Shown piece after piece: positions 1 through 64,000 of a DNA stretch of 64,000 bases (position 1 is the first letter of the stretch; every line of letters starts with the position of its first letter). The notes under the pieces were generated by a model, which saw nothing but the letters and a program-made list of their open reading frames with translations, had not been told where the DNA came from and did not search any database. The DNA comes from a bacterium (GTDB taxonomy: Bacteria > Zhuqueibacterota > Zhuqueibacteria > Residuimicrobiales > Krinioviventaceae), in the NCBI GenBank assembly GCA_029561455.1, contig JAKQIY010000028.1, positions 1-64,000 on the forward strand, given 5' to 3'. The translations under genes and the position numbers were made by a program.

Positions 1-140
1 GCTTTGTTACACATGCAGACATGATAACAAAGCCGGTAAAATTACCAGTTAATATTTTAGCATCGATGCTTTATTCATATTCATAGTGATTTTTACTACA
101 TAGAATTTTATTATTTCTTTTTCTAATGTCCAAACTCGAG

Positions 141-280
141 GGACTGGGGATATTCCCCAGTCCGCACAATAATGCAGGGCATCTTGCCCTGCCGGGCCAC
201 AGGCCCAACCTACACACTCCCGTCCAAATTGTCCAGACTGTCCACTTTTAAGTTGTAATTCAAGGGGCAACAGCCCCTTG
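141..280. repeat. Cluster of perfect short inverted repeats
   Basis: Four hairpins can be read directly: GGACTGGGGA / TCCCCAGTCC with a 3-nt loop (141-163), GCAGGGCA / TGCCCTGC with a 3-nt loop (174-192), GGGCC / GGCCC with loop ACA (194-206) and CAAGGGGC / GCCCCTTG with loop AACA (261-280). Loops are all 3-4 nt and stems 5-10 bp. None is followed by a T-run, so they are not obvious terminators. A very similar CTGGGGA-loop-TCCCCAG hairpin occurs at 18324-18348. Confidence 0.75.
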
Positions 281-380
281 TTCCAGACTACACACTACCG
301 CAGGACATCTTGCTCCGCCGGGCCGCAGGATCGACCTCGAGTAATTCGTATTTTGTAATTCGCAATTATCTCCCCTCTCT

Positions 381-440
381 CGTTTCACGTTTCACGTCTC
401 ACGTCTCACGTCTGACGGCTGATAGCTGACAACTGATAAC
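381..440. repeat. Intergenic repeat, CACGTTTCACGT and CTGATAGCTGA words
   Basis: Positions 381-416 are made of tandem near-copies of CGTTTCACGT and CTCACGT. Positions 417-440 are made of CTGATAGCTGACAACTGATAA-type words. The first 22 nt (381-402) recur exactly in inverted orientation at 1947-1968 on the other side of the MFS gene. Related words occur at 20786-20815 and 29210-29275, always between genes. Confidence 0.75.
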
Positions 441-574
441 TTTACATAACATCGCACATTTATACCTCCCCGCAAAAAATCAAAAAAACACTCCCCAACA
501 CCCTATCCAAAACAAATTTCTCTTGAATAACTGCTTTTTTTTCATTTCCTTTAATGAAACAAAAAGGAGATAAC

Positions 575-1825
575 ATGCAAACACTCGCGGCGGAAAAACC
601 GCTCAACACCCCTTCGACCCTGTATCGCTGGATCGTACTGTTTTTCATCAGTATGGCCATGTTCGGCAATTATTACATCTACGACAGTATCAGTCCACTC
701 GCTGACCTGCTCAAAGCGCAATTGAACTTTTCGGACAGCAACATCGGGCTGCTCAATGCCATCTATAGCATTCCCAATATTTTTATGGTGCTTATCGGTG
801 GCATTATCATCGACCGTATCGGCACCCGCAAAGCCTCGCTGCTGTTCACTTTTTTATGTATGACCGGCGCGATCCTGACCGCCGCTAAAGGCAACCTGGC
901 CTGGATGGCCGCGGGCCGCCTCATATTCGGACTGGGCGCGGAATCGCTCATTGTCGCTATTACCACCGTCATCGCCAAATGGTTCAAAGGCAAAGAACTC
1001 TCGTTCGCCTTTGGCCTCAACCTGACCATTGCCAGGATCGGCTCGTTTACAGCGCTCAACTCCCCCACCCTGGCCAAATCGCTTTACGATAACTGGCAGC
1101 AGCCGCTTTTCCTGGCCGCCATCGCCGGATTTACTTCGTTTATTGCCGTTATGATCTATATATTCCTGGAATCCGGCGCTGAAAAACACTATACCCTGGG
1201 TTCCGCCGGCAAACCGGACAAGATCAATCTCAAAGAAATATTCAACATGACGCCCTCGTTCTGGTATATTTCCCTGCTGTGCGTCACTTTCTATTCCGCT
1301 ATTTTCCCGTTCCAAACCTTTGCGGTAAAATTCTTTATCGAACAGCACGGCCTGTCCCGCGAAGCCGCCGGGTTCACCTCCAGTTTTATCACCTTTGCCG
1401 CAATGGTCGGCACGCCCCTGTTCGGCCTACTGATCGACAAGATCGGCAAACGCGCCTCGCTGATGATGCTCGGTTCGCTGCTGCTGGTGCCGGTCTATTT
1501 ACTACTGGCCTATACATCGCTGTACCCGTTAATTCCCATGATCTTTATGGGCGTGGCTTTTTCACTCATTCCGGCGGCCATGTGGCCCTCGGTCGCGCTG
1601 ATCGTCAACGAAAATAAACTCGGCACTGCTTATGGACTGATGACCCTGATCCAGAATATCGGCCTGGCGGGATTCAATTTGCTCATCGGTTTTGTCAATG
1701 ACAGTACTGGCGGCTATACGGCCGGCATGTGGCTGTTCTCCACCCTCGGCTTTATCGGTATGTTCTTTGCCTGGCAGCTTAGACGCGCCGACCGGGTATC
1801 CGGCAGCGACAAGCTGGAAAAATAA
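575..1825 (+). CDS. MFS transporter
   Basis: A 416-residue major facilitator superfamily permease, predicted to have about 12 membrane segments. The loop after the second segment carries the MFS signature (GGIIIDRIGTRKAS), with a second copy in the other half (LLIDKIGKRAS). The ATG at 575 is chosen over an in-frame ATG at 554 because AAGGAG (564-569) lies 5 nt before it. The substrate cannot be told from sequence; members of this subgroup often move small organic acids or sugars. It stands alone, with inverted copies of a 22-nt repeat on both sides (381-402 and 1947-1968), and is not obviously co-transcribed with the pterin genes that follow. Confidence 0.85.
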   Translation: MQTLAAEKPLNTPSTLYRWIVLFFISMAMFGNYYIYDSISPLADLLKAQLNFSDSNIGLLNAIYSIPNIFMVLIGGIIIDRIGTRKASLLFTFLCMTGAILTAAKGNLAWMAAGRLIFGLGAESLIVAITTVIAKWFKGKELSFAFGLNLTIARIGSFTALNSPTLAKSLYDNWQQPLFLAAIAGFTSFIAVMIYIFLESGAEKHYTLGSAGKPDKINLKEIFNMTPSFWYISLLCVTFYSAIFPFQTFAVKFFIEQHGLSREAAGFTSSFITFAAMVGTPLFGLLIDKIGKRASLMMLGSLLLVPVYLLLAYTSLYPLIPMIFMGVAFSLIPAAMWPSVALIVNENKLGTAYGLMTLIQNIGLAGFNLLIGFVNDSTGGYTAGMWLFSTLGFIGMFFAWQLRRADRVSGSDKLEK

Positions 1826-1918
1826 CCGGGATTATTTTTTGCTTTTTGGTGTTTTATTATTCCAGGCCGGACGTTGCGTTAATTTCTGCACGAACGGTTG
1901 GCAGGATGAGGTTTCATC

Positions 1919-1968
1919 GTGAGACAGTAAACGTGAGACGTCAAATGTGAGACGTGAAACGTGAAACG
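1919..1968. repeat. Inverted partner of the 381-440 repeat
   Basis: This block is built from GTGAGACGTGAAACG-type words. Positions 1947-1968 are the exact reverse complement of 381-402 (22 of 22 nt). It lies between the MFS gene and the pterin cluster. No open frame or T-rich terminator is associated with it. Confidence 0.75.
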
Positions 1969-2043
1969 AAAAATCACCCCGTAAACAAGGATGATAGAGT
2001 TAACCTTCATATCAATTAAAAACAGAGAGAATTGGATTTCGAT

Positions 2044-2457
2044 ATGCCCATCGCCTATATCACCCGTCACGTTCATTTCAGCGCTTCACACCGGCTGCAC
2101 AATCCCGGACTGTCCGCCGCCGAGAATGAACAAATTTACGGCTTGTGCAACAACGCCAACGGGTACGGGCATAATTATGAGCTGTATGTGACCATCAAAG
2201 GTGAACCGGACCCGCGTACCGGCATGATCATGGATTTGAAAGAGTTAAAAACCATTATCAACCGGGAAATCGTCAAACCCATGGATCACAAGCATCTTAA
2301 CGATGATGTTGATTTTTTGGCCGGGATCATTCCCACCGCCGAAAACCTGGCTATAGCGATCTGGCAAAGATTAAAAGATAAAATCCCGCATGGCGAGTTG
2401 TACAAAGTAAAATTATATGAAACACCCCGCAATTTTGCAATTTACAAAGGAGAATAG
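2044..2457 (+). CDS. 6-pyruvoyl-tetrahydropterin synthase family protein
   Basis: A 137-residue protein that aligns along its length with the PTPS/QueD family and closely resembles the animal PTPS pattern (SASH motif, CNN motif, LYKVKLYET and YKGE near the end). These enzymes convert dihydroneopterin triphosphate, the FolE product, to 6-pyruvoyl- or 6-carboxy-tetrahydropterin. Zinc ligands H16 and H43 and the catalytic C35 and D81-H82 are present. The first His of the usual HGH ligand pair is Tyr41 here (GYGHNY). ATG 2044 is preferred; a TTG at 2032 would add four residues. The stop codon is 1 nt before the folE start, so the two are probably translationally coupled. Confidence 0.85.
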
Positions 2458-2458
2458 C

Positions 2459-3022
2459 GTGGCAAAACCAATCCATGAATCGGTAAAAGAAATACTTCAG
2501 GAAATTGGCGAAAACCCGGAACGCGAGGGGCTGCTGAAAACTCCCCTGCGCGTAGAAAAAGCTTACCATTTCCTCACCCGCGGCTACCAAATGGATATTG
2601 ATTCTGTGGTAAACAATGCCATCTTTACGGAAGATTGCGAAGAAATGGTGCTGGTGCGGAATATCGAGTTCTACAGTCTCTGCGAACACCACATGCTGCC
2701 GTTTTTCGGCAAGTGCCATGTTGCGTACCTGCCCAAAGGCAAGATCATCGGCCTGAGCAAGATCCCCCGCATTGTGGATATGTATGCCCGACGTTTACAG
2801 GTGCAGGAACGTATGACCCGGCAGATTGCGGAAACTATAAATAATATTCTATCACCCTATGGAGTTGCAGTAATTGTCGAGGGCCGGCATTTATGTATGA
2901 TGATGCGCGGCGTGGAAAAACAAAACAGTCTGGTTACTTCCAGCGCCATGCTGGGTGAATTTAAAAACGACCGCGCCACCCGTATGGAGCTACTGAAACT
3001 GCTGCACACAAAAACAGATTAA
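2459..3022 (+). CDS. folE: GTP cyclohydrolase I
   Basis: A 187-residue protein of the normal FolE length. It converts GTP to 7,8-dihydroneopterin triphosphate, the entry step to folate and biopterin-type cofactors. Zinc and catalytic residues are visible: C75 and H77-H78 in [12 protein letters not shown], and C146 in [11 protein letters not shown]. The GTG at 2459 is chosen because AAAGGAG (2446-2452), which sits inside the end of the upstream gene, is 6 nt before it, and the product then begins where other FolE proteins do. Its place between a PTPS-like gene and an SDR gene suggests tetrahydrobiopterin-like chemistry more than folate alone. Confidence 0.95.
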
Positions 3023-3034
3023 CGGAAAGTTACA

Positions 3035-3754
3035 ATGAAAACTGGAAAATTATCGGAAAAAATAATCTGGATCACCGGCAGCGGCCGGGGCATCGGCAAG
3101 GCAGCCGCGCTTGCCCTGGCGGAGTGCGGCGCGCGGGTGGTATTGTGCGCCCGTAGCTCCGGAGAGATCAACGAAACCGCCACCGAAATTCACACCATCG
3201 GTGGACAGGTGCTGGCTATTCCCTGTAATGTATCCGATCAAAACCAGGTGGACGCCCTGGTCAACCGGGTGAAACAGCAATGGGGACCGGTGGATATTCT
3301 CATCAACAACGCCGGTGTGGCGGCATTCAAAAAAATCGTCAATACCACAGTGCAGGATTGGGACGCCATGCTGGACAGCAATCTCAAAGCCGCGTTTTTA
3401 TGCAGCCAGGCAGTTTTACCAGATATGCTGGAAAAAGGCGCGGGACATATTATTAATGTTGTTTCTGTGGCCGGGAAACAACCCTATTATAACTGCGGCG
3501 CCTATTGCGCGTCCAAATACGGCTTGCTTGGCTTTACCGAGGTGTTGCGCATGGAAACCCGTAAACACGGTATAATGGTTACCGCCTTTCTGCCCGGCGC
3601 CACCGATACAACCTTGTGGGGCAGCGCCAATGTCGACCGTACTAAAATGATGACCACCGCGCAGGTTGCACAGGGACTGGTCAATATCTGCGCGAGTGAA
3701 CCGGGGTGTATGACCGAACAGGTAATTATGCGGCCGATCGGCGGGGATCTATAA
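3035..3754 (+). CDS. Short-chain dehydrogenase/reductase, possible sepiapterin-reductase role
   Basis: A 239-residue classical SDR oxidoreductase. The NAD(P)-binding motif TGSGRGIG is at 14-21, NNAG at 91-94, catalytic Ser144, Tyr157 and Lys161 (YCASK). Many SDRs share this fold, so the substrate is not fixed by sequence. Its start is 12 nt after folE in a PTPS-folE-SDR order, and the last steps to tetrahydrobiopterin in other organisms are carried out by an SDR (sepiapterin reductase). Pterin reduction is therefore the leading inference. A 3-oxoacyl-ACP-reductase-like activity is the main alternative. Confidence 0.85.
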   Translation: MKTGKLSEKIIWITGSGRGIGKAAALALAECGARVVLCARSSGEINETATEIHTIGGQVLAIPCNVSDQNQVDALVNRVKQQWGPVDILINNAGVAAFKKIVNTTVQDWDAMLDSNLKAAFLCSQAVLPDMLEKGAGHIINVVSVAGKQPYYNCGAYCASKYGLLGFTEVLRMETRKHGIMVTAFLPGATDTTLWGSANVDRTKMMTTAQVAQGLVNICASEPGCMTEQVIMRPIGGDL

Positions 3755-3795
3755 CAATTTGGTAATTACACATTCAGTAAAAACCCGGAGGAGAC

Positions 3796-4485
3796 ATGCC
3801 GGACATTAAATACCTGGGGCATTCGGCATTTTTATTAACAACGGCAAATACCCGCATTATCATTGATCCGTTTTTAAGCGATAATCCATTGGCCGTTGAA
3901 AAAGCTGAAAATATTGCAGTGGATTATGTATTTTTAACTCACGGCCACGATGACCACCTCGGCGACGGCATTATGATTGCAACGAATAACCATGCCCTGG
4001 TTATAGCGCCCAACGAATTGGCTAAATACTGCGCCAAACAAGGCTGCAGAACCCATGGTATGAATATCGGCGGCGCATTTACGTTCCCGTTTGGCCGGGT
4101 CAAGCTCACCAATGCCATGCATAGTTCCGGGAGCGACCTCGGCGGCGACGCCCTGGCGTATATGGGCAATCCCTGCGGATTTCTTATAACCCTGGGTAGT
4201 AAAACCATATACCACGCCGGCGATACCGGTCTGTTCATGGATATGCAGTTAATCGGCGCAACCAATAAAATTGATGTGGCGCTGCTGCCCATTGGCGATA
4301 ATTTTACTATGGGCATCGAGGATGCCGTATTGGCAGCGGAATTGTTGTGCCCCGGACTGGTCATTCCCATGCATTACGGGACGTTTGACGATATTGCTGT
4401 TGACCCGCATGAATTTGCCCGCCGGGCGGAGCAAAAAAATCTGCATACAGTGATCCTGGAACCGGGAGCCGGTCTAACCGTATAA
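3796..4485 (+). CDS. Metal-dependent hydrolase, UPF0173 / metallo-beta-lactamase fold
   Basis: A 229-residue protein of the small UPF0173 branch of the metallo-beta-lactamase superfamily. The signature TH49GH51DDH54 gives the metal-binding histidines and aspartates, and further ligands lie in YHAGDTG and PMHYGTFD. GGAGGAG directly precedes the ATG. The fold hydrolyses ester, lactone or phosphodiester bonds, but the substrate of this branch is unknown to me. It follows the SDR gene by 41 nt on the same strand and may belong to the same transcript. Confidence 0.85.
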   Translation: MPDIKYLGHSAFLLTTANTRIIIDPFLSDNPLAVEKAENIAVDYVFLTHGHDDHLGDGIMIATNNHALVIAPNELAKYCAKQGCRTHGMNIGGAFTFPFGRVKLTNAMHSSGSDLGGDALAYMGNPCGFLITLGSKTIYHAGDTGLFMDMQLIGATNKIDVALLPIGDNFTMGIEDAVLAAELLCPGLVIPMHYGTFDDIAVDPHEFARRAEQKNLHTVILEPGAGLTV

Positions 4486-4501
4486 TCCGTCAATATTTAG
4501 C

Positions 4502-4530
4502 TTGACTGGATATAATGGGTTGTTTATATT
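4502..4530 (+). promoter_or_regulatory. Candidate sigma70-type promoter
   Basis: TTGACT (4502-4507) is followed after exactly 17 nt by TATATT (4525-4530). This would place a transcription start about 100 nt before the preferred GTG start of the S55 peptidase. Whether the main sigma factor of this lineage uses this consensus is not known from the window. Confidence 0.35.
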
Positions 4531-4633
4531 TATTGTTTATATTCTGCGCATTACATTTTTATTGCGCTGTAAATCACCGGCGGCGGTTAAAAAAACATTG
4601 GCTGCCGAGGCTGTTCATTCTGTTTGGGAAAAT

Positions 4634-6541
4634 GTGGTGTTCAAATCATTACTTTTAAAATTATTCCTGTTTGTGAATCTGGTCATTATCGTACCTGCTA
4701 TTAGTCGTGATTTTGGCGGTGTGCCGGTTATGCTGGTCTCCGACATTAAACCCGGTATGCAGGGGATCGGCAAAACGGTCTTTTATGGCGAAACGGTCGA
4801 GGATTTCGGTTTTCAGGTTATTGATATTGTAGAAAATTATTATCCCCACCAGGATATTATTCTGGTGCGGTTGACCGGTGAAAAAGCGGAAAAGAACGGT
4901 GTGGTCAGCGGGATGAGCGGCAGCCCGATGTATATTGACGGTAAACTCATCGGCGCCCTGTCGATGCGTTTCGGCCAGTTCATGCTGGAACCCATTGGCG
5001 GGGTTATGCCCATCGAACAAATGCTGGCGATTGAAGATAAAGAATCATATCGCGACCAGGAATATGCGTCCGCTTCACATTTGCTGCCGGTTTTTATGCA
5101 GGCGGCATTATGCGGGATCGACGATCAATTCTGGAAACGGGTGGCGACCGGTTCTGCACATTCTCTGCAAACGGAGAATCAGTCCCTGCAAAACATCATG
5201 GCGCCGCTGGTCTTTTCGGGTTTTGAGCAAAAAAATGTGGCCGCCTATAATGATATTTTTAACCAACTTGGATTTATTACCACTGCCGGTGGCTCGTCAA
5301 CAGTAAAATCATCTAAACAAGAATTACAACCTGGTTCGGCAGTGTCGCAGATCTATATCAATGGCGATTTCGGCATTGAAGCAACCGGTACTGTAACCGC
5401 AGTTCATAACAATAAACTTTTGGCTTTTGGTCATTATATTAACAATACCGGCCCGATTAATTTACCGTTAGCCAAAACGTCTATCCTGGCTACTTTACCC
5501 AGCATGATGGGTTCAAACAAAATGGCGGTGGCCACCGATATTATCGGTTCTTTTCGCCAGGATCGGCTGACCGGTTTGTATGGCGATCTCGAAAAACAAC
5601 CGTCAATGGCGCCGGTCAAGGTTTCTTTTACATCCCTGGCAAACGAAACCCGTACATTTCAATTCAACATGGCGCAGGATAAATCTGTCAATAATCTTAT
5701 GCCCCTTTATTTACGCATCGCCATGATCCAGGCATTAACATCGGGACGGCTGGCCGGCAGTTTCAACTCGGTCTATCTGAACAGCGATATAACCCTTGAC
5801 GATGGCAGGATCGTTCAAGTAAATGATTTCTTTTCCACCCGCCAACAATTCGGTTTTTTTGATCCCGGTTCCGATGTGAACGCCGCCTCGGACCTGGTAG
5901 CGGCGGCATTAGGCGCATTAATGGTCAATGATTTTGATAAACCAGCAATTTCTTCCATAGCGGTGCAAACCAGGGAAATTCCCGGTGAAAATGTTGCTAA
6001 AATCAATTCAATCTGGCAGGACAAAGAAGAGATGAATCCGGGCGATTCACTGCATTTAACAATTGACCTGAAAACCACAACCGGCAAGTCCCTCAAAGTT
6101 AAAAAAACTTTCCGGGCGCCGGCGCATCTGGATGCCAGTATGCTAACAATATTTATTTGCAGCGGTGATGCCCTGACCAATTATGAAGTTCAGACTAACA
6201 GATCAAAATTTGTACCGGTCAGTTTCAACCATATCCTCAAAATACTCGATGAACGCCGAAAGAATAATCATCTTTATATGCAGGTACAGGTTCAGGATCA
6301 GGGGCTGATGCTGGAAGGCGAGGAACTTGCCGCGTTACCGCCTTCGGTTATGGATATTATGAATTCCACCAGCAGCAACGGCGCTTCGAACAAAACCCAA
6401 ACCCGTATCATTCATGAAGAATCCGATGCTATGGATTATGTCATCACCGGCGCGCGCCGGATTACGGTTCGTATTAAACAACCGCAGCAATCCACAATTC
6501 CAATGCTGGATGAACAAGCCGGACAGCCGATTTTCTGGTAG
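4634..6541 (+). CDS. Secreted protein with SpoIVB-type (S55) serine peptidase domain
   Basis: A large exported protein. The serine-peptidase signature GMSGSPMYIDGKLIGAL is near residues 94-110, with the Ser of GMSGSP at about 95; a later LLAFGHYIN segment supplies a candidate His. This Ser-then-His order, unlike SpoIVB itself, is what I recall for long non-sporulating members. Start choice is uncertain: no in-frame ATG precedes the mature domain. GTG 4634 gives a clean Sec signal (VVFKSLLLKLFLFVNLVII), whereas TTG 4502 would add a hydrophobic stretch with no ribosome site. The C-terminal half is a beta-rich region I cannot assign. A secreted propeller protein follows 50 nt later. Confidence 0.75.
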   Translation: MVFKSLLLKLFLFVNLVIIVPAISRDFGGVPVMLVSDIKPGMQGIGKTVFYGETVEDFGFQVIDIVENYYPHQDIILVRLTGEKAEKNGVVSGMSGSPMYIDGKLIGALSMRFGQFMLEPIGGVMPIEQMLAIEDKESYRDQEYASASHLLPVFMQAALCGIDDQFWKRVATGSAHSLQTENQSLQNIMAPLVFSGFEQKNVAAYNDIFNQLGFITTAGGSSTVKSSKQELQPGSAVSQIYINGDFGIEATGTVTAVHNNKLLAFGHYINNTGPINLPLAKTSILATLPSMMGSNKMAVATDIIGSFRQDRLTGLYGDLEKQPSMAPVKVSFTSLANETRTFQFNMAQDKSVNNLMPLYLRIAMIQALTSGRLAGSFNSVYLNSDITLDDGRIVQVNDFFSTRQQFGFFDPGSDVNAASDLVAAALGALMVNDFDKPAISSIAVQTREIPGENVAKINSIWQDKEEMNPGDSLHLTIDLKTTTGKSLKVKKTFRAPAHLDASMLTIFICSGDALTNYEVQTNRSKFVPVSFNHILKILDERRKNNHLYMQVQVQDQGLMLEGEELAALPPSVMDIMNSTSSNGASNKTQTRIIHEESDAMDYVITGARRITVRIKQPQQSTIPMLDEQAGQPIFW

Positions 6542-6591
6542 ACCGGACGGTTAACTTAAAAAAAACTGATACAATACAGGAAAAAAGAATA

Positions 6592-8715
6592 ATGGTAAAA
6601 ATTAGCAAATTATACTTGATAATATTTGTGCTCTTTCTCATCAGCAGCCTTGCAGCCCCGCTTCATGCCGTCAAACCCCGTTCCAGCACGCATAAAACCA
6701 GGGGCCAATTTGAACGCGGCATTTTACACGATACTTCAATTTTATTCAAGGGTATTATTACCCTGGCGCCGCAAAAACTTAAAGTATTAACGTCCGGCGA
6801 TCCTTATATCTGGTCAATCGTATCGGATAGCAAAGATAATATCTATATCGGCACCGGCAATGACGGAATTGTCTATCAAGTTACCGCCAAAGGCGATACC
6901 GGCATATTCTTTGATTCGGAAGAGTTGGAAATTTTTGCCCTGGCAATTGACTCCCGCGATAATCTTTACGCCGCAACTTCGCCAAACGGGCAGGTATACA
7001 AAATAGCTCCGGATGGGTCCTGTACTGTCTTTTTCAATCCCGAAGATAAATATATCTGGGCAATGGTTTTCGATGCGCAAAACAACCTCTATGTAGCCAC
7101 AGGATTATCAGCGCGTATCTATAAAGTAACAACCGACGGCGCCAGTTCCACAGTATTACAGAGTGAACAATCGCACATACGCTGTTTATATTACCTCAAC
7201 AACACACTATACGCCGGCAGCAGCGGTAACGGCTATGTTTATAGACTTAATCCGGGAGCTAAACCCGTCGTGTTGTTCGATACGCAAATGCAGGAAGTGG
7301 ATGAAATTGTTGTCGCTGCAAACGGAGATGTTTATGCGGCAGCATTTGGTGAAGCGGAAGCAGACATTCAGGCAAGAAAAGCTAAAAAACAAAAAAGCGA
7401 AGGCGAGAGTCAGGGGGATGAAGAAAGCGTAAGCGAAGAAGCGCTGGGAGAACATTCAATTATCCTTGAAAATATCGCGCAATTGGCACAAACTCCCACA
7501 TCCCTGTTCATCATCGAAAAAAATGGCTATTCACGGGACTTGTGGCGGGGAGCGGATGAAAGAATCCAGTCCCTGGCTTTACACCAGGATGGCGATATAT
7601 TGCTTGGCACCGGCGACGACGGCAAGCTGTACAAAATCAATGCCGATGGCGACGCTTCATTATTATTACAGCTTTACGAATCCCAGATAACAACAATAAC
7701 TCCGGCAAAGAACGGACAGTATTACCTCGGCTCCTCAAACCTGGGCAACGTTTACCTGGTAAAACCGGAATCGGTTTCCTCCGCCAGTTTTGAATCGGAA
7801 ACCATCGACGCCGGTCTGCCTTCAGCGTGGGGCGCCCTGACCTGGGAAGGACAAAAGAATGACGGTCAGCTAGATTTCTATACCCGTTCCGGTAATACGG
7901 AAAAACCTGAACAGAGTTGGAATCCCTGGGTAAAAGTGGTTGGAGAAGGTAATGCGCTGCAAATTGCCAGCCCACCGTCACGATTCATTCAATGGCGCTG
8001 TGAATTGAAAAGCGGCAAAACCAATCCCTTGTTGGAAATGGTCACCATTTCTTATATGCAAAATAACCTGCCGCCGGCAATTTCCGATATTATTGTCCAT
8101 CGCCCCGGCGATTATTATGAAAATTCCGAACCCGATCAAAAAGAAAAGGGCCTGGCATACCCGCAAAATCCACCCAAAGCGGAATACAAACAAGGCTATC
8201 GCAGCATCGACTGGTTATTTGAAGACCCCAACTTTGACGGTGTGCTGTTTGATCTGTTTTATAAAAATACAACGCAAAAATCCTGGAAAGCGCTGACCAG
8301 GCAATTAGCCGGCAGTTATTATACCTGGGATAGCCGGCAAATGGCCGACGGCGAATACCTGATCAAAATTATAGGCAACGATTCCGCTACCAATCCCGCA
8401 GATCTGGCTTTAACCGGCGAAAAAATTTGTGATAAATTTATCATCGATAACAGTGGCCCGGTAATTACCGGCTTACAGGTCAAAGCGGGTAAATTCCTGT
8501 TCCGGGTAGAGGATAAATGGAATGTCGTAAAAAACGTTTATTACTCTATCGACGCCGGAGACTGGAAAGCTATCTTCCCGGTAGATAATATGTGTGACAC
8601 GAAACTGGAATCATTCGAACTTTCGGTTACGCAAACGAGCGAATGTGAAATAGCTGTCAAAGCTGAAGATGCCATTGAAAACATTACTGTGATTCATTAT
8701 CACTATAAACAATAA
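6592..8715 (+). CDS. Secreted beta-propeller protein
   Basis: A 707-residue protein with an N-terminal Sec signal (ISKLYLIIFVLFLISSLAA). Residues about 65-390 are a chain of propeller blades with the recurring pattern D-x-N-L/I-Y-x-A/G-T-x-x-x-G-x-V/I-Y-K/Q-I/V, comparable to NHL or WD40-like propellers. An acidic/lysine low-complexity insert (about residues 262-290) interrupts the series. The C-terminal third looks like one or more fibronectin- or Ig-like beta domains. No catalytic motif is visible; a binding or scaffolding role outside the cytoplasm is likely. It sits 50 nt after the S55 peptidase and is probably co-expressed with it. Confidence 0.75.
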   Translation: MVKISKLYLIIFVLFLISSLAAPLHAVKPRSSTHKTRGQFERGILHDTSILFKGIITLAPQKLKVLTSGDPYIWSIVSDSKDNIYIGTGNDGIVYQVTAKGDTGIFFDSEELEIFALAIDSRDNLYAATSPNGQVYKIAPDGSCTVFFNPEDKYIWAMVFDAQNNLYVATGLSARIYKVTTDGASSTVLQSEQSHIRCLYYLNNTLYAGSSGNGYVYRLNPGAKPVVLFDTQMQEVDEIVVAANGDVYAAAFGEAEADIQARKAKKQKSEGESQGDEESVSEEALGEHSIILENIAQLAQTPTSLFIIEKNGYSRDLWRGADERIQSLALHQDGDILLGTGDDGKLYKINADGDASLLLQLYESQITTITPAKNGQYYLGSSNLGNVYLVKPESVSSASFESETIDAGLPSAWGALTWEGQKNDGQLDFYTRSGNTEKPEQSWNPWVKVVGEGNALQIASPPSRFIQWRCELKSGKTNPLLEMVTISYMQNNLPPAISDIIVHRPGDYYENSEPDQKEKGLAYPQNPPKAEYKQGYRSIDWLFEDPNFDGVLFDLFYKNTTQKSWKALTRQLAGSYYTWDSRQMADGEYLIKIIGNDSATNPADLALTGEKICDKFIIDNSGPVITGLQVKAGKFLFRVEDKWNVVKNVYYSIDAGDWKAIFPVDNMCDTKLESFELSVTQTSECEIAVKAEDAIENITVIHYHYKQ

Positions 8716-8741
8716 TATGCCCCGGAGCGCCGACTCGTACT

Positions 8742-9719
8742 ATGATCAATTGGGAACCAGTTAACACATTTATTGCGGATAAACAACGCTTTCTTTTATC
8801 TACACATTTGAACCCGGATGGCGACGGCCTGGGCAGCCAGGTTGCCCTGGCCGCCTGTTTACGCCAGATGGGAAAAACCGTGATCCTGAAAAACCCCAAC
8901 CCGACGCCATTCATTTTTGAATTTCTGGACCCAGCTCGCGAAATTACCTGCTTTGACAGTAACAAAGATGAAACCTTGCTCAGTTCGGTAGATGCAGTGA
9001 TCGTTGTCGATATAAGCGATTGGGAACGACTGGGCGAAATGGGCAGAATATTACGCCGGCTGCAAACGCCTTTGATCTGCATCGATCATCACATCCCTAC
9101 CGATATTATGGGAGATGTGCAAATCATAGATTCCAGCGCCTCTTCAACCGGTGAACTGATATATGATTACCTGGTTTACTGCGATGCGCAATTCAACCAG
9201 ACCATGATTGATGCGTTATATACCTGCATTTTAACCGACACCGGTTCGTTTCGTTTTTCCAACACCACGTCAAAAACCCATACCATTGCTGCCGATCTGT
9301 TAAAACGCGGCGCAAAAAATCTACAGATATTCAGCCAGGTTTATGAAAACTATACCAAAAACCGTTATTACCTGATGGGCAATTTGTTAGTGAATATGCA
9401 ATTTGCCTGTAATGACAAGCTGGTATGGTATGTGGTCAGCAAGGAATTAAGAACCAAAACCGGCGTGGAATTGTGGGAAATCGAAGGCATGTCGGAATTG
9501 ACCCGCAATATCCGTAATATCGAGATCAGCATCATGTTCACGGAAATGGATAGCGGCACCAAGGTCAGCTTTCGCTCCCGCGGCAATATACCCATCAACG
9601 GTCTGGCGAACAAGTTTAACGGCGGCGGGCACAAGTTCGCTTCCGGCGCTATGGTCAATATGGACTTGCAAACCACTATAGATACTGTTATTGCGGAATC
9701 GCAAAAGCTTTTCATTTAA
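8742..9719 (+). CDS. nrnA: DHH/DHHA1 phosphoesterase, NrnA-like
   Basis: A 325-residue DHH-family enzyme. Motif I is THLNPDGDG (H22, D26, D28), the DHH motif is D115-H116-H117, and the C-terminal DHHA1 domain has the nucleotide-binding NGGGHKFASGA motif near residue 295. NrnA-type proteins degrade nano-RNA or cyclic dinucleotide products (pGpG, pApA) and often dephosphorylate pAp. The length fits that group. The ribosome site is weak (GGAG about 14 nt upstream). It lies 26 nt after the propeller gene, but its cytoplasmic role looks unrelated. Confidence 0.85.
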   Translation: MINWEPVNTFIADKQRFLLSTHLNPDGDGLGSQVALAACLRQMGKTVILKNPNPTPFIFEFLDPAREITCFDSNKDETLLSSVDAVIVVDISDWERLGEMGRILRRLQTPLICIDHHIPTDIMGDVQIIDSSASSTGELIYDYLVYCDAQFNQTMIDALYTCILTDTGSFRFSNTTSKTHTIAADLLKRGAKNLQIFSQVYENYTKNRYYLMGNLLVNMQFACNDKLVWYVVSKELRTKTGVELWEIEGMSELTRNIRNIEISIMFTEMDSGTKVSFRSRGNIPINGLANKFNGGGHKFASGAMVNMDLQTTIDTVIAESQKLFI

Positions 9720-9877
9720 TGTTGTATGAACTAGTTTTTTATAAAAAGTAATGAGAATTTTTCGTATCTTTATTCAGCCGTTTTGGTGTAAATAATTACT
9801 ATCCGTTTTTACAGTAGCTGTCTGTCAATAAGCGATATACAGGCCCAAATATTTCGGTAACGGGTTTAACAAAAATA

Positions 9878-12800
9878 ATGACAAATATGATTCCCGACGA
9901 TGAAAAACTGAATATTGTGCATGAATTAGCAATGCTTATTTCTTCCGGATTTGACCCGGTCAATATAGCCGGCCAAATCCGTAATCGCGTAAAAGACCTG
10001 GTACCCTGCGACCATGTGCTGATATTCACCAACGATCAACCCGGTAATTGTTTAACGGCCTCCAATACATATAACCAGCTTTCTTCGCAATTCAACAATA
10101 TCATAATTAAATACGATAACCCCCTGGCAATTGAATTGCTCATACATAAAAACAGTAAAATTGTCATCAACGCCGAAAACCCGGTTCTGCCCGGCATGCA
10201 GGCAGAATTATTGATACCGCTAAAATCCCCCAATAATATTATCGGCTGCTTTTACATTGCCCGCGCCCTGGCTTCTGAATTCAATGCCGATGATATAAAA
10301 AAACTGGAAATACTGGCAACCTGCACAGCAGTGTTCCTGGAAAGGACCTTGTGGGAGAGGCAGCTTTATACCCTGCAGAACACCAAAAAGAAAAATAAAG
10401 CCATAACCAAATCTTTCCTGGAATCCCTGCAACTTCCGGCCCTGATCATTGATATTTATAAAGACAAAACACTCCAGGTTAACCAGATGTTGCTGGACAT
10501 GCTGAATTATGACAAAGACAAGCTGCTGACCCTGTCCTTTTCAGCGATTTGTAAAGATTACTTTTCCATCAGGAATATTGAACCGGGGGTTAAGCAAAAT
10601 TTTATTCTCAACTTTGTCAAACAGGATGGTGAAATTATTACCGGCAAAATCTCGTATACCTTCATGGATCATCTCGATAATGGTATTTTACTGCTGCTGA
10701 TCACCCCTGAACAACAGCAATCTGCCGGTTTACAAAAGAACTTTTGGCTCTATGAATTGTTTGCTTCATTAAGCAGTGTTGTTTTTGATAATGTGCAAAA
10801 CAGTTTTAAAAACACTGCCCAGTTGATCTTGAAAATGTTTGAAGCCAAACATCTCTGCATCGTGCGGTTGTCCAAAAATAAAAACCTCTTCCCCCTGGCC
10901 GGTTTTTCTTTACAGAATGGTATTGCCGAAATTGCCCCGGAAGAGATGCAAAAGAATTTCAACAGCGGCTTTTTCATGCAAATTACCGAGAGTAAAAAAT
11001 CCTTTTCCATTGCCAGCTTTACCGATAGTCCCGATTATGAAAAACTAAAATTTTTACAGGACGCCGGCGTACAATCCTTTGCCAGCGTACCATTATTGCT
11101 TAATAATATTTGCATGGGGTTGATGAATATTTTTTGTACCGACCCCTATAACTGGCAGCAAAAGGACATGATCAAACTGACCAGTATCGCGCAAATCTCG
11201 TCCTCGTTTATATTTTCACCCCTGCTAATGGAAGAAAATGACTCTTTGTTAGCCAGGCAGGAAATGGTGGATGCCCTGGTCAAACACTTAAATTCCGGCG
11301 GCGGCTTTGAAACGATCATTGGCAATGCCGCTGAAAAGATCTCCAGACTGATACCGTTTGATTATTTTTCACTCTCTATTTTTGATGAAAATGGTAATAT
11401 CGATCGCGCCCTGGATATTACCCGTCACGAGTTAGTTGATAAATTTGGGATTGCTCTGGAACAAAAGGCAATTCCCGATTGCCCGCTGCTCCAGGTCATA
11501 CAAAATGTTAAATCGGCAGGCGTCAAAAAAAACAACCTGCTGCACCCGTTCCGGCTGCCGTTTTCACTGCCGACGCATACCAGCGTAGTGCTGGTCAGCG
11601 GTGAAAAATACCTGGGCAATTTTGCTGTTGGCCGCCTGCAAGCCGAACCGTTCACTCGCGAAGAAATTCAATTATTAAAACAAACCAGCTCGTTGTTTTC
11701 CGCCGCGGTTTCCAGGTATCTGCTTGCCGCTAAAACCAAAACCAGCCAAAAGTTAGCCACCGTTTGGGACGAACTGAATATAAACCTGTTTTCCAGGCCG
11801 GATAAAAAAGATCTGCTGCTCAGGATCTGTACCACCACACAAAAAGTGATGGAATCGGTGCATTGCAAAGCTGTATTTGTTAATGACACGATGAAAATGA
11901 TCGACCTGTTCAACTGGATGCCGGAAACAGTCAACCATTATTTATCCGTTCATAAAATTAAAAACCTGCTGCTCGAACAAAAAAAGAGCAAATTACCCTC
12001 CCCGGTTTATTCGGAAGAATCCTTTAAAGAACTGCTGTGTAATAAAAACACTCCATCCCTGGGATTTTTTAAACCTTTTATAATTACACCAATTTTAAAA
12101 ACCAACCAGATCTATGCGTTACTACTGGTGGTATTTGACAAGAATTATTCCCCCGATCAAAGCGATCTAACCGTGCTGCAGACCATATCCGGACAGGCAG
12201 AAAATATATTTACCAACCTGGACTTGTTGAACAACTCCCGCGAAAAGAATGGTTCCGTGGATAATATTGTGCACCTGGTAGCGCACGAACTGAAATCGCC
12301 CCTGCAAACCATCAAAAATTTTGCCGCACTGATCAAAGAAGATAACCAGTCGCAATTTTCTAAAGAAACCGCGCAATGCCTCGACCGTATGCTGGTCAAC
12401 CTCGATAACATGGAAAATATGCTCATCGACCTGCTCGAGCTTGCCAAACTCGATAAAACCCGGTTCAATTTCACCCGCTTCAACTCCAAAGAAGCCGTTC
12501 TTAAAAGTATCCAAACCCTGGAAGGTTTGATTACAGCCAGGCAAGCCGACATCCGGATAGATGATAATCTCCCGGAAATAGTGGCCAATGAAACCGGTAT
12601 GGCACATATATTTACAAACCTGATCTCCAATGCCCTTAAATATAGTAAAAATGATACCGCCCCGCAGGTAAGGGTCGCAGCCACAGAAATCGGCGCAAAC
12701 TATGAATTTACGGTTGCGGATAACGGTATCGGCATAGCGCCGGACGACCGGGAAAAAATATTTGAACTGTTTTACAAACAAAACGACCGCCCGGAAGATT

Positions 12801-12922
12801 TATCCACCGGTGTTGGCCTTGCCATTGTTAAAAAAATCATTCAGAGCCATAATGGCGAAATATGGGTCGAATCCACGCCGGGAAAAGGATCAAATTTTAA
12901 ATTTACTGTGCCGAAAGTATAA
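9878..12922 (+). CDS. Multi-GAF sensor histidine kinase
   Basis: A 1014-residue protein without obvious membrane segments. An N-terminal GAF-like domain (about 15-160) is followed by a PAS-like segment (about 175-280) and three more GAF-like segments to about 780. The HisKA motif VAHELKSPL has its phospho-acceptor at H803. The HATPase domain shows NLISNALKYS, DNGIGIAP and GVGLAIVKK up to the C-terminus. No receiver domain is attached and no response-regulator gene is adjacent, so its partner must be elsewhere. The GAF stack suggests sensing of a cytoplasmic ligand. Either ATG at 9878 or 9887 could be the start, since no strong ribosome site is seen. Confidence 0.88.
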   Translation: MTNMIPDDEKLNIVHELAMLISSGFDPVNIAGQIRNRVKDLVPCDHVLIFTNDQPGNCLTASNTYNQLSSQFNNIIIKYDNPLAIELLIHKNSKIVINAENPVLPGMQAELLIPLKSPNNIIGCFYIARALASEFNADDIKKLEILATCTAVFLERTLWERQLYTLQNTKKKNKAITKSFLESLQLPALIIDIYKDKTLQVNQMLLDMLNYDKDKLLTLSFSAICKDYFSIRNIEPGVKQNFILNFVKQDGEIITGKISYTFMDHLDNGILLLLITPEQQQSAGLQKNFWLYELFASLSSVVFDNVQNSFKNTAQLILKMFEAKHLCIVRLSKNKNLFPLAGFSLQNGIAEIAPEEMQKNFNSGFFMQITESKKSFSIASFTDSPDYEKLKFLQDAGVQSFASVPLLLNNICMGLMNIFCTDPYNWQQKDMIKLTSIAQISSSFIFSPLLMEENDSLLARQEMVDALVKHLNSGGGFETIIGNAAEKISRLIPFDYFSLSIFDENGNIDRALDITRHELVDKFGIALEQKAIPDCPLLQVIQNVKSAGVKKNNLLHPFRLPFSLPTHTSVVLVSGEKYLGNFAVGRLQAEPFTREEIQLLKQTSSLFSAAVSRYLLAAKTKTSQKLATVWDELNINLFSRPDKKDLLLRICTTTQKVMESVHCKAVFVNDTMKMIDLFNWMPETVNHYLSVHKIKNLLLEQKKSKLPSPVYSEESFKELLCNKNTPSLGFFKPFIITPILKTNQIYALLLVVFDKNYSPDQSDLTVLQTISGQAENIFTNLDLLNNSREKNGSVDNIVHLVAHELKSPLQTIKNFAALIKEDNQSQFSKETAQCLDRMLVNLDNMENMLIDLLELAKLDKTRFNFTRFNSKEAVLKSIQTLEGLITARQADIRIDDNLPEIVANETGMAHIFTNLISNALKYSKNDTAPQVRVAATEIGANYEFTVADNGIGIAPDDREKIFELFYKQNDRPEDLSTGVGLAIVKKIIQSHNGEIWVESTPGKGSNFKFTVPKV

Positions 12923-13045
12923 CCTATCGCCGGGTTTATCCACAATTTTTATACCGTTTAAACAGGAGTAATTTATTAAATTCTTCTGTTATAAAAGACA
13001 ATGGACCGGGTTATAGCTGTTAACTGTTTAACCATGACTTTCATA

Positions 13046-13074
13046 TTGACAAAATATTATATAATTGTTAAATT
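13046..13074 (+). promoter_or_regulatory. Candidate promoter before polyprenyl synthase
   Basis: TTGACA (13046-13051) and TAAATT (13069-13074) are separated by 17 nt, in an AT-rich gap about 50 nt before the TTG start of the prenyl-transferase gene. The -10 element matches the consensus at four of six positions. Confidence 0.35.
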
Positions 13075-13122
13075 GCTTTAAAACATACAATAACTTGACT
13101 ATAATTTTCCCCTGAGGATCAC

Positions 13123-14097
13123 TTGGATATAAAAGCAATTACTGCACCGGTTGACATACAATTAGCTGAATTTGAAAATGCTTTTAATAAGGGGCTTCAT
13201 TCCAACATCCCGCTGGCGGAAAAGGTGATTCGTTACGTAGCCGATAAAAAAGGCAAAAGACTGCGTCCCTTGCTGGTTTTTTTGACGGCGCAAATGCACG
13301 GCGGCACCAATGAGCAAACTCTGGCTTCCAGCCTGGTTATTGAATTACTGCATACAGCCACACTCATCCATGATGATGTGGTCGATGATTCCGATTTACG
13401 GCGCGGCTCCCCAACCATAAACAACCTGTGGAATAGCAAGATATCTATCCTCATCGGCGATTACCTGTTCTCCAAAACCCTCTCTTCAATGGTTAACATG
13501 AAAAACCTTGAAGCTATTGCCATTGTTTCGGCGGCGGCGAACAAAATTACCGAAGGGGAACTGTTACAAATGGATAAAAGTTACCTCGAAGGCTTGAATG
13601 AAGCGGTGTACTTTGATCTCATCTCAAAAAAAACCGCCTCCCTGTTCAGCGCGTCCTGCCAACTGGGAGCGCTTTCAGTAACCGACGAAATTATTGCCCG
13701 TAAAAGAATGGAATTGTTCGGTGAAAACCTGGGTATTGCTTTTCAGATCACCGATGATCTGCTCGATTACACCGGCGATAAAAAAACCCTGGGCAAACCC
13801 ACCGGTAACGATATCCGGGAAAACAAAATTACCTTGCCTTTGCTTTATGCGCTGGCCAAAGCCGAAAAGAAACTACAGGAATCAATTCTGAGCAAGTTCG
13901 GCAACGGTAAAAAGAATGACCAGGATGTGGATAATATTATCAGCTTTACCTGCGATTATGGCGGTATCGATTATTCCATCCAGACGGTTAAAACCTTTGC
14001 CGACCGGGCGGCGCATATTCTTACCACGTATGCCGATTCTCCGGCTAAAAACAGCCTGCAGGATCTGGTTACCTTTACCATCAGCCGCGATAAATAA
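13123..14097 (+). CDS. Polyprenyl diphosphate synthase
   Basis: A 324-residue trans-isoprenyl diphosphate synthase. The first Asp-rich motif is D84-D85-V-V-D88-D89 followed by RRG, and the second is D211-D212-L-L-D215. Together they bind magnesium and the allylic diphosphate. The length and LxHDDVVD context fit enzymes that make the long side chain of menaquinone or ubiquinone (IspB/HepT-like). The product chain length cannot be read from the sequence. The start is a TTG behind GAGG (13114-13117) at 5-nt spacing. It is not tightly linked to the sugar gene downstream (142 nt). Confidence 0.9.
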   Translation: MDIKAITAPVDIQLAEFENAFNKGLHSNIPLAEKVIRYVADKKGKRLRPLLVFLTAQMHGGTNEQTLASSLVIELLHTATLIHDDVVDDSDLRRGSPTINNLWNSKISILIGDYLFSKTLSSMVNMKNLEAIAIVSAAANKITEGELLQMDKSYLEGLNEAVYFDLISKKTASLFSASCQLGALSVTDEIIARKRMELFGENLGIAFQITDDLLDYTGDKKTLGKPTGNDIRENKITLPLLYALAKAEKKLQESILSKFGNGKKNDQDVDNIISFTCDYGGIDYSIQTVKTFADRAAHILTTYADSPAKNSLQDLVTFTISRDK

Positions 14098-14239
14098 AAC
14101 CTGCCCGCAATTATACTTTCCTGGCGTATACTATAATGCTTGCGAGAGCTTTATCAGGCTTGCAGATTAATAAAAAAACTGTTTCAGAAATACAGTAAAT
14201 TTATTAAATTAGATAAATTTATCAATAACAGGGAGTTTT

Positions 14240-15175
14240 ATGAAACCAATATCATTGGTCACCGGCGGCGCCGGGTTCCTTGGATCCCATATCTGCGAAA
14301 AACTGCTGAAATTGGGACACCAGGTCATTGCCATGGATAATCTATTGACCGGCACGATCGCCAACATTGAACATTTGCAAGGTGAAGATTTTAAATTTAT
14401 AAAGCATGATGTTACCGAATATATTTATGTTGCCGGACCGGTCAATTATGTTTGGCATTTTGCCTCGCCGGCCAGTCCTTTAGATTACTTGCAATTGCCC
14501 ATTCACACGCTTAAAGTAGGCTCAATGGGCACCCATAAAGCGCTGGGCCTGGCATTGAACAAAGGCGCTTCTTTTATGCTGGCCTCGACTTCCGAAGTCT
14601 ACGGCGACCCCCTCATCCACCCGCAGCAGGAGGAATATTGGGGCAACGTCAACCCGGTTGGCCCGCGCGGCGTATATGACGAAGCCAAACGTTTCGGCGA
14701 AGCCCTGACTATGGCTTACCACCGCTATAAAAACGTAAATACAAAAATCGTCCGTATTTTTAATACCTTTGGACCTCGGATGCGCCCGAATGACGGCCGG
14801 GCAATTCCGGCATTTGTTCCCCAGGCGCTGAGGAATGAGCCGATTACCATCTTTGGCGACGGCAAGCAAACCCGCAGTTTCTGTTATGTCGATGACCTGA
14901 TCGAAGGTCTGTGCCGGCTGATGTTCTCCGATTATCACGAACCGGTAAACATCGGCAATCCCCATGAAATGACGATTGTCCAAATGGCGCAGCTCATCAT
15001 TAAATTGTCCGGCAGCAAGAGCATCCTCATCAACAAGCCGCTGCCCGTCGATGATCCCAAAGTCCGTCAGCCTGATATATCCCTGGCTAAAAAACTGCTG
15101 GACTGGGAACCAAAGGTACCGGTAGAAGAGGGCGTGCGCCGTACGATAGAATGGTTTCGCACGATCATTAACTAA
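14240..15175 (+). CDS. UDP-glucuronate decarboxylase-like NAD-dependent epimerase/dehydratase
   Basis: A 311-residue extended [11 protein letters not shown] (8-15) binds NAD, and the catalytic pair is Y146 and K150 in [26 protein letters not shown] and the NPVGPR segment are characteristic of UDP-xylose synthase, which oxidises and decarboxylates UDP-glucuronate to UDP-xylose. Other UDP-sugar decarboxylases or dTDP-glucose dehydratases are less likely given these motifs. AGGGAG precedes the ATG. A GT9 glycosyltransferase begins 9 nt after the stop, so the pair probably serves cell-surface polysaccharide synthesis. Confidence 0.88.
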
Positions 15176-15184
15176 CCGGCTGCT

Positions 15185-16246
15185 ATGCATTCCATACAAA
15201 CAACAGTCCAAAGCAGCCCCAAAAGAATACTAATTATCCGCCTCAGTTCCATTGGCGATATTATTCTGGCAACCCCGGTTCCCAGAAATTTGAAAAACAA
15301 ATTCCCGGCTGTGGAACTAGATTTTATTGTAAAAAAACAGTTTGCTGCACTGCTGCATGGTAATCCATATATCGACCACATTCTGCCCCTGGATACTGGC
15401 GGCGGCCGCCGTGAACTGGCCCGGCTTAAAAACCAGTTACAGGCGCGCAATTACGACCTGGTTGTCGATATACACAATAACTTACGCAGCCATTACTTAA
15501 AAGCCGGACTGCCGGGAATTAAAGTTACCTATAAAAAATATGCATTCAGGCGTTTTTTGCTGGTTAAATTCGGCTGGAACCTGTTTCGCACTATCATTCC
15601 CGTAACCCGGCGTTACCTCGACAGCCTGGCGACATTCGGCATAACCGACGACCGGCTGGGGCCGCAGGTTTTTATCGACCCGACAACTCTGCAGCGAATG
15701 GATAAGCTGTTGCAGGATAAAGGTTTAGAAACAACCCGGCCGGTTATCTGTATGGCGCCCGGCGCCGGATTTTTCACCAAAAGATGGCCGGTTGAGTATT
15801 TTACGCAGATAGCTGAATGCTGCATTAAAGTACTGAACGCTCAAATAGTGCTGTTGGGCAACACCCAGGATCAACAGTTAACCCGGCAAATAATTATACA
15901 ACTAGCCGACAAAAGTGCACTGGATCTGGCCGGAACTCTGGAGATTATGGAAACCGCCGCGGTGATGAATCGGGCCGACCTCGTGGTAAGCAATGATTCG
16001 GGATTAATGCACCTGGCCGCAGCGTTGAAAAAGAAAACCGTGGCTGTTTTCGGCTCCACCACCAGGGAACTGGGCTTTTTTCCCGACAATCCCCTGGCCA
16101 GGGTCATGGAAAATAATGATCTGCCCTGCCGGCCCTGTTCTCATATCGGACGAAAAAAATGCCCGAAACAGCACTTTAAATGTATGCGCGATATTTTACC
16201 GGACACCGTATTTCAGGCGGTTCGGGAATTATTAAAGAACGAATAA
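15185..16246 (+). CDS. Glycosyltransferase family 9 (heptosyltransferase-like)
   Basis: A 353-residue GT-B enzyme of family 9, the ADP-heptose:LPS heptosyltransferase family. The N-terminus has the ILIIRLSSIGDIILATPV pattern, and the C-terminal half has MAPGAGFFTKRWP and VSNDSGLMHLAAAL, the family's nucleotide-sugar-binding region. It implies a lipopolysaccharide-type outer membrane. The exact sugar is not determinable. A CxxC-containing tail (CRPCSHIGRKKCPKQHFKC) is common in this family. It starts 9 nt after the decarboxylase and precedes rsfS by 14 nt. Confidence 0.88.
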   Translation: MHSIQTTVQSSPKRILIIRLSSIGDIILATPVPRNLKNKFPAVELDFIVKKQFAALLHGNPYIDHILPLDTGGGRRELARLKNQLQARNYDLVVDIHNNLRSHYLKAGLPGIKVTYKKYAFRRFLLVKFGWNLFRTIIPVTRRYLDSLATFGITDDRLGPQVFIDPTTLQRMDKLLQDKGLETTRPVICMAPGAGFFTKRWPVEYFTQIAECCIKVLNAQIVLLGNTQDQQLTRQIIIQLADKSALDLAGTLEIMETAAVMNRADLVVSNDSGLMHLAAALKKKTVAVFGSTTRELGFFPDNPLARVMENNDLPCRPCSHIGRKKCPKQHFKCMRDILPDTVFQAVRELLKNE

Positions 16247-16260
16247 CTACAGGTATAAAA

Positions 16261-16635
16261 TTGAAAAGTAAAAAACTGGCGGAACAAATCGCCCGGCTGA
16301 TGCTGGAAAAAAAAGGCAGCAATATTATCATGATGGATTTGCAAGGGGTAACCAACATGACGGATTACTTTGTCATCTGCTCGGTGGACAGCGATGTGCA
16401 GGCCAAAGCGATCATGGATCACATCATCGATGAACTGGTTTACGAATCCGTACGTCCCTGGCACGTGGAAGGCATGCACTACCGCAACTGGATTCTGCTC
16501 GATTTTGTCGATGTGGTTGTGCATATCTTTCAGAAAGAAACGCGGGAATTTTATTCACTGGAACGGTTATGGGGAGACGCCGAAATTACTGCTATAAAGG
16601 ATGATGATGAAACCTCAGGATTACATACGCACTAG
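16261..16635 (+). CDS. rsfS: Ribosomal silencing factor RsfS
   Basis: A 124-residue RsfS/Iojap-family protein. It binds ribosomal protein uL14 and blocks joining of the subunits when nutrients are scarce. Family motifs are MMDLQGVTNMTDYFVICS, WHVEGMHYRNWILLDF and VVVHIFQKETREFYSLERLW. The TTG at 16261 is chosen over an upstream in-frame ATG at 16180, which would lie inside the GT9 gene and make the protein unusually long. AGG lies 7 nt before the TTG. The end overlaps argS by 29 nt. Confidence 0.9.
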   Translation: MKSKKLAEQIARLMLEKKGSNIIMMDLQGVTNMTDYFVICSVDSDVQAKAIMDHIIDELVYESVRPWHVEGMHYRNWILLDFVDVVVHIFQKETREFYSLERLWGDAEITAIKDDDETSGLHTH

Positions 16636-18259
16636 TATCAAAACCGCCCTCACTGCCTGCGGCTATACAATACCGGATGAAAAGCTGCTCTGCCTGGAAA
16701 AACCCAAACAAGCCGGCCTGGGAGATATTTCCTCGCCGGTAGCCATGAACCTTACCCGGCTGGTCAAACAACCGCCGCGGCAAATAGCTGAAAAAATTGT
16801 CGCCCATTTCCCGGTTGATCCCTTTTATCTAGAGAAAATAGACATTGCCGGCCCTGGTTTTATTAATTTTTACCTGGCCCCCTCCTGCCTGCGGCAAACA
16901 GTGCCGGACATAATCAACGAAGGGGCGAATTTTGGTAAAAGTACCTGGGGCGGCGGCGAGCGCATCCAGTTTGAATTTGTCAGCGCCAATCCCACCGGGC
17001 CGCTGAACATTGTCAGCGCCCGTGCGGCGGCGGTGGGCGATGTGTTGGCTAATCTTTATAATTGGACCGGTTTCAAGGCGGATCGGGAATTTTATATCAA
17101 CGACGCCGGCCGCCAGGTGCGGCTGCTGGGCGAATCCCTGAACGCCCGTTACATGACCGAACTGGGCAGCGAAACGCCGCTGCCGGAAGACGGTTACCAT
17201 GGTGAATATATCCGCGATCTGGCGCAGGAGATCATTGCCCGTGATAGCGATAAATATAAATCCCTGGATACCACGGTGCGATGCGCCACCTTTAGCAAAA
17301 TGGCGCTCGATTATATGGTGCAGCGCCACCAGAACAGTCTTGATAAATATCGGCTGCATTACGATCAATGGTTCCGGGAAACAGTTATCCGCGACAGCCA
17401 GGCGCATTCAGGGGTGCTGGACTATCTGCAAAAGCATGAATTGAGTTATGAACAGGACGGCGCGGTGTGGTTCCGCTCGTCGCAGTATGGCGATGAAAAA
17501 GACCGCGTACTGGTAACCAGCGAAGGCGAGCCTACTTATTTTCTGATCGACATAGCCTATCACCAGAACAAATACAGCCGCGGTTACAATAAAATCATCG
17601 ACCTGTGGGGCCCGGATCATCATGGTTACATTCCCCGCATGAGTGCCGCTTTACAAGCCCTGGGCCATCCCAAAGACAGCTTTGATGTGCTGATCATCCA
17701 GCAGGTCAACCTGCTGCGCGGCGGCGAGATCGTAAAAATGTCCAAGCGCGCCGGACAGATCATCGAAATGGACGAACTCATCGAAGAAGTCGGCGTAGAC
17801 GCCGCCCGGTACTTTTTCATCGACCGGCGCGTTACCCAACCGCTGGATTTCGACATCGATCTGGCCAAGAAACAGACCGACGAGAACCCTGTGTTTTATG
17901 TGCAATACGCCCATGCGCGTATCTGCAATATATTACGCTTTGCCCGCGAGAGCGGCGTGCATTTGCCGGAACAGGCTGATGTGTCGCCCCTGCAAAACGA
18001 GCAGGAAATGGCGCTGATCAAGAAATTGCTGGATTTCCCCGAAATCGTCAGCAAAGCGGCGGAGGGACTGGAACCGCACCGCATCACCGGTTACCTGCAT
18101 GAAACGGCTACAGTGTTCCATCGCTTTTACCATGAAAACCGGGTGGTTACTGAGGACGCGCCATTAACCCAGGCCAGACTGATGCTGTGCCGCGCCGCCA
18201 GGCAGGTTTTAGCCAACGGCCTGTCGTTATTAAATATTTCCGCCCCGGAAAATATGTAA
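16607..18259 (+). CDS. argS: Arginyl-tRNA synthetase
   Basis: A 550-residue class I synthetase that charges tRNA-Arg. It has the N-terminal additional domain, a catalytic domain and a C-terminal DALR anticodon-binding domain. The KMSK motif is K377-M-S-K-R. The HIGH motif position reads N134-I-V-S137 in SANPTGPLNIVSARAAAVGD, a strong departure from the textbook sequence that may be typical of a subgroup. Three ATGs are in tandem; 16607 is preferred because AAAGG (16596-16600) is 6 nt upstream. Its start overlaps the end of rsfS. Confidence 0.93.
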   Translation: MKPQDYIRTSIKTALTACGYTIPDEKLLCLEKPKQAGLGDISSPVAMNLTRLVKQPPRQIAEKIVAHFPVDPFYLEKIDIAGPGFINFYLAPSCLRQTVPDIINEGANFGKSTWGGGERIQFEFVSANPTGPLNIVSARAAAVGDVLANLYNWTGFKADREFYINDAGRQVRLLGESLNARYMTELGSETPLPEDGYHGEYIRDLAQEIIARDSDKYKSLDTTVRCATFSKMALDYMVQRHQNSLDKYRLHYDQWFRETVIRDSQAHSGVLDYLQKHELSYEQDGAVWFRSSQYGDEKDRVLVTSEGEPTYFLIDIAYHQNKYSRGYNKIIDLWGPDHHGYIPRMSAALQALGHPKDSFDVLIIQQVNLLRGGEIVKMSKRAGQIIEMDELIEEVGVDAARYFFIDRRVTQPLDFDIDLAKKQTDENPVFYVQYAHARICNILRFARESGVHLPEQADVSPLQNEQEMALIKKLLDFPEIVSKAAEGLEPHRITGYLHETATVFHRFYHENRVVTEDAPLTQARLMLCRAARQVLANGLSLLNISAPENM

Positions 18260-18280
18260 GTATCTCAAACATGCTTACAA

Positions 18281-18507
18281 CCGGAGGTCATTGCCTTTAT
18301 GCTATGCATTTATCATCATCATGCGCCCTGGGGAACATCCCCAGGGCGAGCTTGACAGATTTTCTCCGCTCCAAACTCCGGTTTGGAGCGGAAATTGAGC
18401 GCGAAACTCCGTTTCGCATATTATTAGTAGAAAATTTTTCATAACATAACCGGAGGGCATTGCCTATATGCAATGCCTAAATTGCATGGTGGGGCTTGTT
18501 CCACCAT
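18281..18507. repeat. Repeat unit with four hairpins between argS and the PfkB gene
   Basis: Imperfect direct repeats starting CCGGAGG (18281-18312 and 18450-18482) bracket three hairpins: an 11-bp stem with a 3-nt loop (18324-18348), a 12-bp stem with loop TCCG (18365-18392), and GCGAAAC / GTTTCGC with loop TCC (18401-18417). The right repeat itself folds as GCATTGC-CTATAT-GCAATGC. A fourth stem, ATGGTGG / CCACCAT, spans 18486-18507. No long T-run follows any of them. An open frame through part of the region shows no protein features. Confidence 0.7.
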
Positions 18508-18552
18508 CAAAATAAAACAAAAACAAAATATAATTAAACTGAGGTGCTATAC

Positions 18553-19479
18553 ATGAGTGTTCTGGTTGTTGGTTCAATGGCGTACGATTCCGTGGAAACC
18601 CCCTTTGCCAAAGTAGATGACGCCCTGGGCGGTTCCGCGACCTTTTTTGCCGCCGCGGCAAGCTATTTCGCCCCGGTCAACCTGGTGGCGGTGGTAGGCG
18701 ATGATTTTAATTTTGCCGATATTGACTTTTTCAAAAATAAACCGGTGGACCTGGATGGGCTGAAAACCGAACCCGGCAAAACCTTTCGCTGGGCCGGCAA
18801 GTACCTGAATAATATGAACGACCGGGAAACCCTGGATACCCAACTCAATGTATTTGAGAAATTCAATCCTGTGCTGCCGCAAAAATACCGCAACAGCGAG
18901 TACGTGTTCCTGGCCAATATCAATCCCGATTTGCAATACAACGTGGTGCAGCAGGTGCACAAACCCAAATTCGTCGCTATGGATACCATGAATTTCTGGA
19001 TCAACGATTACCTGCCGGATTTAAAACGTACTCTTAAAGTTGTCGATGCCCTGGTCATCAACGATTCCGAGGTAAAACTGCTGTCCGGTAATTCCAATAT
19101 CTTCAAAGGCGCCAAGCTCATCCAGGAGATGGGCCCGAAAACGCTCATCATCAAAAAAGGCGAGCATGGCGCGATTCTCATTCACAACAACGCCTACTTT
19201 AATTGCCCCGCCATACCGGTAGAAGACCTGTTCGATCCCACCGGCGCCGGCGATACCTTTGCCGGCGGTTTTATGGGTTACCTGGCCATGACGGACAAGG
19301 TGAACCTGGATACCCTCAAACGCGCCATGGTCATGGGCACGGTGATGGCCTCATTCCTGGTGGAAGATTTCAGCGTCAACCGCATCAAAGACCTCTCCAA
19401 AGCGGAAATCCAGGCGCGCGCCAAAGTGCTGCTCACCCTGATGCAGGTACAGGAAGACGGGGACTGGATCAAAATATGA
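18553..19479 (+). CDS. PfkB-family sugar/nucleoside kinase
   Basis: A 308-residue ribokinase-fold kinase. The N-terminus shows the family's GG motif (DALGGSATFFAAAA), and the C-terminus has DPTGAGDTFAGGF with the catalytic base D234. Members phosphorylate sugars, nucleosides or related alcohols, but the substrate is not evident. ATG 18553 is preferred, with GAGG at 18541-18544; a GTG at 18544 is in frame but overlaps the ribosome site. The stop overlaps the yjbQ start by 4 nt (ATGA), so the two are translationally coupled. Confidence 0.88.
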   Translation: MSVLVVGSMAYDSVETPFAKVDDALGGSATFFAAAASYFAPVNLVAVVGDDFNFADIDFFKNKPVDLDGLKTEPGKTFRWAGKYLNNMNDRETLDTQLNVFEKFNPVLPQKYRNSEYVFLANINPDLQYNVVQQVHKPKFVAMDTMNFWINDYLPDLKRTLKVVDALVINDSEVKLLSGNSNIFKGAKLIQEMGPKTLIIKKGEHGAILIHNNAYFNCPAIPVEDLFDPTGAGDTFAGGFMGYLAMTDKVNLDTLKRAMVMGTVMASFLVEDFSVNRIKDLSKAEIQARAKVLLTLMQVQEDGDWIKI

Positions 19480-19895
19480 AAGTGGTAACGGAATACATTG
19501 CCGTCAGCACGCGCGGCCACACGGATATTAAGGATATCACCCCTGAAGCCGGGCGGCTGCTGGCCAATTCCGGCATACAAAACGGTGCGGTTACATTCTT
19601 CGTGTCCGGTTCCACTGCCGGTATTACCACTATCGAGTACGAACCGGGCTTGCTGCAGGACGTGCCCGCCGCCTTTGAAAAACTGGCTCCGGAACGCGCT
19701 CATTATGCCCACGACGCTACCTGGGGCGACGGCAACGGCAGTTCGCATGTCCGCGCCGCCCTGCTGGGCGCTTCGCTTACGGTTCCATTCAGCGGCGGTA
19801 AAATGCTGCTGGGCACCTGGCAGCAGGTTGTGCTGATCGACTTTGATACCCGCGCCCGCCAGCGCCGGGTAGTTATGCAGATCATGGGGGAATGA
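19476..19895 (+). CDS. YjbQ / UPF0047 family protein
   Basis: A 139-residue protein of the YjbQ family, annotated in databases as secondary thiamine-phosphate synthase. Signatures are VSGSTAGITTIEYEPGL, HDATWGDGNGSSHVRAALLG and LLGTWQQVVLIDFDTRARQR, which carry the conserved His, Asp and Glu of the active pocket. The physiological role is uncertain. The ATG at 19476 overlaps the PfkB stop. A longer in-frame extension upstream would read through the kinase gene and is discarded. Confidence 0.88.
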   Translation: MKVVTEYIAVSTRGHTDIKDITPEAGRLLANSGIQNGAVTFFVSGSTAGITTIEYEPGLLQDVPAAFEKLAPERAHYAHDATWGDGNGSSHVRAALLGASLTVPFSGGKMLLGTWQQVVLIDFDTRARQRRVVMQIMGE

Positions 19896-19956
19896 TGCGT
19901 TGTGATCAATGCAATCAGTTTGTCAATACTGTTTTCAATCCGGATCGGTTGCCGTC

Positions 19957-20709
19957 ATGATCCAGATTGAGAATTTATCCTTTACCTATAGCGATGAGGG
20001 GACAGTCAGCCGCACAATTCTGGATAATGTGAGCCTGACCATTAAACCCGGCGAGGCCGTTGCTATTATGGGCCCCAACGGTTCCGGTAAGACCACCTTT
20101 GCCCGCTGTTTGAACGGCCTGCTGTTGCCCGCATCCGGTACGGTATTAATCGACGGACTGGATACCCGCGACCAGGCGCAATTACCGGAAATCCGCAGAA
20201 AAATCGGTATGGTGTTCCAGAATCCGGACAACCAGATCGTTTCCGCCACGGTGGAGCGGGAAATTGCCTTTGGCCTGGAAAACCTGGGCGTGCCCTGTGC
20301 GGAAATGCATGAAATTGTTGATAATATGCTGACAGAATTTAATTTGCAGCACTATCGCCTTCACGCCCCGCATTACCTGTCCGGCGGCGAAAAACAGCGC
20401 CTGGCCCTGGCTGCGGTCATGGCCATGCGGCCGCGCTACCTGGCGCTCGATGAACCCACCTCGCTCCTGGACCCAAAAAGTCGCGCCGACATTCTGCACA
20501 TTATAAAGCAATTGCATTGCCGGCAAAACCATCCCGTCACCACCCTGCTCATAACCCAGTTCCCGGACGAAGCGCTCCATGCCGACCGGCTGCTGGTCTT
20601 TCACAACGGGCGCATCCTCATGGACGACGCTCCCGCCCGCGTCTTTTCCCGTGTCGACGAACTCCTGGCGATTGGCCTGGAACCGCCGCTAGAGTTTGTG
20701 CTCAAGTAA
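19957..20709 (+). CDS. ECF/CbiO-type ABC transporter ATP-binding protein
   Basis: A 250-residue ATPase. Walker A is GPNGSGKT (39-46), the Q-loop is VFQNPDNQIV, the signature is LSGGEKQ and Walker B is YLALDEPT. FQNPDNQ is typical of the EcfA/CbiO ATPases that energise vitamin and metal uptake. No EcfT or substrate-binding S component is in the window, so this copy is an orphan or acts with partners elsewhere. ATG 19957 is preferred because the product then starts directly at the ABC domain. The last 120 nt plus the following 21 nt are duplicated at 21730-21870. Confidence 0.85.
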   Translation: MIQIENLSFTYSDEGTVSRTILDNVSLTIKPGEAVAIMGPNGSGKTTFARCLNGLLLPASGTVLIDGLDTRDQAQLPEIRRKIGMVFQNPDNQIVSATVEREIAFGLENLGVPCAEMHEIVDNMLTEFNLQHYRLHAPHYLSGGEKQRLALAAVMAMRPRYLALDEPTSLLDPKSRADILHIIKQLHCRQNHPVTTLLITQFPDEALHADRLLVFHNGRILMDDAPARVFSRVDELLAIGLEPPLEFVLK

Positions 20710-21079
20710 AATCAATTACGAATTGAGAATTACGAATGAAAAAAAATGTCACTATAATTCGTAATTCAATATTTGTAATTATTACCTTTCACGTTTCACT
20801 TCTCACATCTGAGAGCTTTTTTAAAAATACTCCTTGCACATTTCCTAAAAACTTGTTTAATTACACCGACAACCGATATGGATCAGATTTCCCGGGCGAT
20901 GGAATTCTCTTTTATTTATGCAGTAAGGTTTTTATGCTGATTTTGACCAATGTTGGTAATAATTTTAAAAGAGACACATTTTACAATAAAGACAAGTCGA
21001 ACTTTAGTAAAGCATGTAAAAGGAAACAAATTGTATAGATTTGCCCTTTAAACAACAATAAATATTAAAGGAGACAAAT
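20710..21079. other. Gene-free AT-rich spacer with dispersed repeats
   Basis: The left part (20713-20815) is repeat DNA: AATTACGAATTGAGAATTACG words, an inverted ATTCGTAATTC copy, and TTTCACGTTTCAC / TTCTCACATCTGAG words like those at 381-440. The right part is AT-rich and leads to a good ribosome site before the membrane-protein gene. An open frame from 20736 starts inside the repeats and shows no protein-like pattern. Confidence 0.6.
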
Positions 21080-21646
21080 ATGAATAATTTAAACGATACA
21101 ATACCTAGAAAGAAAAGCATGAAAACAAACATTATTTTGTTTTTAGCAGGCGTATCACTAGTCGCAATTTCCCTTTTATGGGGAATTAGTGACAATATTC
21201 CATCAATACTTTTATTATTAATTGGCTCCTGTTTAATGCTATTTTCAATACTCAGGAATTTCGGCAGCAAAAAAAATTTAAAGCCTGGTCTGCAATTGCT
21301 TTACTGGTCACCCAGAGTTTTGTGTATAATCTTTTCAGCATTTACAATAGTATTTTCACTAGATGTTTTTCAGGAAACCAAAGGATTTTGGGAAACTGCA
21401 CTTGCCTTGCTAATGCATAATATACCATTGTTTGTTATGGTCATTATTTTAATAGTTACATGGCGGTGGGAATGGATTGGAGGGATTCTTTTCAGTCTGT
21501 TGGGTTTTATTTATATTGCTATGGCATGGGGAAGATTTCCATTTGAAACCTATGCAATGATATCAGGACCACTTTTTTTAACCGGAATTTTATTCCTTTT
21601 AAACTGGAAATATAGAAAAATAATTAAAAGTGGAGCAGCAGGCTAA
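21080..21646 (+). CDS. Hypothetical integral membrane protein
   Basis: A 188-residue very hydrophobic protein with about five or six predicted membrane segments (near 18-36, 42-58, 78-95, 107-126, 130-148 and 155-172). A WRWEWIGG motif precedes the fifth. I recognise no characterised family; it resembles small conserved membrane proteins of unknown function in soil and sediment bacteria. AAAGGAG at 7-nt spacing supports the ATG. Its base composition is clearly more AT-rich than its neighbours, and it lies between ecfA and a second, partial copy of the ecfA 3' end, which suggests insertion. Confidence 0.7.
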   Translation: MNNLNDTIPRKKSMKTNIILFLAGVSLVAISLLWGISDNIPSILLLLIGSCLMLFSILRNFGSKKNLKPGLQLLYWSPRVLCIIFSAFTIVFSLDVFQETKGFWETALALLMHNIPLFVMVIILIVTWRWEWIGGILFSLLGFIYIAMAWGRFPFETYAMISGPLFLTGILFLLNWKYRKIIKSGAAG

Positions 21647-21729
21647 AATAAATTATATATAATTTGCAAGTTCTTGTAACAAGAACAATTATTTTTATAT
21701 AACTCAGACATCATTAGAGCATAGCGTTG

Positions 21730-21849
21730 CTGCTGGTTTTTCACAACGGCGCCATCCTCATGGACGACGCCCCCGCCCACATTTTTGCTCGCATCGACGA
21801 ACTCTTGGCTATTGGGTTAGAGCCGCCGCTAGAGTTTATGCTCAAGTAA
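21730..21849 (+). pseudogene. Fragment of an ECF-type ATPase gene (3' end only)
   Basis: These 120 nt are colinear with the last 40 codons of the ATPase gene at 20590-20709, including the stop, with no gaps. By hand I count about 19 differences, many at third codon positions, so this is a diverged copy rather than a fresh duplication. The peptide reads LLVFHNGAILMDDAPAHIF and continues to PPLEFMLK. Identity continues past the stop for about 21 nt into the ATTACGAATT repeat. No start, Walker A or signature motif is present upstream. Confidence 0.85.
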
Positions 21850-22033
21850 AATCAATTACGAATTGAGAATGACGAATTACGAATGAACTGATTTTAGGAA
21901 ATTTAAATTGTCTTTTCTGTAGATTTTTCATAATAATAAAAATTATCTGTTGCTTTTTATGGTGAATTTCTTTATCATTGATTAGTAATTAATAAAATTA
22001 TCTTGTGGGACTTGATTGGGGAGGTACAATGTC
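21850..22033. other. Spacer with ATTACGAATT repeat
   Basis: The first 36 nt match the repeat found after the intact ecfA (20710-20739), with a 7-nt insertion. The remainder is AT-rich and carries a strong GGGGAGG ribosome site (22018-22024) for the next gene. No further feature is seen. Confidence 0.55.
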
Positions 22034-22735
22034 ATGAAGTTAAATACCTGTTATTTATTCGCTATTGCCGTTATCGCTTTATTAATAACTGCTCTTTCCT
22101 GTGAAAAAGACCTGTCCGTCACCGGTGAACATTATCAAACAATAGATAAAGCGTCTGTGGCGCTGACTTTGGAAACCAGTTTTAGCAGGCAAATTATTTA
22201 TGAAAAAGAAGCCATCCTCCGGGCCAATGCGGATACGAATGATTTCAAAGCCGTTTATACCCTGCAGGAAATCAGACAAATATTAGCTGATACGAACTAT
22301 GCCCGGCAGGAACATTCCGGACTGTTCATTGACGACGACTGTTATTATCAAAACATTTACGAGACTATTCAGGGTTGCGACGACCTGGTCCTGGGGTATG
22401 TGTTAAAAGTGGAATGCCGGCAGGAAATACCTGGCGACAATTCTACGGTTTATACTTTTGTAAATGTGCAAAATTTACAGTCCTACAAGAATAAAATCAC
22501 CTCGGAAATAATCCTGATTAAGGATTTCGGCGGTAAAATTGGCGATTCAGTGACGGATATGATTCATTTTCCGCGTCCACAATATACCGAAAAAGAACTG
22601 GCGCTGGTTGCATTGAAAAAACAAGGAAACGAATTCATAACATTTGGCAGGAATCAGGGGAAATTCAACGTTCATGCAACAATAAACCAGGATTTACCTG
22701 TTACAGATGCTGGAAGGGATTTAGAGCATAAATAA
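22034..22735 (+). CDS. Putative lipoprotein of unknown function
   Basis: A 233-residue protein with an N-terminal hydrophobic signal (YLFAIAVIALLITALSC) and a Cys at the likely lipobox, so it is probably a lipoprotein. The mature part is acidic, with two more cysteines near DDDCYY and IQGCDD and a VLGYVLKVECRQE strand-like segment. I do not recognise the family. GGGGAGG at 22018-22024 supports ATG 22034. An out-of-frame ATG at 22030 gives a two-codon frame that ends in TGA. The stop lies 22 nt before the four-helix-bundle gene. Confidence 0.65.
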   Translation: MKLNTCYLFAIAVIALLITALSCEKDLSVTGEHYQTIDKASVALTLETSFSRQIIYEKEAILRANADTNDFKAVYTLQEIRQILADTNYARQEHSGLFIDDDCYYQNIYETIQGCDDLVLGYVLKVECRQEIPGDNSTVYTFVNVQNLQSYKNKITSEIILIKDFGGKIGDSVTDMIHFPRPQYTEKELALVALKKQGNEFITFGRNQGKFNVHATINQDLPVTDAGRDLEHK

Positions 22736-22757
22736 TTTGGACAGAACCGGAGCGTCC

Positions 22758-23381
22758 GTGATCGAACCCCTAATTCCCAAGCATGGCGGTTACAGAAAGC
22801 TGAAAACCTTTCAGATTGCACAACTGGTGTATGATATAACCGTTCGTTTTTGTGATCGTTATATTAACAAGCGCAGCCGCACTCATGACCAGATGGTACA
22901 GGCGGCGCGCTCCGGCGTACAAAACATTGCCGAGGGTAGCCTGGCAGCAGGGACTTCAAAAAAAACGGAACTAAAGCTAACCAATGTGGCCCGCGCAAGC
23001 CTGGAAGAACTACGCCTCGATTATGAAGATTTCTTGCGGCATCGCAGCTTACCGCTTTGGGATCGAACCGATCCTCGCCGCCAACTACTGATCGACCGCA
23101 GGTGTACCACCGCCGATCAGGTAGCCTATTGGGTTAAAGAACAATACAACTGTGGACAAAATGGACTATCTGGACAAGATAGTTCTTCTACAAAGCCTAC
23201 TCAGTCCATATTGTCCACATTACCTGAAATTGCCGCCAACGCTGCCCTGGTTTTAGTGGCGGTAGCCTGTAGCCTGCTGGACCGACAGCTTGCCGCGCAG
23301 GCGAAAACTTTTGAAAATGAAGGCGGCTTTACCGAGCGCCTTTACCGCATCCGTTCTCAACATCGCCGCAATAAACAATAA
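22758..23381 (+). CDS. Four-helix-bundle protein (S23/IVS-type, suffix-domain form)
   Basis: About 207 residues. The N-terminal part (HGGYRKLKTFQIAQLVYD, then SRTHDQMVQAARSGVQNIAEGS) is the four-helix-bundle family once called 23S rRNA intervening-sequence protein. A helical suffix domain (about residues 150-200) follows a low-complexity linker (CGQNGLSGQDSSSTKPTQSI). The linker is encoded by TGGACA/TGTCCA words that also occur in neighbouring intergenic DNA. GTG 22758 is preferred, with GGAG at 22749-22752; a TTG at 22737 adds seven residues. Function is unknown; members often sit near repeats or mobile DNA. Confidence 0.8.
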   Translation: MIEPLIPKHGGYRKLKTFQIAQLVYDITVRFCDRYINKRSRTHDQMVQAARSGVQNIAEGSLAAGTSKKTELKLTNVARASLEELRLDYEDFLRHRSLPLWDRTDPRRQLLIDRRCTTADQVAYWVKEQYNCGQNGLSGQDSSSTKPTQSILSTLPEIAANAALVLVAVACSLLDRQLAAQAKTFENEGGFTERLYRIRSQHRRNKQ

Positions 23382-23407
23382 AAATCACAAAACTTTTGTG
23401 CATACAC

Positions 23408-23482
23408 TTTTCCCCAGTCCACTTCTTCCACGCTAGTCATTTTAATCCACTCAGTCCCCCTAGTCCACACTGTCCACATTAA
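23408..23482. repeat. AGTCCA / TGTCCAC repeat tract
   Basis: This intergenic tract is made of AGTCCAC, CTCAGTCC and TGTCCACATTA words. The string TGTCCACATTA also occurs at the end of the linker of the four-helix-bundle gene (near 23213-23223), and TGTCCA words recur at 226-245. It separates two convergent genes and shows no T-rich terminator. Confidence 0.6.
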
Positions 23483-23491
23483 ACGCAAAAA

Positions 23492-24865
23492 TTAAATCAA
23501 TGCAAAGCTAGCCGAAAAATGGCGAAGGAACGGCGCCTGCTTGACAATGCGCACGCCGCGAATTCGTTCCTTGTGCGCGTTCACTTCCAGGATCGATTCC
23601 ACTACATAATCGATGTGACTTTGTGTGTACACCCGGCGCGGAATGGCCAGCCGCACCAATTCCATCGGCGCGGGCAGTTCTTTGCCGGTGACTGCATCCT
23701 TGCGCGCAAACATCACCGAACCGATTTCCACGGAACGGATGCCCGCCGCTAAATATAGTTCTATGGAAAGCGCTTGTCCCGGATATTGCTCGACCGGAAT
23801 GTGCGGCAGCATGGCTTTGGCGTCGATGTAAATGGCATGACCGCCGGGTGGTTGCACAATAGGTACGCCGGCGTCGGCAATGTGACGGCCAAGATACTCG
23901 GTGGAGGCAATGCGGTAGCGCAGGTAATCCTCATTCAGTACCTCGGTCAAACCGATGGCAATGGCTTCCAGGTCGCGCCCGGCCAGGCCGCCATAAGTGG
24001 GAAAGCCCTCAGTCAATATCAAAAGATCGCGCTGCGCTCCGGCCAACTTGCTATCGTTGGTACACAAAAAGCCGCCAATGTTCACCAGAGCGTCTTTTTT
24101 AGCGGACATGGTACAGCCGTCGGCATACGAAAAGATTTCACGGGCAATTTCTTTAACTGGTTTGTCCGCATAACCCGGTTCCCGCAGTTTAATGAACCAG
24201 GCGTTTTCAGCAAAGCGGCAGGCGTCGATGTAAAACGGAATATTATACTTTTTCGCCACTGCCGAAACAGCGCGGATGTTGGCCATAGAGACCGGCTGTC
24301 CGCCGCCGGAATTGTTGGTGATGGTGATCATGATCAGGGGAATCCGCTCCCGGCCTTTTTCCGCTATAACTTTTTCCAGCGCCTGAACATCCATATCGCC
24401 CTTGAAAGGCAGGATTGCGGCAGGATTCAGCGCTTCGGCTTTCAGCAGGTCCAGCGCTTCGGCGCCGTTAAATTCCACATTGGCGCGGGTGGTATCAAAA
24501 TGAGTATTGTTCGGCACCACATCGCCTTTTTTGCACATGATCGAAAACAGGATGCGCTCCGCAGCCCGGCCCTGGTGGGTGGGGATAACATGCTCAAAGC
24601 CGAAAATATCGCGAATGGCATCGCGCATACGATACCAGCTTTTACTGCACGCATAGGCTTCATCGCCGCGCATGATGCCGGCCCATTGTTCGGAACTCAT
24701 CGCCGAGGTGCCGCTGTCCGTTAGCAAGTCGATCAGCACATCATCGCTGTTGACCAGGAACAGGTTGTATCCGGCGGCTCGTAATAATTCTTCGCGTTCC
24801 GCGCGCGTGGTCATGCGGATGGGTTCAACGGATTTGATCTTGAAAGGTTCAATAATAACGCTCAT
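23492..24865 (-). CDS. tnaA: Tryptophanase (beta-eliminating lyase)
   Basis: A 457-residue PLP enzyme of the tryptophanase / tyrosine phenol-lyase family, splitting tryptophan to indole, pyruvate and ammonia. The PLP lysine is K257 in MSAKKD. Residues known to separate the two activities favour tryptophanase: D124 (FDTT, Thr in the tyrosine lyase), VEIGS rather than MERG, and H449 near the end (LRHFSA, Phe in the tyrosine lyase). The overall sequence still looks intermediate, with TTR after D124 as in tyrosine phenol-lyase. ATG 24865 is preferred because GGAG lies 6 nt before it; an ATG at 24877 is in frame. No leader peptide or transporter gene is adjacent. Confidence 0.9.
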   Translation of the reverse strand: MSVIIEPFKIKSVEPIRMTTRAEREELLRAAGYNLFLVNSDDVLIDLLTDSGTSAMSSEQWAGIMRGDEAYACSKSWYRMRDAIRDIFGFEHVIPTHQGRAAERILFSIMCKKGDVVPNNTHFDTTRANVEFNGAEALDLLKAEALNPAAILPFKGDMDVQALEKVIAEKGRERIPLIMITITNNSGGGQPVSMANIRAVSAVAKKYNIPFYIDACRFAENAWFIKLREPGYADKPVKEIAREIFSYADGCTMSAKKDALVNIGGFLCTNDSKLAGAQRDLLILTEGFPTYGGLAGRDLEAIAIGLTEVLNEDYLRYRIASTEYLGRHIADAGVPIVQPPGGHAIYIDAKAMLPHIPVEQYPGQALSIELYLAAGIRSVEIGSVMFARKDAVTGKELPAPMELVRLAIPRRVYTQSHIDYVVESILEVNAHKERIRGVRIVKQAPFLRHFSASFALI

Positions 24866-24937
24866 CAGATGCTCCATTTATCAAATTATACACTTTATAC
24901 TTTAACATCACAACAATTACTATTTATTCAGTAATTG

Positions 24938-25507
24938 CTATTTCACCAAATCCTCCGCCTTGGAATAATGCATCTGAAAAATTTTCCATTGTCCGTTCAC
25001 TTTTTCCAACACGCCGGTCCAGCGTACGTTTTCCCAGTTTGCCGGGCGGCCCTGGAATTCATTGAAATCATTTAAAATACAAGCGTACCAGGCAGTCTGC
25101 TGCGACGGGGACATGTGAATGCGCAGATCGGTGATCTCTACCCGGATAGCTTTAAAGTCTTCCCGCATAAAGAAATCATTAACAACCGGCCTGAAATCAT
25201 CTATGCCTCTAACTGTACTTTTGGAATCGGGCTGAATGAAGAACAGTTCATCGTTTTCAACAATAGTAGAATAAAGTGTTTTCTGATCTTTATTATTCAC
25301 CGCCCAACCGATGTGAGAACGAATAACATTTTCAATTACAGCTAACTCCTCATGGGGATTATTGACATTGTTCCAGGTAAATGGCCCGTTCAGGGTTTTA
25401 TCCGCATCCGTTTTTTTCCCGGCAGGTTTGGTACAATTCATACCAGTCAGTAAAAGTAATGAACCGGTTATGACCAAAATACAAACCATTACATAACTTT
25501 TCTTCAT
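24938..25507 (-). CDS. SnoaL/NTF2-like lipoprotein
   Basis: A 189-residue protein. The N-terminus MKKSYVMVCILVITGSLLLL followed by TGMNC is a probable lipoprotein signal, with a non-canonical box. Residues about 55-185 have the cone-shaped NTF2/SnoaL pattern: an opening helix (EELAVIENVIRSHIGWAVNN), FIQPDSKSTVRGIDDFRP and a closing GQWKIFQMHYS strand, as in DUF4440-like nuclear-transport-factor proteins. These bind small ligands or act as simple isomerases; no specific activity is inferable. It is followed 34 nt away by another lipoprotein hydrolase gene transcribed before it. Confidence 0.75.
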   Translation of the reverse strand: MKKSYVMVCILVITGSLLLLTGMNCTKPAGKKTDADKTLNGPFTWNNVNNPHEELAVIENVIRSHIGWAVNNKDQKTLYSTIVENDELFFIQPDSKSTVRGIDDFRPVVNDFFMREDFKAIRVEITDLRIHMSPSQQTAWYACILNDFNEFQGRPANWENVRWTGVLEKVNGQWKIFQMHYSKAEDLVK

Positions 25508-25541
25508 AACAGCCTCCTGTTGTGCAAAGCAGTTATTATAC

Positions 25542-26405
25542 TCACTTTTCCATTTTGGTATTCAAGAATTTATAAATGACCTGTAAAACCGTCTCATCCC
25601 GCTGCGCAAAGACAAAATGATCGGTATCGGGCAAAATACAAAGCTGCGCATTTTCGAGCAGTGAATACATTTCGGCCATGTGTTCCAGGGTGACATCGTC
25701 TTTATCGCCAGCGACCAGCAGTACTGGAACACCGATATTTATAAAATCTTCTCTCTCCATATAAGGCTCACGCAGCCACATATCGCGAGACCGGGATATA
25801 AAAGAAGCATAATTCTCCGGCTGGGGATTGTTTGCCAGGTAATCCCGCTTGATACCCGGAATACTTGCAGCTACACCCTCTGCCGTCATTTGCGTTTCAA
25901 TCCACTCGATCATTCCCGGCGTCATACCGGTGACCAGGTAATTGGCGCCGACGGCAATTAACTTGCGTACCCGCTCCGGGTATTTACCGGCCAGATGAAA
26001 ACCCACTACGCCGCCATCGCTCCAGCCCATGACATAAGCGGAATCGATTTTCATATAATCCATAAAGGCGTTCATTTCATCGCCCATAGCGGCATAACTG
26101 TACGGCTCGCCGTTATCAAAAGAACGGCCATGACCGCGGCGGTCGACGGTAATCACCTGGAACTTTTTGCTCAAGTCCGGGATGTATTCTCTGAAATCCT
26201 TGCCGGAACTGATGCCGCCGTGCAGGTAGAGCAAAGGTTCACCCTGACCATATATTTCATAATACAATTTTACCCCGTTTATTTCCGCACAACCGCTATC
26301 GGGTTTTAATTCGGTTTTCATCATTTTTCCCTCATGGTTGGAATGGGTGCACGAGAAAAACAAAACTGTTATAAAATACAGCAGGCAACAAGTCAACTTT
26401 TTCAT
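25542..26405 (-). CDS. Alpha/beta hydrolase lipoprotein
   Basis: A 287-residue alpha/beta-hydrolase with a lipoprotein signal ending in LFFSC (C19). The oxyanion HGG is at 62-64, the nucleophile elbow is G-W-S129-D-G, and the triad is completed by an Asp near 236 (AGDKDD) and H263 (DTDHF). RRGHGRS is typical of the proline-iminopeptidase and ester-hydrolase group. The substrate is unknown. It lies in a run of minus-strand genes with short spacers (20-37 nt) between a thioesterase-like gene and the SnoaL lipoprotein, so co-transcription is likely. Confidence 0.85.
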   Translation of the reverse strand: MKKLTCCLLYFITVLFFSCTHSNHEGKMMKTELKPDSGCAEINGVKLYYEIYGQGEPLLYLHGGISSGKDFREYIPDLSKKFQVITVDRRGHGRSFDNGEPYSYAAMGDEMNAFMDYMKIDSAYVMGWSDGGVVGFHLAGKYPERVRKLIAVGANYLVTGMTPGMIEWIETQMTAEGVAASIPGIKRDYLANNPQPENYASFISRSRDMWLREPYMEREDFINIGVPVLLVAGDKDDVTLEHMAEMYSLLENAQLCILPDTDHFVFAQRDETVLQVIYKFLNTKMEK

Positions 26406-26424
26406 AATGGCTCCTGTAGATTGA

Positions 26425-26892
26425 TCACTGTTTATTCATCACCGCCACAAATGTGCCGGTATGTTTGCCGGCCACTGTTTCTCCGTTCATAACTCTGGTT
26501 TGTAGAACGATGCGCGCTTTACCTTTGCGGGTTAACACTTCCCGGAATTGTCCCCACTCTTCGCTGTCGGGCAAAACACACTGCGCCTTAAAATCCGCAG
26601 TTACCGGGGCGGTAAAATCCATAACGCTTTTTTGAATGACCAGCCGGCAAGTTATATTTTCCGCCTTTATTTTGAGATGCAAAAGCGTCCAGCCGGCCAG
26701 CATGGCCACTGAAGCCAAACTGCCGCCGAATCCTGTGCCCTGGTGATTGATATTCGGCGCCAGCGGCGCCGCCACCTCAATGGAATGGCCGGTAAAAGTA
26801 ACAACCTGGACTCCCAGGTGACGGGTAATTGGGATATGCGTATTTAAATAATCCTGTGCAATTGCAACCAGTTCTGTATTTAAAGTATCCAT
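26425..26892 (-). CDS. YiiD C-terminal-type hot-dog thioesterase
   Basis: A 155-residue single hot-dog domain like the C-terminal half of YiiD (FabY). The pattern NHQGTGFGGSLASVAMLAGW, near residues 49-68, matches the family's active-site helix region. Such domains hydrolyse or decarboxylate acyl thioesters, and the YiiD group has been linked to starting fatty-acid synthesis. A stand-alone domain without the acetyltransferase half is common outside gammaproteobacteria. It is 18 nt downstream of the T9SS-tailed protein gene on the same strand. Confidence 0.8.
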   Translation of the reverse strand: MDTLNTELVAIAQDYLNTHIPITRHLGVQVVTFTGHSIEVAAPLAPNINHQGTGFGGSLASVAMLAGWTLLHLKIKAENITCRLVIQKSVMDFTAPVTADFKAQCVLPDSEEWGQFREVLTRKGKARIVLQTRVMNGETVAGKHTGTFVAVMNKQ

Positions 26893-26910
26893 AGAATTTC
26901 CTGATAAATA

Positions 26911-27942
26911 TCAACGCAACAGCAGCATTTTACCGGTAGCGGTGTTACCGTTTGCGCCGGATAACCGGTAGAAATAGACGCCCGAAGCCAGTTCAGCCGC
27001 ATCGAATCTGATCTCATAATTGCCCAGTTCCCTTACCTGCATGGAGCGTACTAGATGTCCCAGTGCATCATACACATTTAACTGCACGGTTTCTGTCCGG
27101 TGCAGAGTGAATGGAATGACCGAATTATTGTTAAACGGATTGGGATAATTAGCCGCCAGGGAAAAAGAGACCGGCGCTATTTCCCGGCGCGAATTTTCAG
27201 CAATACCCACCGCTCCGGGGGTGTAGACTGCCTTGAACCTGTACCCGCCCATATCCTGCAACAGATCATCAGCCGTGGTAATTGTCGAATCGGGGACATG
27301 CAGCGCGCCGCTGGAACCGTCGATTGAGCCATAACCGACATAGTCCAGTGTAGAGGCGCTGTCCGGGGCATTGGCAATGGGAATGTTCATTTCCCAGATC
27401 GTCGAGGGCTGGCCGCGATAGAAAGAGTAATTGTGATACTCGTTAAAATCAAAGGACTTGTTGGCCTCGATGCGGCAGGTGTACGTTCCGCCCGGTAAAT
27501 CCGGACACTGCCAGGTGATTGTTTGCACGCTCGTATTGGGCGTAGCCATAGACACCGCGTCGATGTCATTCGGATACCCTGGCTGGTTCGACGCCGGGGG
27601 ATAATAATTGATTACGCCAAAAGTCGTGTCGATCACACCGCGCTTATAGCTCCACACCGGCAGGGCATTCAGGCGATTGCCGTCGCCCGAATCGATATCG
27701 GGACTGGCGGTGCGGTTGCCGCCGCCGCGCCGGCCGATAAAATTGGTGAGGAACGCTGTGCCGACATACTGTCCCTCAGCATTTTCCACCCAGATAGCGA
27801 ACTGGGTAATGTTATCATTGGGCTGAAAGATAAAATCAATCGACCCGGAAGCAGCAGCCGGGGAAATGTCGGGGAAAACAAAGCAGGCAATAATTATCAG
27901 TATCAATACATGGTACAAAATTATTTGCTTATTTTTTTTCAT
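26911..27942 (-). CDS. Secreted DUF2271-like protein with T9SS sorting domain
   Basis: A 343-residue exported protein. It has a Sec signal (ILYHVLILIIIACFVFP) and a central domain (about 35-225) resembling DUF2271 (FAIWVENAEGQYVGTAFLT, LPGGTYTCRIEANKS). The C-terminal domain (about 260-343) is a type IX sorting signal: SLAANYPNPFNNNS, a VYDALGHLVR strand and a GVYFYRL ending. It should cross the inner membrane by Sec and the outer membrane by T9SS. Substrate or partner is unknown. It lies just downstream of a DUF5020 outer-membrane-type gene (18-nt gap). Confidence 0.85.
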   Translation of the reverse strand: MKKNKQIILYHVLILIIIACFVFPDISPAAASGSIDFIFQPNDNITQFAIWVENAEGQYVGTAFLTNFIGRRGGGNRTASPDIDSGDGNRLNALPVWSYKRGVIDTTFGVINYYPPASNQPGYPNDIDAVSMATPNTSVQTITWQCPDLPGGTYTCRIEANKSFDFNEYHNYSFYRGQPSTIWEMNIPIANAPDSASTLDYVGYGSIDGSSGALHVPDSTITTADDLLQDMGGYRFKAVYTPGAVGIAENSRREIAPVSFSLAANYPNPFNNNSVIPFTLHRTETVQLNVYDALGHLVRSMQVRELGNYEIRFDAAELASGVYFYRLSGANGNTATGKMLLLR

Positions 27943-27960
27943 TAATCAATTCCTGTCAAT

Positions 27961-28677
27961 TTAATAATTATACTTGATCGCCAGCGTGGGGTACACCAGC
28001 CAGCCATCCGAGTATGAATAGACATGATAGAACAGCTTGATCTCCGTGCCTATAGCCAACAGTTTGTTGATATTGTACCAGATTTGCGGTTCGCTCAGGA
28101 ACAGCAATTTCTTGCCGGTTTGTCCGGCGGTCCAGGGGTCGCCATGATCTTTGTTTTCCGTCCACAACACCAGGTGACCAAGCAAACTGATCTTATTCCG
28201 CAGGAAATTTTGTCCCCAATACAGCGAGTATTGCAGATCATGGCTTCCTTGTGTAAAGTTGTTATAGCGGTACACCAGGTACGTGCTCCACCAGGCATTG
28301 CCCAACTGAAAGGGATACGCCGCGCCGACCATATAGGCGTTATCGATGGCATAGCCATACCCGGATTTGCTGTCCACCCCGAGTCCGCCGGAATATTCGA
28401 GGTGCAGAAACGCCGGGAAGTCCCAAAATTTAAAGGTATGGGATATTTGTGTGAACAGGTTGCCGGGATTGTTATGCGCGCCCTTGAAATCCACATCCAT
28501 TTTCATAAACATCGAGCCATACGATTCCAGCCTGAATGTTTCGAATGATAAAGTGGTATAATCCCTGCTATTATTATCCGGGTCTATGGAATGGCGAAAA
28601 TCATTATGTAACTGTAAATTCTGGGCGAATACTGATGTTGTTATTAATAACAGCGCTATCCAAAAACAGTATTTCAT
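27961..28677 (-). CDS. DUF5020-family outer-membrane beta-barrel-like protein
   Basis: A 238-residue protein with a Sec signal (MKYCFWIALLLITTSVFAQ) and alternating hydrophobic/aromatic strands ending in LAIKYNY, as in outer-membrane barrels. The WSTYLVYRYN and LHLEYSGGLG segments match DUF5020, which is distantly similar to Tsx-type nucleoside channels. A role in passive uptake of small solutes is possible but not shown. It is transcribed just before the DUF2271-like exported protein, with an 18-nt gap. Confidence 0.75.
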   Translation of the reverse strand: MKYCFWIALLLITTSVFAQNLQLHNDFRHSIDPDNNSRDYTTLSFETFRLESYGSMFMKMDVDFKGAHNNPGNLFTQISHTFKFWDFPAFLHLEYSGGLGVDSKSGYGYAIDNAYMVGAAYPFQLGNAWWSTYLVYRYNNFTQGSHDLQYSLYWGQNFLRNKISLLGHLVLWTENKDHGDPWTAGQTGKKLLFLSEPQIWYNINKLLAIGTEIKLFYHVYSYSDGWLVYPTLAIKYNY

Positions 28678-28738
28678 GCCGTATTACCTTGCTCAAGAGT
28701 TAAACGTATACCTGTATAATGAATCGCGTAATCTGTAA

Positions 28739-29131
28739 TTATTGGTTCTTTTTTGCTTCTACCAGCCGCACAATCACATAAGCAATGAGGGCAAAGATAA
28801 AGAACACCAACAGCAGCCAGGCCACACCCTGCAATGTGCCGATGATAGTGCGGTAAATTTCCAGCGTCCAGCGATCGATGTTCAGTTCTAGAATTTCAGC
28901 TCCAACTTGATTTTCCGGGGTAATGTAGCGTTCCAACTGCCAAATACGCACGCCCGATGAAATTCCAACCACATAAATGGCGAATTTTAAATAAGATAGC
29001 CAGGCGCCGTTCAGAGTTTCTTCAATCAACCGGTTCAGTATGCCGTGCAGCGGTTTGTTGAAAATTTTTACCAGGATAAAACAGACCAGCAAGGCAATGA
29101 GAAAGGTAACGACAAGTAGCGTGATAAACAT
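28739..29131 (-). CDS. Small hypothetical membrane protein
   Basis: A 130-residue protein with membrane segments near 3-24 and 101-122 and a more amphipathic middle segment near 45-65. The segment between them is acidic with a TPENQVGAEILELNIDRW patch. I do not recognise a family. GGAGG lies just before the ATG. It stands alone between DUF5020 (61 nt away) and the repeat-bearing spacer upstream. Confidence 0.6.
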   Translation of the reverse strand: MFITLLVVTFLIALLVCFILVKIFNKPLHGILNRLIEETLNGAWLSYLKFAIYVVGISSGVRIWQLERYITPENQVGAEILELNIDRWTLEIYRTIIGTLQGVAWLLLVFFIFALIAYVIVRLVEAKKNQ

Positions 29132-29209
29132 AAATCCTCCCGATAGTTTGGTGAAATCCGTTCATTATTATAACTTGAAAAATGCAAAGAATCAAGGAAT
29201 TTTTATCTA

Positions 29210-29275
29210 GTGAGATGTGAAACGTTAAAAGAAAGCTGTCAGTTATCAGCTATCAGCTTTCAGTTAATAGTCGTA
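29210..29275. repeat. Intergenic repeat, GTGAGATGTGAAACG and CAGTTATCAGCT words
   Basis: This block lies in the 296-nt gap between the radical SAM gene and a small membrane protein gene. It joins a GTGAGATGTGAAACG word, as at 1947-1968, to tandem CAGTTATCAGCTATCAGCT words, the reverse complement of the 417-440 block. An imperfect 12-nt inverted pair (29277-29288 / 29358-29369) lies beside it. No gene is seen in 29132-29427. Confidence 0.65.
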
Positions 29276-29427
29276 GGATGGTGAGTGTCCCGCAATATAG
29301 ATAAATTTAATAATAACATAACATTATTCGCCATAAAACATGAAAAACAATGGTGGAACACTCCCCATCATTCGTTAACAGTCAAAACCTCTATTGCTTT
29401 AAACTCAATATAGCAATACAAATAGTA

Positions 29428-30891
29428 CTATATAACCTTTACATACCGGTTATTTTTCAACTGATAACCTTCGGCATGTAAAACCGCCATGGCATACATG
29501 GCGCATTCAAAACGGCGGCGATAGGTATCGCAAATCTCCTGCGGCTGCTTGTCCAGCGAGCCATGATATTCTATCGGCAGGAACACGCAAGAGCCGCCGC
29601 ACAGGTATCTTCCCCAGCAGTGGCTGCATTCTTCTTTACTGTCCACCGTGTTATTATAAAATTTATCGCGGATCGCTTCATTGATCTCGCCATCGAACAC
29701 ATTGCCCAGGTAATACTCTTTCATATCGATAAAACGCATGCACGGATAAAGGGAGCCATCCACCGCCACCGTCAGATACCCCTTGCCGGCGCCGCAGGCA
29801 TCGTTCTTGATTTTTGGATTCCATAACCGCGAAACCGCATGGGCAAAGGGATTCAAATTATAAACTTCGCCGTTCCTAGCCCTGCGAATGTACTCTTCAG
29901 CCACGTCATACAGTTGACTGTTGATTTCCTGCAAATCCACCGCTGTATTTGAGGCCGTGCCGGAACAGCCTTCAACCCCGGTCGATTCGGCTATAAACAC
30001 ACTGGCAAAGCCGACTTCATCGATGAGGTGTTTGGCCACTTCAAGGAGATGCACATCGTTGCGGCCAATAGTAGCCCGGGCATTGATCTTTTTCCTTTTC
30101 GCGATTAACCGTTTCACATTATCAATGATCGCGGCATAAGAGCCCTCGCCATTGGCTAATTTGCGGTAACGATCCTGTATTTCCGGGGGGCCGTCAATGC
30201 TCACCTGCACGCCGATTTGATGTTCATCACAAAAATCAAGACGTTGTTTGGTTAATAATAAACCATTGGTGGGTAAGCTCATGCCGATCTCGAACCCGGT
30301 TTTTTCTTTCACCTCTTCCCGGTAAGCAACCAATTTTCTGATCACCGGCATATTCATCAAAGGTTCACCGCCAAATAATTCTAACCGGACTTTTTTCTTT
30401 TTCATATCCGGGTTGGCTTTGGCGATCAGAAAATCGACCGTAGCTTTGGCCGTTTTCCAGTCCATATAGCGGCGGTCTTTTCTGTACAGCCCCTGATTGG
30501 CAAAACAATAAGAACATCTGAAATTGCAGTCGTGACAAAGATTAACAACCAGTGCGCTCATATAGCGATCACGATGACAACTGGGGGGTTTCACTGTGCC
30601 TTGCTGAGATATTAATTCGGAAGAAATCAACAAGCCGATATTTTTTAACGCTTCAAAATCCTCCCGAACTTGAGCAATTCCATATAAATCGCACAGTTTC
30701 GTCAATTGCTGTGGGTTTTTGCCTCCGCTAAAAAACTCAATAAATTGCCTGACATGCTCCTCGTGAATAACATAAACCCCCATTTGTTTGACGTTATAAA
30801 AAATTGTATATCCCCCCATTTGAAAATAATGATTTTCTGCAAGTTCGTACTTTTGTAGTGTTTCAAACACATTGGCTTGCGTCAACTCCAT
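29428..30891 (-). CDS. Radical SAM/SPASM peptide-modifying maturase
   Basis: A 487-residue radical SAM enzyme. An N-terminal domain (about 20-92) has the PqqD-like winged-helix pattern used to recognise leader peptides. The SAM cluster motif is C122-x3-C126-x2-C129 (CNFRCSYC), with GGEP at 174-177. The SPASM region carries C366, C384, C422-x2-C425-x5-C431-x3-C435 and C454, the ligand pattern for two extra iron-sulfur clusters. Relatives (SCIFF/ranthipeptide maturases, QhpD) crosslink Cys to other residues by thioether bonds. It has no signal peptide. The Cys-rich protein gene ends 19 nt upstream and is the obvious substrate. Confidence 0.92.
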   Translation of the reverse strand: MELTQANVFETLQKYELAENHYFQMGGYTIFYNVKQMGVYVIHEEHVRQFIEFFSGGKNPQQLTKLCDLYGIAQVREDFEALKNIGLLISSELISQQGTVKPPSCHRDRYMSALVVNLCHDCNFRCSYCFANQGLYRKDRRYMDWKTAKATVDFLIAKANPDMKKKKVRLELFGGEPLMNMPVIRKLVAYREEVKEKTGFEIGMSLPTNGLLLTKQRLDFCDEHQIGVQVSIDGPPEIQDRYRKLANGEGSYAAIIDNVKRLIAKRKKINARATIGRNDVHLLEVAKHLIDEVGFASVFIAESTGVEGCSGTASNTAVDLQEINSQLYDVAEEYIRRARNGEVYNLNPFAHAVSRLWNPKIKNDACGAGKGYLTVAVDGSLYPCMRFIDMKEYYLGNVFDGEINEAIRDKFYNNTVDSKEECSHCWGRYLCGGSCVFLPIEYHGSLDKQPQEICDTYRRRFECAMYAMAVLHAEGYQLKNNRYVKVI

Positions 30892-30910
30892 AAATTCCTT
30901 TCCAATCGTC

Positions 30911-32059
30911 TTAGCGGATATAACTCAATTTCTGCATAGCCGTTAATGTCTGTCCGTTTTCATAGCGAACGCGGCAGAAATAGGCGCCGGTAGTGACTGC
31001 AGCGCCGCTGTTGTTGGTGGCATCCCAGGTCAGGGGATGAGTACCGGCCGTGATAGCGCCACTCATTAAAGTTTTAACTATTCTGCCGTTTATATCATAA
31101 ATCTCAACCGTGATATGACCGTTGTCGGGAACTGTAATTGTCATACTGGTTTGCGAATTGAACGGATTGGGATAATTGGTCGACAGACGGAATCTGGTTG
31201 GCGATGCCTGTACATCGCTGGACAATGCTTTGCATTCAAGCGGGCCGCGGGTTATGGTTTCGCCATTAATATCCACATCTTCCAGCAAGTACCAATAAGT
31301 CGTTGCGTTATCGACTGTGGAATCTATATATTCATATTCATGCGCCACGGCAGATGAACCGGCGCCCGGGATAATTTTGCCATTCACCGGCTGATAGGGA
31401 CCCTTTTTATCCAATGCCCGGAACAGGAAAAAGCCCAGATTATTAACTTCCGCCTCAGTTCGCCAATACAATAAAACACTATTCTTTTTGCGTGTACAGT
31501 CAAATATGTTTAAAGTAACAGGCAACGAAGGATCGTCGACCACACAGGTTTCACAGTCAACACAAACTTCACAATCAACACAGACTTCACAGCTCAAACA
31601 AATGTCGCAAGAATCACAATAACCGTCACAGGCTTCACAACTGACGCAACTTTCACAGTCCACGCAGCCATCACAAATATCACAACCGGAGTGGCAGACA
31701 TCGCAATAACCATCACAGGTTTCGCAGAAAAAACAGCTCTCACAACCAAGACAAATAAGACAACCCTCACAATCTTCACAGACTTCACAGTAACCGTCAC
31801 AAACTTCACAACCGTCGCATACTTCACAGATATTACAATAGCCATCACAACCATCACAGGTTTGACAATAGGTATTGCATTCGGCGCAGGCCGGCGAGTC
31901 GGCTTTTTTCAGCGCTTCCGGTTTGTTGATCAAGGTAATTTTCGGTTTTTGATAAGAGCAGCAATTACCGGCCGCCGGGTTGTTCACCCTGGTAAGCCCA
32001 TTAAAAGTTTGATCATTGATTTGGGCCTGGCCTTTAATATTTTTTTCAGGAGTAGACAT
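30911..32059 (-). CDS. Cys-array protein with T9SS sorting domain, putative modified-peptide precursor
   Basis: A 382-residue protein in four parts. Residues 1-57 form a polar leader-like segment without a Sec signal. Residues 58-172 hold 37 cysteines spaced three apart, with six four-residue steps (CNTYC, CDGYC four times, CHSGC); the intervening residues are mostly Asp, Glu, Gly, Val and Ile. Residues about 180-285 are a fibronectin-III-like domain of the type that precedes sorting signals. Residues about 295-382 are a T9SS domain (STNYPNPFNSQ, IYDINGRIV, GAYFCRVRY). ATG 32059 has GGAG 8 nt upstream; an in-frame stop lies 11 codons further up, so no hidden signal peptide is possible. Flanking genes encode a PqqD-like protein and a radical SAM maturase. 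Confidence 0.9.
   Translation of the reverse strand: MSTPEKNIKGQAQINDQTFNGLTRVNNPAAGNCCSYQKPKITLINKPEALKKADSPACAECNTYCQTCDGCDGYCNICEVCDGCEVCDGYCEVCEDCEGCLICLGCESCFFCETCDGYCDVCHSGCDICDGCVDCESCVSCEACDGYCDSCDICLSCEVCVDCEVCVDCETCVVDDPSLPVTLNIFDCTRKKNSVLLYWRTEAEVNNLGFFLFRALDKKGPYQPVNGKIIPGAGSSAVAHEYEYIDSTVDNATTYWYLLEDVDINGETITRGPLECKALSSDVQASPTRFRLSTNYPNPFNSQTSMTITVPDNGHITVEIYDINGRIVKTLMSGAITAGTHPLTWDATNNSGAAVTTGAYFCRVRYENGQTLTAMQKLSYIR
31544..31888 (-). repeat. Period-9/period-12 coding repeat encoding the Cys array
   Basis: This segment encodes residues 58-172 of the Cys-array protein. On the plus strand it reads as a long run of ACAxxxTTCACA-like words. The CxxC steps give a 9-nt period and the CxxxC steps a 12-nt period. 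Codons vary between units, so the array is not a recent simple-sequence expansion. Confidence 0.8.
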
Positions 32060-32084
32060 GGCTTGATCTCCGTAATATGCTTTT

Positions 32085-32519
32085 TTAATTCAAAAATTCA
32101 ATCAGATTTAAGGTCTTTAATGTATGGACAAAATTATTAATGTCGCTCTCGACAACTGCCGGCGTTTTTTTATATTTTAAAGCCAGGGCGTCAGTCATCA
32201 TCTCCAGGCTATGACGGCCGTTGCAGAGATTCCAGAGAAAAGAGCCTTCCGAGTTTAATAAATATTTTTTTTCTTTAAATGCAAGGGTAGAAGAAACAAT
32301 AATATGATCTTGTTTAGATTGATTTGTAACTATTGCTTTCTTTTGCCTGGGACGCAGTGTTTTAAACGTTTTATCCCCGTTTTGCTGCAAGGCTGAAAAG
32401 ACATTCTGCGGACGAATGATATCCAGAACTCCACCGGCCAGAATTACTGCGACGCCGGCTTTATTAGTAAGATTTAAAAAATCCCGCCGGCTCACGTTTT
32501 TATCAAGTTTCTTGCCCAT
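32085..32519 (-). CDS. Tat-signal protein with PqqD-like (RRE) domain
   Basis: A 144-residue protein. Residues 10-15 (SRRDFL) are a twin-arginine motif, followed by a weakly hydrophobic stretch (AGVAVILAGGVLDII) and a plausible signal-peptidase site after VFSA (about 43). Residues about 70-144 match the PqqD family, including YLLNSEGSFLWNLCNGRHS and a final LKTLNLIEFL. PqqD-like domains bind RiPP leader peptides and normally stay in the cytoplasm, so a Tat signal is unusual. AAGGAG with 7-nt spacing supports the start. It is first in the operon with the Cys-array protein (25-nt gap) and the radical SAM maturase. Confidence 0.85.
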   Translation of the reverse strand: MGKKLDKNVSRRDFLNLTNKAGVAVILAGGVLDIIRPQNVFSALQQNGDKTFKTLRPRQKKAIVTNQSKQDHIIVSSTLAFKEKKYLLNSEGSFLWNLCNGRHSLEMMTDALALKYKKTPAVVESDINNFVHTLKTLNLIEFLN

Positions 32520-33063
32520 AATATACTCCTTCGCATATTACTTGTTTAATAAATTCCTGAAAATCATTATATATAACACCATGAGTTTATTGCCGGTACA
32601 TGAAAATATGAGTTCTCCCGATAGTTACCATGTAAATGAATTACTCTATAAGCACATTCATAATTGCTCTGCATGGTACTGGTCTTTATTTTTCAATCTA
32701 TAATTGGAAAATAAATTAATCAAACAAGATCTGAATATCAAGTCAAATCTTTATTTTAAGACCTTACTGAAACAATATTTAATAATTGAAAATTCACTGT
32801 TCAGGCCGGCAATGCTTTTTAAAAGAGTTTTCCCCCCGGTAGTTCGTTTAAAGATGAAACAGAATTGACTAATCCATTTCCTGTACAATCGGTTCCAACT
32901 TTTTATTGAATATCCCAACTCTTTTGCGTTGGCTATTTCATGTTCACTGTTTGATTGACGATAGCTGAAAAGCGATAACTTTTCTTTTGAAATTTATAAA
33001 TTATCTACTACATTATAAAATCAGATAATCATTTTCATGATCCAGACTAGTGGGTAGGGCTTT
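32520..33063. other. Gene-free AT-rich region between divergent units
   Basis: This stretch lies between the Tat-PqqD operon (minus) and an acetyltransferase-like gene (plus), so it should hold promoters for both. ATTATA at 32566-32571 would read as TATAAT on the minus strand, but no matching -35 is clear. A GATAGCTGAAAAGCGATAAC word near 32959 resembles the dispersed repeat. An open frame over 32416-32703 has no protein character. Confidence 0.5.
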
Positions 33064-33936
33064 ATGCAAATCCAGGGAAAAACAGCTTTTCGAGATATTA
33101 GCATTGTTACTCTCAATTCCTTTACACCGGCCGAACATGTGCAATGGCGACGTAAATGTGGTAAAACCATTATCGAATCCCACGGCGTTTACTGGCAGGA
33201 GATTAAACGCGGCTTTTATCAACCTTCGCATCTCCTTTACAAATGCCGTCCCGAGCAAATCGCCCTGCCAAAGCTTATGGCTTGGGGCGTACGCGCCGCC
33301 CTGACCGATGAATACATCTCGCAAGCCAACAGCCATTTTAATGTGCACACCATTTCCGATTTACAAAACTATGACCTGGAACAATGGTCTTCCAACCGCC
33401 GCAACCAGTACCGGCGCAGTATGAAACGCTGCCGTTTTGTGGAAATTCTCGATAAAGATATTTTACTGCAAGAAGGTTTTGCGGTGGTGAGAGATTCCTT
33501 TGCCAGAATCGGCCATGACAGAGGAACCCCTGATGAAAACAATTACCGGAACAAATGCTGCAATTATCTCAACGATGGCCAAAACCGGAATATGATTCTG
33601 GCTGGACTCGTAGACGGCAAGCTCGGCGGCATCTTTGAAGTATACGCTGTGGATGGTTTTGCCTACCTGGAAACCGCCAATTTTGCGGATTTTGCCCTAT
33701 CCAGTTACGTCAGCATCGGCCTGCATTATGAATTCATCCAGGTCTGCCGCCGCTCCCCGGCGATACACACTCTAGTACACGGCCAGGTAGCAGCCGATGA
33801 CGAGGGATTACGAACTTATAAAAAAAGCCTCAACTTTAACGAACAATCGATCCCTTCACTGGTTAAACTCTTGCCCGGCGTGAGCGCAGCCATGCGCATT
33901 ATTGCGCCGGGAAAATACGCCAAATTATTTACTTGA
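33064..33936 (+). CDS. GNAT/FemAB-like acyltransferase
   Basis: A 290-residue protein. A basic WSSNRRNQYRRSMKRC motif near residues 108-123 and a later GGIFEVYAVDGFAYLETANF segment resemble the acyl-CoA-binding core of GNAT and FemAB-like transferases that modify polysaccharides or peptides. The similarity is moderate and the acceptor is unknown. It lies alone, divergent from the Cys-array operon and convergent with the POT transporter gene (30-nt gap). A functional link to the neighbouring system is possible but has no direct support. Confidence 0.6.
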   Translation: MQIQGKTAFRDISIVTLNSFTPAEHVQWRRKCGKTIIESHGVYWQEIKRGFYQPSHLLYKCRPEQIALPKLMAWGVRAALTDEYISQANSHFNVHTISDLQNYDLEQWSSNRRNQYRRSMKRCRFVEILDKDILLQEGFAVVRDSFARIGHDRGTPDENNYRNKCCNYLNDGQNRNMILAGLVDGKLGGIFEVYAVDGFAYLETANFADFALSSYVSIGLHYEFIQVCRRSPAIHTLVHGQVAADDEGLRTYKKSLNFNEQSIPSLVKLLPGVSAAMRIIAPGKYAKLFT

Positions 33937-33966
33937 TTTAAATGTCCTGCCTTGCCGCCTGAAACT

Positions 33967-35355
33967 CTACTTTTTTTCTGCATCCAGCCGATCCGTTACC
34001 CGGCGATAAAGCAGCAGACATATTAAAGCCGCCAAACCGATCCCGGCAAACACATACCAGATATAATGGGCATGCGCCCAGGCGTCCGGCATGGGGGCTT
34101 GTCCCGCCAGCGCCTGTAAACGCTGTTCCTGAATTGCCGGCGACATTTTAGCCGGGTCGGGACAAAAAGCCTCCAGCAAATACCCGGATACGGCAAATCC
34201 GATCAGCCAGGCAAAAAACGTGTGCAGGTGTGAATAGCCCATATACAAGCCCACTTCTTCGGGCGGCGCCTGTTTGGAGGCGTATTCCAGAAACCGCGGC
34301 GACAGAAAACATTCCGCCAGTCCCTGCAAGGCAATGCCGATAATAAGCATAACTGTTATAGGGTGCAGGCTGAACCAGCCGAATGATACGGACTGACCCG
34401 TATAACTTTCCAGAACGGGACTAAGAGCAATAGAGAGCGCCGACAGGGGAATGATGAATAAACTGATGGCAATGGAACTGACTGGTCGAATATTGCGCGT
34501 TAAATGGGTGATCCCCACCACAAATAGTACCACCACCAGCGGATTGATATTGGCCAGCCACTCCGGCGCGGCATGTTCGCCTATCATCCGCAGGGCATAT
34601 TTCGGCATGGTTGCATAAAGCTGCCCCTGTATGGTCCAAAACCCGGCAACGATTAGGATCAGCGCCATAAAACGGGTATTTTTCAGCACCGTCAGCAGTC
34701 CCCGCCACGATTCCCGCAAGGTCTTGCCCATGCCTTTGGTGTCCAGGTTGCGGTATAAAATTATCACCAGAAGCAGCGCACCCAAAGCCATGACCGCAGA
34801 ATAAAAATTGATATACTTTAAACCCAGTTCCGTTCGCAGCGGTTTGGCGGCGGTCTTGCCGATAAACGCGCCGATGTTCACTATCTGGTAAAAAATTGAA
34901 AACGCCCGGGCGCGATTCGCAGCATCCGAAGCTTTGGCCACTGTACCGGTTATGATCGGTTTAACAAAAGAGCCGCCCAGCATGATCAGCAATAACGACA
35001 GAACAGCAGTTAATTTGTACTGAAAAGCGCCAAGCAGGGCATACCCACCGGTTAAAAGCGCAAAAGCCAGTATTAATGCGTTTCGGAAACCCAGCTTGTC
35101 TGCTAACGACCCGGTAAAGGTCGGCGCCAGATAAATAAAACCGGCAAAAACGGCCACCACCCAGCCGGCGCCAACGTCGGTAAAACCGATTTCATTTGTC
35201 AAATACAAAGTGAGCGTAATGAACATTCCATAATAGGCGGCGCGTTCGAATAATTCAATAATGTTGGCAACCCAGAATGGCCGTGGAAATTTCCAGGTCA
35301 GGGGTGCAGTATCTTTTTGCATGGCATTTCCCGGTTTGGTAGTAACAGAACTCAT
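33967..35355 (-). CDS. POT/PTR-like MFS transporter
   Basis: A 462-residue major facilitator protein with 12 or more membrane segments. The first helix carries E34-L-F-E37-R38 followed by AAYYGM, the ExxER proton-coupling motif of the proton-dependent oligopeptide transporter family, and GGSFVKPIITGTV resembles the family's helix-4 region. Peptide or peptide-like substrate import is the likely role. A hydrophilic loop near 400-425 precedes the last helix. ATG 35355 is used; an in-frame ATG at 35322 is possible, as neither has a clear ribosome site. Confidence 0.8.
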   Translation of the reverse strand: MSSVTTKPGNAMQKDTAPLTWKFPRPFWVANIIELFERAAYYGMFITLTLYLTNEIGFTDVGAGWVVAVFAGFIYLAPTFTGSLADKLGFRNALILAFALLTGGYALLGAFQYKLTAVLSLLLIMLGGSFVKPIITGTVAKASDAANRARAFSIFYQIVNIGAFIGKTAAKPLRTELGLKYINFYSAVMALGALLLVIILYRNLDTKGMGKTLRESWRGLLTVLKNTRFMALILIVAGFWTIQGQLYATMPKYALRMIGEHAAPEWLANINPLVVVLFVVGITHLTRNIRPVSSIAISLFIIPLSALSIALSPVLESYTGQSVSFGWFSLHPITVMLIIGIALQGLAECFLSPRFLEYASKQAPPEEVGLYMGYSHLHTFFAWLIGFAVSGYLLEAFCPDPAKMSPAIQEQRLQALAGQAPMPDAWAHAHYIWYVFAGIGLAALICLLLYRRVTDRLDAEKK

Positions 35356-35494
35356 TTTATTATTGCGAAATGCAAATTATTGTCTAAATTACATAAATCT
35401 GTTTTCCGGTGCAACCATTCTTTTCCCGGAAAGTATTATAGGCAGGCAAAAAAAATTAATTTTCACCACCCCGGTATTTTAACAGGAAAGAAAA

Positions 35495-36199
35495 ATGAAA
35501 AAGCTTTTTTTAGTAACAATTCTTGCCGTGACAATTTCCTGTCAGCAGGCCAGGCTGTCTTCACCCCCACCCAATACCCTGACTGTAAGTGAACAACAGC
35601 AAGGCTGGCAATTGTTGTTTGACGGCGAGTCATTGTCACAATGGACCGGCATTGCCGGCCAGCCGGTTCCCACTGCCGCCTGGCAGGTTGTCAACGGCGA
35701 ACTGCTTTCCGTTCCGGCAGAAACCAGAACCCCAGGGCAAGGCGGCGATATCATCACGATCCAGCGTTATGCCAATTTTGAATTTAAAGTCGATTTCAAA
35801 TTTAATCAACCGGCAAACAGCGGCATAAAATACTTTATTCAGGATAGTAGTTCCATCGGCTTTGAATACCAAATAATTAACCGTCCGGAAGGCGGCCCCC
35901 ATGATATTGCCGATCTGTATGACCTGCTCCATTCCGAAACAGCCGCAGCCAATGCCAAAACCGATGGCGACTGGAACCAGGCGCACATCATTGTCAATGG
36001 CAATCATGTTGAACACTGGCTGAACAATGTAAAAGCGCTGGAATGTGAAAGAAACAATGATGAATTCAGGGAACGAATAGCCGGAAGTAAATTCAGGGAT
36101 TTCCCGGGTTTCGGTGGTTTTAGCAAAGGTCATATATTATTGCAGGATCATGGTGGCGGGGTTGCTTTTCGCAACATTAAAATTAAAAATTTACCCTAG
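35495..36199 (+). CDS. DUF1080 (3-keto-disaccharide hydrolase-type) lipoprotein
   Basis: A 234-residue lipoprotein: MKKLFLVTILAVTISC gives a signal with Cys16. The mature domain begins with the family hallmark GWQLLFDGESLSQWTG, contains FEFKVDFKFNQPANSGIKYF and ends with GHILLQDHGGGVAFRNIKIK, the jelly-roll fold of DUF1080. Members hydrolyse glycosidic bonds, including 3-keto sugars, in the periplasm or at the surface. AGGAAAG precedes the ATG. A minus-strand slyD terminator lies just downstream. Confidence 0.88.
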   Translation: MKKLFLVTILAVTISCQQARLSSPPPNTLTVSEQQQGWQLLFDGESLSQWTGIAGQPVPTAAWQVVNGELLSVPAETRTPGQGGDIITIQRYANFEFKVDFKFNQPANSGIKYFIQDSSSIGFEYQIINRPEGGPHDIADLYDLLHSETAAANAKTDGDWNQAHIIVNGNHVEHWLNNVKALECERNNDEFRERIAGSKFRDFPGFGGFSKGHILLQDHGGGVAFRNIKIKNLP

Positions 36200-36225
36200 T
36201 ACCGGAACAATATCTCCGGCTGGAT

Positions 36226-36252
36226 AAAAAAAAGGCGGGATTACCTCCCGCC
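36226..36252 (-). terminator. Rho-independent terminator of slyD
   Basis: GGCGGGA / TCCCGCC form a 7-bp GC-rich stem with a TTACC loop (36234-36252). On the minus strand the stem is followed by a run of Ts (36226-36233). It begins 4 nt after the slyD stop. Confidence 0.85.
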
Positions 36253-36256
36253 TTGA

Positions 36257-36721
36257 CTAGTGCACATGGCCGTGGGCAATTTCTTCTTTTGTGGCGCTGC
36301 GTATCGATACTATTTCAGTATCAAAATTCAGGGTCTCCCCTGCCAGGGGATGATTGAGATCAAACACGACCTCTTTCTCATTGAATGTTTTTACAGTAAA
36401 TTCAATGTTATCTCCATCTTCGCTGTTTGCCCGCAATACCAGGCCTTCATACAAATCGATTTTATCCGGAATTTCCGCCCTGTCCACAACCTGAACCATT
36501 TCTTCATCTCGTTCACCATAACCATCTTTGGCCGCAACATTGACTGTTTTCTTGTCGCCTACCTTCATTCCTATTAACTGCTCTTCGAGACCGGGAATGA
36601 TCTGGCCATGGCCGACAATAAAAGATAACGGCTCGCCATCAGCGGATGAATCTACTACCTGGCCGGAATTTAATGTTAAAGTGTAATGAAATGCCACAAC
36701 CATATCTTTTTGAACTTGCAT
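36257..36721 (-). CDS. slyD: FKBP-type peptidyl-prolyl isomerase, SlyD-like
   Basis: A 154-residue FKBP with an insert-in-flap domain. VVAFHYTLTLNSGQVVDSS and PLSFIVGHGQIIPGLEEQLIGM form the proline-isomerase core, and the IF chaperone domain spans about residues 65-125. The C-terminus IAHGHVH is a very short His tail, so the nickel-binding extension of E. coli SlyD is mostly missing. It speeds proline-limited folding in the cytoplasm. ATG 36721 is chosen because GGAG lies exactly 6 nt upstream; a longer frame from 36754 lacks a ribosome site. A terminator follows the gene. Confidence 0.92.
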   Translation of the reverse strand: MQVQKDMVVAFHYTLTLNSGQVVDSSADGEPLSFIVGHGQIIPGLEEQLIGMKVGDKKTVNVAAKDGYGERDEEMVQVVDRAEIPDKIDLYEGLVLRANSEDGDNIEFTVKTFNEKEVVFDLNHPLAGETLNFDTEIVSIRSATKEEIAHGHVH

Positions 36722-36913
36722 ATATAACTCCGTTTTCAAATAAACCATTCTCATTAGTAATGATGTAACAAGTGATTACATTCTCAACAAGTTCCGGTTA
36801 TAAACCGGTTAACCGGGTATTAAAATATTATTTTACACAATATTTAAAGATGCGGTAACCGGTCTTTAAAGATCATATTGGTTAAAGATAATCCTTTTTA
36901 TAAACCGGTTGTT

Positions 36914-37264
36914 CTAGTAACCACGCCGGCCGCTGTTATAACCGCCGCCAAAATTGGAACGATTGCCGCCGCCGCCACCAGGATTATATCTGCGTCGTTT
37001 ATCACCGCCGCCGCTGCCGCCGGTACGCTGCCGGGCTTCACTACAACGAATCGCTCTGCCTTTTATCTCTTTACCGTCCATCTCTTGCATGGCAGTTTTA
37101 CCATTGGCGGCATCCGCCATTTCAACAAATCCAAATCCTTTTGATTCACCGCTATACATGTCTTTGATGATTTTTACAGAAGTGACTTCGCCAAAAGCTT
37201 CAAAACTTTTTTTCAATTCATCTTCAGTAACCTGACGATCGAGATTGCCAACGTAAATATTCAT
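36914..37264 (-). CDS. RRM-domain RNA-binding protein
   Basis: A 116-residue protein made of one RNA-recognition motif and a Gly/Arg-rich tail. RNP2 is IYVGNL (3-8) and RNP1 is KGFGFVEM (42-49). The tail (about 80-116) is rich in Gly, Arg, Asn and Tyr, like the cold-induced Rbp proteins of cyanobacteria and Bacteroidetes. It binds single-stranded RNA and probably serves as an RNA chaperone. GGAG supports the ATG. The 669-nt AT-rich gap upstream could hold a long regulated leader, though I cannot define one. Confidence 0.9.
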   Translation of the reverse strand: MNIYVGNLDRQVTEDELKKSFEAFGEVTSVKIIKDMYSGESKGFGFVEMADAANGKTAMQEMDGKEIKGRAIRCSEARQRTGGSGGGDKRRRYNPGGGGGNRSNFGGGYNSGRRGY

Positions 37265-37933
37265 GAATTTCTCCTTTAAATAATTATTACAGCTTTACCG
37301 TTAAAGCTGTTTTGCCTTTTCCAGGCACAATTTAATTTTAGATACGTCTGTGGGAAAAACAATATGCAGGTTACAGAAGTTAATTCAAAAATTTTGAATT
37401 AGTTGTATTTAATTAAATTGATGCCCACTATTTTTCTAAATTACACAATTTTTATGTGGAAAACAATATAATAATCCATTGTCTTCCAGCATTCATTATA
37501 TAATTTATCATAATTCAAAACAATTCATATTTGTTTTTAATTTCCCAAATATTTGAACTATTGTAAACATTTTTCACGCCGATTTGAGAATTCATTCAAA
37601 TTCAGGAAAATTCTTCCCGCGGTGAAAAATTTTCCCAGAAAAGTGTTGTTTTGCAGATTTTTTTTTATAAATTCTGTGGTATGAAATAATATATTCATTT
37701 TTCCAAATCCATCAACAAAGCATGGATTCTTCCGTTCTAAATAATTAATTTTAATACATTTATACCATAGTAAATTTTTCGGTATTTATTCAAAAATTCA
37801 AATTTTCTCACAAAAACCGAATTGCGGGCATTTTGTATATCTTTACTTGCAATAACATTTATTCTGCAATCATTACTTGTCTAATGCCAAAGCATTGGCA
37901 GTTAGCTGTAAATAAATAATAAGGAGCCTGGAT
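37265..37933. other. Long AT-rich gap between divergent genes
   Basis: This stretch separates the RRM gene (minus) from the DUF4954 gene (plus). It is AT-rich throughout with many AAAATTC and TTTTTC runs, no open frame of note, and no repeat of the families seen elsewhere. Promoters and a possible RRM 5' leader must lie here, but I see no element clear enough to place. AAGGAG at 37920-37925 is the ribosome site of the next gene. Confidence 0.5.
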
Positions 37934-40138
37934 ATGGATAATGTCGGTATAATGCAAGCAGATTTAATGGGTAAAAATTTTATCGCCGCACCCTATATAC
38001 CCAAGGGAAAAGATGAATACTATCTTCGCAACCAGCAACTCAACAAACCGGAGGGGTACTGGCGCCATCTAAAATCCAGCGAAATTGAGGAATTGGTAAA
38101 AAACGCCAATACCTGCGATGACTGGGATTTGATTCTGGTAACCGAAGAATTTAAAGCTTCAATGATAAAAAATTGTGAGTTCTTCGGCCTGGTTCGCATT
38201 GGTAAATTAAGAAATATTACCTTGCTGCATCATGACCTGCAAATGCCCGCCGGTATCACCAACAGCCGGATTATTGCCTGCGATATTGGCGATGATGTTG
38301 CCATCCACAATGTTCGTTACCTGGCGCATTATATCATCGGTGACCGTAGTATGTTATTCAATATTGATGAAATGCACACAACCAACCACGCCAAATTTGG
38401 TAATGGCATTGTTAAAGAAGGTGAAGAAGAAAAAGTTCGGACATTGCTTCTATTAATGAATGAAACCGGTTCCCGGTCGGTCATGCCTTTTGATGGGATG
38501 ATCACCGCTGATGCCTATATCTGGGCCAAATACCGTGATGATAAAAAACTGCTAGAAAAGCTGGGCGCAATAACCCAAAAAAGTTTTGATGACCGGCGTG
38601 GTTTTTACGGTACAGTCGGGGAACAATGCGTTGTCAAAAATTCCATGATCATCAAAGACGTCAAGATCGGTTCCCATTGTTATATCAAAGGCGCCAACAA
38701 ACTGAAAAACCTCACCATCAACTCCACTATGGATGAGCCGACTCAAATTGGCGAAGGAGTTGAACTGGTTAACGGGATTATCGGTTACGGCTGTCATATT
38801 TTTTATGGTTGCAAAGCCATTCGCTTTATTATGGGCAATAACTCTAACCTTAAATACGGCGCCCGGCTCCTCAATTCGTTCATGGGCGATAATTCCACGG
38901 TCTCGTGCTGCGAAATGCTCAATAACCTCATCTTTCCGGCCCACGAACAGCATCATAACAATTCTTTTCTAATCGCTTCGCTGTTAATGGGGCAAACCAA
39001 CCTGGCGGCCGGCGCCACCATCGGCTCCAACCATAACAGCCGTTCCAATGATGGTGAAATTCAAGCGGGACGTGGTTTCTGGCCCGGTTTATGTTCCAGC
39101 GTCAAACATTCCTGCCGCTTCTCGTCGTTTACTTTACTTTCCAAAGGCGATTACCCGGCAGAACTGGATATACCGCTGCCTTTCTCCCTGCTCAATAACA
39201 ACACCACGCTAGATCATCTGGAAGTGATGCCGGCGTACTGGTGGCTTCATAACATGTTCGCCCTGGCCCGTAATTCATGGAAATACCAGACCCGCGATAA
39301 ACGCCTGACCAAAGTGCAAAATATCGAATTTGACCCGCTCGCGCCCGATACGGTAGAAGAAATGTTCCAGGCCCGCAAGCTACTGGAATTATGGACCGCC
39401 AAAGCCTGGTTACGCCAAAATAACGACGCCGGAGCAAAAAGCAGCACCCGCTTACAGGAACTGGGACGCAGCCTGTTGAACGATAATAAGGAAAAAACTG
39501 CCGGTCTGCAAGTCCTTGGTGAAAATATGGAAAAATCACGACGCAAAGTGACCATCCTCAAGGCCAGGGACGGCTACCATGCTTATGGACAAATGCTGCT
39601 TTACTATGCCGTCAAAAACCTGCTGGACTTTCTCGAAGCCAATCCCCAGGCTAATTTTGCAATTATGCAGGAAGCCCTCGCCGGTAAAAGAATTATCGAC
39701 TGGGTGAATATTGGCGGCCAGCTTGTAACTGAAAAAGACCTTGCCGATATTACTTATAGAATCAAATCCGCAAAATTAAAAACCTGGGATGAAATCCATT
39801 ACGCTTATACTGAATTGTGGTTCAAGTACCCGATAGATAAACAAAAGCACGCATTTGCTACATTACTCGATTTAACTGCTCCCGAAAAAGTGACGGCGGA
39901 ATGGTTTGCGCAAATGCTTGATGAAGCGGTTAAAATCCAGAAATACGTTTGCGAACAGATCTATATCAGCAGAAAAAAAGATTATGATAACGAGTTTCGA
40001 AAAAACACCTATCGCAATGAACAGGAACAGCAAGCCTGCATCGGCTTGATTGATGAAAACAGTTTTATAGTGCAGATAAAACAGGAAACTGAATTATTTA
40101 CCAAACGCATTAATACTATTAAAAAACGTCTGGCATAA
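37934..40138 (+). CDS. DUF4954 left-handed beta-helix protein
   Basis: A 734-residue protein of the DUF4954 family, which I know mainly from Bacteroidetes and relatives. The middle (about 70-400) is a series of hexapeptide-like turns (VVKNSMIIKDVKIGSHCYIKG, LVNGIIGYGCHIFYG) typical of left-handed beta-helix sugar acyltransferases. The EHQHHNNSFLIASLLMGQTN segment with several His could be an active site. The C-terminal third is helical. Its function is unproven, but nucleotide-sugar or amino-sugar acetyl transfer is the likely chemistry. AAGGAG at 8-nt spacing supports the start. The SIS-domain gene follows after 65 nt. Confidence 0.85.
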   Translation: MDNVGIMQADLMGKNFIAAPYIPKGKDEYYLRNQQLNKPEGYWRHLKSSEIEELVKNANTCDDWDLILVTEEFKASMIKNCEFFGLVRIGKLRNITLLHHDLQMPAGITNSRIIACDIGDDVAIHNVRYLAHYIIGDRSMLFNIDEMHTTNHAKFGNGIVKEGEEEKVRTLLLLMNETGSRSVMPFDGMITADAYIWAKYRDDKKLLEKLGAITQKSFDDRRGFYGTVGEQCVVKNSMIIKDVKIGSHCYIKGANKLKNLTINSTMDEPTQIGEGVELVNGIIGYGCHIFYGCKAIRFIMGNNSNLKYGARLLNSFMGDNSTVSCCEMLNNLIFPAHEQHHNNSFLIASLLMGQTNLAAGATIGSNHNSRSNDGEIQAGRGFWPGLCSSVKHSCRFSSFTLLSKGDYPAELDIPLPFSLLNNNTTLDHLEVMPAYWWLHNMFALARNSWKYQTRDKRLTKVQNIEFDPLAPDTVEEMFQARKLLELWTAKAWLRQNNDAGAKSSTRLQELGRSLLNDNKEKTAGLQVLGENMEKSRRKVTILKARDGYHAYGQMLLYYAVKNLLDFLEANPQANFAIMQEALAGKRIIDWVNIGGQLVTEKDLADITYRIKSAKLKTWDEIHYAYTELWFKYPIDKQKHAFATLLDLTAPEKVTAEWFAQMLDEAVKIQKYVCEQIYISRKKDYDNEFRKNTYRNEQEQQACIGLIDENSFIVQIKQETELFTKRINTIKKRLA

Positions 40139-40203
40139 AAAACACCGCATCGCGATGGCGAAAATTAATCAAGCAGATAATTATCAGGGAAAGGGATGTT
40201 GCA

Positions 40204-41220
40204 ATGAATTTAACAGATAAAAAATATTCCACTCACGCGCTGGTTCGCGAAATGATGGATACGGTTGCAGTTGTAAAAAATTTTAACGTCGATCAGACCA
40301 GAGAGGTAGCCACTGCTATAAAATCTGTCGGTAAATTATTCCTCACCGGCGAGGGTTCCAGCAGGATTTTTCCGGCCAAGAATTCCATCCGCAAAGCCAT
40401 GACCTGGGGATTGAATCTGGCAATAGCCACCGATGGTTCCCGCCAGGGCGCACAGTATGATCTGCATAACTGTGCGGTGTTTTGCGCATCCAACTCCGGG
40501 CGCACCAAAGAAGTAGTACTGCTGGCTAAAAAACTGCTGGAACAGGGTAATACCAATCGTTTCGGGTTGACCGCCAATGAAGGCACCCTGTTGGCCCAGG
40601 CCTGTACAAGGTCATTTGTTCTAACCTGCGGCTGGGAACAAGCGGTCGCCGCTACTAAAAGTGTTGTGGAACAGGCTCTGTTCTACGAGTCTATTTTGTG
40701 GCATATTGCCGCTAAAAACACCGGTTCACTGCTTGTTGACCTGGCCGGGAAAATTGAAACTGCCTTGACCTTGCTGGTCGATAAAAACATCATCAAAACT
40801 GCCGCCAACGCACCGACGATCTATTTTGCCGGGTATAACGACGGGGTAGCCGAAGAACTGACTTTGAAAACCAATGAGATCACCCGCAAAAAGTCCGATT
40901 TTCTGGAAGGCACCTATGCCGTACACGGTATAGAAGAAGTAATGGATCCCAAAGATATTGTATTTGTCGTCGATCCCATTGATGATGAAATTGAAAAATT
41001 CCAGGATGTGCTGGTCAAAGGCGTTGGTTTGACAGTTGTTGCCATTGCCGATCATGACACGCCGTTCCCCACGATTCGTGTGCCCTCGGCAGGTGAATTA
41101 ACGCCTTATGTTTACTTGTGCGCCGGCTGGAATGTGCTGGTGGAAATCGGTCTGGCGCTGGGCATCAACCTGGACAAACCGGAACGTGCCCGTAAAGTTG
41201 GTAATGAGTTTATCGGTTAA
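40204..41220 (+). CDS. SIS-domain sugar isomerase/deaminase-like protein
   Basis: A 338-residue protein with two SIS domains, like the isomerase half of glucosamine-6-phosphate synthase (GlmS) or AgaS. The first domain has S52-S53 (TGEGSSRIF) and S96-N-S98-G-R-T101 for phosphosugar binding; a GWEQAVAATKSVVEQ helix carries a candidate catalytic Glu. It lacks a glutaminase domain, so it is not a full GlmS. Its place after the DUF4954 acyltransferase-like gene suggests a joint amino-sugar phosphate pathway. A terminator follows. Confidence 0.85.
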   Translation: MNLTDKKYSTHALVREMMDTVAVVKNFNVDQTREVATAIKSVGKLFLTGEGSSRIFPAKNSIRKAMTWGLNLAIATDGSRQGAQYDLHNCAVFCASNSGRTKEVVLLAKKLLEQGNTNRFGLTANEGTLLAQACTRSFVLTCGWEQAVAATKSVVEQALFYESILWHIAAKNTGSLLVDLAGKIETALTLLVDKNIIKTAANAPTIYFAGYNDGVAEELTLKTNEITRKKSDFLEGTYAVHGIEEVMDPKDIVFVVDPIDDEIEKFQDVLVKGVGLTVVAIADHDTPFPTIRVPSAGELTPYVYLCAGWNVLVEIGLALGINLDKPERARKVGNEFIG

Positions 41221-41237
41221 TCCTGGTATCATTCTAT

Positions 41238-41263
41238 GGCCGCTTGTAAAGGCGGCCTTTTTT
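41238..41263 (+). terminator. Rho-independent terminator after the SIS gene
   Basis: GGCCGC (41238-41243) pairs with GCGGCC (41252-41257) across an 8-nt loop and is followed by six Ts. It begins 17 nt after the SIS stop and closes the DUF4954-SIS transcription unit. Confidence 0.85.
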
Positions 41264-41343
41264 ATAGCTTTTAGATGAGAATTTTATTACTTTATAAAAT
41301 CATACCAGACATGATTTTACATAAAAAGAATGTAGAGCCTTAA

Positions 41344-42978
41344 ATGAAAATCTATTCCATCGCTGCTTGCCGAAAACTTTTATTATTGTCAGTCCTGTTA
41401 ACTCCATATATTTCCTTTCCCCAAAACCAGCCGCCGGTCATCGACCGTCTAACAGCAAGTGTTGACACAACCACTCAAATAATCACGTTCTTGTACGATG
41501 TTTCGGATCAGGAAAATGATACCCTGGAAATTTCCATCTCATTTTCAAGTGATAGCGGTAGAACCTTTTTATGCCCTATGGATTCTCTTGGCGGAGATAT
41601 TGGCTGGCCGGTTTTACCGGGAACGGATAAACAGATTACCTGGCATTATCCTGCCAGGACTTTTTTTTTCACCGCCACCACCTTATCCTCGTACAAGGCA
41701 AGGCTGAGTGCCGATGATCATTTGGCGGTTAAATTAGAGGTTCTGGCCGACCAGGTAGATAGCTTGCAACTGAAAACAAATATGCAGGCAATTATCGGCA
41801 TAAGAAATTATGTGACCGGGGCCGAACATCTTGCCAATGTTAAAGAATTTTTAAAAAACCGTTTATCAGCGGGTAACCTTGAATTACTGGTACAATCTTT
41901 CGAACAAGATGAGTGTTCGGCGGAAAATATTATCGGTATGCTGACCGGACAAACAAATAAAGAAATTCTGTATGGCATAGGCGGTCATTACGATACCGTT
42001 GAAAACAGCCCCGGCGCCGACGATAACGGTTCTGCGGTTGCAGGCATGCTGGAAGCGGCAAGGATCTTGTCCGCTTATCAATTTCGCAATTCTCTGCATT
42101 TTATCGCCTTTGATCTGGAAGAAACCGGTATGTATGGCAGTAAGGAATATGTGAGACTGCTCCGGCAGGACAGCACCCATTTTGAAGGCCTGGTGAATAT
42201 GGATATGATCGGTTATTATTCAAACGAACCAAACTCCCAGGATATGCGCCCGGAATATGAGGACTTTTTCCCCGAGGCGTATCATGCCATTGCTGCCGAT
42301 GAGTTCCGCGCCAATTTTGTCATGGTTATTACCAACGCTGTTTCCAGCTATATGCAGGTCACCTTTAACAACAGTGCAAACCTGTTTGTACCGCAGTTAA
42401 ATGTACTTTCCTTTGCGGTGCCGGGCAATGGCGAAGACGTGAGCAGACTACGAAGCAGCGATCATGCCTCATTTTGGGATTGGGACTTTAAGGCGATCAT
42501 GCTGACCGACAGCGGCAATTTACGCAATCATATTTATCATTCCCCGGCCGATACGATCGGAACCTTGAATTTTACTTTTATGACCAACATTGTCAAAGCT
42601 GCGGTGGTAACAATGGCCAGGTTGGGAGAAATCCAGCACTATAATACAAAGGTTACCGATCTGGTCATTGCCAATACTACCGCGATTGCCGGGATGGAAA
42701 ATACCAAGCCGGTACAATACCGCCTGGAACAAAACTATCCCAATCCCTTTAATCCATCTACCCGGATTGATTATTGCGTTCCAAAAGCCGGACAAGTAGA
42801 AATTAAAATTTTCAGCGTGACGGGACGGGAAGTACAAACCCTTGTTCAATCATTACACCAGACCGGCAGTTATAGCATTAATTTTAATGCCTCCGCTCTG
42901 CCTTGCGGTATTTACCTGTATACATTGCAAACCGGCAACCACATTCTGGATTGCAAAAAAATGCTGCTGATCAAATAA
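41344..42978 (+). CDS. Secreted M28 metallopeptidase with T9SS sorting domain
   Basis: A 544-residue exported peptidase. The N-terminal signal (LLLLSVLLTPYISFP) is followed by a small beta domain (about 28-125). The M28 domain has the two-zinc ligands and catalytic residues: H215-x-D217, D226 (PGADDNGS), E259-E260, D287 (NMDMIGY) and H374 (SDHASFW). The C-terminal T9SS domain begins at EQNYPNPFNPST and ends CKKMLLIK. It should be an extracellular aminopeptidase or carboxypeptidase. It is the first of two tandem paralogues with identical architecture. Confidence 0.9.
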   Translation: MKIYSIAACRKLLLLSVLLTPYISFPQNQPPVIDRLTASVDTTTQIITFLYDVSDQENDTLEISISFSSDSGRTFLCPMDSLGGDIGWPVLPGTDKQITWHYPARTFFFTATTLSSYKARLSADDHLAVKLEVLADQVDSLQLKTNMQAIIGIRNYVTGAEHLANVKEFLKNRLSAGNLELLVQSFEQDECSAENIIGMLTGQTNKEILYGIGGHYDTVENSPGADDNGSAVAGMLEAARILSAYQFRNSLHFIAFDLEETGMYGSKEYVRLLRQDSTHFEGLVNMDMIGYYSNEPNSQDMRPEYEDFFPEAYHAIAADEFRANFVMVITNAVSSYMQVTFNNSANLFVPQLNVLSFAVPGNGEDVSRLRSSDHASFWDWDFKAIMLTDSGNLRNHIYHSPADTIGTLNFTFMTNIVKAAVVTMARLGEIQHYNTKVTDLVIANTTAIAGMENTKPVQYRLEQNYPNPFNPSTRIDYCVPKAGQVEIKIFSVTGREVQTLVQSLHQTGSYSINFNASALPCGIYLYTLQTGNHILDCKKMLLIK

Positions 42979-43166
42979 AACCGGGCGCCATTTATCAAAC
43001 CGGCTAAAGTGTAAAGAAACGCTTTTTATATAGAAAAGTTGATTTCGAGGAGTCAATAACAGGTTTGTTAATAATTGCCGGCCGATTTGCATTTTTAGAT
43101 CGCTTTTGCTATATTGTTATATATAAAAAAATCAAACCAATCCCCCGACATAACCAAGAGAAGAAT

Positions 43167-44795
43167 ATGAAAAGAACTAATCTGTATGTCTTGTTCGGCC
43201 TGGTTTTCAGTCTGTTTTTTCCGGCGGGTGTTTTTTCGCAGAATCAACCTCCGGTTGTAGACCAGGTAACGGCGTGTGTTGATACGGCCAATCACATAAT
43301 CACCGTTACTTTCAATGTTTCCGATCAGGAACAGGATACATTGGACATCTTTGTTTCTCTTTCCAATGACGGCGGTGAAACTTTTCTGTGCCCGGTGGAT
43401 TCTGCAAGCGGCGACATTGGCTGGCCGGCAATTCCGGGCGAGGGAAAACAGGTTTCCTGGCGCTATGATCCTGAAGAATTGTATATAGATTCAAGCGTAT
43501 TAAAATGGTACAAAGTGAAAGTTATTGCCGATGACCGTTACCGGGTTGATCTTCAGGACCTGGCCGACCAGGTCGATAGCCTGAATCTGAAAAACAACCT
43601 GGAAGCGATAATCGGCGTCAGAAACTATGCCATAAACCTGGATCATATGCTTTATGTAAGGGAACTAATTACAGAACGACTTTCCGCCGGAAATAGTAAA
43701 CTGATCTTGCAGGATTTCAGATATGGCACATACGATGCGCTAAACATCATAGGTATGCTGCCCGGTCAAAGCAGGGAAGCAAACCTGTATATCCTTGATG
43801 GCCATTTCGATACCGTCGCAATCAGTCCCGGCGCCGATGACAACGGCGCTGCTGTTGCCGGCTTGCTGGAAGCCGCCAGAATTCTAACGCCCTTTCACTA
43901 TCGCAATAGTTTGCAATTGATTGCGTTCGATCTTGAAGAATATAATCTGGGGGGAAGTACCTATTATGTAAACCATCTGGCTAATAATGGTTATGATCTC
44001 AAAGGGGTTGTCAATTTTGAAATGATCGGTTATTATTCAAGTCAGCCCAACAGTCAAATTCTGCCGGCCGGTTTTGAATTGTTATTTCCGGATGCCTATA
44101 ATGCCATAGCCGCACAGCAGTTTCGTGGTAATTTTCTGGCCAATGTCGGCAATGCCCAGTCCAGTGATCTGATCGCCTTGTTCGACAGTTGCGCCGCCGC
44201 TTTTGTACCGCAATTGCTGGTTCATTCCATAGCCGTACCCGGTACCGGCACTATGGTGCCTGACCTGCGCCGCAGCGACCATGCAATATTCTGGGACAAA
44301 GGCTATAATGCGCTGATGCTGACCGATGGCGGTAATTTACGTAACCCGAATTATCATACAGCCGGCGATTCTATTGGCACACTCAATTTCACCTTTATGA
44401 CCAACATCGTTAAAGCTGCTATAACTACGGTTGCCAGGCTGGCCGGGATCATGCATTGCGGGTATACGGTAGCCGACCTGCAAATAGCCGCTCCCAGCGC
44501 TATTCCAGCCAAAGAGGGTGTTAAACCTGCTGACTTTCAACTGGAACAGAACTATCCTAACCCTTTTAACCCGCAAACCCGGATAAACTATTATGTCCCT
44601 GAAGCCGGGAATGTTGATATAAAAATATTTGCTACAAACGGACAAGAGGTACAAACCCTGGTTCATAAATATCACAAGGCGGGAACATACAGCGTTAATT
44701 TCAACGCAGCGTCCCTTCCCTGCGGATTGTACCTGTACACCCTGGAAGAAGGCAATAAAATTTTAGCCTGTAAAAAGATGCTGCTGCTTAAATAA
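43167..44795 (+). CDS. Secreted M28 metallopeptidase with T9SS sorting domain (paralogue)
   Basis: A 542-residue paralogue of the preceding gene with the same order: Sec signal (LYVLFGLVFSLFFPAGVFS), beta domain, M28 catalytic domain and T9SS tail (EQNYPNPFNPQT, ending CKKMLLLK). The ligands are HFDT, PGADDNGA, FDLEEY and SDHAIFW; the fourth ligand segment reads NFEMIGY, Glu in place of the Asp of the first copy, a change seen in this family. ATG 43167 is chosen over an upstream TTG because it starts directly before the signal peptide with AGAGAAG ahead of it. The two probably arose by tandem duplication and have diverged considerably. Confidence 0.9.
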   Translation: MKRTNLYVLFGLVFSLFFPAGVFSQNQPPVVDQVTACVDTANHIITVTFNVSDQEQDTLDIFVSLSNDGGETFLCPVDSASGDIGWPAIPGEGKQVSWRYDPEELYIDSSVLKWYKVKVIADDRYRVDLQDLADQVDSLNLKNNLEAIIGVRNYAINLDHMLYVRELITERLSAGNSKLILQDFRYGTYDALNIIGMLPGQSREANLYILDGHFDTVAISPGADDNGAAVAGLLEAARILTPFHYRNSLQLIAFDLEEYNLGGSTYYVNHLANNGYDLKGVVNFEMIGYYSSQPNSQILPAGFELLFPDAYNAIAAQQFRGNFLANVGNAQSSDLIALFDSCAAAFVPQLLVHSIAVPGTGTMVPDLRRSDHAIFWDKGYNALMLTDGGNLRNPNYHTAGDSIGTLNFTFMTNIVKAAITTVARLAGIMHCGYTVADLQIAAPSAIPAKEGVKPADFQLEQNYPNPFNPQTRINYYVPEAGNVDIKIFATNGQEVQTLVHKYHKAGTYSVNFNAASLPCGLYLYTLEEGNKILACKKMLLLK

Positions 44796-44804
44796 AGGAA
44801 CGAT

Positions 44805-45533
44805 ATGAGCCAATCGCAGGAGTTGGATGTAATTGCCGCTTCGATTCGCAGGGAACTGGCGGCGCATGGCAATGAAGCGATTATTAAAAAATATGCCAAA
44901 TTCTTTACCGAAGGGTATGATGCTTATGGTATTGATAAAGATATTTGGGAATCGCTGAAAACTGCTTTTCAACAGGACTATCAATTCCTGGGACTTGAAC
45001 GTTTGCTGGAACTCGGCGATATGCTGCTGCAAAGCGGAAAATACGAAGAGGCCTCAACCGCTATCATACTTATCCAGCCTTTTGCGGATGAATATACGGT
45101 AAATACTTTTAACCGCATCGGCGCCTGGCTGAGAACCGGGGTGCGCAACTGGGCGCACTCGGATATGATCTGCGGAGCGCTATTGTTGCAGTTTATCAAA
45201 CGCAATATTATTACTCTGGCGGATTTTAGCTCATGGAAAGAGTCGCCGGGCAAGTGGCAGCGCCGGGCTGTGCCGGTGGCCATGCTGGAATATCTTAAAC
45301 GGCAGCCGCAGTATTCGCAACTGTTGTCCTTGCTTGATTCCCTGATGCACGATCCCGACCGGGTAGTGCACCAGGGACTGGGTTGGTTTCTGCGCGAAGC
45401 CTGGAAAAAGAACCCGCCGCCGGTGGAAGAGTTCCTGTTGCGCTATAAAGATACCGCACCGCGCCTGATCTTTCAATACGCTACCGAGAAAATGACGGCG
45501 GAACAAAAACAACGGTTTAAACGCAGTAAATAA
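44805..45533 (+). CDS. AlkD-like DNA alkylation repair protein
   Basis: A 242-residue all-helical HEAT-repeat-like protein of the AlkC/AlkD family. Typical segments are VRNWAHSDMICGALLLQFI, SPGKWQRRAVPVAMLEY and VHQGLGWFLREAWKKNP. AlkD glycosylases remove positively charged alkyl bases (3-methyladenine, 7-methylguanine) without flipping them out. The W and D/R residues of these segments lie where the DNA-binding cleft is in the family. Some members are non-enzymatic. The gene starts 9 nt after the M28 paralogue and may be carried on the same transcript, although the functions differ. Confidence 0.85.
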   Translation: MSQSQELDVIAASIRRELAAHGNEAIIKKYAKFFTEGYDAYGIDKDIWESLKTAFQQDYQFLGLERLLELGDMLLQSGKYEEASTAIILIQPFADEYTVNTFNRIGAWLRTGVRNWAHSDMICGALLLQFIKRNIITLADFSSWKESPGKWQRRAVPVAMLEYLKRQPQYSQLLSLLDSLMHDPDRVVHQGLGWFLREAWKKNPPPVEEFLLRYKDTAPRLIFQYATEKMTAEQKQRFKRSK

Positions 45534-45589
45534 ATTCCCCGGATATTGAATTGCTTTACAAAGTATATAATTAAACCTGGGAGAATAAC

Positions 45590-46135
45590 ATGAACAACAT
45601 CATCCTTTACACCCTCATCACCTTGCTGGCAGCCGCATTATATAGCGACCCAGCCGCTGCACAGCCAACTGAGCCGTTGACCACCGTAGAGCTAGTCGAT
45701 TTGTCCCGCTATGTCGGCTTGTGGTACGAAATTGCCAAAATCCCCAATCGTTTTCAGAAAAAATGCGCCGCCAATACTACCGCCGAATATGTATTACGCG
45801 AAGATGGCCGTATCGACGTGCTCAATTCCTGCTTTACTGCGGATGGTAAAAAAATCCGCGCCAAAGGAGTCGCACGGATTGTGGATACCGCAACCAACGC
45901 CAAATTGCAGGTCAGCTTTGTCAGTCTGCTCGGTATGCGCCTGTTTTGGGGGGATTACTGGATCATCGGCCTCGGCGAGAATTACGAATACGCAGTAATC
46001 GGCCACCCGCAGCGTAAATACGGCTGGATATTAAGCCGCACCCCGCAACTGGAACCGGCCACGCTCGATGCTATTCATTTACTGTTACGCGAAAAAGGCT
46101 ATATCCGGGATGAATTTGTGATGACGCAGCAGTAA
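45590..46135 (+). CDS. Blc-type lipocalin
   Basis: A 181-residue bacterial lipocalin. A Sec signal (LYTLITLLAAALYSDPAAA) is followed by the family's GxW motif (YVGLWYEIAKIPNRFQ), a later GDYWIIGLGENYEYAVIGHP strand pair and a final GWILSRTP. There is no lipobox Cys, so unlike E. coli Blc it is probably soluble in the periplasm or secreted. Blc proteins bind lysophospholipids or fatty acids under envelope stress. GGGAGA supports the ATG. It is the last gene before the AT-rich AbiE region. Confidence 0.88.
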   Translation: MNNIILYTLITLLAAALYSDPAAAQPTEPLTTVELVDLSRYVGLWYEIAKIPNRFQKKCAANTTAEYVLREDGRIDVLNSCFTADGKKIRAKGVARIVDTATNAKLQVSFVSLLGMRLFWGDYWIIGLGENYEYAVIGHPQRKYGWILSRTPQLEPATLDAIHLLLREKGYIRDEFVMTQQ

Positions 46136-46180
46136 ACCGATAGCCGATAATCATGTATTTGAAAGTATGCTGCAAAAATC

Positions 46181-46200
46181 ATTTGCAAATATGCAAATTT
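46181..46200. repeat. 20-nt flanking repeat, left copy
   Basis: The sequence here is ATTTGCAAATATGCAAATTT. It matches 48029-48048 at 19 of 20 positions. Each copy is itself built from the ATTTGCAAAT palindrome, so chance or a shared protein site are alternatives to a mobile-element boundary. Confidence 0.6.
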
Positions 46201-46382
46201 AATATTTTTGTCCCAATTCTCAAATTCAAAGATAAGCATTACATTAATTCCAAACCCAAAGGTTGAAAATTATTATGCCAATTTAAATCGTTACTTGATA
46301 AAACAAGTGGGGAATATAAGTGGACCTGCACTAGGGAATTAGGTGGACCTTGACATTTTTAAAAAACAACAATAAATACTTG

Positions 46383-46434
46383 CTCCGTTCAAAATTTCTG
46401 CATATATTTAAAAGTGCGGAAATTTTGAACGGAG
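46383..46434. promoter_or_regulatory. Perfect 16-bp inverted repeat, candidate AbiEi operator
   Basis: CTCCGTTCAAAATTTC (46383-46398) is repeated in exact inverted form at 46419-46434, separated by 20 nt of AT-rich sequence. The right arm contains the GGAG ribosome site of abiEi, 7 nt before its ATG. AbiEi antitoxins are known to repress their own promoter by binding inverted repeats with their N-terminal winged helix, so this is the expected autoregulatory site. Confidence 0.8.
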
Positions 46435-46441
46435 ATATAAT

Positions 46442-47035
46442 ATGGATAAAGCCATAAAAATCTTTAAAAGCCATGCCGGGTACGCTTTTCTTAAAGATCT
46501 GAAAGAACAAGGTATTCATACCGATACACTCCGAAAACTTGTCAATGAAAGCATTGTGGAAAAGATCAAACCCGGTCTTTATAAACTCACCGATGCCCCG
46601 GTATATTCGCAACAGGGCTTTATTGATGTTTGTTTGGCTATGCCCAGGGCAGTTATATGTTTGTTCTCAGCGCTTGATTATTATGAATTGACGACATTCA
46701 TTCCCTCAATGATCATGGTAGCGATACCACGGGATCAAAAACCGCAAAAAATAATATATCCCCCGGTTGATACCTATTATTTTTCAAACAATATGTACCA
46801 ACTTGGCATTGAAAAAGTAAAAACAGATGGAGGCTGGTTTAACATCTATTCAAAAGAAAAGACAATTATAGATTGCTTCCGGTACCGGAATAAACTGGGA
46901 GAGGATATTGCCGTTGAAGGATTGAAAAATTATCTGAAAGGGAATTTTAAAATGAATTCCCTGATCGGCTATGCGCAGAAAAGCAGAATGTACAATGTTG
47001 TTAAACCATACATTACGGCAATTGTTAATGAGTAA
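46442..47035 (+). CDS. abiEi: AbiEi-family type IV antitoxin
   Basis: A 197-residue antitoxin. The N-terminal winged-helix part (HAGYAFLKDLKEQGIHTDTLRKLV and a GLYKLTDAP wing) binds DNA. The rest matches the AbiEi antitoxin domain (CLFSALDYYELTTFIPS, the YSKEKTIIDCFRYRNKLG motif). It neutralises the AbiEii nucleotidyltransferase without stable contact and represses its own promoter. The coding sequence overlaps abiEii by 8 nt. A 16-bp inverted repeat lies directly upstream. Confidence 0.9.
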   Translation: MDKAIKIFKSHAGYAFLKDLKEQGIHTDTLRKLVNESIVEKIKPGLYKLTDAPVYSQQGFIDVCLAMPRAVICLFSALDYYELTTFIPSMIMVAIPRDQKPQKIIYPPVDTYYFSNNMYQLGIEKVKTDGGWFNIYSKEKTIIDCFRYRNKLGEDIAVEGLKNYLKGNFKMNSLIGYAQKSRMYNVVKPYITAIVNE

Positions 47036-47939
47036 AATCATAAAAAACCTGGCACAATCGATACGTGACCGCCTCTTGCAACAAACCCGCGAATCGAACT
47101 TTGATTATAACCGTTTGACAAGTTTATATATTCAGGAGCGATTCCTGTACCGTTTATCACTTTCGAAATATAAAACCAATTTTATTCTCAAAGGCGGTGT
47201 GCTTTTTTACATACTATTTCAAAAAGAATCACGTCCAACACGCGACATTGATTTTACCGGTTACAATATCAAAAACGATCCTGAACAGTTAAGACAGGTC
47301 ATCAAAGAAATAGTTGAAATTGCTGTTAGCGATGGTCTGAGATTTGATGAGAATAGCATTCAGGCTGAAACAATAATGGAAACGGCAGAATACCAGGGTA
47401 CGAGAATCCGTCTAAGAGCGTATATTGAGCGGATAGAACAACTATTACAAATTGACATAGGTTTTGGCGACTCGATCATACAAGGGCCGTACAGTATTAA
47501 TTACCCGACATTATTGGATAATCAGGAATTCCTAATTTTTGCCTATTCGTGGGAAACAGTCATTGCAGAAAAATTCCAGGCAATAGTCAAGTTAAGCGAT
47601 ATGAATAGCCGGATGAAAGATTATAATGATATATATTGTCTTCAGAATAAATTAACCTTTGCAGGTAAAGAACTAAGTCAGGCATTGCTGGGTACATTCA
47701 AAAACCGCAATACGGATTTTAAAGAAACCACCAGAATATTCTCAGATGAATTCATCGCCAATAATGTTAAACAAATTCAGTGGAAGTCGTTTCTGAACAA
47801 GTCCAAAATAACTGCACCCCAGGAATTTAAAAGCATTGCTGAGCACATAAAATTATTTTTAGAGCCTGTATTCAATGCCCTGATTCATGATGAAGAATTT
47901 AATCAAAACTGGGATTCAAAAAAACAAAGCTGGCAATAA
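47028..47939 (+). CDS. abiEii: AbiEii-family nucleotidyltransferase toxin
   Basis: A 303-residue DNA polymerase-beta-like nucleotidyltransferase. The K55-G-G motif (ILKGGVLFYIL) and R69-P-T-R-D73-I-D75-F supply nucleotide and metal binding. Further conserved positions are ETVIAEKFQAI and MKDYNDIY. Homologues transfer nucleotides to tRNA or other targets and give phage abortive infection. ATG 47028 lies inside the end of abiEi, which couples their translation. No truncation is seen. Confidence 0.9.
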   Translation: MSKIIKNLAQSIRDRLLQQTRESNFDYNRLTSLYIQERFLYRLSLSKYKTNFILKGGVLFYILFQKESRPTRDIDFTGYNIKNDPEQLRQVIKEIVEIAVSDGLRFDENSIQAETIMETAEYQGTRIRLRAYIERIEQLLQIDIGFGDSIIQGPYSINYPTLLDNQEFLIFAYSWETVIAEKFQAIVKLSDMNSRMKDYNDIYCLQNKLTFAGKELSQALLGTFKNRNTDFKETTRIFSDEFIANNVKQIQWKSFLNKSKITAPQEFKSIAEHIKLFLEPVFNALIHDEEFNQNWDSKKQSWQ

Positions 47940-48028
47940 TTAGAGGTGAACATGATAAAATCGTATAACAGTTAACCATTCTTCTAAAAAATGTTACCAT
48001 AATTCATGAACATTCACCAATAAAAACC

Positions 48029-48048
48029 ATTTGCAAATTTGCAAATTT
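48029..48048. repeat. 20-nt flanking repeat, right copy
   Basis: The sequence here is ATTTGCAAATTTGCAAATTT, which differs from the left copy (46181-46200) at one position. It ends 22 nt before the truncated tRNA and lies 89 nt after abiEii. Confidence 0.6.
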
Positions 48049-48059
48049 CTTTGTAAACT
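48031..48059 (+). promoter_or_regulatory. Possible remnant tRNA promoter
   Basis: TTGCAA (48031-48036) and TAAACT (48054-48059) are 17 nt apart and would start transcription about 5 nt before the tRNA 5' end. The -35 overlaps the 20-nt repeat. Both elements are partial matches only. Confidence 0.3.
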
Positions 48060-48070
48060 ATATACTACAA

Positions 48071-48109
48071 GGGCAATTAGCTCAGTTGGTTAGAGCGCTG
48101 GTCTCACAT
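48071..48109 (+). pseudogene. Truncated tRNA-Val(CAC), 5' half only
   Basis: The sequence begins with an acceptor strand GGGCAAT, has a complete D-arm (GCTC, AGTTGGTTA, GAGC), the 5' anticodon strand CTGGT and the loop CTCACAT, giving anticodon CAC. After the loop the expected ACCAG and the T-arm (GGTTCGAATCC) are missing; the sequence changes to AACATTCCAG and then AT-rich DNA. No 3' half is found downstream. It could be a scar of an integration or deletion event. Confidence 0.75.
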
Positions 48110-48421
48110 AACATTCCAGAACACCATAACCCCAATAAAAACAACATTTCAAGTCAAAAAGAGAAGCCAAAACGTAACCCCTTGTTTTTTCGTGATATTT
48201 CATATTAATTCACAGTTGTACCCACCCGTATCCGCCACCCTAATGCCACCTGGTTCCTAATAAAACTGTTGCACTTATTACTTAAACTTTCATAATAATT
48301 TATAATTTTTTTGTAATTTACCCACTACAAACAATATAGAACCTTCTAAAAGTTTGTATGATGTCAGTCAGCTTGAATGTAAAAATTAAATATATCAAGG
48401 TAAATAAGAATTACTCCCCTT

Positions 48422-48892
48422 TCACCCAATCCTGTTAACAGCCTTGACCATCACAATACCGGTATTGGTAAAAAATCTGAGTTTGCGACCCTGTTCGCCG
48501 CCGACGCTGGCGCTGATAATTGGTATATGCTCTTCCTCCAGTAACTTTTCAGCAATATGTATGTTACCTTTACCAATGTCTAAATGAGAAGTGTTGGTTT
48601 GCAATACTTTGGCACCGCCAAATACTTTGGCCTTTAAATTTGATTTTTTACTGCCGAGATCCTGCATTTTTTCAATTAATTTTTGAATAGCAATAATACC
48701 ATACTTGGGAGATGACAAACCGTTACCATTCCAAAGAGGTAACATATAATGATTTATGCCGCCGATATTTAACACAGAATCCCACAAACACACAGCCACA
48801 CAAGAGCCTAAAACTGTAGTTACAATATGAGGTTCTCTGTGGGCAAAGATGACTCCGGGATATAAATAAAATTCAGTCGTTTCGGAAGCCAT
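48422..48892 (-). CDS. cheD: Chemoreceptor glutamine deamidase CheD
   Basis: A 156-residue CheD. The catalytic Cys is C31 in LGSCVAVC and the His is H48 in GINHYMLP, with GGAKV and SASVGGEQGRKLRF completing the family pattern. CheD deamidates glutamines on chemoreceptors and in some species works with the CheC phosphatase, for which I see no gene here. It is the last gene of the chemotaxis operon, and its ATG overlaps the stop of the kinase-like gene (TAATG). Confidence 0.92.
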   Translation of the reverse strand: MASETTEFYLYPGVIFAHREPHIVTTVLGSCVAVCLWDSVLNIGGINHYMLPLWNGNGLSSPKYGIIAIQKLIEKMQDLGSKKSNLKAKVFGGAKVLQTNTSHLDIGKGNIHIAEKLLEEEHIPIISASVGGEQGRKLRFFTNTGIVMVKAVNRIG

Positions 48893-49791
48893 TAGAATAC
48901 TTCACCTTCTGTGAAAATTAATTCATTACCACTGGTAGAATCAGCCATATCAAAACATGGATTGGTAGATTCAGGTATCGTGACAATAAATTCACTGCCG
49001 GCTCCTTCAAGACTGTTTACTTCAACTGCGCCATTCAAAAACTCTAGCAAAGCTTTAGTTACAGCAAGACCCAACCCATGCCCTTTATGTAACTTGGTAG
49101 CACCGGAATCAAGCTGACAAAATCTGTCAAAAATTCTATCCTGGTCATTTTTGGCAATTCCCTTGCCGTTATCAATTATATAAAAGTGCAATACAGTGTT
49201 TTCCAAAAAATACTTGAATACAACAGTCCCCCCGCTATTACTGAATTTTATGGCATTATCCAGTAAATTGCTAATTATAATGGATAATTTATCTGCATCG
49301 CTATGAAAGATCATGGTTGCATGTGATTTTACGGTAGCGTTTTGAACATCCAGCATAATATTCTTTTCATTGAGCCGTTGTTCAAACATAACTATAAGGT
49401 TTTGCATAAATTTATGTAAATCAATTTTTGAAATATTCAACACCAATTCACCCGCTTCAATATCTGCGGCATGAAATATATTATTGAACTGGAAATTTAA
49501 ATTAAAGGCTTCCGCATAGATTGTTTTAACCATATTTTTTATTACATCGGGGTTTGCATCTTTTATATTGAGAATATTAGCGGCCTGACCAAGAACAACG
49601 GCAAGGGGATTATTAATCTCATTACGAATGTTGGATAAAAAATTGCTTTTTAATTTTTCCGATTCAACCAGTTTTTTGTTCATTAATTCCAATTGAATCA
49701 TTAAAGCGCCGGTCCTGGATATGATACTTTTGCTTTCATCAAATCGTTTTTGTAATTCTTCAAGCAATTGTTCATCTGTTAATTTCAACAT
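48892..49791 (-). CDS. Histidine-kinase-like protein without phospho-acceptor His
   Basis: A 299-residue cytoplasmic protein. Residues 1-48 form a coiled-coil-like stretch. The dimerisation helix reads FLSNIRN57EINNPL where a kinase would have S-H-E, so the phospho-acceptor His is Asn. The HATPase domain looks complete: DKLSIIISNLLDNAIKFS, DNGKGIAKN and GHGLGLAVTK. It may bind ATP and act as a phosphatase or scaffold, or phosphorylate in trans, but it cannot autophosphorylate at the usual site. It lies between cheB and cheD, overlapping cheD by 1 nt. Confidence 0.85.
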   Translation of the reverse strand: MLKLTDEQLLEELQKRFDESKSIISRTGALMIQLELMNKKLVESEKLKSNFLSNIRNEINNPLAVVLGQAANILNIKDANPDVIKNMVKTIYAEAFNLNFQFNNIFHAADIEAGELVLNISKIDLHKFMQNLIVMFEQRLNEKNIMLDVQNATVKSHATMIFHSDADKLSIIISNLLDNAIKFSNSGGTVVFKYFLENTVLHFYIIDNGKGIAKNDQDRIFDRFCQLDSGATKLHKGHGLGLAVTKALLEFLNGAVEVNSLEGAGSEFIVTIPESTNPCFDMADSTSGNELIFTEGEVF

Positions 49792-49834
49792 TACATACTC
49801 CCGGGAAAAAACCAGAGCATAACCTGGTTTGTAA

Positions 49835-50905
49835 TCAATTATTTTTACTCAATGCTAACAAAAAGGCCGCAATATTTTCCAATGGCAAAACTTTATGAAT
49901 GGCCCCGGCTTTGATTGCTTCGTTAGGCATGCCAAATACAACACAGGAATTTTCATCCTGGGCGATATTAAAAGCACCGGCATCCCGCATCTCGACCATA
50001 CCACTGGTACCGTCATTACCCATACCGGTCATAATAACACCAATAGCATTGGGGCCGGCATACCGTGCGCCGGATCGGAACAGCACATCTACACTAGGTC
50101 GATGGCGGCTGACAAGTGGTCCCTCCCGTACTTCTACATAATAGCGGGTACCACTACGTTTCAACAAGGTATGATAATTACCGGGCGCAATCAATGCCCG
50201 CCCCCTGATTACACTGTCATTATTCTCCGCTTCCTTGATAGATATTTTGCAGAGTGAATTTAACCGGTCGGCAAAAGCGCGGGTAAAATGTTCCGGCATA
50301 TGCTGCACTATAACAATCCCCGGCGTATCATGCGGCAAAGTTTGCAGAAATATACGCAATGCTTCCGTTCCTCCGGTCGAAGCGCCAACTAGCACTACCT
50401 TTTCGGTTGTTTGAATCACTTCTTTATGTTTTGGCAAAGCCAAAACCACATCGGCCGATAATTTAGGGGGAACATGTTTAGCAACGGCTATTCTTTTTAA
50501 ATGAGCCTGGCTGGCGGCGATAACGGTGTCGCAAATTCGAACTGTGGATTCCTGTAAAAATTGTTTTGTGCCAACTCTGGGTTTGGTTATAATATCAACC
50601 GCACCTAGTTCTATAGCCCGAAAAACCATACTTGAATTTTCATAAGCAAGACTGGAAACTATTACTACAGGAAGTGGGTGCTGTGTCATTATTTTTTCTA
50701 AAAAGGTCAGGCCGTCCATTCGCGGCATTTCTATATCCAAAGTAATAACATCCGGTAATTCATCGGCAATTTTTTCAACGGCAATATAAGGATCCGCAGC
50801 CGTATCCATAACCTCAATTTCTGGGGAAGATGAGAGAATGTCGGCCAGAGTTTGCCGAACTACCGCCGAGTCATCAACGATAAGGACTTTTATCTTTTTT
50901 GTCAT
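49835..50905 (-). CDS. cheB: Chemotaxis methylesterase/deamidase CheB
   Basis: A 356-residue CheB with a receiver domain (phospho-acceptor D57 in TLDIEMP, with DD at 11-12) and a methylesterase domain with the triad S176 (GASTGG), H202 (VQHMPEHF) and D298 (GMGNDG). It removes methyl groups from receptor glutamates when phosphorylated by CheA. It lies 20 nt after cheR and before the kinase-like gene in the operon. Confidence 0.95.
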
Positions 50906-50925
50906 ATCAAAATTTTATCCTGTAT

Positions 50926-51771
50926 TCAGTTCTTTTGATATATAGTGGGAGCTGCCTGACGAACCGGCACTTTGAGGCTGAATAAAGTTTCCGAATGCCC
51001 CATAAATAGATAACCATCGGTTCGTAAGTGCGCGGTTAGTTTATTGACAATATTTTCCTGAATATGCTTTTCAAAATAGATTATCACATTCCGGCAAAAA
51101 ACAATATCCATTTCATCTTTTAGAGGATATACATCATCCATAAAATTCAATTGTGCAAAAGTAACCCTGGAGCGTAATTGCGGGACAATTCGGACTTGTT
51201 TGAGTTCCCGGTTGGTACTTTTCAATAAATAACGATGTTTGAATTCCATTGGCACCGGAGAAATCCGATCTTCCGGGTAGATCGCTGTCCGGGCTTTATC
51301 CAATACCTGAGTTGATAAATCTGTGGCTAAAATGGCAAAATTAAAATCGGGGTAATTTTTCAAAAAATCATCAACGATCATGGCAATTGTATATGGTTCC
51401 TCACCTGTTGAACAACCGGCGCTCCATATTTTTATCATCTTTTTCGAATGGACTTTCCAATGTTTTATTACTGCCGGCAATGCGGTTTTTACCAGGTATG
51501 AAAAATGTACCGGTTCCCGGAAAAATTCGGTTTTATTGGTTGTCACCGCATCGATCATATTGACAATTTCATAATCATAATCCGGGGATGAGAGCACAAG
51601 ATCACAATAATCATGAAACGAATCTAAACCTAATGTTCGCAAGCGCTTTTGTAAACGCGCCTGCAACATGGTCTTTTTATTATCCGGCATTTTTATTCCA
51701 TAACCATTCTGAATAAACTGACCCAGGCGGTTAAAATCTTCATTCGATAACATTTTCATTTCACTAACCAT
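50926..51771 (-). CDS. cheR: Chemotaxis methyltransferase CheR
   Basis: A 281-residue CheR with the N-terminal helical domain and the SAM-binding domain (IWSAGCSTGEEPYTIAM, LATDLSTQVLDKAR, DIVFCRNVIIYF). It methylates receptor glutamates for adaptation. The preceding MCP ends in a pentapeptide that fits the CheR-tethering pattern. A terminator-like hairpin lies between the MCP gene and cheR, so cheR may be expressed at a lower level than the upstream part of the operon. Confidence 0.95.
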   Translation of the reverse strand: MVSEMKMLSNEDFNRLGQFIQNGYGIKMPDNKKTMLQARLQKRLRTLGLDSFHDYCDLVLSSPDYDYEIVNMIDAVTTNKTEFFREPVHFSYLVKTALPAVIKHWKVHSKKMIKIWSAGCSTGEEPYTIAMIVDDFLKNYPDFNFAILATDLSTQVLDKARTAIYPEDRISPVPMEFKHRYLLKSTNRELKQVRIVPQLRSRVTFAQLNFMDDVYPLKDEMDIVFCRNVIIYFEKHIQENIVNKLTAHLRTDGYLFMGHSETLFSLKVPVRQAAPTIYQKN

Positions 51772-51795
51772 GATAGGTTCCGGTCTATCGGTATA

Positions 51796-51830
51796 GAAAA
51801 ATGCCCCGGACCCAAATAGTAATCCGGGGC
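51796..51830 (-). terminator. Hairpin terminator/attenuator between mcp and cheR
   Basis: GCCCCGGA (51803-51810) and TCCGGGGC (51823-51830) form an 8-bp perfect stem with a 12-nt loop. On the minus strand it is followed by ATTTTTC. It begins 15 nt after the MCP stop and ends about 25 nt before the cheR ATG, so it probably lowers read-through into cheR-cheB. Confidence 0.7.
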
Positions 51831-51845
51831 TGCTCTTTGTTGCAA

Positions 51846-53912
51846 CTAGAATTTTTCAAATTCAGAATCTTTGGTGTCATTAACCGGTGCAGCATGTTCC
51901 AGTTTTATGTGTACACCCTTTTTGTTATTTTTCGGTTTGCTGCCGTTGGTTCCACCGGATAAATTTTTAATATGGGATACTTGTTGTACCTGGTGAACCT
52001 GGTGAACCTGCTGACGTACTGCTTTTTTTTGCATTCCGGATATTTTGAAATATTCTATTGTGCTTTGCAATTGTTCTGCCTGGCTAGCTAATTCTTCCGA
52101 AGTGGACGACATTTCTTCGGAAACCGAAGCGTTCTGCTGAATCACCTCATCCAGTTGTTGAATAGCTTTATTTATTTGCAGCGCTCCTTCGTTCTGTTCT
52201 GTGCTCGCGGCATTGATTTCCTGTACCAGATCGGCAGTGCGCTTAATATCCGGCACAAGTTGTTTTAACATATCGCCGGCGCGCTGAGCAACCTCTACAC
52301 TCGAACCTGCTAAAGTACTGATTTCCGCTGCAGTTTGCTGACTTCTTTCCGCTAATTTCCGTACACCATCAGCTACTACTGCAAACCCTTTACCATGTTC
52401 TCCGGCGCGCGCCGCTTCAATTGCAGCATTCAAAGCCAGCAAATCAGTTTGCCTGGCGATTTCGACAATAATGGAAATTTTACTGGCAATTTCAGTCATT
52501 GCAGAAACTGCACTTGACACGGCCTTACCGCTTTCATCGGCATCCTGGGAGGCTTTTAAAGCAATTTTTTCCGTTTGCTGGGCGTTATCGGCATTGGCCT
52601 GAATGTTTGAACTCATTTGCTCCATCGAGGATGAAGCCTCTTCCGCAGCGGATGCCTGTTCGCTGGCGCCCTGCGACATTTGCTGGGCGCTGGCGCTCAA
52701 TTGCTGACTGCCGGAATTCACGTTTTCGACGGCGCTGATCACCTCGCCGACAACATTACGTAATTTTTCGACCATATACTGCAATGCCTTGGCTAACTGA
52801 CCGATTTCATCTTTTTGATCTACATCAATTGTAGCATCCAGGTTCCCATCAGCTACTTGTTGAGCAAAAGTAACCCCTTTAAATAAAGGACCGGTGATGA
52901 TACGCGTCATAACAATTGCCAGGAACAAGCCAATAATTAAAGCAACACATAATCCAATGACCATTGCCCGGGACGATGTATTCAACAAACTTGTGGCATG
53001 TTCAGAAATTTTTGTGGTATTATCTATCCCGGCCTTAGCAGTTGCTTGGGCTTCAGCTAATACCTTGTGACCGGTTTCAACTCTTTTCAAATTTAATTCC
53101 TCGAGTTTGAGCCAATCTTCTATAACTGCCTGGCTGTACTCTTTGTAACTTTCCGCATTTTTTTTGACAAGATTTAACTGATTGATATTTACCGCCTGTT
53201 TGGTTAGAGGCATCAACTCTTCGATTTTTTCATTTATCTTTTCAAACTGGTTTAATACGGATTTATAAGTTTCCGGGGTTCTTTGCGCCTGAGATTTCCA
53301 AAAAGCGATACGGATGTTATCGCCAAATTCAATTACTTCAGTGATGGTGTTAATTTTTTTCAAACGCGAAGTTAAATCGCTGCCTTTTTTTCCACTGGCA
53401 ATTTCAGCGCTGAATGATTGATTTTGAGATTGCAAATAAGCATTACAATTCTCTACAAATAAATTTGCAGCTTGATTCATAGAAATTTCCAATTCATTCA
53501 TAGCTTTATTAAGAGTTACTGTTTCTTTAACCTCGGCTTCATATTCATTAACAGCAATATCCACCTTTTCCACGGCTTCGTTAAGCTTAATTAAATTCGC
53601 TGATTCATTGGCTAATTTTTTAGCATTTTCTATCTCATCCTGAACTATAGCCAGATATTTTAATCCTTCATTTAAAAATTTTTCCTCGGCAGTATAATTA
53701 TAACCTCTGATATTATACATTGTTAATAACGAATTTCGCTCTATTTCATTGGCGACTTGGACTTCGGGAACATATTCATGTGATAGCTGCTTGGACTGCA
53801 CATTGACCCGTGCCATGTTTATTATGGCCATTGCACCAATAAATAATGATATTGCTAATATCGATCCAAAACCGATAAACAACTTGACACCTAGTTTTAA
53901 ATTTTTTAACAT
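51846..53912 (-). CDS. Methyl-accepting chemotaxis protein
   Basis: A 688-residue receptor. Membrane segments lie near 9-31 and 315-337, enclosing a helical sensor (four-helix-bundle type) in the periplasm. A HAMP domain follows (ITGPLFKGVTFAQQVADGNL). The signalling hairpin is near 490-525 (LLALNAAIEAARAGEHGKGF), with Gly516 where the tip usually has Glu (VVADGVRKLAERS). The last 50 residues are a flexible linker with a QVHQVHQVQQV stretch, ending EFEKF, which fits the tethering pentapeptide pattern x-aromatic-x-x-aromatic. ATG 53912 is chosen because GGAGGG lies 7 nt upstream. Confidence 0.93.
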   Translation of the reverse strand: MLKNLKLGVKLFIGFGSILAISLFIGAMAIINMARVNVQSKQLSHEYVPEVQVANEIERNSLLTMYNIRGYNYTAEEKFLNEGLKYLAIVQDEIENAKKLANESANLIKLNEAVEKVDIAVNEYEAEVKETVTLNKAMNELEISMNQAANLFVENCNAYLQSQNQSFSAEIASGKKGSDLTSRLKKINTITEVIEFGDNIRIAFWKSQAQRTPETYKSVLNQFEKINEKIEELMPLTKQAVNINQLNLVKKNAESYKEYSQAVIEDWLKLEELNLKRVETGHKVLAEAQATAKAGIDNTTKISEHATSLLNTSSRAMVIGLCVALIIGLFLAIVMTRIITGPLFKGVTFAQQVADGNLDATIDVDQKDEIGQLAKALQYMVEKLRNVVGEVISAVENVNSGSQQLSASAQQMSQGASEQASAAEEASSSMEQMSSNIQANADNAQQTEKIALKASQDADESGKAVSSAVSAMTEIASKISIIVEIARQTDLLALNAAIEAARAGEHGKGFAVVADGVRKLAERSQQTAAEISTLAGSSVEVAQRAGDMLKQLVPDIKRTADLVQEINAASTEQNEGALQINKAIQQLDEVIQQNASVSEEMSSTSEELASQAEQLQSTIEYFKISGMQKKAVRQQVHQVHQVQQVSHIKNLSGGTNGSKPKNNKKGVHIKLEHAAPVNDTKDSEFEKF

Positions 53913-53941
53913 TTTAAAACCCTCCACTATAATATTATTAA

Positions 53942-54484
53942 TCAGGCAACCTGTTCAACAGTGTTTTTTCTGGCTTTTTTATTTTTTTCTTCCGGCTTGT
54001 CTTCAATAGAGTCTTTTAAAAGATTGATCTCTGTTAAAGTAAAGACTTTATTGATGTCCAGAATAATTACAAAACTTTCTTTGTGCTTTCCCATACCTTT
54101 AATAAATTCAGTATTCAGACGAGTTCCCACTTTGGGCGCCGGCTCGATCATATCCGGGTCCATTTCAAATACTTCTTTAACGGAATTGGCCAGGGCGCCA
54201 ATCAGAGTCTTTTCCCCATTAATAACTACTTCCACAATAATGATACAGGTATCGCGGGTTTGTTCAATTTTCGGCAACCCGAAATTGATACACATATCTA
54301 TGACCGGAACGACACTCCCCCGTAAATTTATTACTCCCAGCATGTAATCGGGGGTCCGGGGTACCTTGGTAATTCTTGTGTAATCGAGCACTTCCCGAAC
54401 CTGGGTAATTTCCAGGGCATATTGTTCCTTGTCCAGATAAAAACTGAGATACTGTGTCCTTTCGGTAATTGTTTCTACTGGCAT
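53942..54484 (-). CDS. cheW: Chemotaxis coupling protein CheW
   Basis: A 180-residue CheW-domain protein (QYLSFYLDKEQYALEITQVREVL, PDYMLGVINLRGSVVPVIDM, GMGKHKESFVIILDINKVF). It couples the receptor to CheA. The C-terminal 25 residues are a charged extension (IEDKPEEKNKKARKN) not found in minimal CheW proteins. ATG 54484 is preferred because GGAGGT is 5 nt upstream; a TTG 13 codons earlier has no ribosome site. The 157-nt gap before it (54485-54641) is larger than elsewhere in the operon. Confidence 0.93.
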   Translation of the reverse strand: MPVETITERTQYLSFYLDKEQYALEITQVREVLDYTRITKVPRTPDYMLGVINLRGSVVPVIDMCINFGLPKIEQTRDTCIIIVEVVINGEKTLIGALANSVKEVFEMDPDMIEPAPKVGTRLNTEFIKGMGKHKESFVIILDINKVFTLTEINLLKDSIEDKPEEKNKKARKNTVEQVA

Positions 54485-54641
54485 TTGTACCTCCACAGTT
54501 AATAAGACTTGATTTATTGTCAATTCAAAACCCTGGAATTAGCACCAGTGTCGTTATTCATCTCATTAGTATTTCGCCGTTCGGATCCGCGTTCCAGAGA
54601 ATTATTATTTCACTTACAACCGGTATTCATTTTTTTCGAGA

Positions 54642-56732
54642 TCAGGTATAGGTATTCCTTTCCAATTTTACCGCTTCCTGCTCCAGTTTGATAAGATCAA
54701 GAATCAAAGCTACAGAGCCGTCGCCGAGAATCGTGGCGCCGGATACGCCTTTAATATCTTTATATACTTTACCTAACGACTTGATAACAGTCTGATGTCC
54801 GCCAATGACCCTGTCGACCGCAAATCCAAATTGTTTGGCATTAATTGATGCAATAACAATTTGTTCCATCGCGGGTTTGCCGCCATTTATATTAAAATGG
54901 TCTCTTAACCGTAAATAAGGTACCAGCTTTCCCCGGACATTAACGGTTCGCCGTCCATTCTGGTTTTCAATGATCGCATCGGATAATTCAATGCACTCTT
55001 CAACGGCAGACAAAGGGAATATAAAATGTTCGTTATCGATTCTTGCCAACAAACCGTCGATAATAGCCAAAGTGAGTGGCAATACCAGGGTAATTGCCGT
55101 TTCCTGCCCGGGAATACTGGAAATTTGAATAGAGCCATTCATTGATGTAATAGCCTTACCAACCACATCCATGCCTACTCCCCGCCCTGATACATTAGAA
55201 ACTGTGGCGCTGGTTGAAAATCCCGGTAAAAAAATAAAATCAAAAATTTCAGTTTCACTCAACTCTGCATCGTTCCTTACCAAACCTTTTTCTACTGCTT
55301 TGGCAAAAATACTATTTTTATCGAGACCCTTGCCGTCATCTGTAATTTTTATAAACACATTAGCCCCGGAATGAACAGCTTCCAGCCTGATTATTCCCTT
55401 TGAAGGTTTGCCCTTTTGTTTGCGAACCTGTGGCGATTCAATACCATGATCAACCGCGTTACGGATAAGATGGATCAAAGGATCACTCAGTTTTTCAATT
55501 AAAGTTTTGTCCAGTTCGGTCTCTTCGCCCGCGGTTAGTAGTTCCACATCTTTACCCAGTTCCACTGACAAATCACGCACCAGGCGGCGAAATTTTTCAA
55601 ACATGGTCCCAATGGCAAGCATACGCAAACTCATCACATTATCACGTAATTCCGAAGTCAATAATTCTACCTGTTCGGAAATTAATACTGCATCAATTTC
55701 ACGGGTGCGATGCGCAAATTGCGCCAATCTGGCCTGAACTGTAACAAACTCCCCTACAAGATCTACCAGCGTATCCAGTTTTTCAGAAGCGACCCGAATG
55801 CTGGTTGTTTTAACCTTTTCAGAGTTTGTTAAAGCTGGTTGCAGTTTTTCTTCCGGTTTTTGTAAAATTATTGAAGCAGGTGTAGTTGAAATAACCGGCT
55901 GATATTTTTGAATAATATCCTTTAAAAATATGGATGCAAGACCACTGGTCGTTTTCAATATCGGGATGATCTCATGTAAAGCTGCATCGGGCAGAGGGCC
56001 GGAATTGTAAAGGCAATCAACCTGTAATTCGGACATGTCCTCAATAAATATGAAAACATCTTTAATATCGTTAATATCTTTTGAGGTGGTAAGAATAATA
56101 TCCCAACAGGTATAACACTCTTCCGGGTTGATCAAATCAAGAGCAGGAATCCCCTCGGGATGAGCAATAATATAGCACTTGCCAAAATTTGCTAATTCAT
56201 TAAAAAGCGATAACGGATTAGTACCAGTAATAAAAATGTTCCTGGCCGGCCTGAAAAATATTCTAAAAGTAGCCAGGTTACTTTCGGAATCTTGTTCCGG
56301 CTCGTCGCTAATTTTTTGCAGCGTATCCAGAGATTTAAGATTGGGTGGCTTGTCAATTACCGGAATCAATTTTCTCAGAGCATCGGTTATTTGTTTACCG
56401 GTTTCCCCATCTGCGGGCTTTTCGGTAAAGGCGGCTTCCAATAAAGAACGAATATGATCACAAGCAGCAAGAACCAACCCGATCAACTCTTTGCCGACAG
56501 ACATTTTATCGTTGCGTACCAGGTCGAAAACAGTTTCGAGATCATGAGTAAATGCGGCAATATCGGTAAAGCCAAACATAGCGCCGGATCCTTTTATGGT
56601 ATGCATGGCGCGAAATACCTTGCCGATTAATTCTTTATCAGTCGGGTATTTTTCCAGTTCCAGCAACGAAGACTCGAGTTCCAGTAATAATTCACCAGCT
56701 TCTTCGCGATAGACATTTTTAAAATTTTCCAT
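54642..56732 (-). CDS. cheA: Chemotaxis histidine kinase CheA
   Basis: A 696-residue CheA. The HPt domain has its phosphorylation site at H44 (RAMHTIKGSGAMFG). A poorly conserved P2-like region follows (about 150-290), then the dimerisation helices (SEKLDTLVDLVGEFVTVQARL), the ATPase domain (HLIRNAVDHGIE, DDGKGLD, GRGVGMDVV) and the CheW-like P5 domain. It passes phosphate to CheY (56754-57119) and CheB. It is transcribed just after cheY with a 21-nt gap. Confidence 0.95.
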   Translation of the reverse strand: MENFKNVYREEAGELLLELESSLLELEKYPTDKELIGKVFRAMHTIKGSGAMFGFTDIAAFTHDLETVFDLVRNDKMSVGKELIGLVLAACDHIRSLLEAAFTEKPADGETGKQITDALRKLIPVIDKPPNLKSLDTLQKISDEPEQDSESNLATFRIFFRPARNIFITGTNPLSLFNELANFGKCYIIAHPEGIPALDLINPEECYTCWDIILTTSKDINDIKDVFIFIEDMSELQVDCLYNSGPLPDAALHEIIPILKTTSGLASIFLKDIIQKYQPVISTTPASIILQKPEEKLQPALTNSEKVKTTSIRVASEKLDTLVDLVGEFVTVQARLAQFAHRTREIDAVLISEQVELLTSELRDNVMSLRMLAIGTMFEKFRRLVRDLSVELGKDVELLTAGEETELDKTLIEKLSDPLIHLIRNAVDHGIESPQVRKQKGKPSKGIIRLEAVHSGANVFIKITDDGKGLDKNSIFAKAVEKGLVRNDAELSETEIFDFIFLPGFSTSATVSNVSGRGVGMDVVGKAITSMNGSIQISSIPGQETAITLVLPLTLAIIDGLLARIDNEHFIFPLSAVEECIELSDAIIENQNGRRTVNVRGKLVPYLRLRDHFNINGGKPAMEQIVIASINAKQFGFAVDRVIGGHQTVIKSLGKVYKDIKGVSGATILGDGSVALILDLIKLEQEAVKLERNTYT

Positions 56733-56753
56733 GCCCTCTTTCCCTGTCGCCCG

Positions 56754-57119
56754 TTAGCCTACTACTTTTTTAACCACATTAACAAGCTGATCGGGTTTGA
56801 ACGGTTTAACGATCCAGCCGGTAGCTCCGGCAGTTCGGCCTTGCTGTTTTTTATCTTCCTGGGACTCTGTAGTCAGCATGATGATAGGGGTAAATTTATT
56901 CACAGTATTTGCCCTTATCTGTTTGATCAACTCAATTCCATCAATATTTGGCATATTTAAATCTGCCAGGATCAAATCCACTTTTTTGGTGTTCAATTTA
57001 TTAATAGCGTCCTTTCCATCAATAGCTTCCAAAACATCGTAACCGGCGCTTTTTAAAGTAAAACTAACCATTTGCCGAATACTGGCCGAATCATCTACCG
57101 ACATGATTACTTTGTTCAT
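56754..57119 (-). CDS. cheY: Response regulator CheY
   Basis: A 121-residue single receiver domain. D9-D10 bind magnesium, D53 is the phosphorylation site (LADLNMP), with T and K in LTTESQ and VKPF. It is the probable motor-signalling output of CheA. ATG 57119 has GGGAG exactly 7 nt upstream. Neighbours are cheA (downstream) and the STAS gene (upstream). Confidence 0.93.
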   Translation of the reverse strand: MNKVIMSVDDSASIRQMVSFTLKSAGYDVLEAIDGKDAINKLNTKKVDLILADLNMPNIDGIELIKQIRANTVNKFTPIIMLTTESQEDKKQQGRTAGATGWIVKPFKPDQLVNVVKKVVG

Positions 57120-57142
57120 CAAAAATCTCCCGAATCATTATT

Positions 57143-57442
57143 TTACTTTAACTGAAAATATTCTTCATAACCGGAATTGACCAGGAGGTTTTTAAAAATC
57201 TGATTGGCTCCGGCATGAATTGTAAAAGATTTATTTACCTGTACACAGTGTTGCATCATGGCGTACATTAATTGCAGCACAGCGATATCGCTACTTTCAA
57301 CTTTTTCCACATTTATAGCAACTGTTTGATTATTATTAACAGCTTTTAAAAGTTTATCTTTAATATCATGGGCATTATCGATTCCCGCAATACCTTCCAG
57401 AATGACTGCAACGTTTTTTTTACGGGATTTTACTTTATTCAT
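57143..57442 (-). CDS. STAS-domain protein
   Basis: A 99-residue single STAS domain (NVAVILEGIAGIDNAHDIKDKL, QTVAINVEKVESSDIAVLQLM). S and D at the VESSD position recall the phosphorylatable Ser of anti-sigma-factor antagonists. Stand-alone STAS proteins occur in some chemotaxis operons, where their role is not settled. GAGGAG lies 4 nt before the ATG at 57442. It is 23 nt upstream of cheY. Confidence 0.85.
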   Translation of the reverse strand: MNKVKSRKKNVAVILEGIAGIDNAHDIKDKLLKAVNNNQTVAINVEKVESSDIAVLQLMYAMMQHCVQVNKSFTIHAGANQIFKNLLVNSGYEEYFQLK

Positions 57443-57460
57443 GCCACTCCTCACTATGGG

Positions 57461-59326
57461 CTAAAACAATTCCACATTATCGCCAAGTTGATCTGATGAT
57501 GCTGTTACCGGTTGAACAACGGGGTTTATAAAAGTGCTACTTTTTTTAACCTGAATAAAAGAGTTGTGAATTTTTCTTTCCGATTCCATTGTATAATTTT
57601 TATTCATAATATCGACATTTCTTTTTTTAGTATCTCTGTCTGGGCCTGATCCATTATATGTGGTGACCGATAAAATCTTTTCTAACGACATAATCGAATC
57701 GTTTAAAACCTGATCAAAAGTTTTATGCACGGTAATTTGTTCGATTGACGATTCTAAAGCCGATAAAAAGGTTTTACCTTTTATTTCCACTTTTTCCAAT
57801 TGATCATTGAATACTGCAAACATATTATGTAAACTAGTTATCAGGTTACTAAAATCAGTCATCATTTCATTGACTACCTGCTCAATAGTATCTTTTTGTT
57901 CTAGAGCGCTTTTCCCGCCAAGTAGCTCTGTTGCATTATTTGTAATTTCACTCATGTTATCAGCAATGCCAAGTATATGCTCCCTGGTTACATCAGCTAG
58001 CCGTTGTATTCCTTCAGCCAGAATACTTAATGCTGCTCCGTCCCGGTTTAAATGCTCTGCATTTATGATTGCATTTAATGCAATCAAAGTAATTTTTTTA
58101 CCAATTAGTTTTATATCTTTAATAAAATCAGCCATTTCCTGGGACATTGATGAAATTTGATAAATTGAATTATTTAATTCAAAATTGATACGGGCATTTT
58201 CAAATAGCGAATCTTTAATTTGCTCGATACTTTTTTCAGTATCATTACAAAAACTGTTATCATTTTCACCGGATGATTCTAAAAGTTCACGGGTTTTGGT
58301 AACCATAGTCTGCGATATTAATGCGATCCGGGTTTCATTATGGATTAAATTTTCACCAGCCTGTATTATCTCTATACGGGTATTGTTGAGTTGATTGATT
58401 TGCAACTGACAAACATCGGCTACTTTACCAGATAAAACCGAATCATGCTTGTCTGAATTAACGTGTTCAGACGAATTTTCTATTTGTTGTACCAAAGATT
58501 GTAATGCTTCCCGGACATGCTCAATTTTTTGCCTGGCAATATCATGAAACTGTAAAGAACTTATAATTTCTCCCACTCCATTACTAATAACTGAATTTTC
58601 ATTGGTAATTTGATTGATTGACTGGATAGAAAGTTCATGCTTCTTTTGCAAAAGTTTTAAACAATCTAAAAGTTTTTCAATGATCGTATGAGCGTATAAA
58701 CCCTGTTGCAATTTGAAACTAGTTATTTTTGTAATAGTTTTTTCTAATAATATTTTAGAATTAGATAACCCATTTCCAATACTCTCAATTTTAGTTGCAA
58801 CAACATCCGCTAAACTGTTAACATCATTTGAAAGAGCCATAAAGCTGTTATTGTTTTCATGCAAACGGGCGCTTTCAATGCGTGTCGATATACCCAACAT
58901 TCGTAATTCCATAACCAGTCGCATTAATACTTTCAGGGGTGCAGAATTTTTAATTATGCTCTTTAGAATTTTATTAAGGATGCTTATTTTGATATCCAAC
59001 TCATCGGAATTAAATAACAAGTATCGTTTAATGCGGGCTAACATTTCGTCCAGCTGCATAATTACCAATTCCATTTCTTTACCAGATATGGAACTGGTTG
59101 CATTTCTAATTAACTCGGTGAGTAAATTTGAATCGAAAGAAAATTTGCTGATCTCGGAGCCGATTTGTAAAAAATCTTTTTCGGTAGATTGCGTTAATGA
59201 TAATAACTTTTTCCCGACTACTTCGAGCTCACTGATGTAAGATTCATTTTGGGTTACCTCAAGTGTATTTTCATGAACAAAATCATCTCTGACCGACTTG
59301 AGTTTCTCTACTGCATTTAATATCAT
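57461..59326 (-). CDS. Soluble MCP-like signalling protein with two degenerate hairpins
   Basis: A 621-residue all-helical, coiled-coil protein with no membrane segment. Residues about 415-470 resemble the receptor signalling hairpin, but the tip is altered (ITLIALNAIINAEHLNRDGAALS...). A second similar segment (RMLGISTRIESARLHENNN, about 140-180) repeats the idea near the N-terminus. The SLQFHDIARQKIEHVR segment between them is a recurring element in soluble receptor-like proteins. There is no clear ligand-binding domain. It may form cytoplasmic arrays with CheA/CheW or be a decoy. It is 18 nt upstream of the STAS gene. Confidence 0.75.
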   Translation of the reverse strand: MILNAVEKLKSVRDDFVHENTLEVTQNESYISELEVVGKKLLSLTQSTEKDFLQIGSEISKFSFDSNLLTELIRNATSSISGKEMELVIMQLDEMLARIKRYLLFNSDELDIKISILNKILKSIIKNSAPLKVLMRLVMELRMLGISTRIESARLHENNNSFMALSNDVNSLADVVATKIESIGNGLSNSKILLEKTITKITSFKLQQGLYAHTIIEKLLDCLKLLQKKHELSIQSINQITNENSVISNGVGEIISSLQFHDIARQKIEHVREALQSLVQQIENSSEHVNSDKHDSVLSGKVADVCQLQINQLNNTRIEIIQAGENLIHNETRIALISQTMVTKTRELLESSGENDNSFCNDTEKSIEQIKDSLFENARINFELNNSIYQISSMSQEMADFIKDIKLIGKKITLIALNAIINAEHLNRDGAALSILAEGIQRLADVTREHILGIADNMSEITNNATELLGGKSALEQKDTIEQVVNEMMTDFSNLITSLHNMFAVFNDQLEKVEIKGKTFLSALESSIEQITVHKTFDQVLNDSIMSLEKILSVTTYNGSGPDRDTKKRNVDIMNKNYTMESERKIHNSFIQVKKSSTFINPVVQPVTASSDQLGDNVELF

Positions 59327-59379
59327 GTGTTCCCCGTAACGTTAAATAACTAATTATTTTTATTTTATTTTATGTGCAA

Positions 59380-59790
59380 TTATTTTACATTCTCTGGAAT
59401 ATTAAAACCAATTTCACTGATTTTTGTATATAACTTTTTGGGAGTAATGGGCTTTACTATATAAGACATGGCGCCACCCTGACAAAAGGCTTTCATAATA
59501 TTTACCTGATCATCAAGCGCAGTCGTCATAATGACTTTGACGCCATTGTTGAAAATATTGTGCTTTTTTTCAATTTTACGTATCTCAATTAAGGCCTCCT
59601 GGCCATTCAAAACCGGCATCATTATATCCATACAAATAAGGTCATACGGTTTGTTTTGAGTTAAACCTGCAGTAAAAGCATCTATTGCCTGAGCGCCATC
59701 AACCACAAGGTCGCACTCTGCAAATGGGGATAATAACTGTTGCAAAACCAATCCACTAATTCTTTCATCTTCAACAATGAGCACTCGCAA
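59380..59790 (-). CDS. Single-domain response regulator
   Basis: A 136-residue receiver domain. E7-D8 bind metal, D55 (CMDIMMP) is the phosphorylation site, with TTALDD and VKPITP. It has no output domain and differs from the CheY at 56754-57119, so the operon has two stand-alone receivers. It starts with TTG; AAGGAG lies exactly 7 nt upstream. It is the first gene of the chemotaxis run as seen here. Confidence 0.9.
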   Translation of the reverse strand: MRVLIVEDERISGLVLQQLLSPFAECDLVVDGAQAIDAFTAGLTQNKPYDLICMDIMMPVLNGQEALIEIRKIEKKHNIFNNGVKVIMTTALDDQVNIMKAFCQGGAMSYIVKPITPKKLYTKISEIGFNIPENVK

Positions 59791-60178
59791 TCTTGATCTC
59801 CTTTAGCAATAAACAGGTAAAATTTACCTCCAGTTGAAAACTTTATTATGGTTGAATAAAACGATTATGAAAATGCAAAAAAATTAAGTATGTTTTTTAA
59901 TTTAAATTTCAATTTTATTACTTTTTCAATTGTGAATTTTAAATGATAACTCTATTTTTCAGAAATTTCTATGAGAATATCATATTTGTATTAAAAAAAC
60001 AGCTGGTTTTCGAATATAATGGCCTGCATATCAAGGGATATTAGTTTTTTGCAGTTATTTTTCATTTTGCGAAATCTATGCCAGAAATCACATTTTTAAA
60101 TAATATTCTTTTAAAAAACATAATTAAAAGCATATATAAACAATTATTTAGTTAATTTTTTTAAAATTAAAATAATTA
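59791..60178. other. AT-rich gap before the chemotaxis operon
   Basis: No gene is seen. The stretch is strongly AT-rich with poly-A and poly-T runs and is likely to hold the promoter of the chemotaxis operon (minus strand) and the end of the hybrid-kinase transcript. No hairpin terminator is obvious. Confidence 0.5.
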
Positions 60179-63100
60179 TCAACAATTAATCTGCACTTCT
60201 TTTAATTGAACTTTAAGTGTATCTAGAAAACTATCTGTATTTATAGGTTTGGTAATAAAATCATTCATCCCGGCGTCAAAGCATTTTTGCTTATCTTCCG
60301 GCATTGCATGAGCTGTAAGCGCTACTATTGGAGTTTGACAATTAATTCCGTTGCTATTTCTTATTTGAATGGTCGTATCAATTCCATTTAATTCAGGCAA
60401 ACCCAAATCCATTAATACCAATGAATACTTTTCACTTTGCAGTTTTAATAAAGCTTCTTTGCCGTTGCACGCCCATTCGGTTTTCCACTTTTCTTCTTTT
60501 AACAACGTGGTGATGTATAACCGGTTAATTGCATCATCTTCTACAACCAGAATTTTAATTTCTGATTGCGGTGCATCCATAATTTCATGGGCAGTTTTAA
60601 TAAAAGGTGATTCACTAACAAATTCAGGTAACTTTGCCTTTACTGGCAATTTTACAGTAAAAGTACTCCCCTGGTTTACATGACTTTTAACTGTTATTGA
60701 CCCCTCCATTAACTCGACCAGACCTTTGACAATCGACAATCCAAGTCCCGCACCCTGATGTGTTTTGGTATAAATATCTTCAACTTGTTTAAATGGTTCA
60801 AAAATTATCTCCAGTTTGTCACCGGCTATACCAATACCGGTATCCTGAACTGAAATTGAGATATTTTTTTTATGATGCTCCAAAACTACATTTATATAAC
60901 CGGTCTTGGTAAATTTAATAGCATTATTAATCAGGTTTACTAAAATTTGCCCGATGCGTAATTTATCGCCATAGTAACAGGTATTCTCGTTGTCAACCTT
61001 GTAAGTCAAATTCAAACCTTTTTTAGTGGCATCCTGCTGCAGGATTTTTATAGTTTTGATTAAAAGTTCCGCCAGGTTGAAATTTTCATTATTCAGGGCA
61101 AGCTTCATCATATCGATGCGAGAAAAAACTAAAAGGTCTTCAATAATTTGGAAAAGTTTTTCAGCAGAGAAATCCAGCATAGATAAATACTCTTTCTGGG
61201 TCTCATTCAGCTCTGTACCTGTAAGCAGGGTGGCCATACCCATAATTCCATTCAAAGGTGTGCGTAATTCATGGCTCATATTGGCCAGGAAATCACTTTT
61301 GGCTTTATTGGCAGATTCGGCTTGTTCTTTTGCTTTTATTAATTCAATTTCTTTATTTTTTAATTCGGTTATATCCTGAACATTGGCAATAAAAGCATAG
61401 GGTATATTTTGATCATCTACTAGATTGGTTATATCAAGTATTACAGGAAATGTGGTACCATCTTTGCGTATGTGAAGCGATTCAAAAGTATAATGACCAT
61501 ACGATTTTACCATTTCAAAATACTGTTGTACATCAGATTTAAAATCATCAGCATAGACAGCTTCGATTGGTTTTCCCACTAGCTCATTCTCATCATAACC
61601 ATGCATTTTAGCATAAGCAGGATTAACCTGTTCAAATAATCTGCTATGAATCGAGCTTATGGCAATTCCCCAGTTGGCAGTTTTAAAAATATGCGCCCAT
61701 TTTTCAATATTGGCCTGAGCGTCTTTACGTTCTGTAATATCCTGAGCAAATCCGTAAATACGTATCAGTTCACCTTTATCATCTTGTTCAGGGCACCCCT
61801 GCACATGGATAATGCGCACAACATCATCGGAATACCGTAAAATTCTGAATTCAAGATCAAATGGCTCAAAGACATTCAGTATAGTATTCACTTGTTCTGT
61901 AAGATAGTCCTGATCCTCTACAAAAACTAATGACAACAAATCATCTGGATTAATTGGATGGTCGCTTTTTTGTAAATTGAAAATTTTGTATAATTGATCG
62001 GACCAAAATATTTGATTGCTTGTCCGATCCCAAACCCAACTGCCCATATTGGCTATTGTTTGGGCTTCTTCAAGCATTGTATAACTGTTCAATAAATCGA
62101 TTTCGTATTGTTTTTTGATTTCCGCATGTTCTTCATCTGCCAAAGTTGATTTTAAATTTGGCGCAATATAATTCGCCAGGAATTCGAGTTTCTTTTGTTC
62201 TTCCTCATTATACCCCTCCGGGCGGTTTGCAACCGCAATTTGACCTAAAAGTTCATTGTGATACAATAGGGGCACAACCAAAAAATTTGATAGTTTTAAA
62301 TGGTTTTCCGGTAAAATGACCGCTTTATTTTCATAGAATGATAGCTTTTCCCTGAGAGACCGTCCTATTAAACCAGGCCATTTCTCTTTTTTCAACACAA
62401 ATTCGGTGGGCTGTACTGAAAATTCATCCTTGTCGCTTCCTGCAAATCCAACCAAATCCCCATCTGAATTAATATAACCAAAATACCCGATTTTACAGTT
62501 CATGTATTCCAGAATGACATGCAATAACTGGAAATAAAGTTCATTACCGGATTTATTTAAAAACTGGTTGGCGATTAAATTCAAAGCGCCAAGTTCTTTT
62601 TCCGATTTTATTAAAGCCAGTTCTGCCGTTTTTCTCTCGGTAATATCTATAACAATACTTTGATAACAAGAAACCCGTGAGGTGCTATCTTTAAATTCCA
62701 CAGTTCGCACATCAACCCAAAATAATTTTCCTCCCTTGCCAATTATTCGATATTCCTGGTTAAATGAAAATTGACCGGTTTGGTGATAATATTTTATTTC
62801 ATTTTCAACTCTTTTTAAATCTTCCAGTTTTATGATTGCTTTTAATGAAATTTTACCTGACTGAAAATCGGCTACAGAAACGCCAAATATATTTTCAACA
62901 TTTTCAGAAACATAAATTACCGGCCAGTTTTCTTCATCTTTCCATTGAAAAAGAACAACCGGACTTTTTTCCATAATCAGAACGGCTTTGGCTAATTGCT
63001 CCAGGGTTAAATTTTGTTCCAGTTCGACATAAATTTTTTGTAATGCAAAAGCAATATCATCGGCCATTTCAATAAATAATTTCTGTTCCTCTTCGTTATC

Positions 63101-64000
63101 AGTGAATTCGGCAGGAATTGTAACCCCGAACAGCCCCAATAGCTGATTATCATACTCCAGCTTGCAAATATAACTTCCCTTGTGAAATGCCAACTTGCCT
63201 AAAACACATTCACCACAATCAACACAGGGTTTGACAATCAGCATTTTGTCCGTCGTATATAATAATTTTTGGGCGCAAAAAATTAAGCCGCTACGCCCGG
63301 TTTTTTTTATTAAATTCAAATTCTCATTATCAAAACCGGATTCAGCAGCTAGCCATACCTTATTTTGTGAGTCTAGCAAGGCTATCCATGAATAAAAATA
63401 CCCGCGGTTTTGTACCAGGGATAAACATACTTTATTGATCAGCTCCTTTGGGTCTTCAATATGGGTTATTAACTGATTAACATTGCGAATGGATTGCAGA
63501 ACCTTGTTTAAATGCTCTATGCGTGTTTGCGCCTTTTTTCGTTCGGTGGTTACCTGGAAAAATACGGAAATTCCATTATCAAAGGGATAGACACGAACTT
63601 CATACCAGTTCACATAGGGTTCCACGCCGAAATAGGTTTCAAAATTTATAAATTTTTTGGTTTTCAGGGCATTAGTATAATTTTCTTCAAAAATCGAACC
63701 GGCGGCTTCCGGGAAAACCTTGAACAGGTTTTGCCCGACTACCTCTTCACTATTCCGATGTAATAATTTTTCCGCAGCAGAGTTGAAGAAAGTAACAACC
63801 AGGTTCTCATCAAGCACAAACAATCCATCACTGATACTGGCCAGAATACTATTTATTTGATCTTTGTTTTTAATTAAAGCAGTTTCAGAATCCTTTCGGT
63901 TTTTTATGTTACGAACCAGAGAACATATAGTATCTTTATCATCCATAGAGAATAAACGGGCATTGACTTCAACAGGAATTGGTTCGCCGGCTTTGGTATA
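60179..64000 (-). CDS. Hybrid PAS/GAF sensor histidine kinase with receiver domain, 5' end outside window
   Basis: At least 1273 residues; the frame stays open to the right edge. The last 18 codons there read YTKAGEPIPVEVNARLFS, the end of another PAS domain, so the ATG at 63946 is probably internal. Visible domains in order: PAS (partial), PAS, GAF (with a CVDCGECVLG cysteine group), PAS, GAF, PAS, PAS, HisKA (FLANMSHELRTPL; His codon at 61271-61273), HATPase (NLINNAIKF, DTGIGIAGD, GAGLGLSIVKG) and a C-terminal receiver (VVEDDAINRLY, LVLMDLGLP). No membrane segment is seen in the visible part. It lies 388 nt upstream of the chemotaxis operon and may or may not feed into it. Confidence 0.92.
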   Translation of the reverse strand, partial: YTKAGEPIPVEVNARLFSMDDKDTICSLVRNIKNRKDSETALIKNKDQINSILASISDGLFVLDENLVVTFFNSAAEKLLHRNSEEVVGQNLFKVFPEAAGSIFEENYTNALKTKKFINFETYFGVEPYVNWYEVRVYPFDNGISVFFQVTTERKKAQTRIEHLNKVLQSIRNVNQLITHIEDPKELINKVCLSLVQNRGYFYSWIALLDSQNKVWLAAESGFDNENLNLIKKTGRSGLIFCAQKLLYTTDKMLIVKPCVDCGECVLGKLAFHKGSYICKLEYDNQLLGLFGVTIPAEFTDNEEEQKLFIEMADDIAFALQKIYVELEQNLTLEQLAKAVLIMEKSPVVLFQWKDEENWPVIYVSENVENIFGVSVADFQSGKISLKAIIKLEDLKRVENEIKYYHQTGQFSFNQEYRIIGKGGKLFWVDVRTVEFKDSTSRVSCYQSIVIDITERKTAELALIKSEKELGALNLIANQFLNKSGNELYFQLLHVILEYMNCKIGYFGYINSDGDLVGFAGSDKDEFSVQPTEFVLKKEKWPGLIGRSLREKLSFYENKAVILPENHLKLSNFLVVPLLYHNELLGQIAVANRPEGYNEEEQKKLEFLANYIAPNLKSTLADEEHAEIKKQYEIDLLNSYTMLEEAQTIANMGSWVWDRTSNQIFWSDQLYKIFNLQKSDHPINPDDLLSLVFVEDQDYLTEQVNTILNVFEPFDLEFRILRYSDDVVRIIHVQGCPEQDDKGELIRIYGFAQDITERKDAQANIEKWAHIFKTANWGIAISSIHSRLFEQVNPAYAKMHGYDENELVGKPIEAVYADDFKSDVQQYFEMVKSYGHYTFESLHIRKDGTTFPVILDITNLVDDQNIPYAFIANVQDITELKNKEIELIKAKEQAESANKAKSDFLANMSHELRTPLNGIMGMATLLTGTELNETQKEYLSMLDFSAEKLFQIIEDLLVFSRIDMMKLALNNENFNLAELLIKTIKILQQDATKKGLNLTYKVDNENTCYYGDKLRIGQILVNLINNAIKFTKTGYINVVLEHHKKNISISVQDTGIGIAGDKLEIIFEPFKQVEDIYTKTHQGAGLGLSIVKGLVELMEGSITVKSHVNQGSTFTVKLPVKAKLPEFVSESPFIKTAHEIMDAPQSEIKILVVEDDAINRLYITTLLKEEKWKTEWACNGKEALLKLQSEKYSLVLMDLGLPELNGIDTTIQIRNSNGINCQTPIVALTAHAMPEDKQKCFDAGMNDFITKPINTDSFLDTLKVQLKEVQINC

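Follow-up and report, generated by a model that had tools for sequence, protein, structure and literature searches.

We tentatively propose that a compact, operon-like unit of three minus-strand genes, found by open reading frame (ORF) analysis of the window (the whole 64,000-nucleotide stretch of DNA studied here), is a self-contained operon for a surface protein that would be modified by a radical SAM enzyme and exported on a PqqD-family protein with a twin-arginine (Tat) signal. The genes encode this protein, here named Tat-PqqD, a Cys-array protein with a tail for the type IX secretion system (T9SS), and a radical SAM/SPASM maturase (Table 1). The gaps between them are 25 nt (Tat-PqqD/array) and 19 nt (array/maturase), and every start is preceded by a Shine-Dalgarno-like sequence (AAGGAG, GGAG and AAAGGA, respectively). 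The flanks appear unrelated, with a small membrane protein about 300 nt downstream and an upstream intergenic region of about 500 nt or more. Ordinary neighbour genes in the window encode, at 26911-27942, a protein that has a Sec signal, a T9SS tail and a weak DUF2271 match and, at 27961-28677, a DUF5020 protein. We also considered that Tat-PqqD and the array protein were one fusion split by a sequencing error, and rejected this, because the match to the PqqD profile comes to a natural end and the array gene is preceded by a ribosome site of its own. The initial annotation had described three tightly spaced genes, for a PqqD-like domain with a Tat signal, a 382-residue Cys-array protein with a T9SS domain, and a radical SAM/SPASM enzyme with a PqqD-like domain of its own at the N terminus; this description held throughout.

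Table 1. Features of the three-gene unit and of related loci (window positions unless a locus is named).
Feature	Location	Strand	Basis
Tat-PqqD, 144 aa	32085..32519	-	ORF; N-terminal twin-arginine signal, C-terminal PqqD domain; PF05402 42.5 bits
Predicted Tat signal, residues 1-42	32394..32519	-	SRRDFL, hydrophobic stretch, hydropathy 2.75; TIGR01409 below cut-off
PqqD domain, residues 85-140	32100..32267	-	PF05402, profile positions 11-67
Cys-array protein, 382 aa	30911..32059	-	ORF without own export signal; upstream in-frame TGA; N-terminal hydropathy 0.03
Putative leader, residues 1-57	31889..32059	-	Placed before the array; candidate leader role
Cys array, residues 58-172	31544..31888	-	37 Cys, mostly every third residue, C-[DE]-x-C type
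T9SS type A sorting domain, residues 296-371	30947..31174	-	PF18962 and TIGR04183 over cut-off; matched in whole-genome search
Radical SAM/SPASM maturase, 487 aa	29428..30891	-	PF04055 and PF13186 over cut-off
N-terminal RRE/PqqD-like domain, residues 20-84	30640..30834	-	Predicted structure; CteB alignment starts at residue 18
Radical SAM CxxxCxYC motif, residues 122-129	30505..30528	-	Invariant in maturase alignment
SPASM domain, residues 366-426	29614..29796	-	PF13186 31.6 bits
Tat-type T9SS-tailed proteins, same genome	G000:C82:45468 (L424 463-1875); G000:C23:47361 (L396); G000:C29:175770 (L423)
Phage array and maturase loci	L026 2710-5104; L036 1915-3579; L042 1083-5287; L063 876-5119
Phage array and maturase loci, continued	L064 2-5089; L078 869-5110; L135 5293-10676

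The protein of the first gene (MGKKLDKNVSRRDFLNLTNKAGVAVILAGGVLDII) begins with a textbook twin-arginine motif, SRRDFL, and a hydrophobic stretch, with a possible cleavage after VFS. The generic Tat model TIGR01409 gave 13.7 bits, slightly below its cut-off of 16.7, which leaves motif and hydropathy as the basis of the Tat call. After a linker of about 40 residues comes the PqqD domain, which scored 42.5 bits with PF05402 against a gathering cut-off of 23.4 and places the protein in the family. A single-sequence structure model reached a pLDDT of 43, too low to be informative. No ortholog of Tat-PqqD was found in the 81 other genomes of the phylum, nor any relative among the plasmids searched. 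PqqD-family domains are common in the phylum (61 of the 81 genomes), and we read 91 other ORFs of the family for a twin-arginine motif and hydrophobic stretch ahead of the domain. None had such a signal, a few of the 91 being of doubtful frame and three RR motif matches being judged not to be signals; the tag is thus specific to this locus. Many of the 91 resemble two small Tat-less PqqD-family proteins that, in two genomes, adjoin a gene resembling an OPT-type (oligopeptide) transporter, a label given by eye only (L002 1489-1827, with 2006-3094; L006 37-1206, with 1537-1893). To our knowledge, PqqD acts in the cytoplasm in the known systems, and we found no description of a PqqD with a Tat signal in the open-access literature.

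The array protein begins with 57 Cys-poor residues, followed by the Cys array, a linker and, at its end, a T9SS type A tail. Of its 42 Cys residues, 37 lie at 3- or 4-residue spacing within the array. Seven matches to a 7-Cys pattern were found in the window, all inside the array gene, and 100 dinucleotide shuffles gave none, so chance does not give the array. The tail passed both curated cut-offs (PF18962, 28.7 bits versus 27; TIGR04183, 35.2 versus 23), and in the genome-wide search its 39.6 bits were close to the low end of the matches listed. The highest N-terminal hydropathy is 0.03, and no inner-membrane signal of the kind sought in T9SS cargo was found. As an in-frame TGA lies 11 codons upstream of the ATG, a longer form of the protein was ruled out; the earlier claim that a Sec signal is lacking and that a stop precludes an extended form is therefore confirmed.

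This lack is anomalous in its genomic context. The genome encodes TatC (E 1.2e-72) and the T9SS machinery, represented by SprA (897.5 bits summed over pieces), together with at least 150 T9SS tails (150 of 303 candidates scored). When 48 cargo starts were read, 46 carried their own Sec- or Tat-type signal, called by hydropathy and motif rather than by a trained predictor: 42 exceeded the Sec hydropathy threshold, one was Sec-like by eye and three were Tat-type (SRRDFI, SRRKFL and NRREFI, in the order of Table 1). The two starts without a call lie near a contig end in one case and have an uncertain start in the other. These counts support the view that T9SS cargo needs a separate route across the inner membrane, as initially annotated. 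A review of T9SS gives Sec as the cargo entry route (PMC5445135). The three Tat-type starts make traffic from Tat to T9SS plausible here, and their motifs suggest that Tat can feed T9SS in this genome.

Both Radical_SAM (PF04055) and SPASM (PF13186) scored over their cut-offs in the maturase. In the AlphaFold model (pLDDT 78.8 overall, about 39-82 across residues 20-84), the N-terminal domain has three strands (20-25, 28-33, 38-43) and three helices (44-54, 64-69, 72-84), which, as modelled, is the RRE topology. The best fold match was CteB (5wgg; TM 0.84 to the target), which carries an RRE itself, and identity to CteB/SCIFF is about 27-29%. This six-cysteine thioether peptide system, with the closest solved structure (N-terminal RRE, radical SAM core and SPASM), also gave the best NCBIfam score, SCIFF 275 bits, followed by nif11 267, PapB 258 and QhpD 256 bits. 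All are under the equivalog cut-offs (for SCIFF, TIGR03974, 274.9 versus 425 required; for PapB, NF047865, 258.4 versus 340), so the maturase is placed in none of these families. SCIFF differs further in being about 45 residues long and without surface sorting, and no small SCIFF-type peptide with six Cys in 45 residues was found next to the maturase, which only the 382-residue array protein adjoins. In a tree of 37 maturases, the window maturase groups with the RRE-bearing SCIFF/QhpD/nif11 types (support 96/90); a search of 39 relatives at E <= 1e-30 gave no ortholog.

Family, fold and motif evidence together support the earlier claim that the maturase cross-links the array, and we consider it very probable that the array is modified by this enzyme. 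In CX3D/E motifs, PapB joins the Cys to the Asp/Glu, and it also accepts spacers of 0-6 residues (PMC9413430). Repeated Cys-x3-Asp/Glu, the mark of PapB substrates, is present in the array protein: D or E stands at +4 of 19 of the 37 array Cys versus 10.7 expected (p = 2e-4), a statistic that cannot tell a requirement at +4 from a general acidic preference or phase just after Cys. The +1 position, where 23 of the 37 Cys are followed by D or E, is enriched as well and shares the phase of +4, and +7 is enriched because it lies in that phase too. Judging from these residue patterns, a Cys to Asp/Glu thioether is the linkage we favour by a little. The PapA/PapB pair (freyrasin-type ranthipeptide) is alike in its radical SAM/SPASM maturase of similar core and its Cys-x3-Asp/Glu-rich substrate. 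It differs in that the motifs of PapA, six in number, lie in a short peptide, whereas here 37 Cys lie in a large T9SS-tailed protein and a second, Tat-tagged PqqD is added, with the maturase short of the PapB cut-off.

Array and enzyme also occur as a pair elsewhere. A search of viral contigs with the 7-Cys pattern was dominated by repeats. Of the viral contigs obtained with the maturase pattern, several had a Cys-every-third array immediately 5' of a radical SAM/SPASM gene. In all, arrays beside PapB-like maturases were seen in about a dozen phage contigs (Table 1), which supports the array and the enzyme as a pair. A scan with six phage maturases, for all of which PapB was the best NCBIfam match (187-281 bits, under the cut-off of 340), gave 25 relatives, with strict arrays in eight loci and looser arrays in several more. 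L135 has a tape-measure gene and L026 a terminase gene, which gives the phage context. Phage arrays often make up the C-terminal portion of a tail-type protein, accompanied by a second array ORF, and the PapB-like maturases often have a Cys-rich N terminus of their own. Unlike the window locus, these modules (L026, L036, L063, L064, L078, L135 and others) have arrays on tail-type proteins and maturases without an RRE, and no PqqD, Tat or T9SS parts were seen in them. The phage maturases fall outside the clade of the window maturase in the tree of 37, so the pairing seems to have arisen more than once. We found no description of phage Cys arrays in the open-access literature.

No second copy of the three-gene arrangement was found in the 81 other genomes of the phylum. 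No true mixed Cys array was found elsewhere in the phylum either: other 7-Cys matches look like simple DNA repeats, except for a short protein of a related genome (L251 3-341; G059:C95) with a Cys-Asn-Pro tandem repeat (CNPCNPCNP...) encoded by varied codons, which is a Cys-every-third array of another kind. Scanning the genome collection with just the maturase gave no matches. A second scan, with a composite query forcing conserved 8-mers, gave at least seven distant maturases, none with an array beside it among the matches listed.

For modification, exact linkage, leader binding by Tat-PqqD, co-transport and surface display, we infer the following steps. In the cytoplasm, the maturase (RRE, radical SAM and SPASM) would bind the N-terminal leader of the 382-residue protein and link the array through many thioether bridges, which would most likely join Cys to Asp/Glu at C-x3-[DE] in a PapB-like manner. 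Tat-PqqD would bind the same leader and, as the carrier of a hitch-hiker, take the cargo, already folded and cross-linked, through the Tat translocase. Once in the periplasm, the array protein would be passed to T9SS by its C-terminal sorting domain, and T9SS would display it on the cell surface. Display by T9SS is probable. Hitch-hiking, as modelled in the initial annotation, which is supported in part, is the best explanation of the export, on circumstantial evidence, and we treat it as a serious possibility; its strongest support is that a signal-less array protein is co-encoded with a Tat-tagged recognition domain in a genome where nearly all cargo has a signal of its own. Against it count the single locus, the sub-cut-off TIGR01409 score and the cytoplasmic action of PqqD in known systems.

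Other readings of these data were weighed. At the level of chemistry, the array might be a metal-binding, iron-sulfur or disulfide protein, with the maturase acting elsewhere or differently (for example, by a sactionine link or epimerisation). Metal sites typically show CxxC spacing, and with the maturase under every NCBIfam equivalog cut-off the family does not assign its chemistry. We consider this improbable, given that such arrays repeatedly adjoin PapB-like maturases in phage contigs, that the operon holds no other candidate substrate and that the maturase fold is CteB-like. At the level of export, Tat-PqqD might be a periplasmic helper, exported alone or anchored by its uncleaved signal, that binds the leader in the periplasm and aids hand-over to T9SS or leader removal, while the array protein uses an unrecognised inner-membrane route. 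The linker before the PqqD domain would suit such a role, as would the fact that Tat signals can serve as anchors, and the N terminus of Tat-PqqD has a weak Rieske-type Tat match (PF10399, 14.2 bits, under cut-off). Such a helper seems unlikely, as it leaves the cargo without the inner-membrane route that 46 of 48 other T9SS cargo starts have.

The modified array protein might instead stay in the cytoplasm or be freed on lysis, with a vestigial T9SS tail and an incidental Tat tag on PqqD. The missing export signal and the low rank of the tail among the genome's listed matches agree with this. We rate it as improbable, since the tail still passes two curated cut-offs, and a near-consensus Tat signal, absent from the 91 other PqqD-family ORFs, is unlikely by chance.

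Export by hitch-hiking on Tat-PqqD, the reading we prefer, has partial parallels. The hitch-hiking of signal-less partners through Tat is established, as for PaoABC (PMC4273604). In such complexes (hydrogenases, PaoABC), as proposed here, a signal-less partner crosses with a Tat-tagged one, but the known carriers are enzyme subunits and not a peptide-recognition domain. In the QhpC/QhpD system (quinohemoprotein amine dehydrogenase), a signal-less protein is likewise matured by a radical SAM enzyme before export. QhpC leaves through an ABC transporter of its own, together with a protease, and is not known to travel on a Tat-tagged PqqD or to be T9SS cargo. ABC genes adjoin a QhpC/QhpD-type cluster in one of our loci (L014).

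No paper joining ribosomally synthesized peptides, type IX secretion and radical SAM was found in the open-access literature, and, as far as we found, this export logic has been described neither for modified peptides nor for T9SS cargo. We put forward, still more cautiously than the operon itself, that a PqqD/RRE domain has been recruited as a Tat ferry for a folded, radical-SAM-cross-linked protein that is then displayed on the surface by T9SS. If true, this would be a new way of delivering an enzyme-modified protein to the cell surface, it would connect radical SAM cross-linking, Tat hitch-hiking and T9SS display, three pathways with no known point of contact, and it would offer a route for exporting rigid, cross-linked proteins. 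The genome suggests that Tat, besides Sec, can serve as an entry to T9SS, and the similar arrays on phage tails suggest cross-linked Cys rods as a wider building material.

Follow-up and report, generated by a model that had tools for sequence, protein, structure and literature searches.

The window (the whole stretch of DNA that we analysed, 64,000 nucleotides) includes three consecutive genes on the same strand. They encode a protein with a PqqD domain behind a putative twin-arginine (Tat) signal, a cysteine-rich protein with a type IX secretion system (T9SS) sorting tail, and a radical SAM-SPASM maturase (Table 1). The gaps between the genes are just 25 and 19 bases, and this tight arrangement is operon-like. 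Farther downstream on this strand, after a gene for a 130-amino-acid membrane protein, the window encodes a T9SS-tailed protein with a weak match to DUF2271 and a DUF5020 protein (26911-28677). Among the near neighbors that we scanned around the operon, we recognized no ABC exporter and no leader peptidase.

Table 1. Features of the three-gene operon and the evidence for them.
Feature	Position	Strand	Evidence or remark
Tat-PqqD protein, 144 amino acids, first gene of the operon	32085..32519	-	Open reading frame; PF05402, 42.5 bits, E 8.5e-11; ribosome binding site AAGGAG
Twin-arginine motif SRRDFL, residues 10-15	32475..32492	-	Sequence; TIGR01409, 13.7 bits (cut-off 16.7), residues 9-32; shuffle test, 327/200000
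Hydrophobic core of the putative Tat signal, residues 16-35	32415..32474	-	Best 12 residues, mean hydropathy 2.41
PqqD / RiPP recognition element (RRE) domain, residues 85-140	32100..32267	-	PF05402; same place in phylum-wide PqqD search
Cysteine-rich protein, 382 amino acids, 42 cysteines, T9SS sorting tail, no signal peptide	30911..32059	-	Lowest N-terminal hydropathy of 47 T9SS-tailed proteins
Cysteine array, residues 58-172, 37 cysteines	31544..31888	-	30 spacings of 3 and 6 of 4 residues; DNA repeats
T9SS type A C-terminal sorting domain / FlgD Ig-like	30947..31174	-	TIGR04183; PF13860, PF18962
Radical SAM-SPASM maturase, 487 amino acids	29428..30891	-	PF04055, PF13186; TIGR03974; CteB 5WGG; tree
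Maturase N-terminal domain, about residues 18-95	30607..30840	-	Aligns with CteB residues 5-80

The Tat-PqqD protein

The first gene starts with an ATG and has a good ribosome binding site (AAGGAGTATATTATG). A shorter form, with an internal start and without the Tat part, was rejected because there is no methionine ahead of the PqqD domain and the ribosome binding site lies at the long start. The PqqD-like domain that the earlier note had proposed from the letters alone was recovered by the Pfam profile (42.5 bits against a cut-off of 23.4, residues 85-140). The match spans positions 11-67 of the profile and leaves out the first strand. Single-sequence AlphaFold models of this protein and of the maturase's N-terminus have low confidence (pLDDT of 43 and 38, respectively), and we used just the order of their elements, as weak support; for the Tat-PqqD protein, the order of the helices fits PqqD.

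The N-terminus of the protein reads MGKKLDKNVSRRDFLNLTNKAGVAVILAGGVLDIIRPQNVFSALQQ, which by its motif and its hydrophobic core looks like a textbook twin-arginine signal. (By eye, SRRDFL is followed by AGVAVILAGGVLDII.) To put a number on this, we used a simple rule: an RR motif and a hydrophobic stretch inside 40 residues. Among 200,000 shuffled versions of residues 1-60, 327 (0.16%) satisfied the rule, as did 5 of 2,494 shadow ORFs, so chance is an improbable source of the N-terminal pattern. The window's genome also encodes TatC (E = 1.2e-72). The earlier note's reading of a twin-arginine signal on the PqqD protein thus stands as a prediction by motif and core, but not by the curated Tat models, which score under their cut-offs (TIGR01409, 13.7 versus 16.7 bits; PF10399, 14.2 versus 24 bits). 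TIGR01409 is a short model, and we treated its low score as a missed sensitivity threshold and not as the loss of a defining feature of Tat substrates. The note had also taken VFSA as a cleavage-like site. This detail is weak: with phenylalanine at -3, it is a poor site for signal peptidase, and the signal may therefore stay uncleaved.

The cysteine-rich protein and the maturase

Most of the cysteines of the second protein lie in a regular array. The spacing is mostly CxxC, and 27 of the 36 spacers contain aspartate or glutamate. The tail of the protein matches the T9SS sorting model TIGR04183 with 35.2 bits (cut-off 23). At the other end, we found neither a Sec nor a Tat signal, nor any hydrophobic stretch. 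(A signal that was missed upstream was considered and rejected, as the open frame extends for 10 codons only.) For comparison, we read 47 N-termini from the 150 T9SS-tailed places listed in the genome. Nearly all of the other 46 proteins have evident signal peptides, and the N-terminal hydropathy of the cysteine-rich protein, 0.17, is the lowest of all 47 (the next value is 1.19). Tat signals are present at the start of two of the other T9SS-tailed proteins (SRRKFL and SRRDFI), so this organism appears to use export by Tat and then T9SS. We infer that the cysteine-rich protein is both the substrate of the maturase and the cargo for export.

The maturase sits on its own branch of the tree, between the SCIFF, QhpD, PapB, and Nif11 maturases, and it scores under the cut-off of each equivalog model (274.9 of 425 for SCIFF, TIGR03974; 256 of 453 for QhpD, TIGR03906; 258 of 340 for PapB, NF047865). 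No close relative of it turned up in 82 genomes of the phylum. Among solved structures, the best match is CteB (5WGG, E = 1.4e-62), with the alignment starting at CteB residue 5. In the structure of CteB, the RRE is in the N-terminal domain (PMC8172795). Because the N-terminus of the window's maturase aligns with this region, and is predicted to run strand-strand-strand-helix-helix-helix (in the low-confidence AlphaFold model), this domain is probably the maturase's own RRE. If so, the operon would encode two RREs, the other one being in the Tat-PqqD protein.

Tat signals at related loci

PqqD domains are common in the phylum (64 of 82 genomes). We fetched about 70 of these places, mainly the longer frames, and read their N-termini. 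This survey turned up two further Tat-PqqD proteins, both above the Pfam cut-off for PqqD: one in genome G052 (NRRRFLRHTALGLTAALFTAEA; PqqD, 26.1 bits) and one in G043 (STRRQFIKIGAATLAVSLVGAGA; PqqD, 25.7 bits), which is on a draft contig where the locus is broken by frame differences. By looking around maturases of the same clade, we found a positional counterpart in G050 that has a similar size and a strong Tat signal (SRRDFLKYAAGIAGLALASGG); no PqqD match was recovered in it, so this is a divergent case that we assign by position. In all three genomes, the Tat protein comes first, followed by the maturase and then by a cysteine-rich peptide without a signal. Four-base overlaps link the three genes of G052. 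Past the hydrophobic core, the G052 and G043 proteins have plausible cleavage sites (AEA and AGA, respectively). The tree separates the window's maturase, along with SCIFF and QhpD, from a clade that holds the G052, G050, G037, and Caballeronia maturases (support 100/100). The arrangement with the Tat signal in trans, on a protein other than the cysteine-rich one, is found on both sides of this deep split, so it either arose in both clades or moved between them.

Beyond the phylum, we searched a sample of about 306 genomes along with plasmids and phages. A tblastn search with the Tat-PqqD protein against the plasmids gave no match. A pattern of seven cysteines at every third residue mostly hit antisense poly-glutamine or simple repeats, and in the few real cysteine arrays that we opened (such as L169 and L172), a rough ORF map gave no recognizable Tat-PqqD protein or maturase.

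At other loci, the cysteine-rich protein carries a Tat signal of its own. In Caballeronia sp. NK8, the peptide encoded after the maturase has the Tat signal IDRRTLLKTALSLSGVIAGSTVGSESFAA and then, directly, DCSCNKESGCACVGHERCVC, which resembles YCSCNKVSQCSC of the signal-less G052 peptide. In terms of cysteine motifs, CSCNKESGCACVGHERCVC follows the Tat signal in Caballeronia, versus CSCNKVSQCSC without a Tat signal in G052. In G037, which is from the window's own genus, a WD40 propeller with a Tat signal ends in a cysteine-rich tail and is encoded beside the maturase. In Chlorohelix, a WD40 protein and another protein, both with Tat signals and cysteine-rich tails, are encoded beside the maturase. 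Thus, the Tat signal is either on the cysteine-rich protein or on the PqqD protein. Note that this contrast comes from seven loci and that all of the examples in cis belong to the maturase clade that does not include the window's. Using a PqqD model that we built from these loci, we found no discrete PqqD protein around the G037 and Caballeronia loci, so maturation there seemingly requires no such protein. At all of the related loci, the cysteine-rich proteins are putative substrates, judged by their position and composition.

The tails at some of these loci share the pattern PCGxxxPxGAxCxCxCV (L327, 2019-3422 on the minus strand; L306, 2450-3628 and 3705-4973 on the plus strand), and two of the proteins have WD40 repeats. 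Both in Chloroflexota and in the genus of the window, Tat proteins with this tail are encoded next to a radical SAM maturase, and the tails themselves are likely modified.

Some related loci do not follow the pattern. In Chlorohelix, the positional counterpart of the PqqD protein lacks a Tat core and was not recognized by the PqqD model built from the loci. This protein, on a plasmid (L306, 6346-6819 on the plus strand), and a PqqD-like protein in G046 (L301, 307-741 on the plus strand) have RRQLW and RRRFF, respectively, near the N-terminus, without a hydrophobic core; these motifs are perhaps relics of Tat signals, or perhaps the motif has another use. On a Methylocystis plasmid (L307, 4740-6589), the maturase is followed by a 128-amino-acid peptide with 19 cysteines and no signal, and we saw no Tat partner at this locus. 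Plasmids from Edwardsiella and Salmonella encode relatives of the G052 maturase (L308 and L309) together with a short peptide, an ABC transporter, and an S8 peptidase; this set is an uncharacterized RiPP-like cluster.

Three of the signal-less cysteine peptides (L311, 3514-3876; L259, 316-633; L270, 4171-4371) have a leader-like stretch in common, which reads IPDKEVHIMSP, RPGLESYFVDH, and KPGLEMHIEPP, respectively, and might be what the PqqD proteins recognize. Separately, the G050 and Chlorohelix proteins have a C-terminal YWHPN in common.

Proposed export of the cysteine-rich protein

On balance, and with modest confidence, we favor the view that the modified and folded cysteine-rich protein is bound by the Tat-PqqD protein and passes through Tat with it as a hitchhiker, after which the T9SS tail would take the cysteine-rich protein across the outer membrane. 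In the cytoplasm, the PqqD domain (an RRE) would bind the T9SS-tailed protein, most likely at an N-terminal leader, and the maturase would modify the cysteine array, plausibly by forming thioethers from cysteine to aspartate or glutamate, as QhpD and the ranthipeptide maturases do. At the inner membrane, the cysteine-rich protein would cross in a complex with the PqqD protein, and the latter's twin-arginine signal would take both through Tat. In the periplasm, the tail would pass the cysteine-rich protein to the type IX secretion system. The argument for a carrier is that a folded, cross-linked protein could not be threaded through Sec and that this one has no signal of its own. We infer the binding, the chemistry of modification, the co-transport, and the order of the steps; the features of the sequence that support the scheme are the Tat-like signal joined to PqqD, the cargo without a signal, the T9SS tail, the operon-like order, the recurrence of the arrangement, and the Tat signals in cis elsewhere. 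Two further points in favor are the RRE-like domain that the maturases themselves bear at the N-terminus and the lack of a recognized ABC exporter or leader peptidase among the scanned near neighbors, in contrast to the Edwardsiella and Salmonella loci.

Two exceptions lower our confidence in the hitchhiker reading. Because the PqqD-like or positionally equivalent proteins of G046 and Chlorohelix have an RR motif without a hydrophobic core, such a motif close to a PqqD domain does not have to signify export. And because the Methylocystis peptide is signal-less with no Tat partner in sight, a missing signal can have other causes. A broader claim, that an RRE has turned into a dedicated export adaptor that feeds cargo to T9SS, and that Tat is a recurrent exit for radical-SAM-modified cysteine-rich proteins (with the signal on either the substrate or the RRE), seems to us evenly balanced between right and wrong.

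The earlier note had suggested a function in transport or in periplasmic handling of the modified protein, rather than only in modification. Transport is supported by the T9SS-tailed neighbor that lacks a signal, by the recurrence, and by the Tat signals on substrates elsewhere. Export in a folded state, which the note expected, would follow from the use of Tat. Handling in the periplasm is not needed, as the role of a carrier better explains the missing signal. Still, in a reading close to the note's, the PqqD protein might be exported alone through Tat and have a periplasmic role as a chaperone or handover factor, with the cysteine-rich protein crossing in some other way. The Tat signal and the PqqD domain would be as real under this explanation, and a T9SS-tailed cargo must pass through the periplasm, but the cysteine-rich protein has neither a Sec nor a Tat signal and no other exporter was recognized nearby. 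Also, in G037 and Caballeronia, the Tat signal is on the substrate and there is no discrete PqqD protein, which argues that a periplasmic PqqD is not generally needed. We consider this explanation unlikely.

Another possibility is that the PqqD protein does not cross: its N-terminus could act as a Tat-docking element or an uncleaved anchor, keeping the RRE together with the maturation complex at the inner membrane or the translocase, as a tether or for proofreading. Uncleaved Tat signals do exist, as in the Rieske-type proteins, and with this precedent, the weak match of the window's protein to PF10399 and its poor signal-peptidase site (FSA, with phenylalanine at -3) would make sense. However, the sites in the G052 and G043 proteins (AEA and AGA) are plausible for cleavage, and a tether leaves unexplained how the signal-less T9SS-tailed cargo crosses the membrane, so we rate it as quite improbable. 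The least probable explanation is that the Tat-like region is a relic, the PqqD domain serves the maturase only, and the cysteine-rich protein stays inside and binds metal or FeS with its T9SS tail unused: the Tat models below cut-off, the RR motifs without a hydrophobic core at related positions, and the metal binding that poly-CxxC might allow fit this, but the strong motif and core (rare by chance), the recurrence with clear Tat signals, the Tat signals in cis on cysteine-rich proteins beside related maturases, and the T9SS tail above cut-off all speak against it.

Returning to the Tat-hitchhiker reading, its parts have relatives among known systems. As with PqqD and other discrete RREs (PF05402), the PqqD domain is found beside a radical SAM-SPASM maturase and a cysteine-rich candidate substrate, but the window's protein also bears an N-terminal twin-arginine signal. 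RREs have been presented as parts of the biosynthetic machinery, in texts that mention no Tat signals (PMC7470986, PMC12710340). That Tat can transport partners with no signal of their own is known from the hitchhikers HybOC and PaoABC (PMC4273604). There, too, one partner has a signal and the other does not, but the carrier is an enzyme subunit, whereas here it would be a small peptide-binding domain and the co-transport is putative. In the QhpC/QhpD system (of quinohemoprotein amine dehydrogenase), the maturase is related to the window's, and a cysteine-rich protein, rather than a short peptide, is modified, as would be the case here; the model chemistry of QhpD is the formation of Cys-Asp/Glu thioethers (PMC8172795). 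Unlike in the window, the QhpD gene adjoins annotated ABC transporter genes instead of a Tat-PqqD gene, and there is no T9SS tail. The SCIFF and PapB ranthipeptide maturases, including CteB with its N-terminal RRE, give the best NCBIfam and PDB matches, but the window's maturase is under the curated cut-offs (275 of 425 and 258 of 340), and its candidate substrate is a 382-amino-acid protein of secretion type. Finally, the bufferins (MNIO RiPPs) are modified RiPPs that contain cysteines and have a signal peptide in the precursor (PMC12452194). Theirs is a Sec signal in cis and the enzyme is of another class, in contrast to a Tat signal in trans in the window.

In the open-access literature that we searched, we found no report of a PqqD or RRE domain combined with Tat. 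RREs and Tat hitchhikers are each already known, and the new element would be an RRE as a Tat carrier. The known role of RREs is recognition for the purpose of modification; a Tat-RRE, if true, would join recognition to export and would account for the exit of bulky cross-linked proteins from the cytoplasm. It would also enlarge the small set of known Tat hitchhiker pairs by a natural carrier that binds peptides, and it would provide a Tat-then-T9SS route that is directly testable. For genome mining, the combination of Tat and PqqD could then serve as a marker for exported surface proteins that are modified by radical SAM enzymes.

As a separate observation, most genomes of the phylum encode a discrete PqqD-like protein of 110-140 amino acids (L003, L302, and many other loci). 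At the loci that we opened, these proteins adjoin large, transporter-like membrane proteins, with no maturase beside them.
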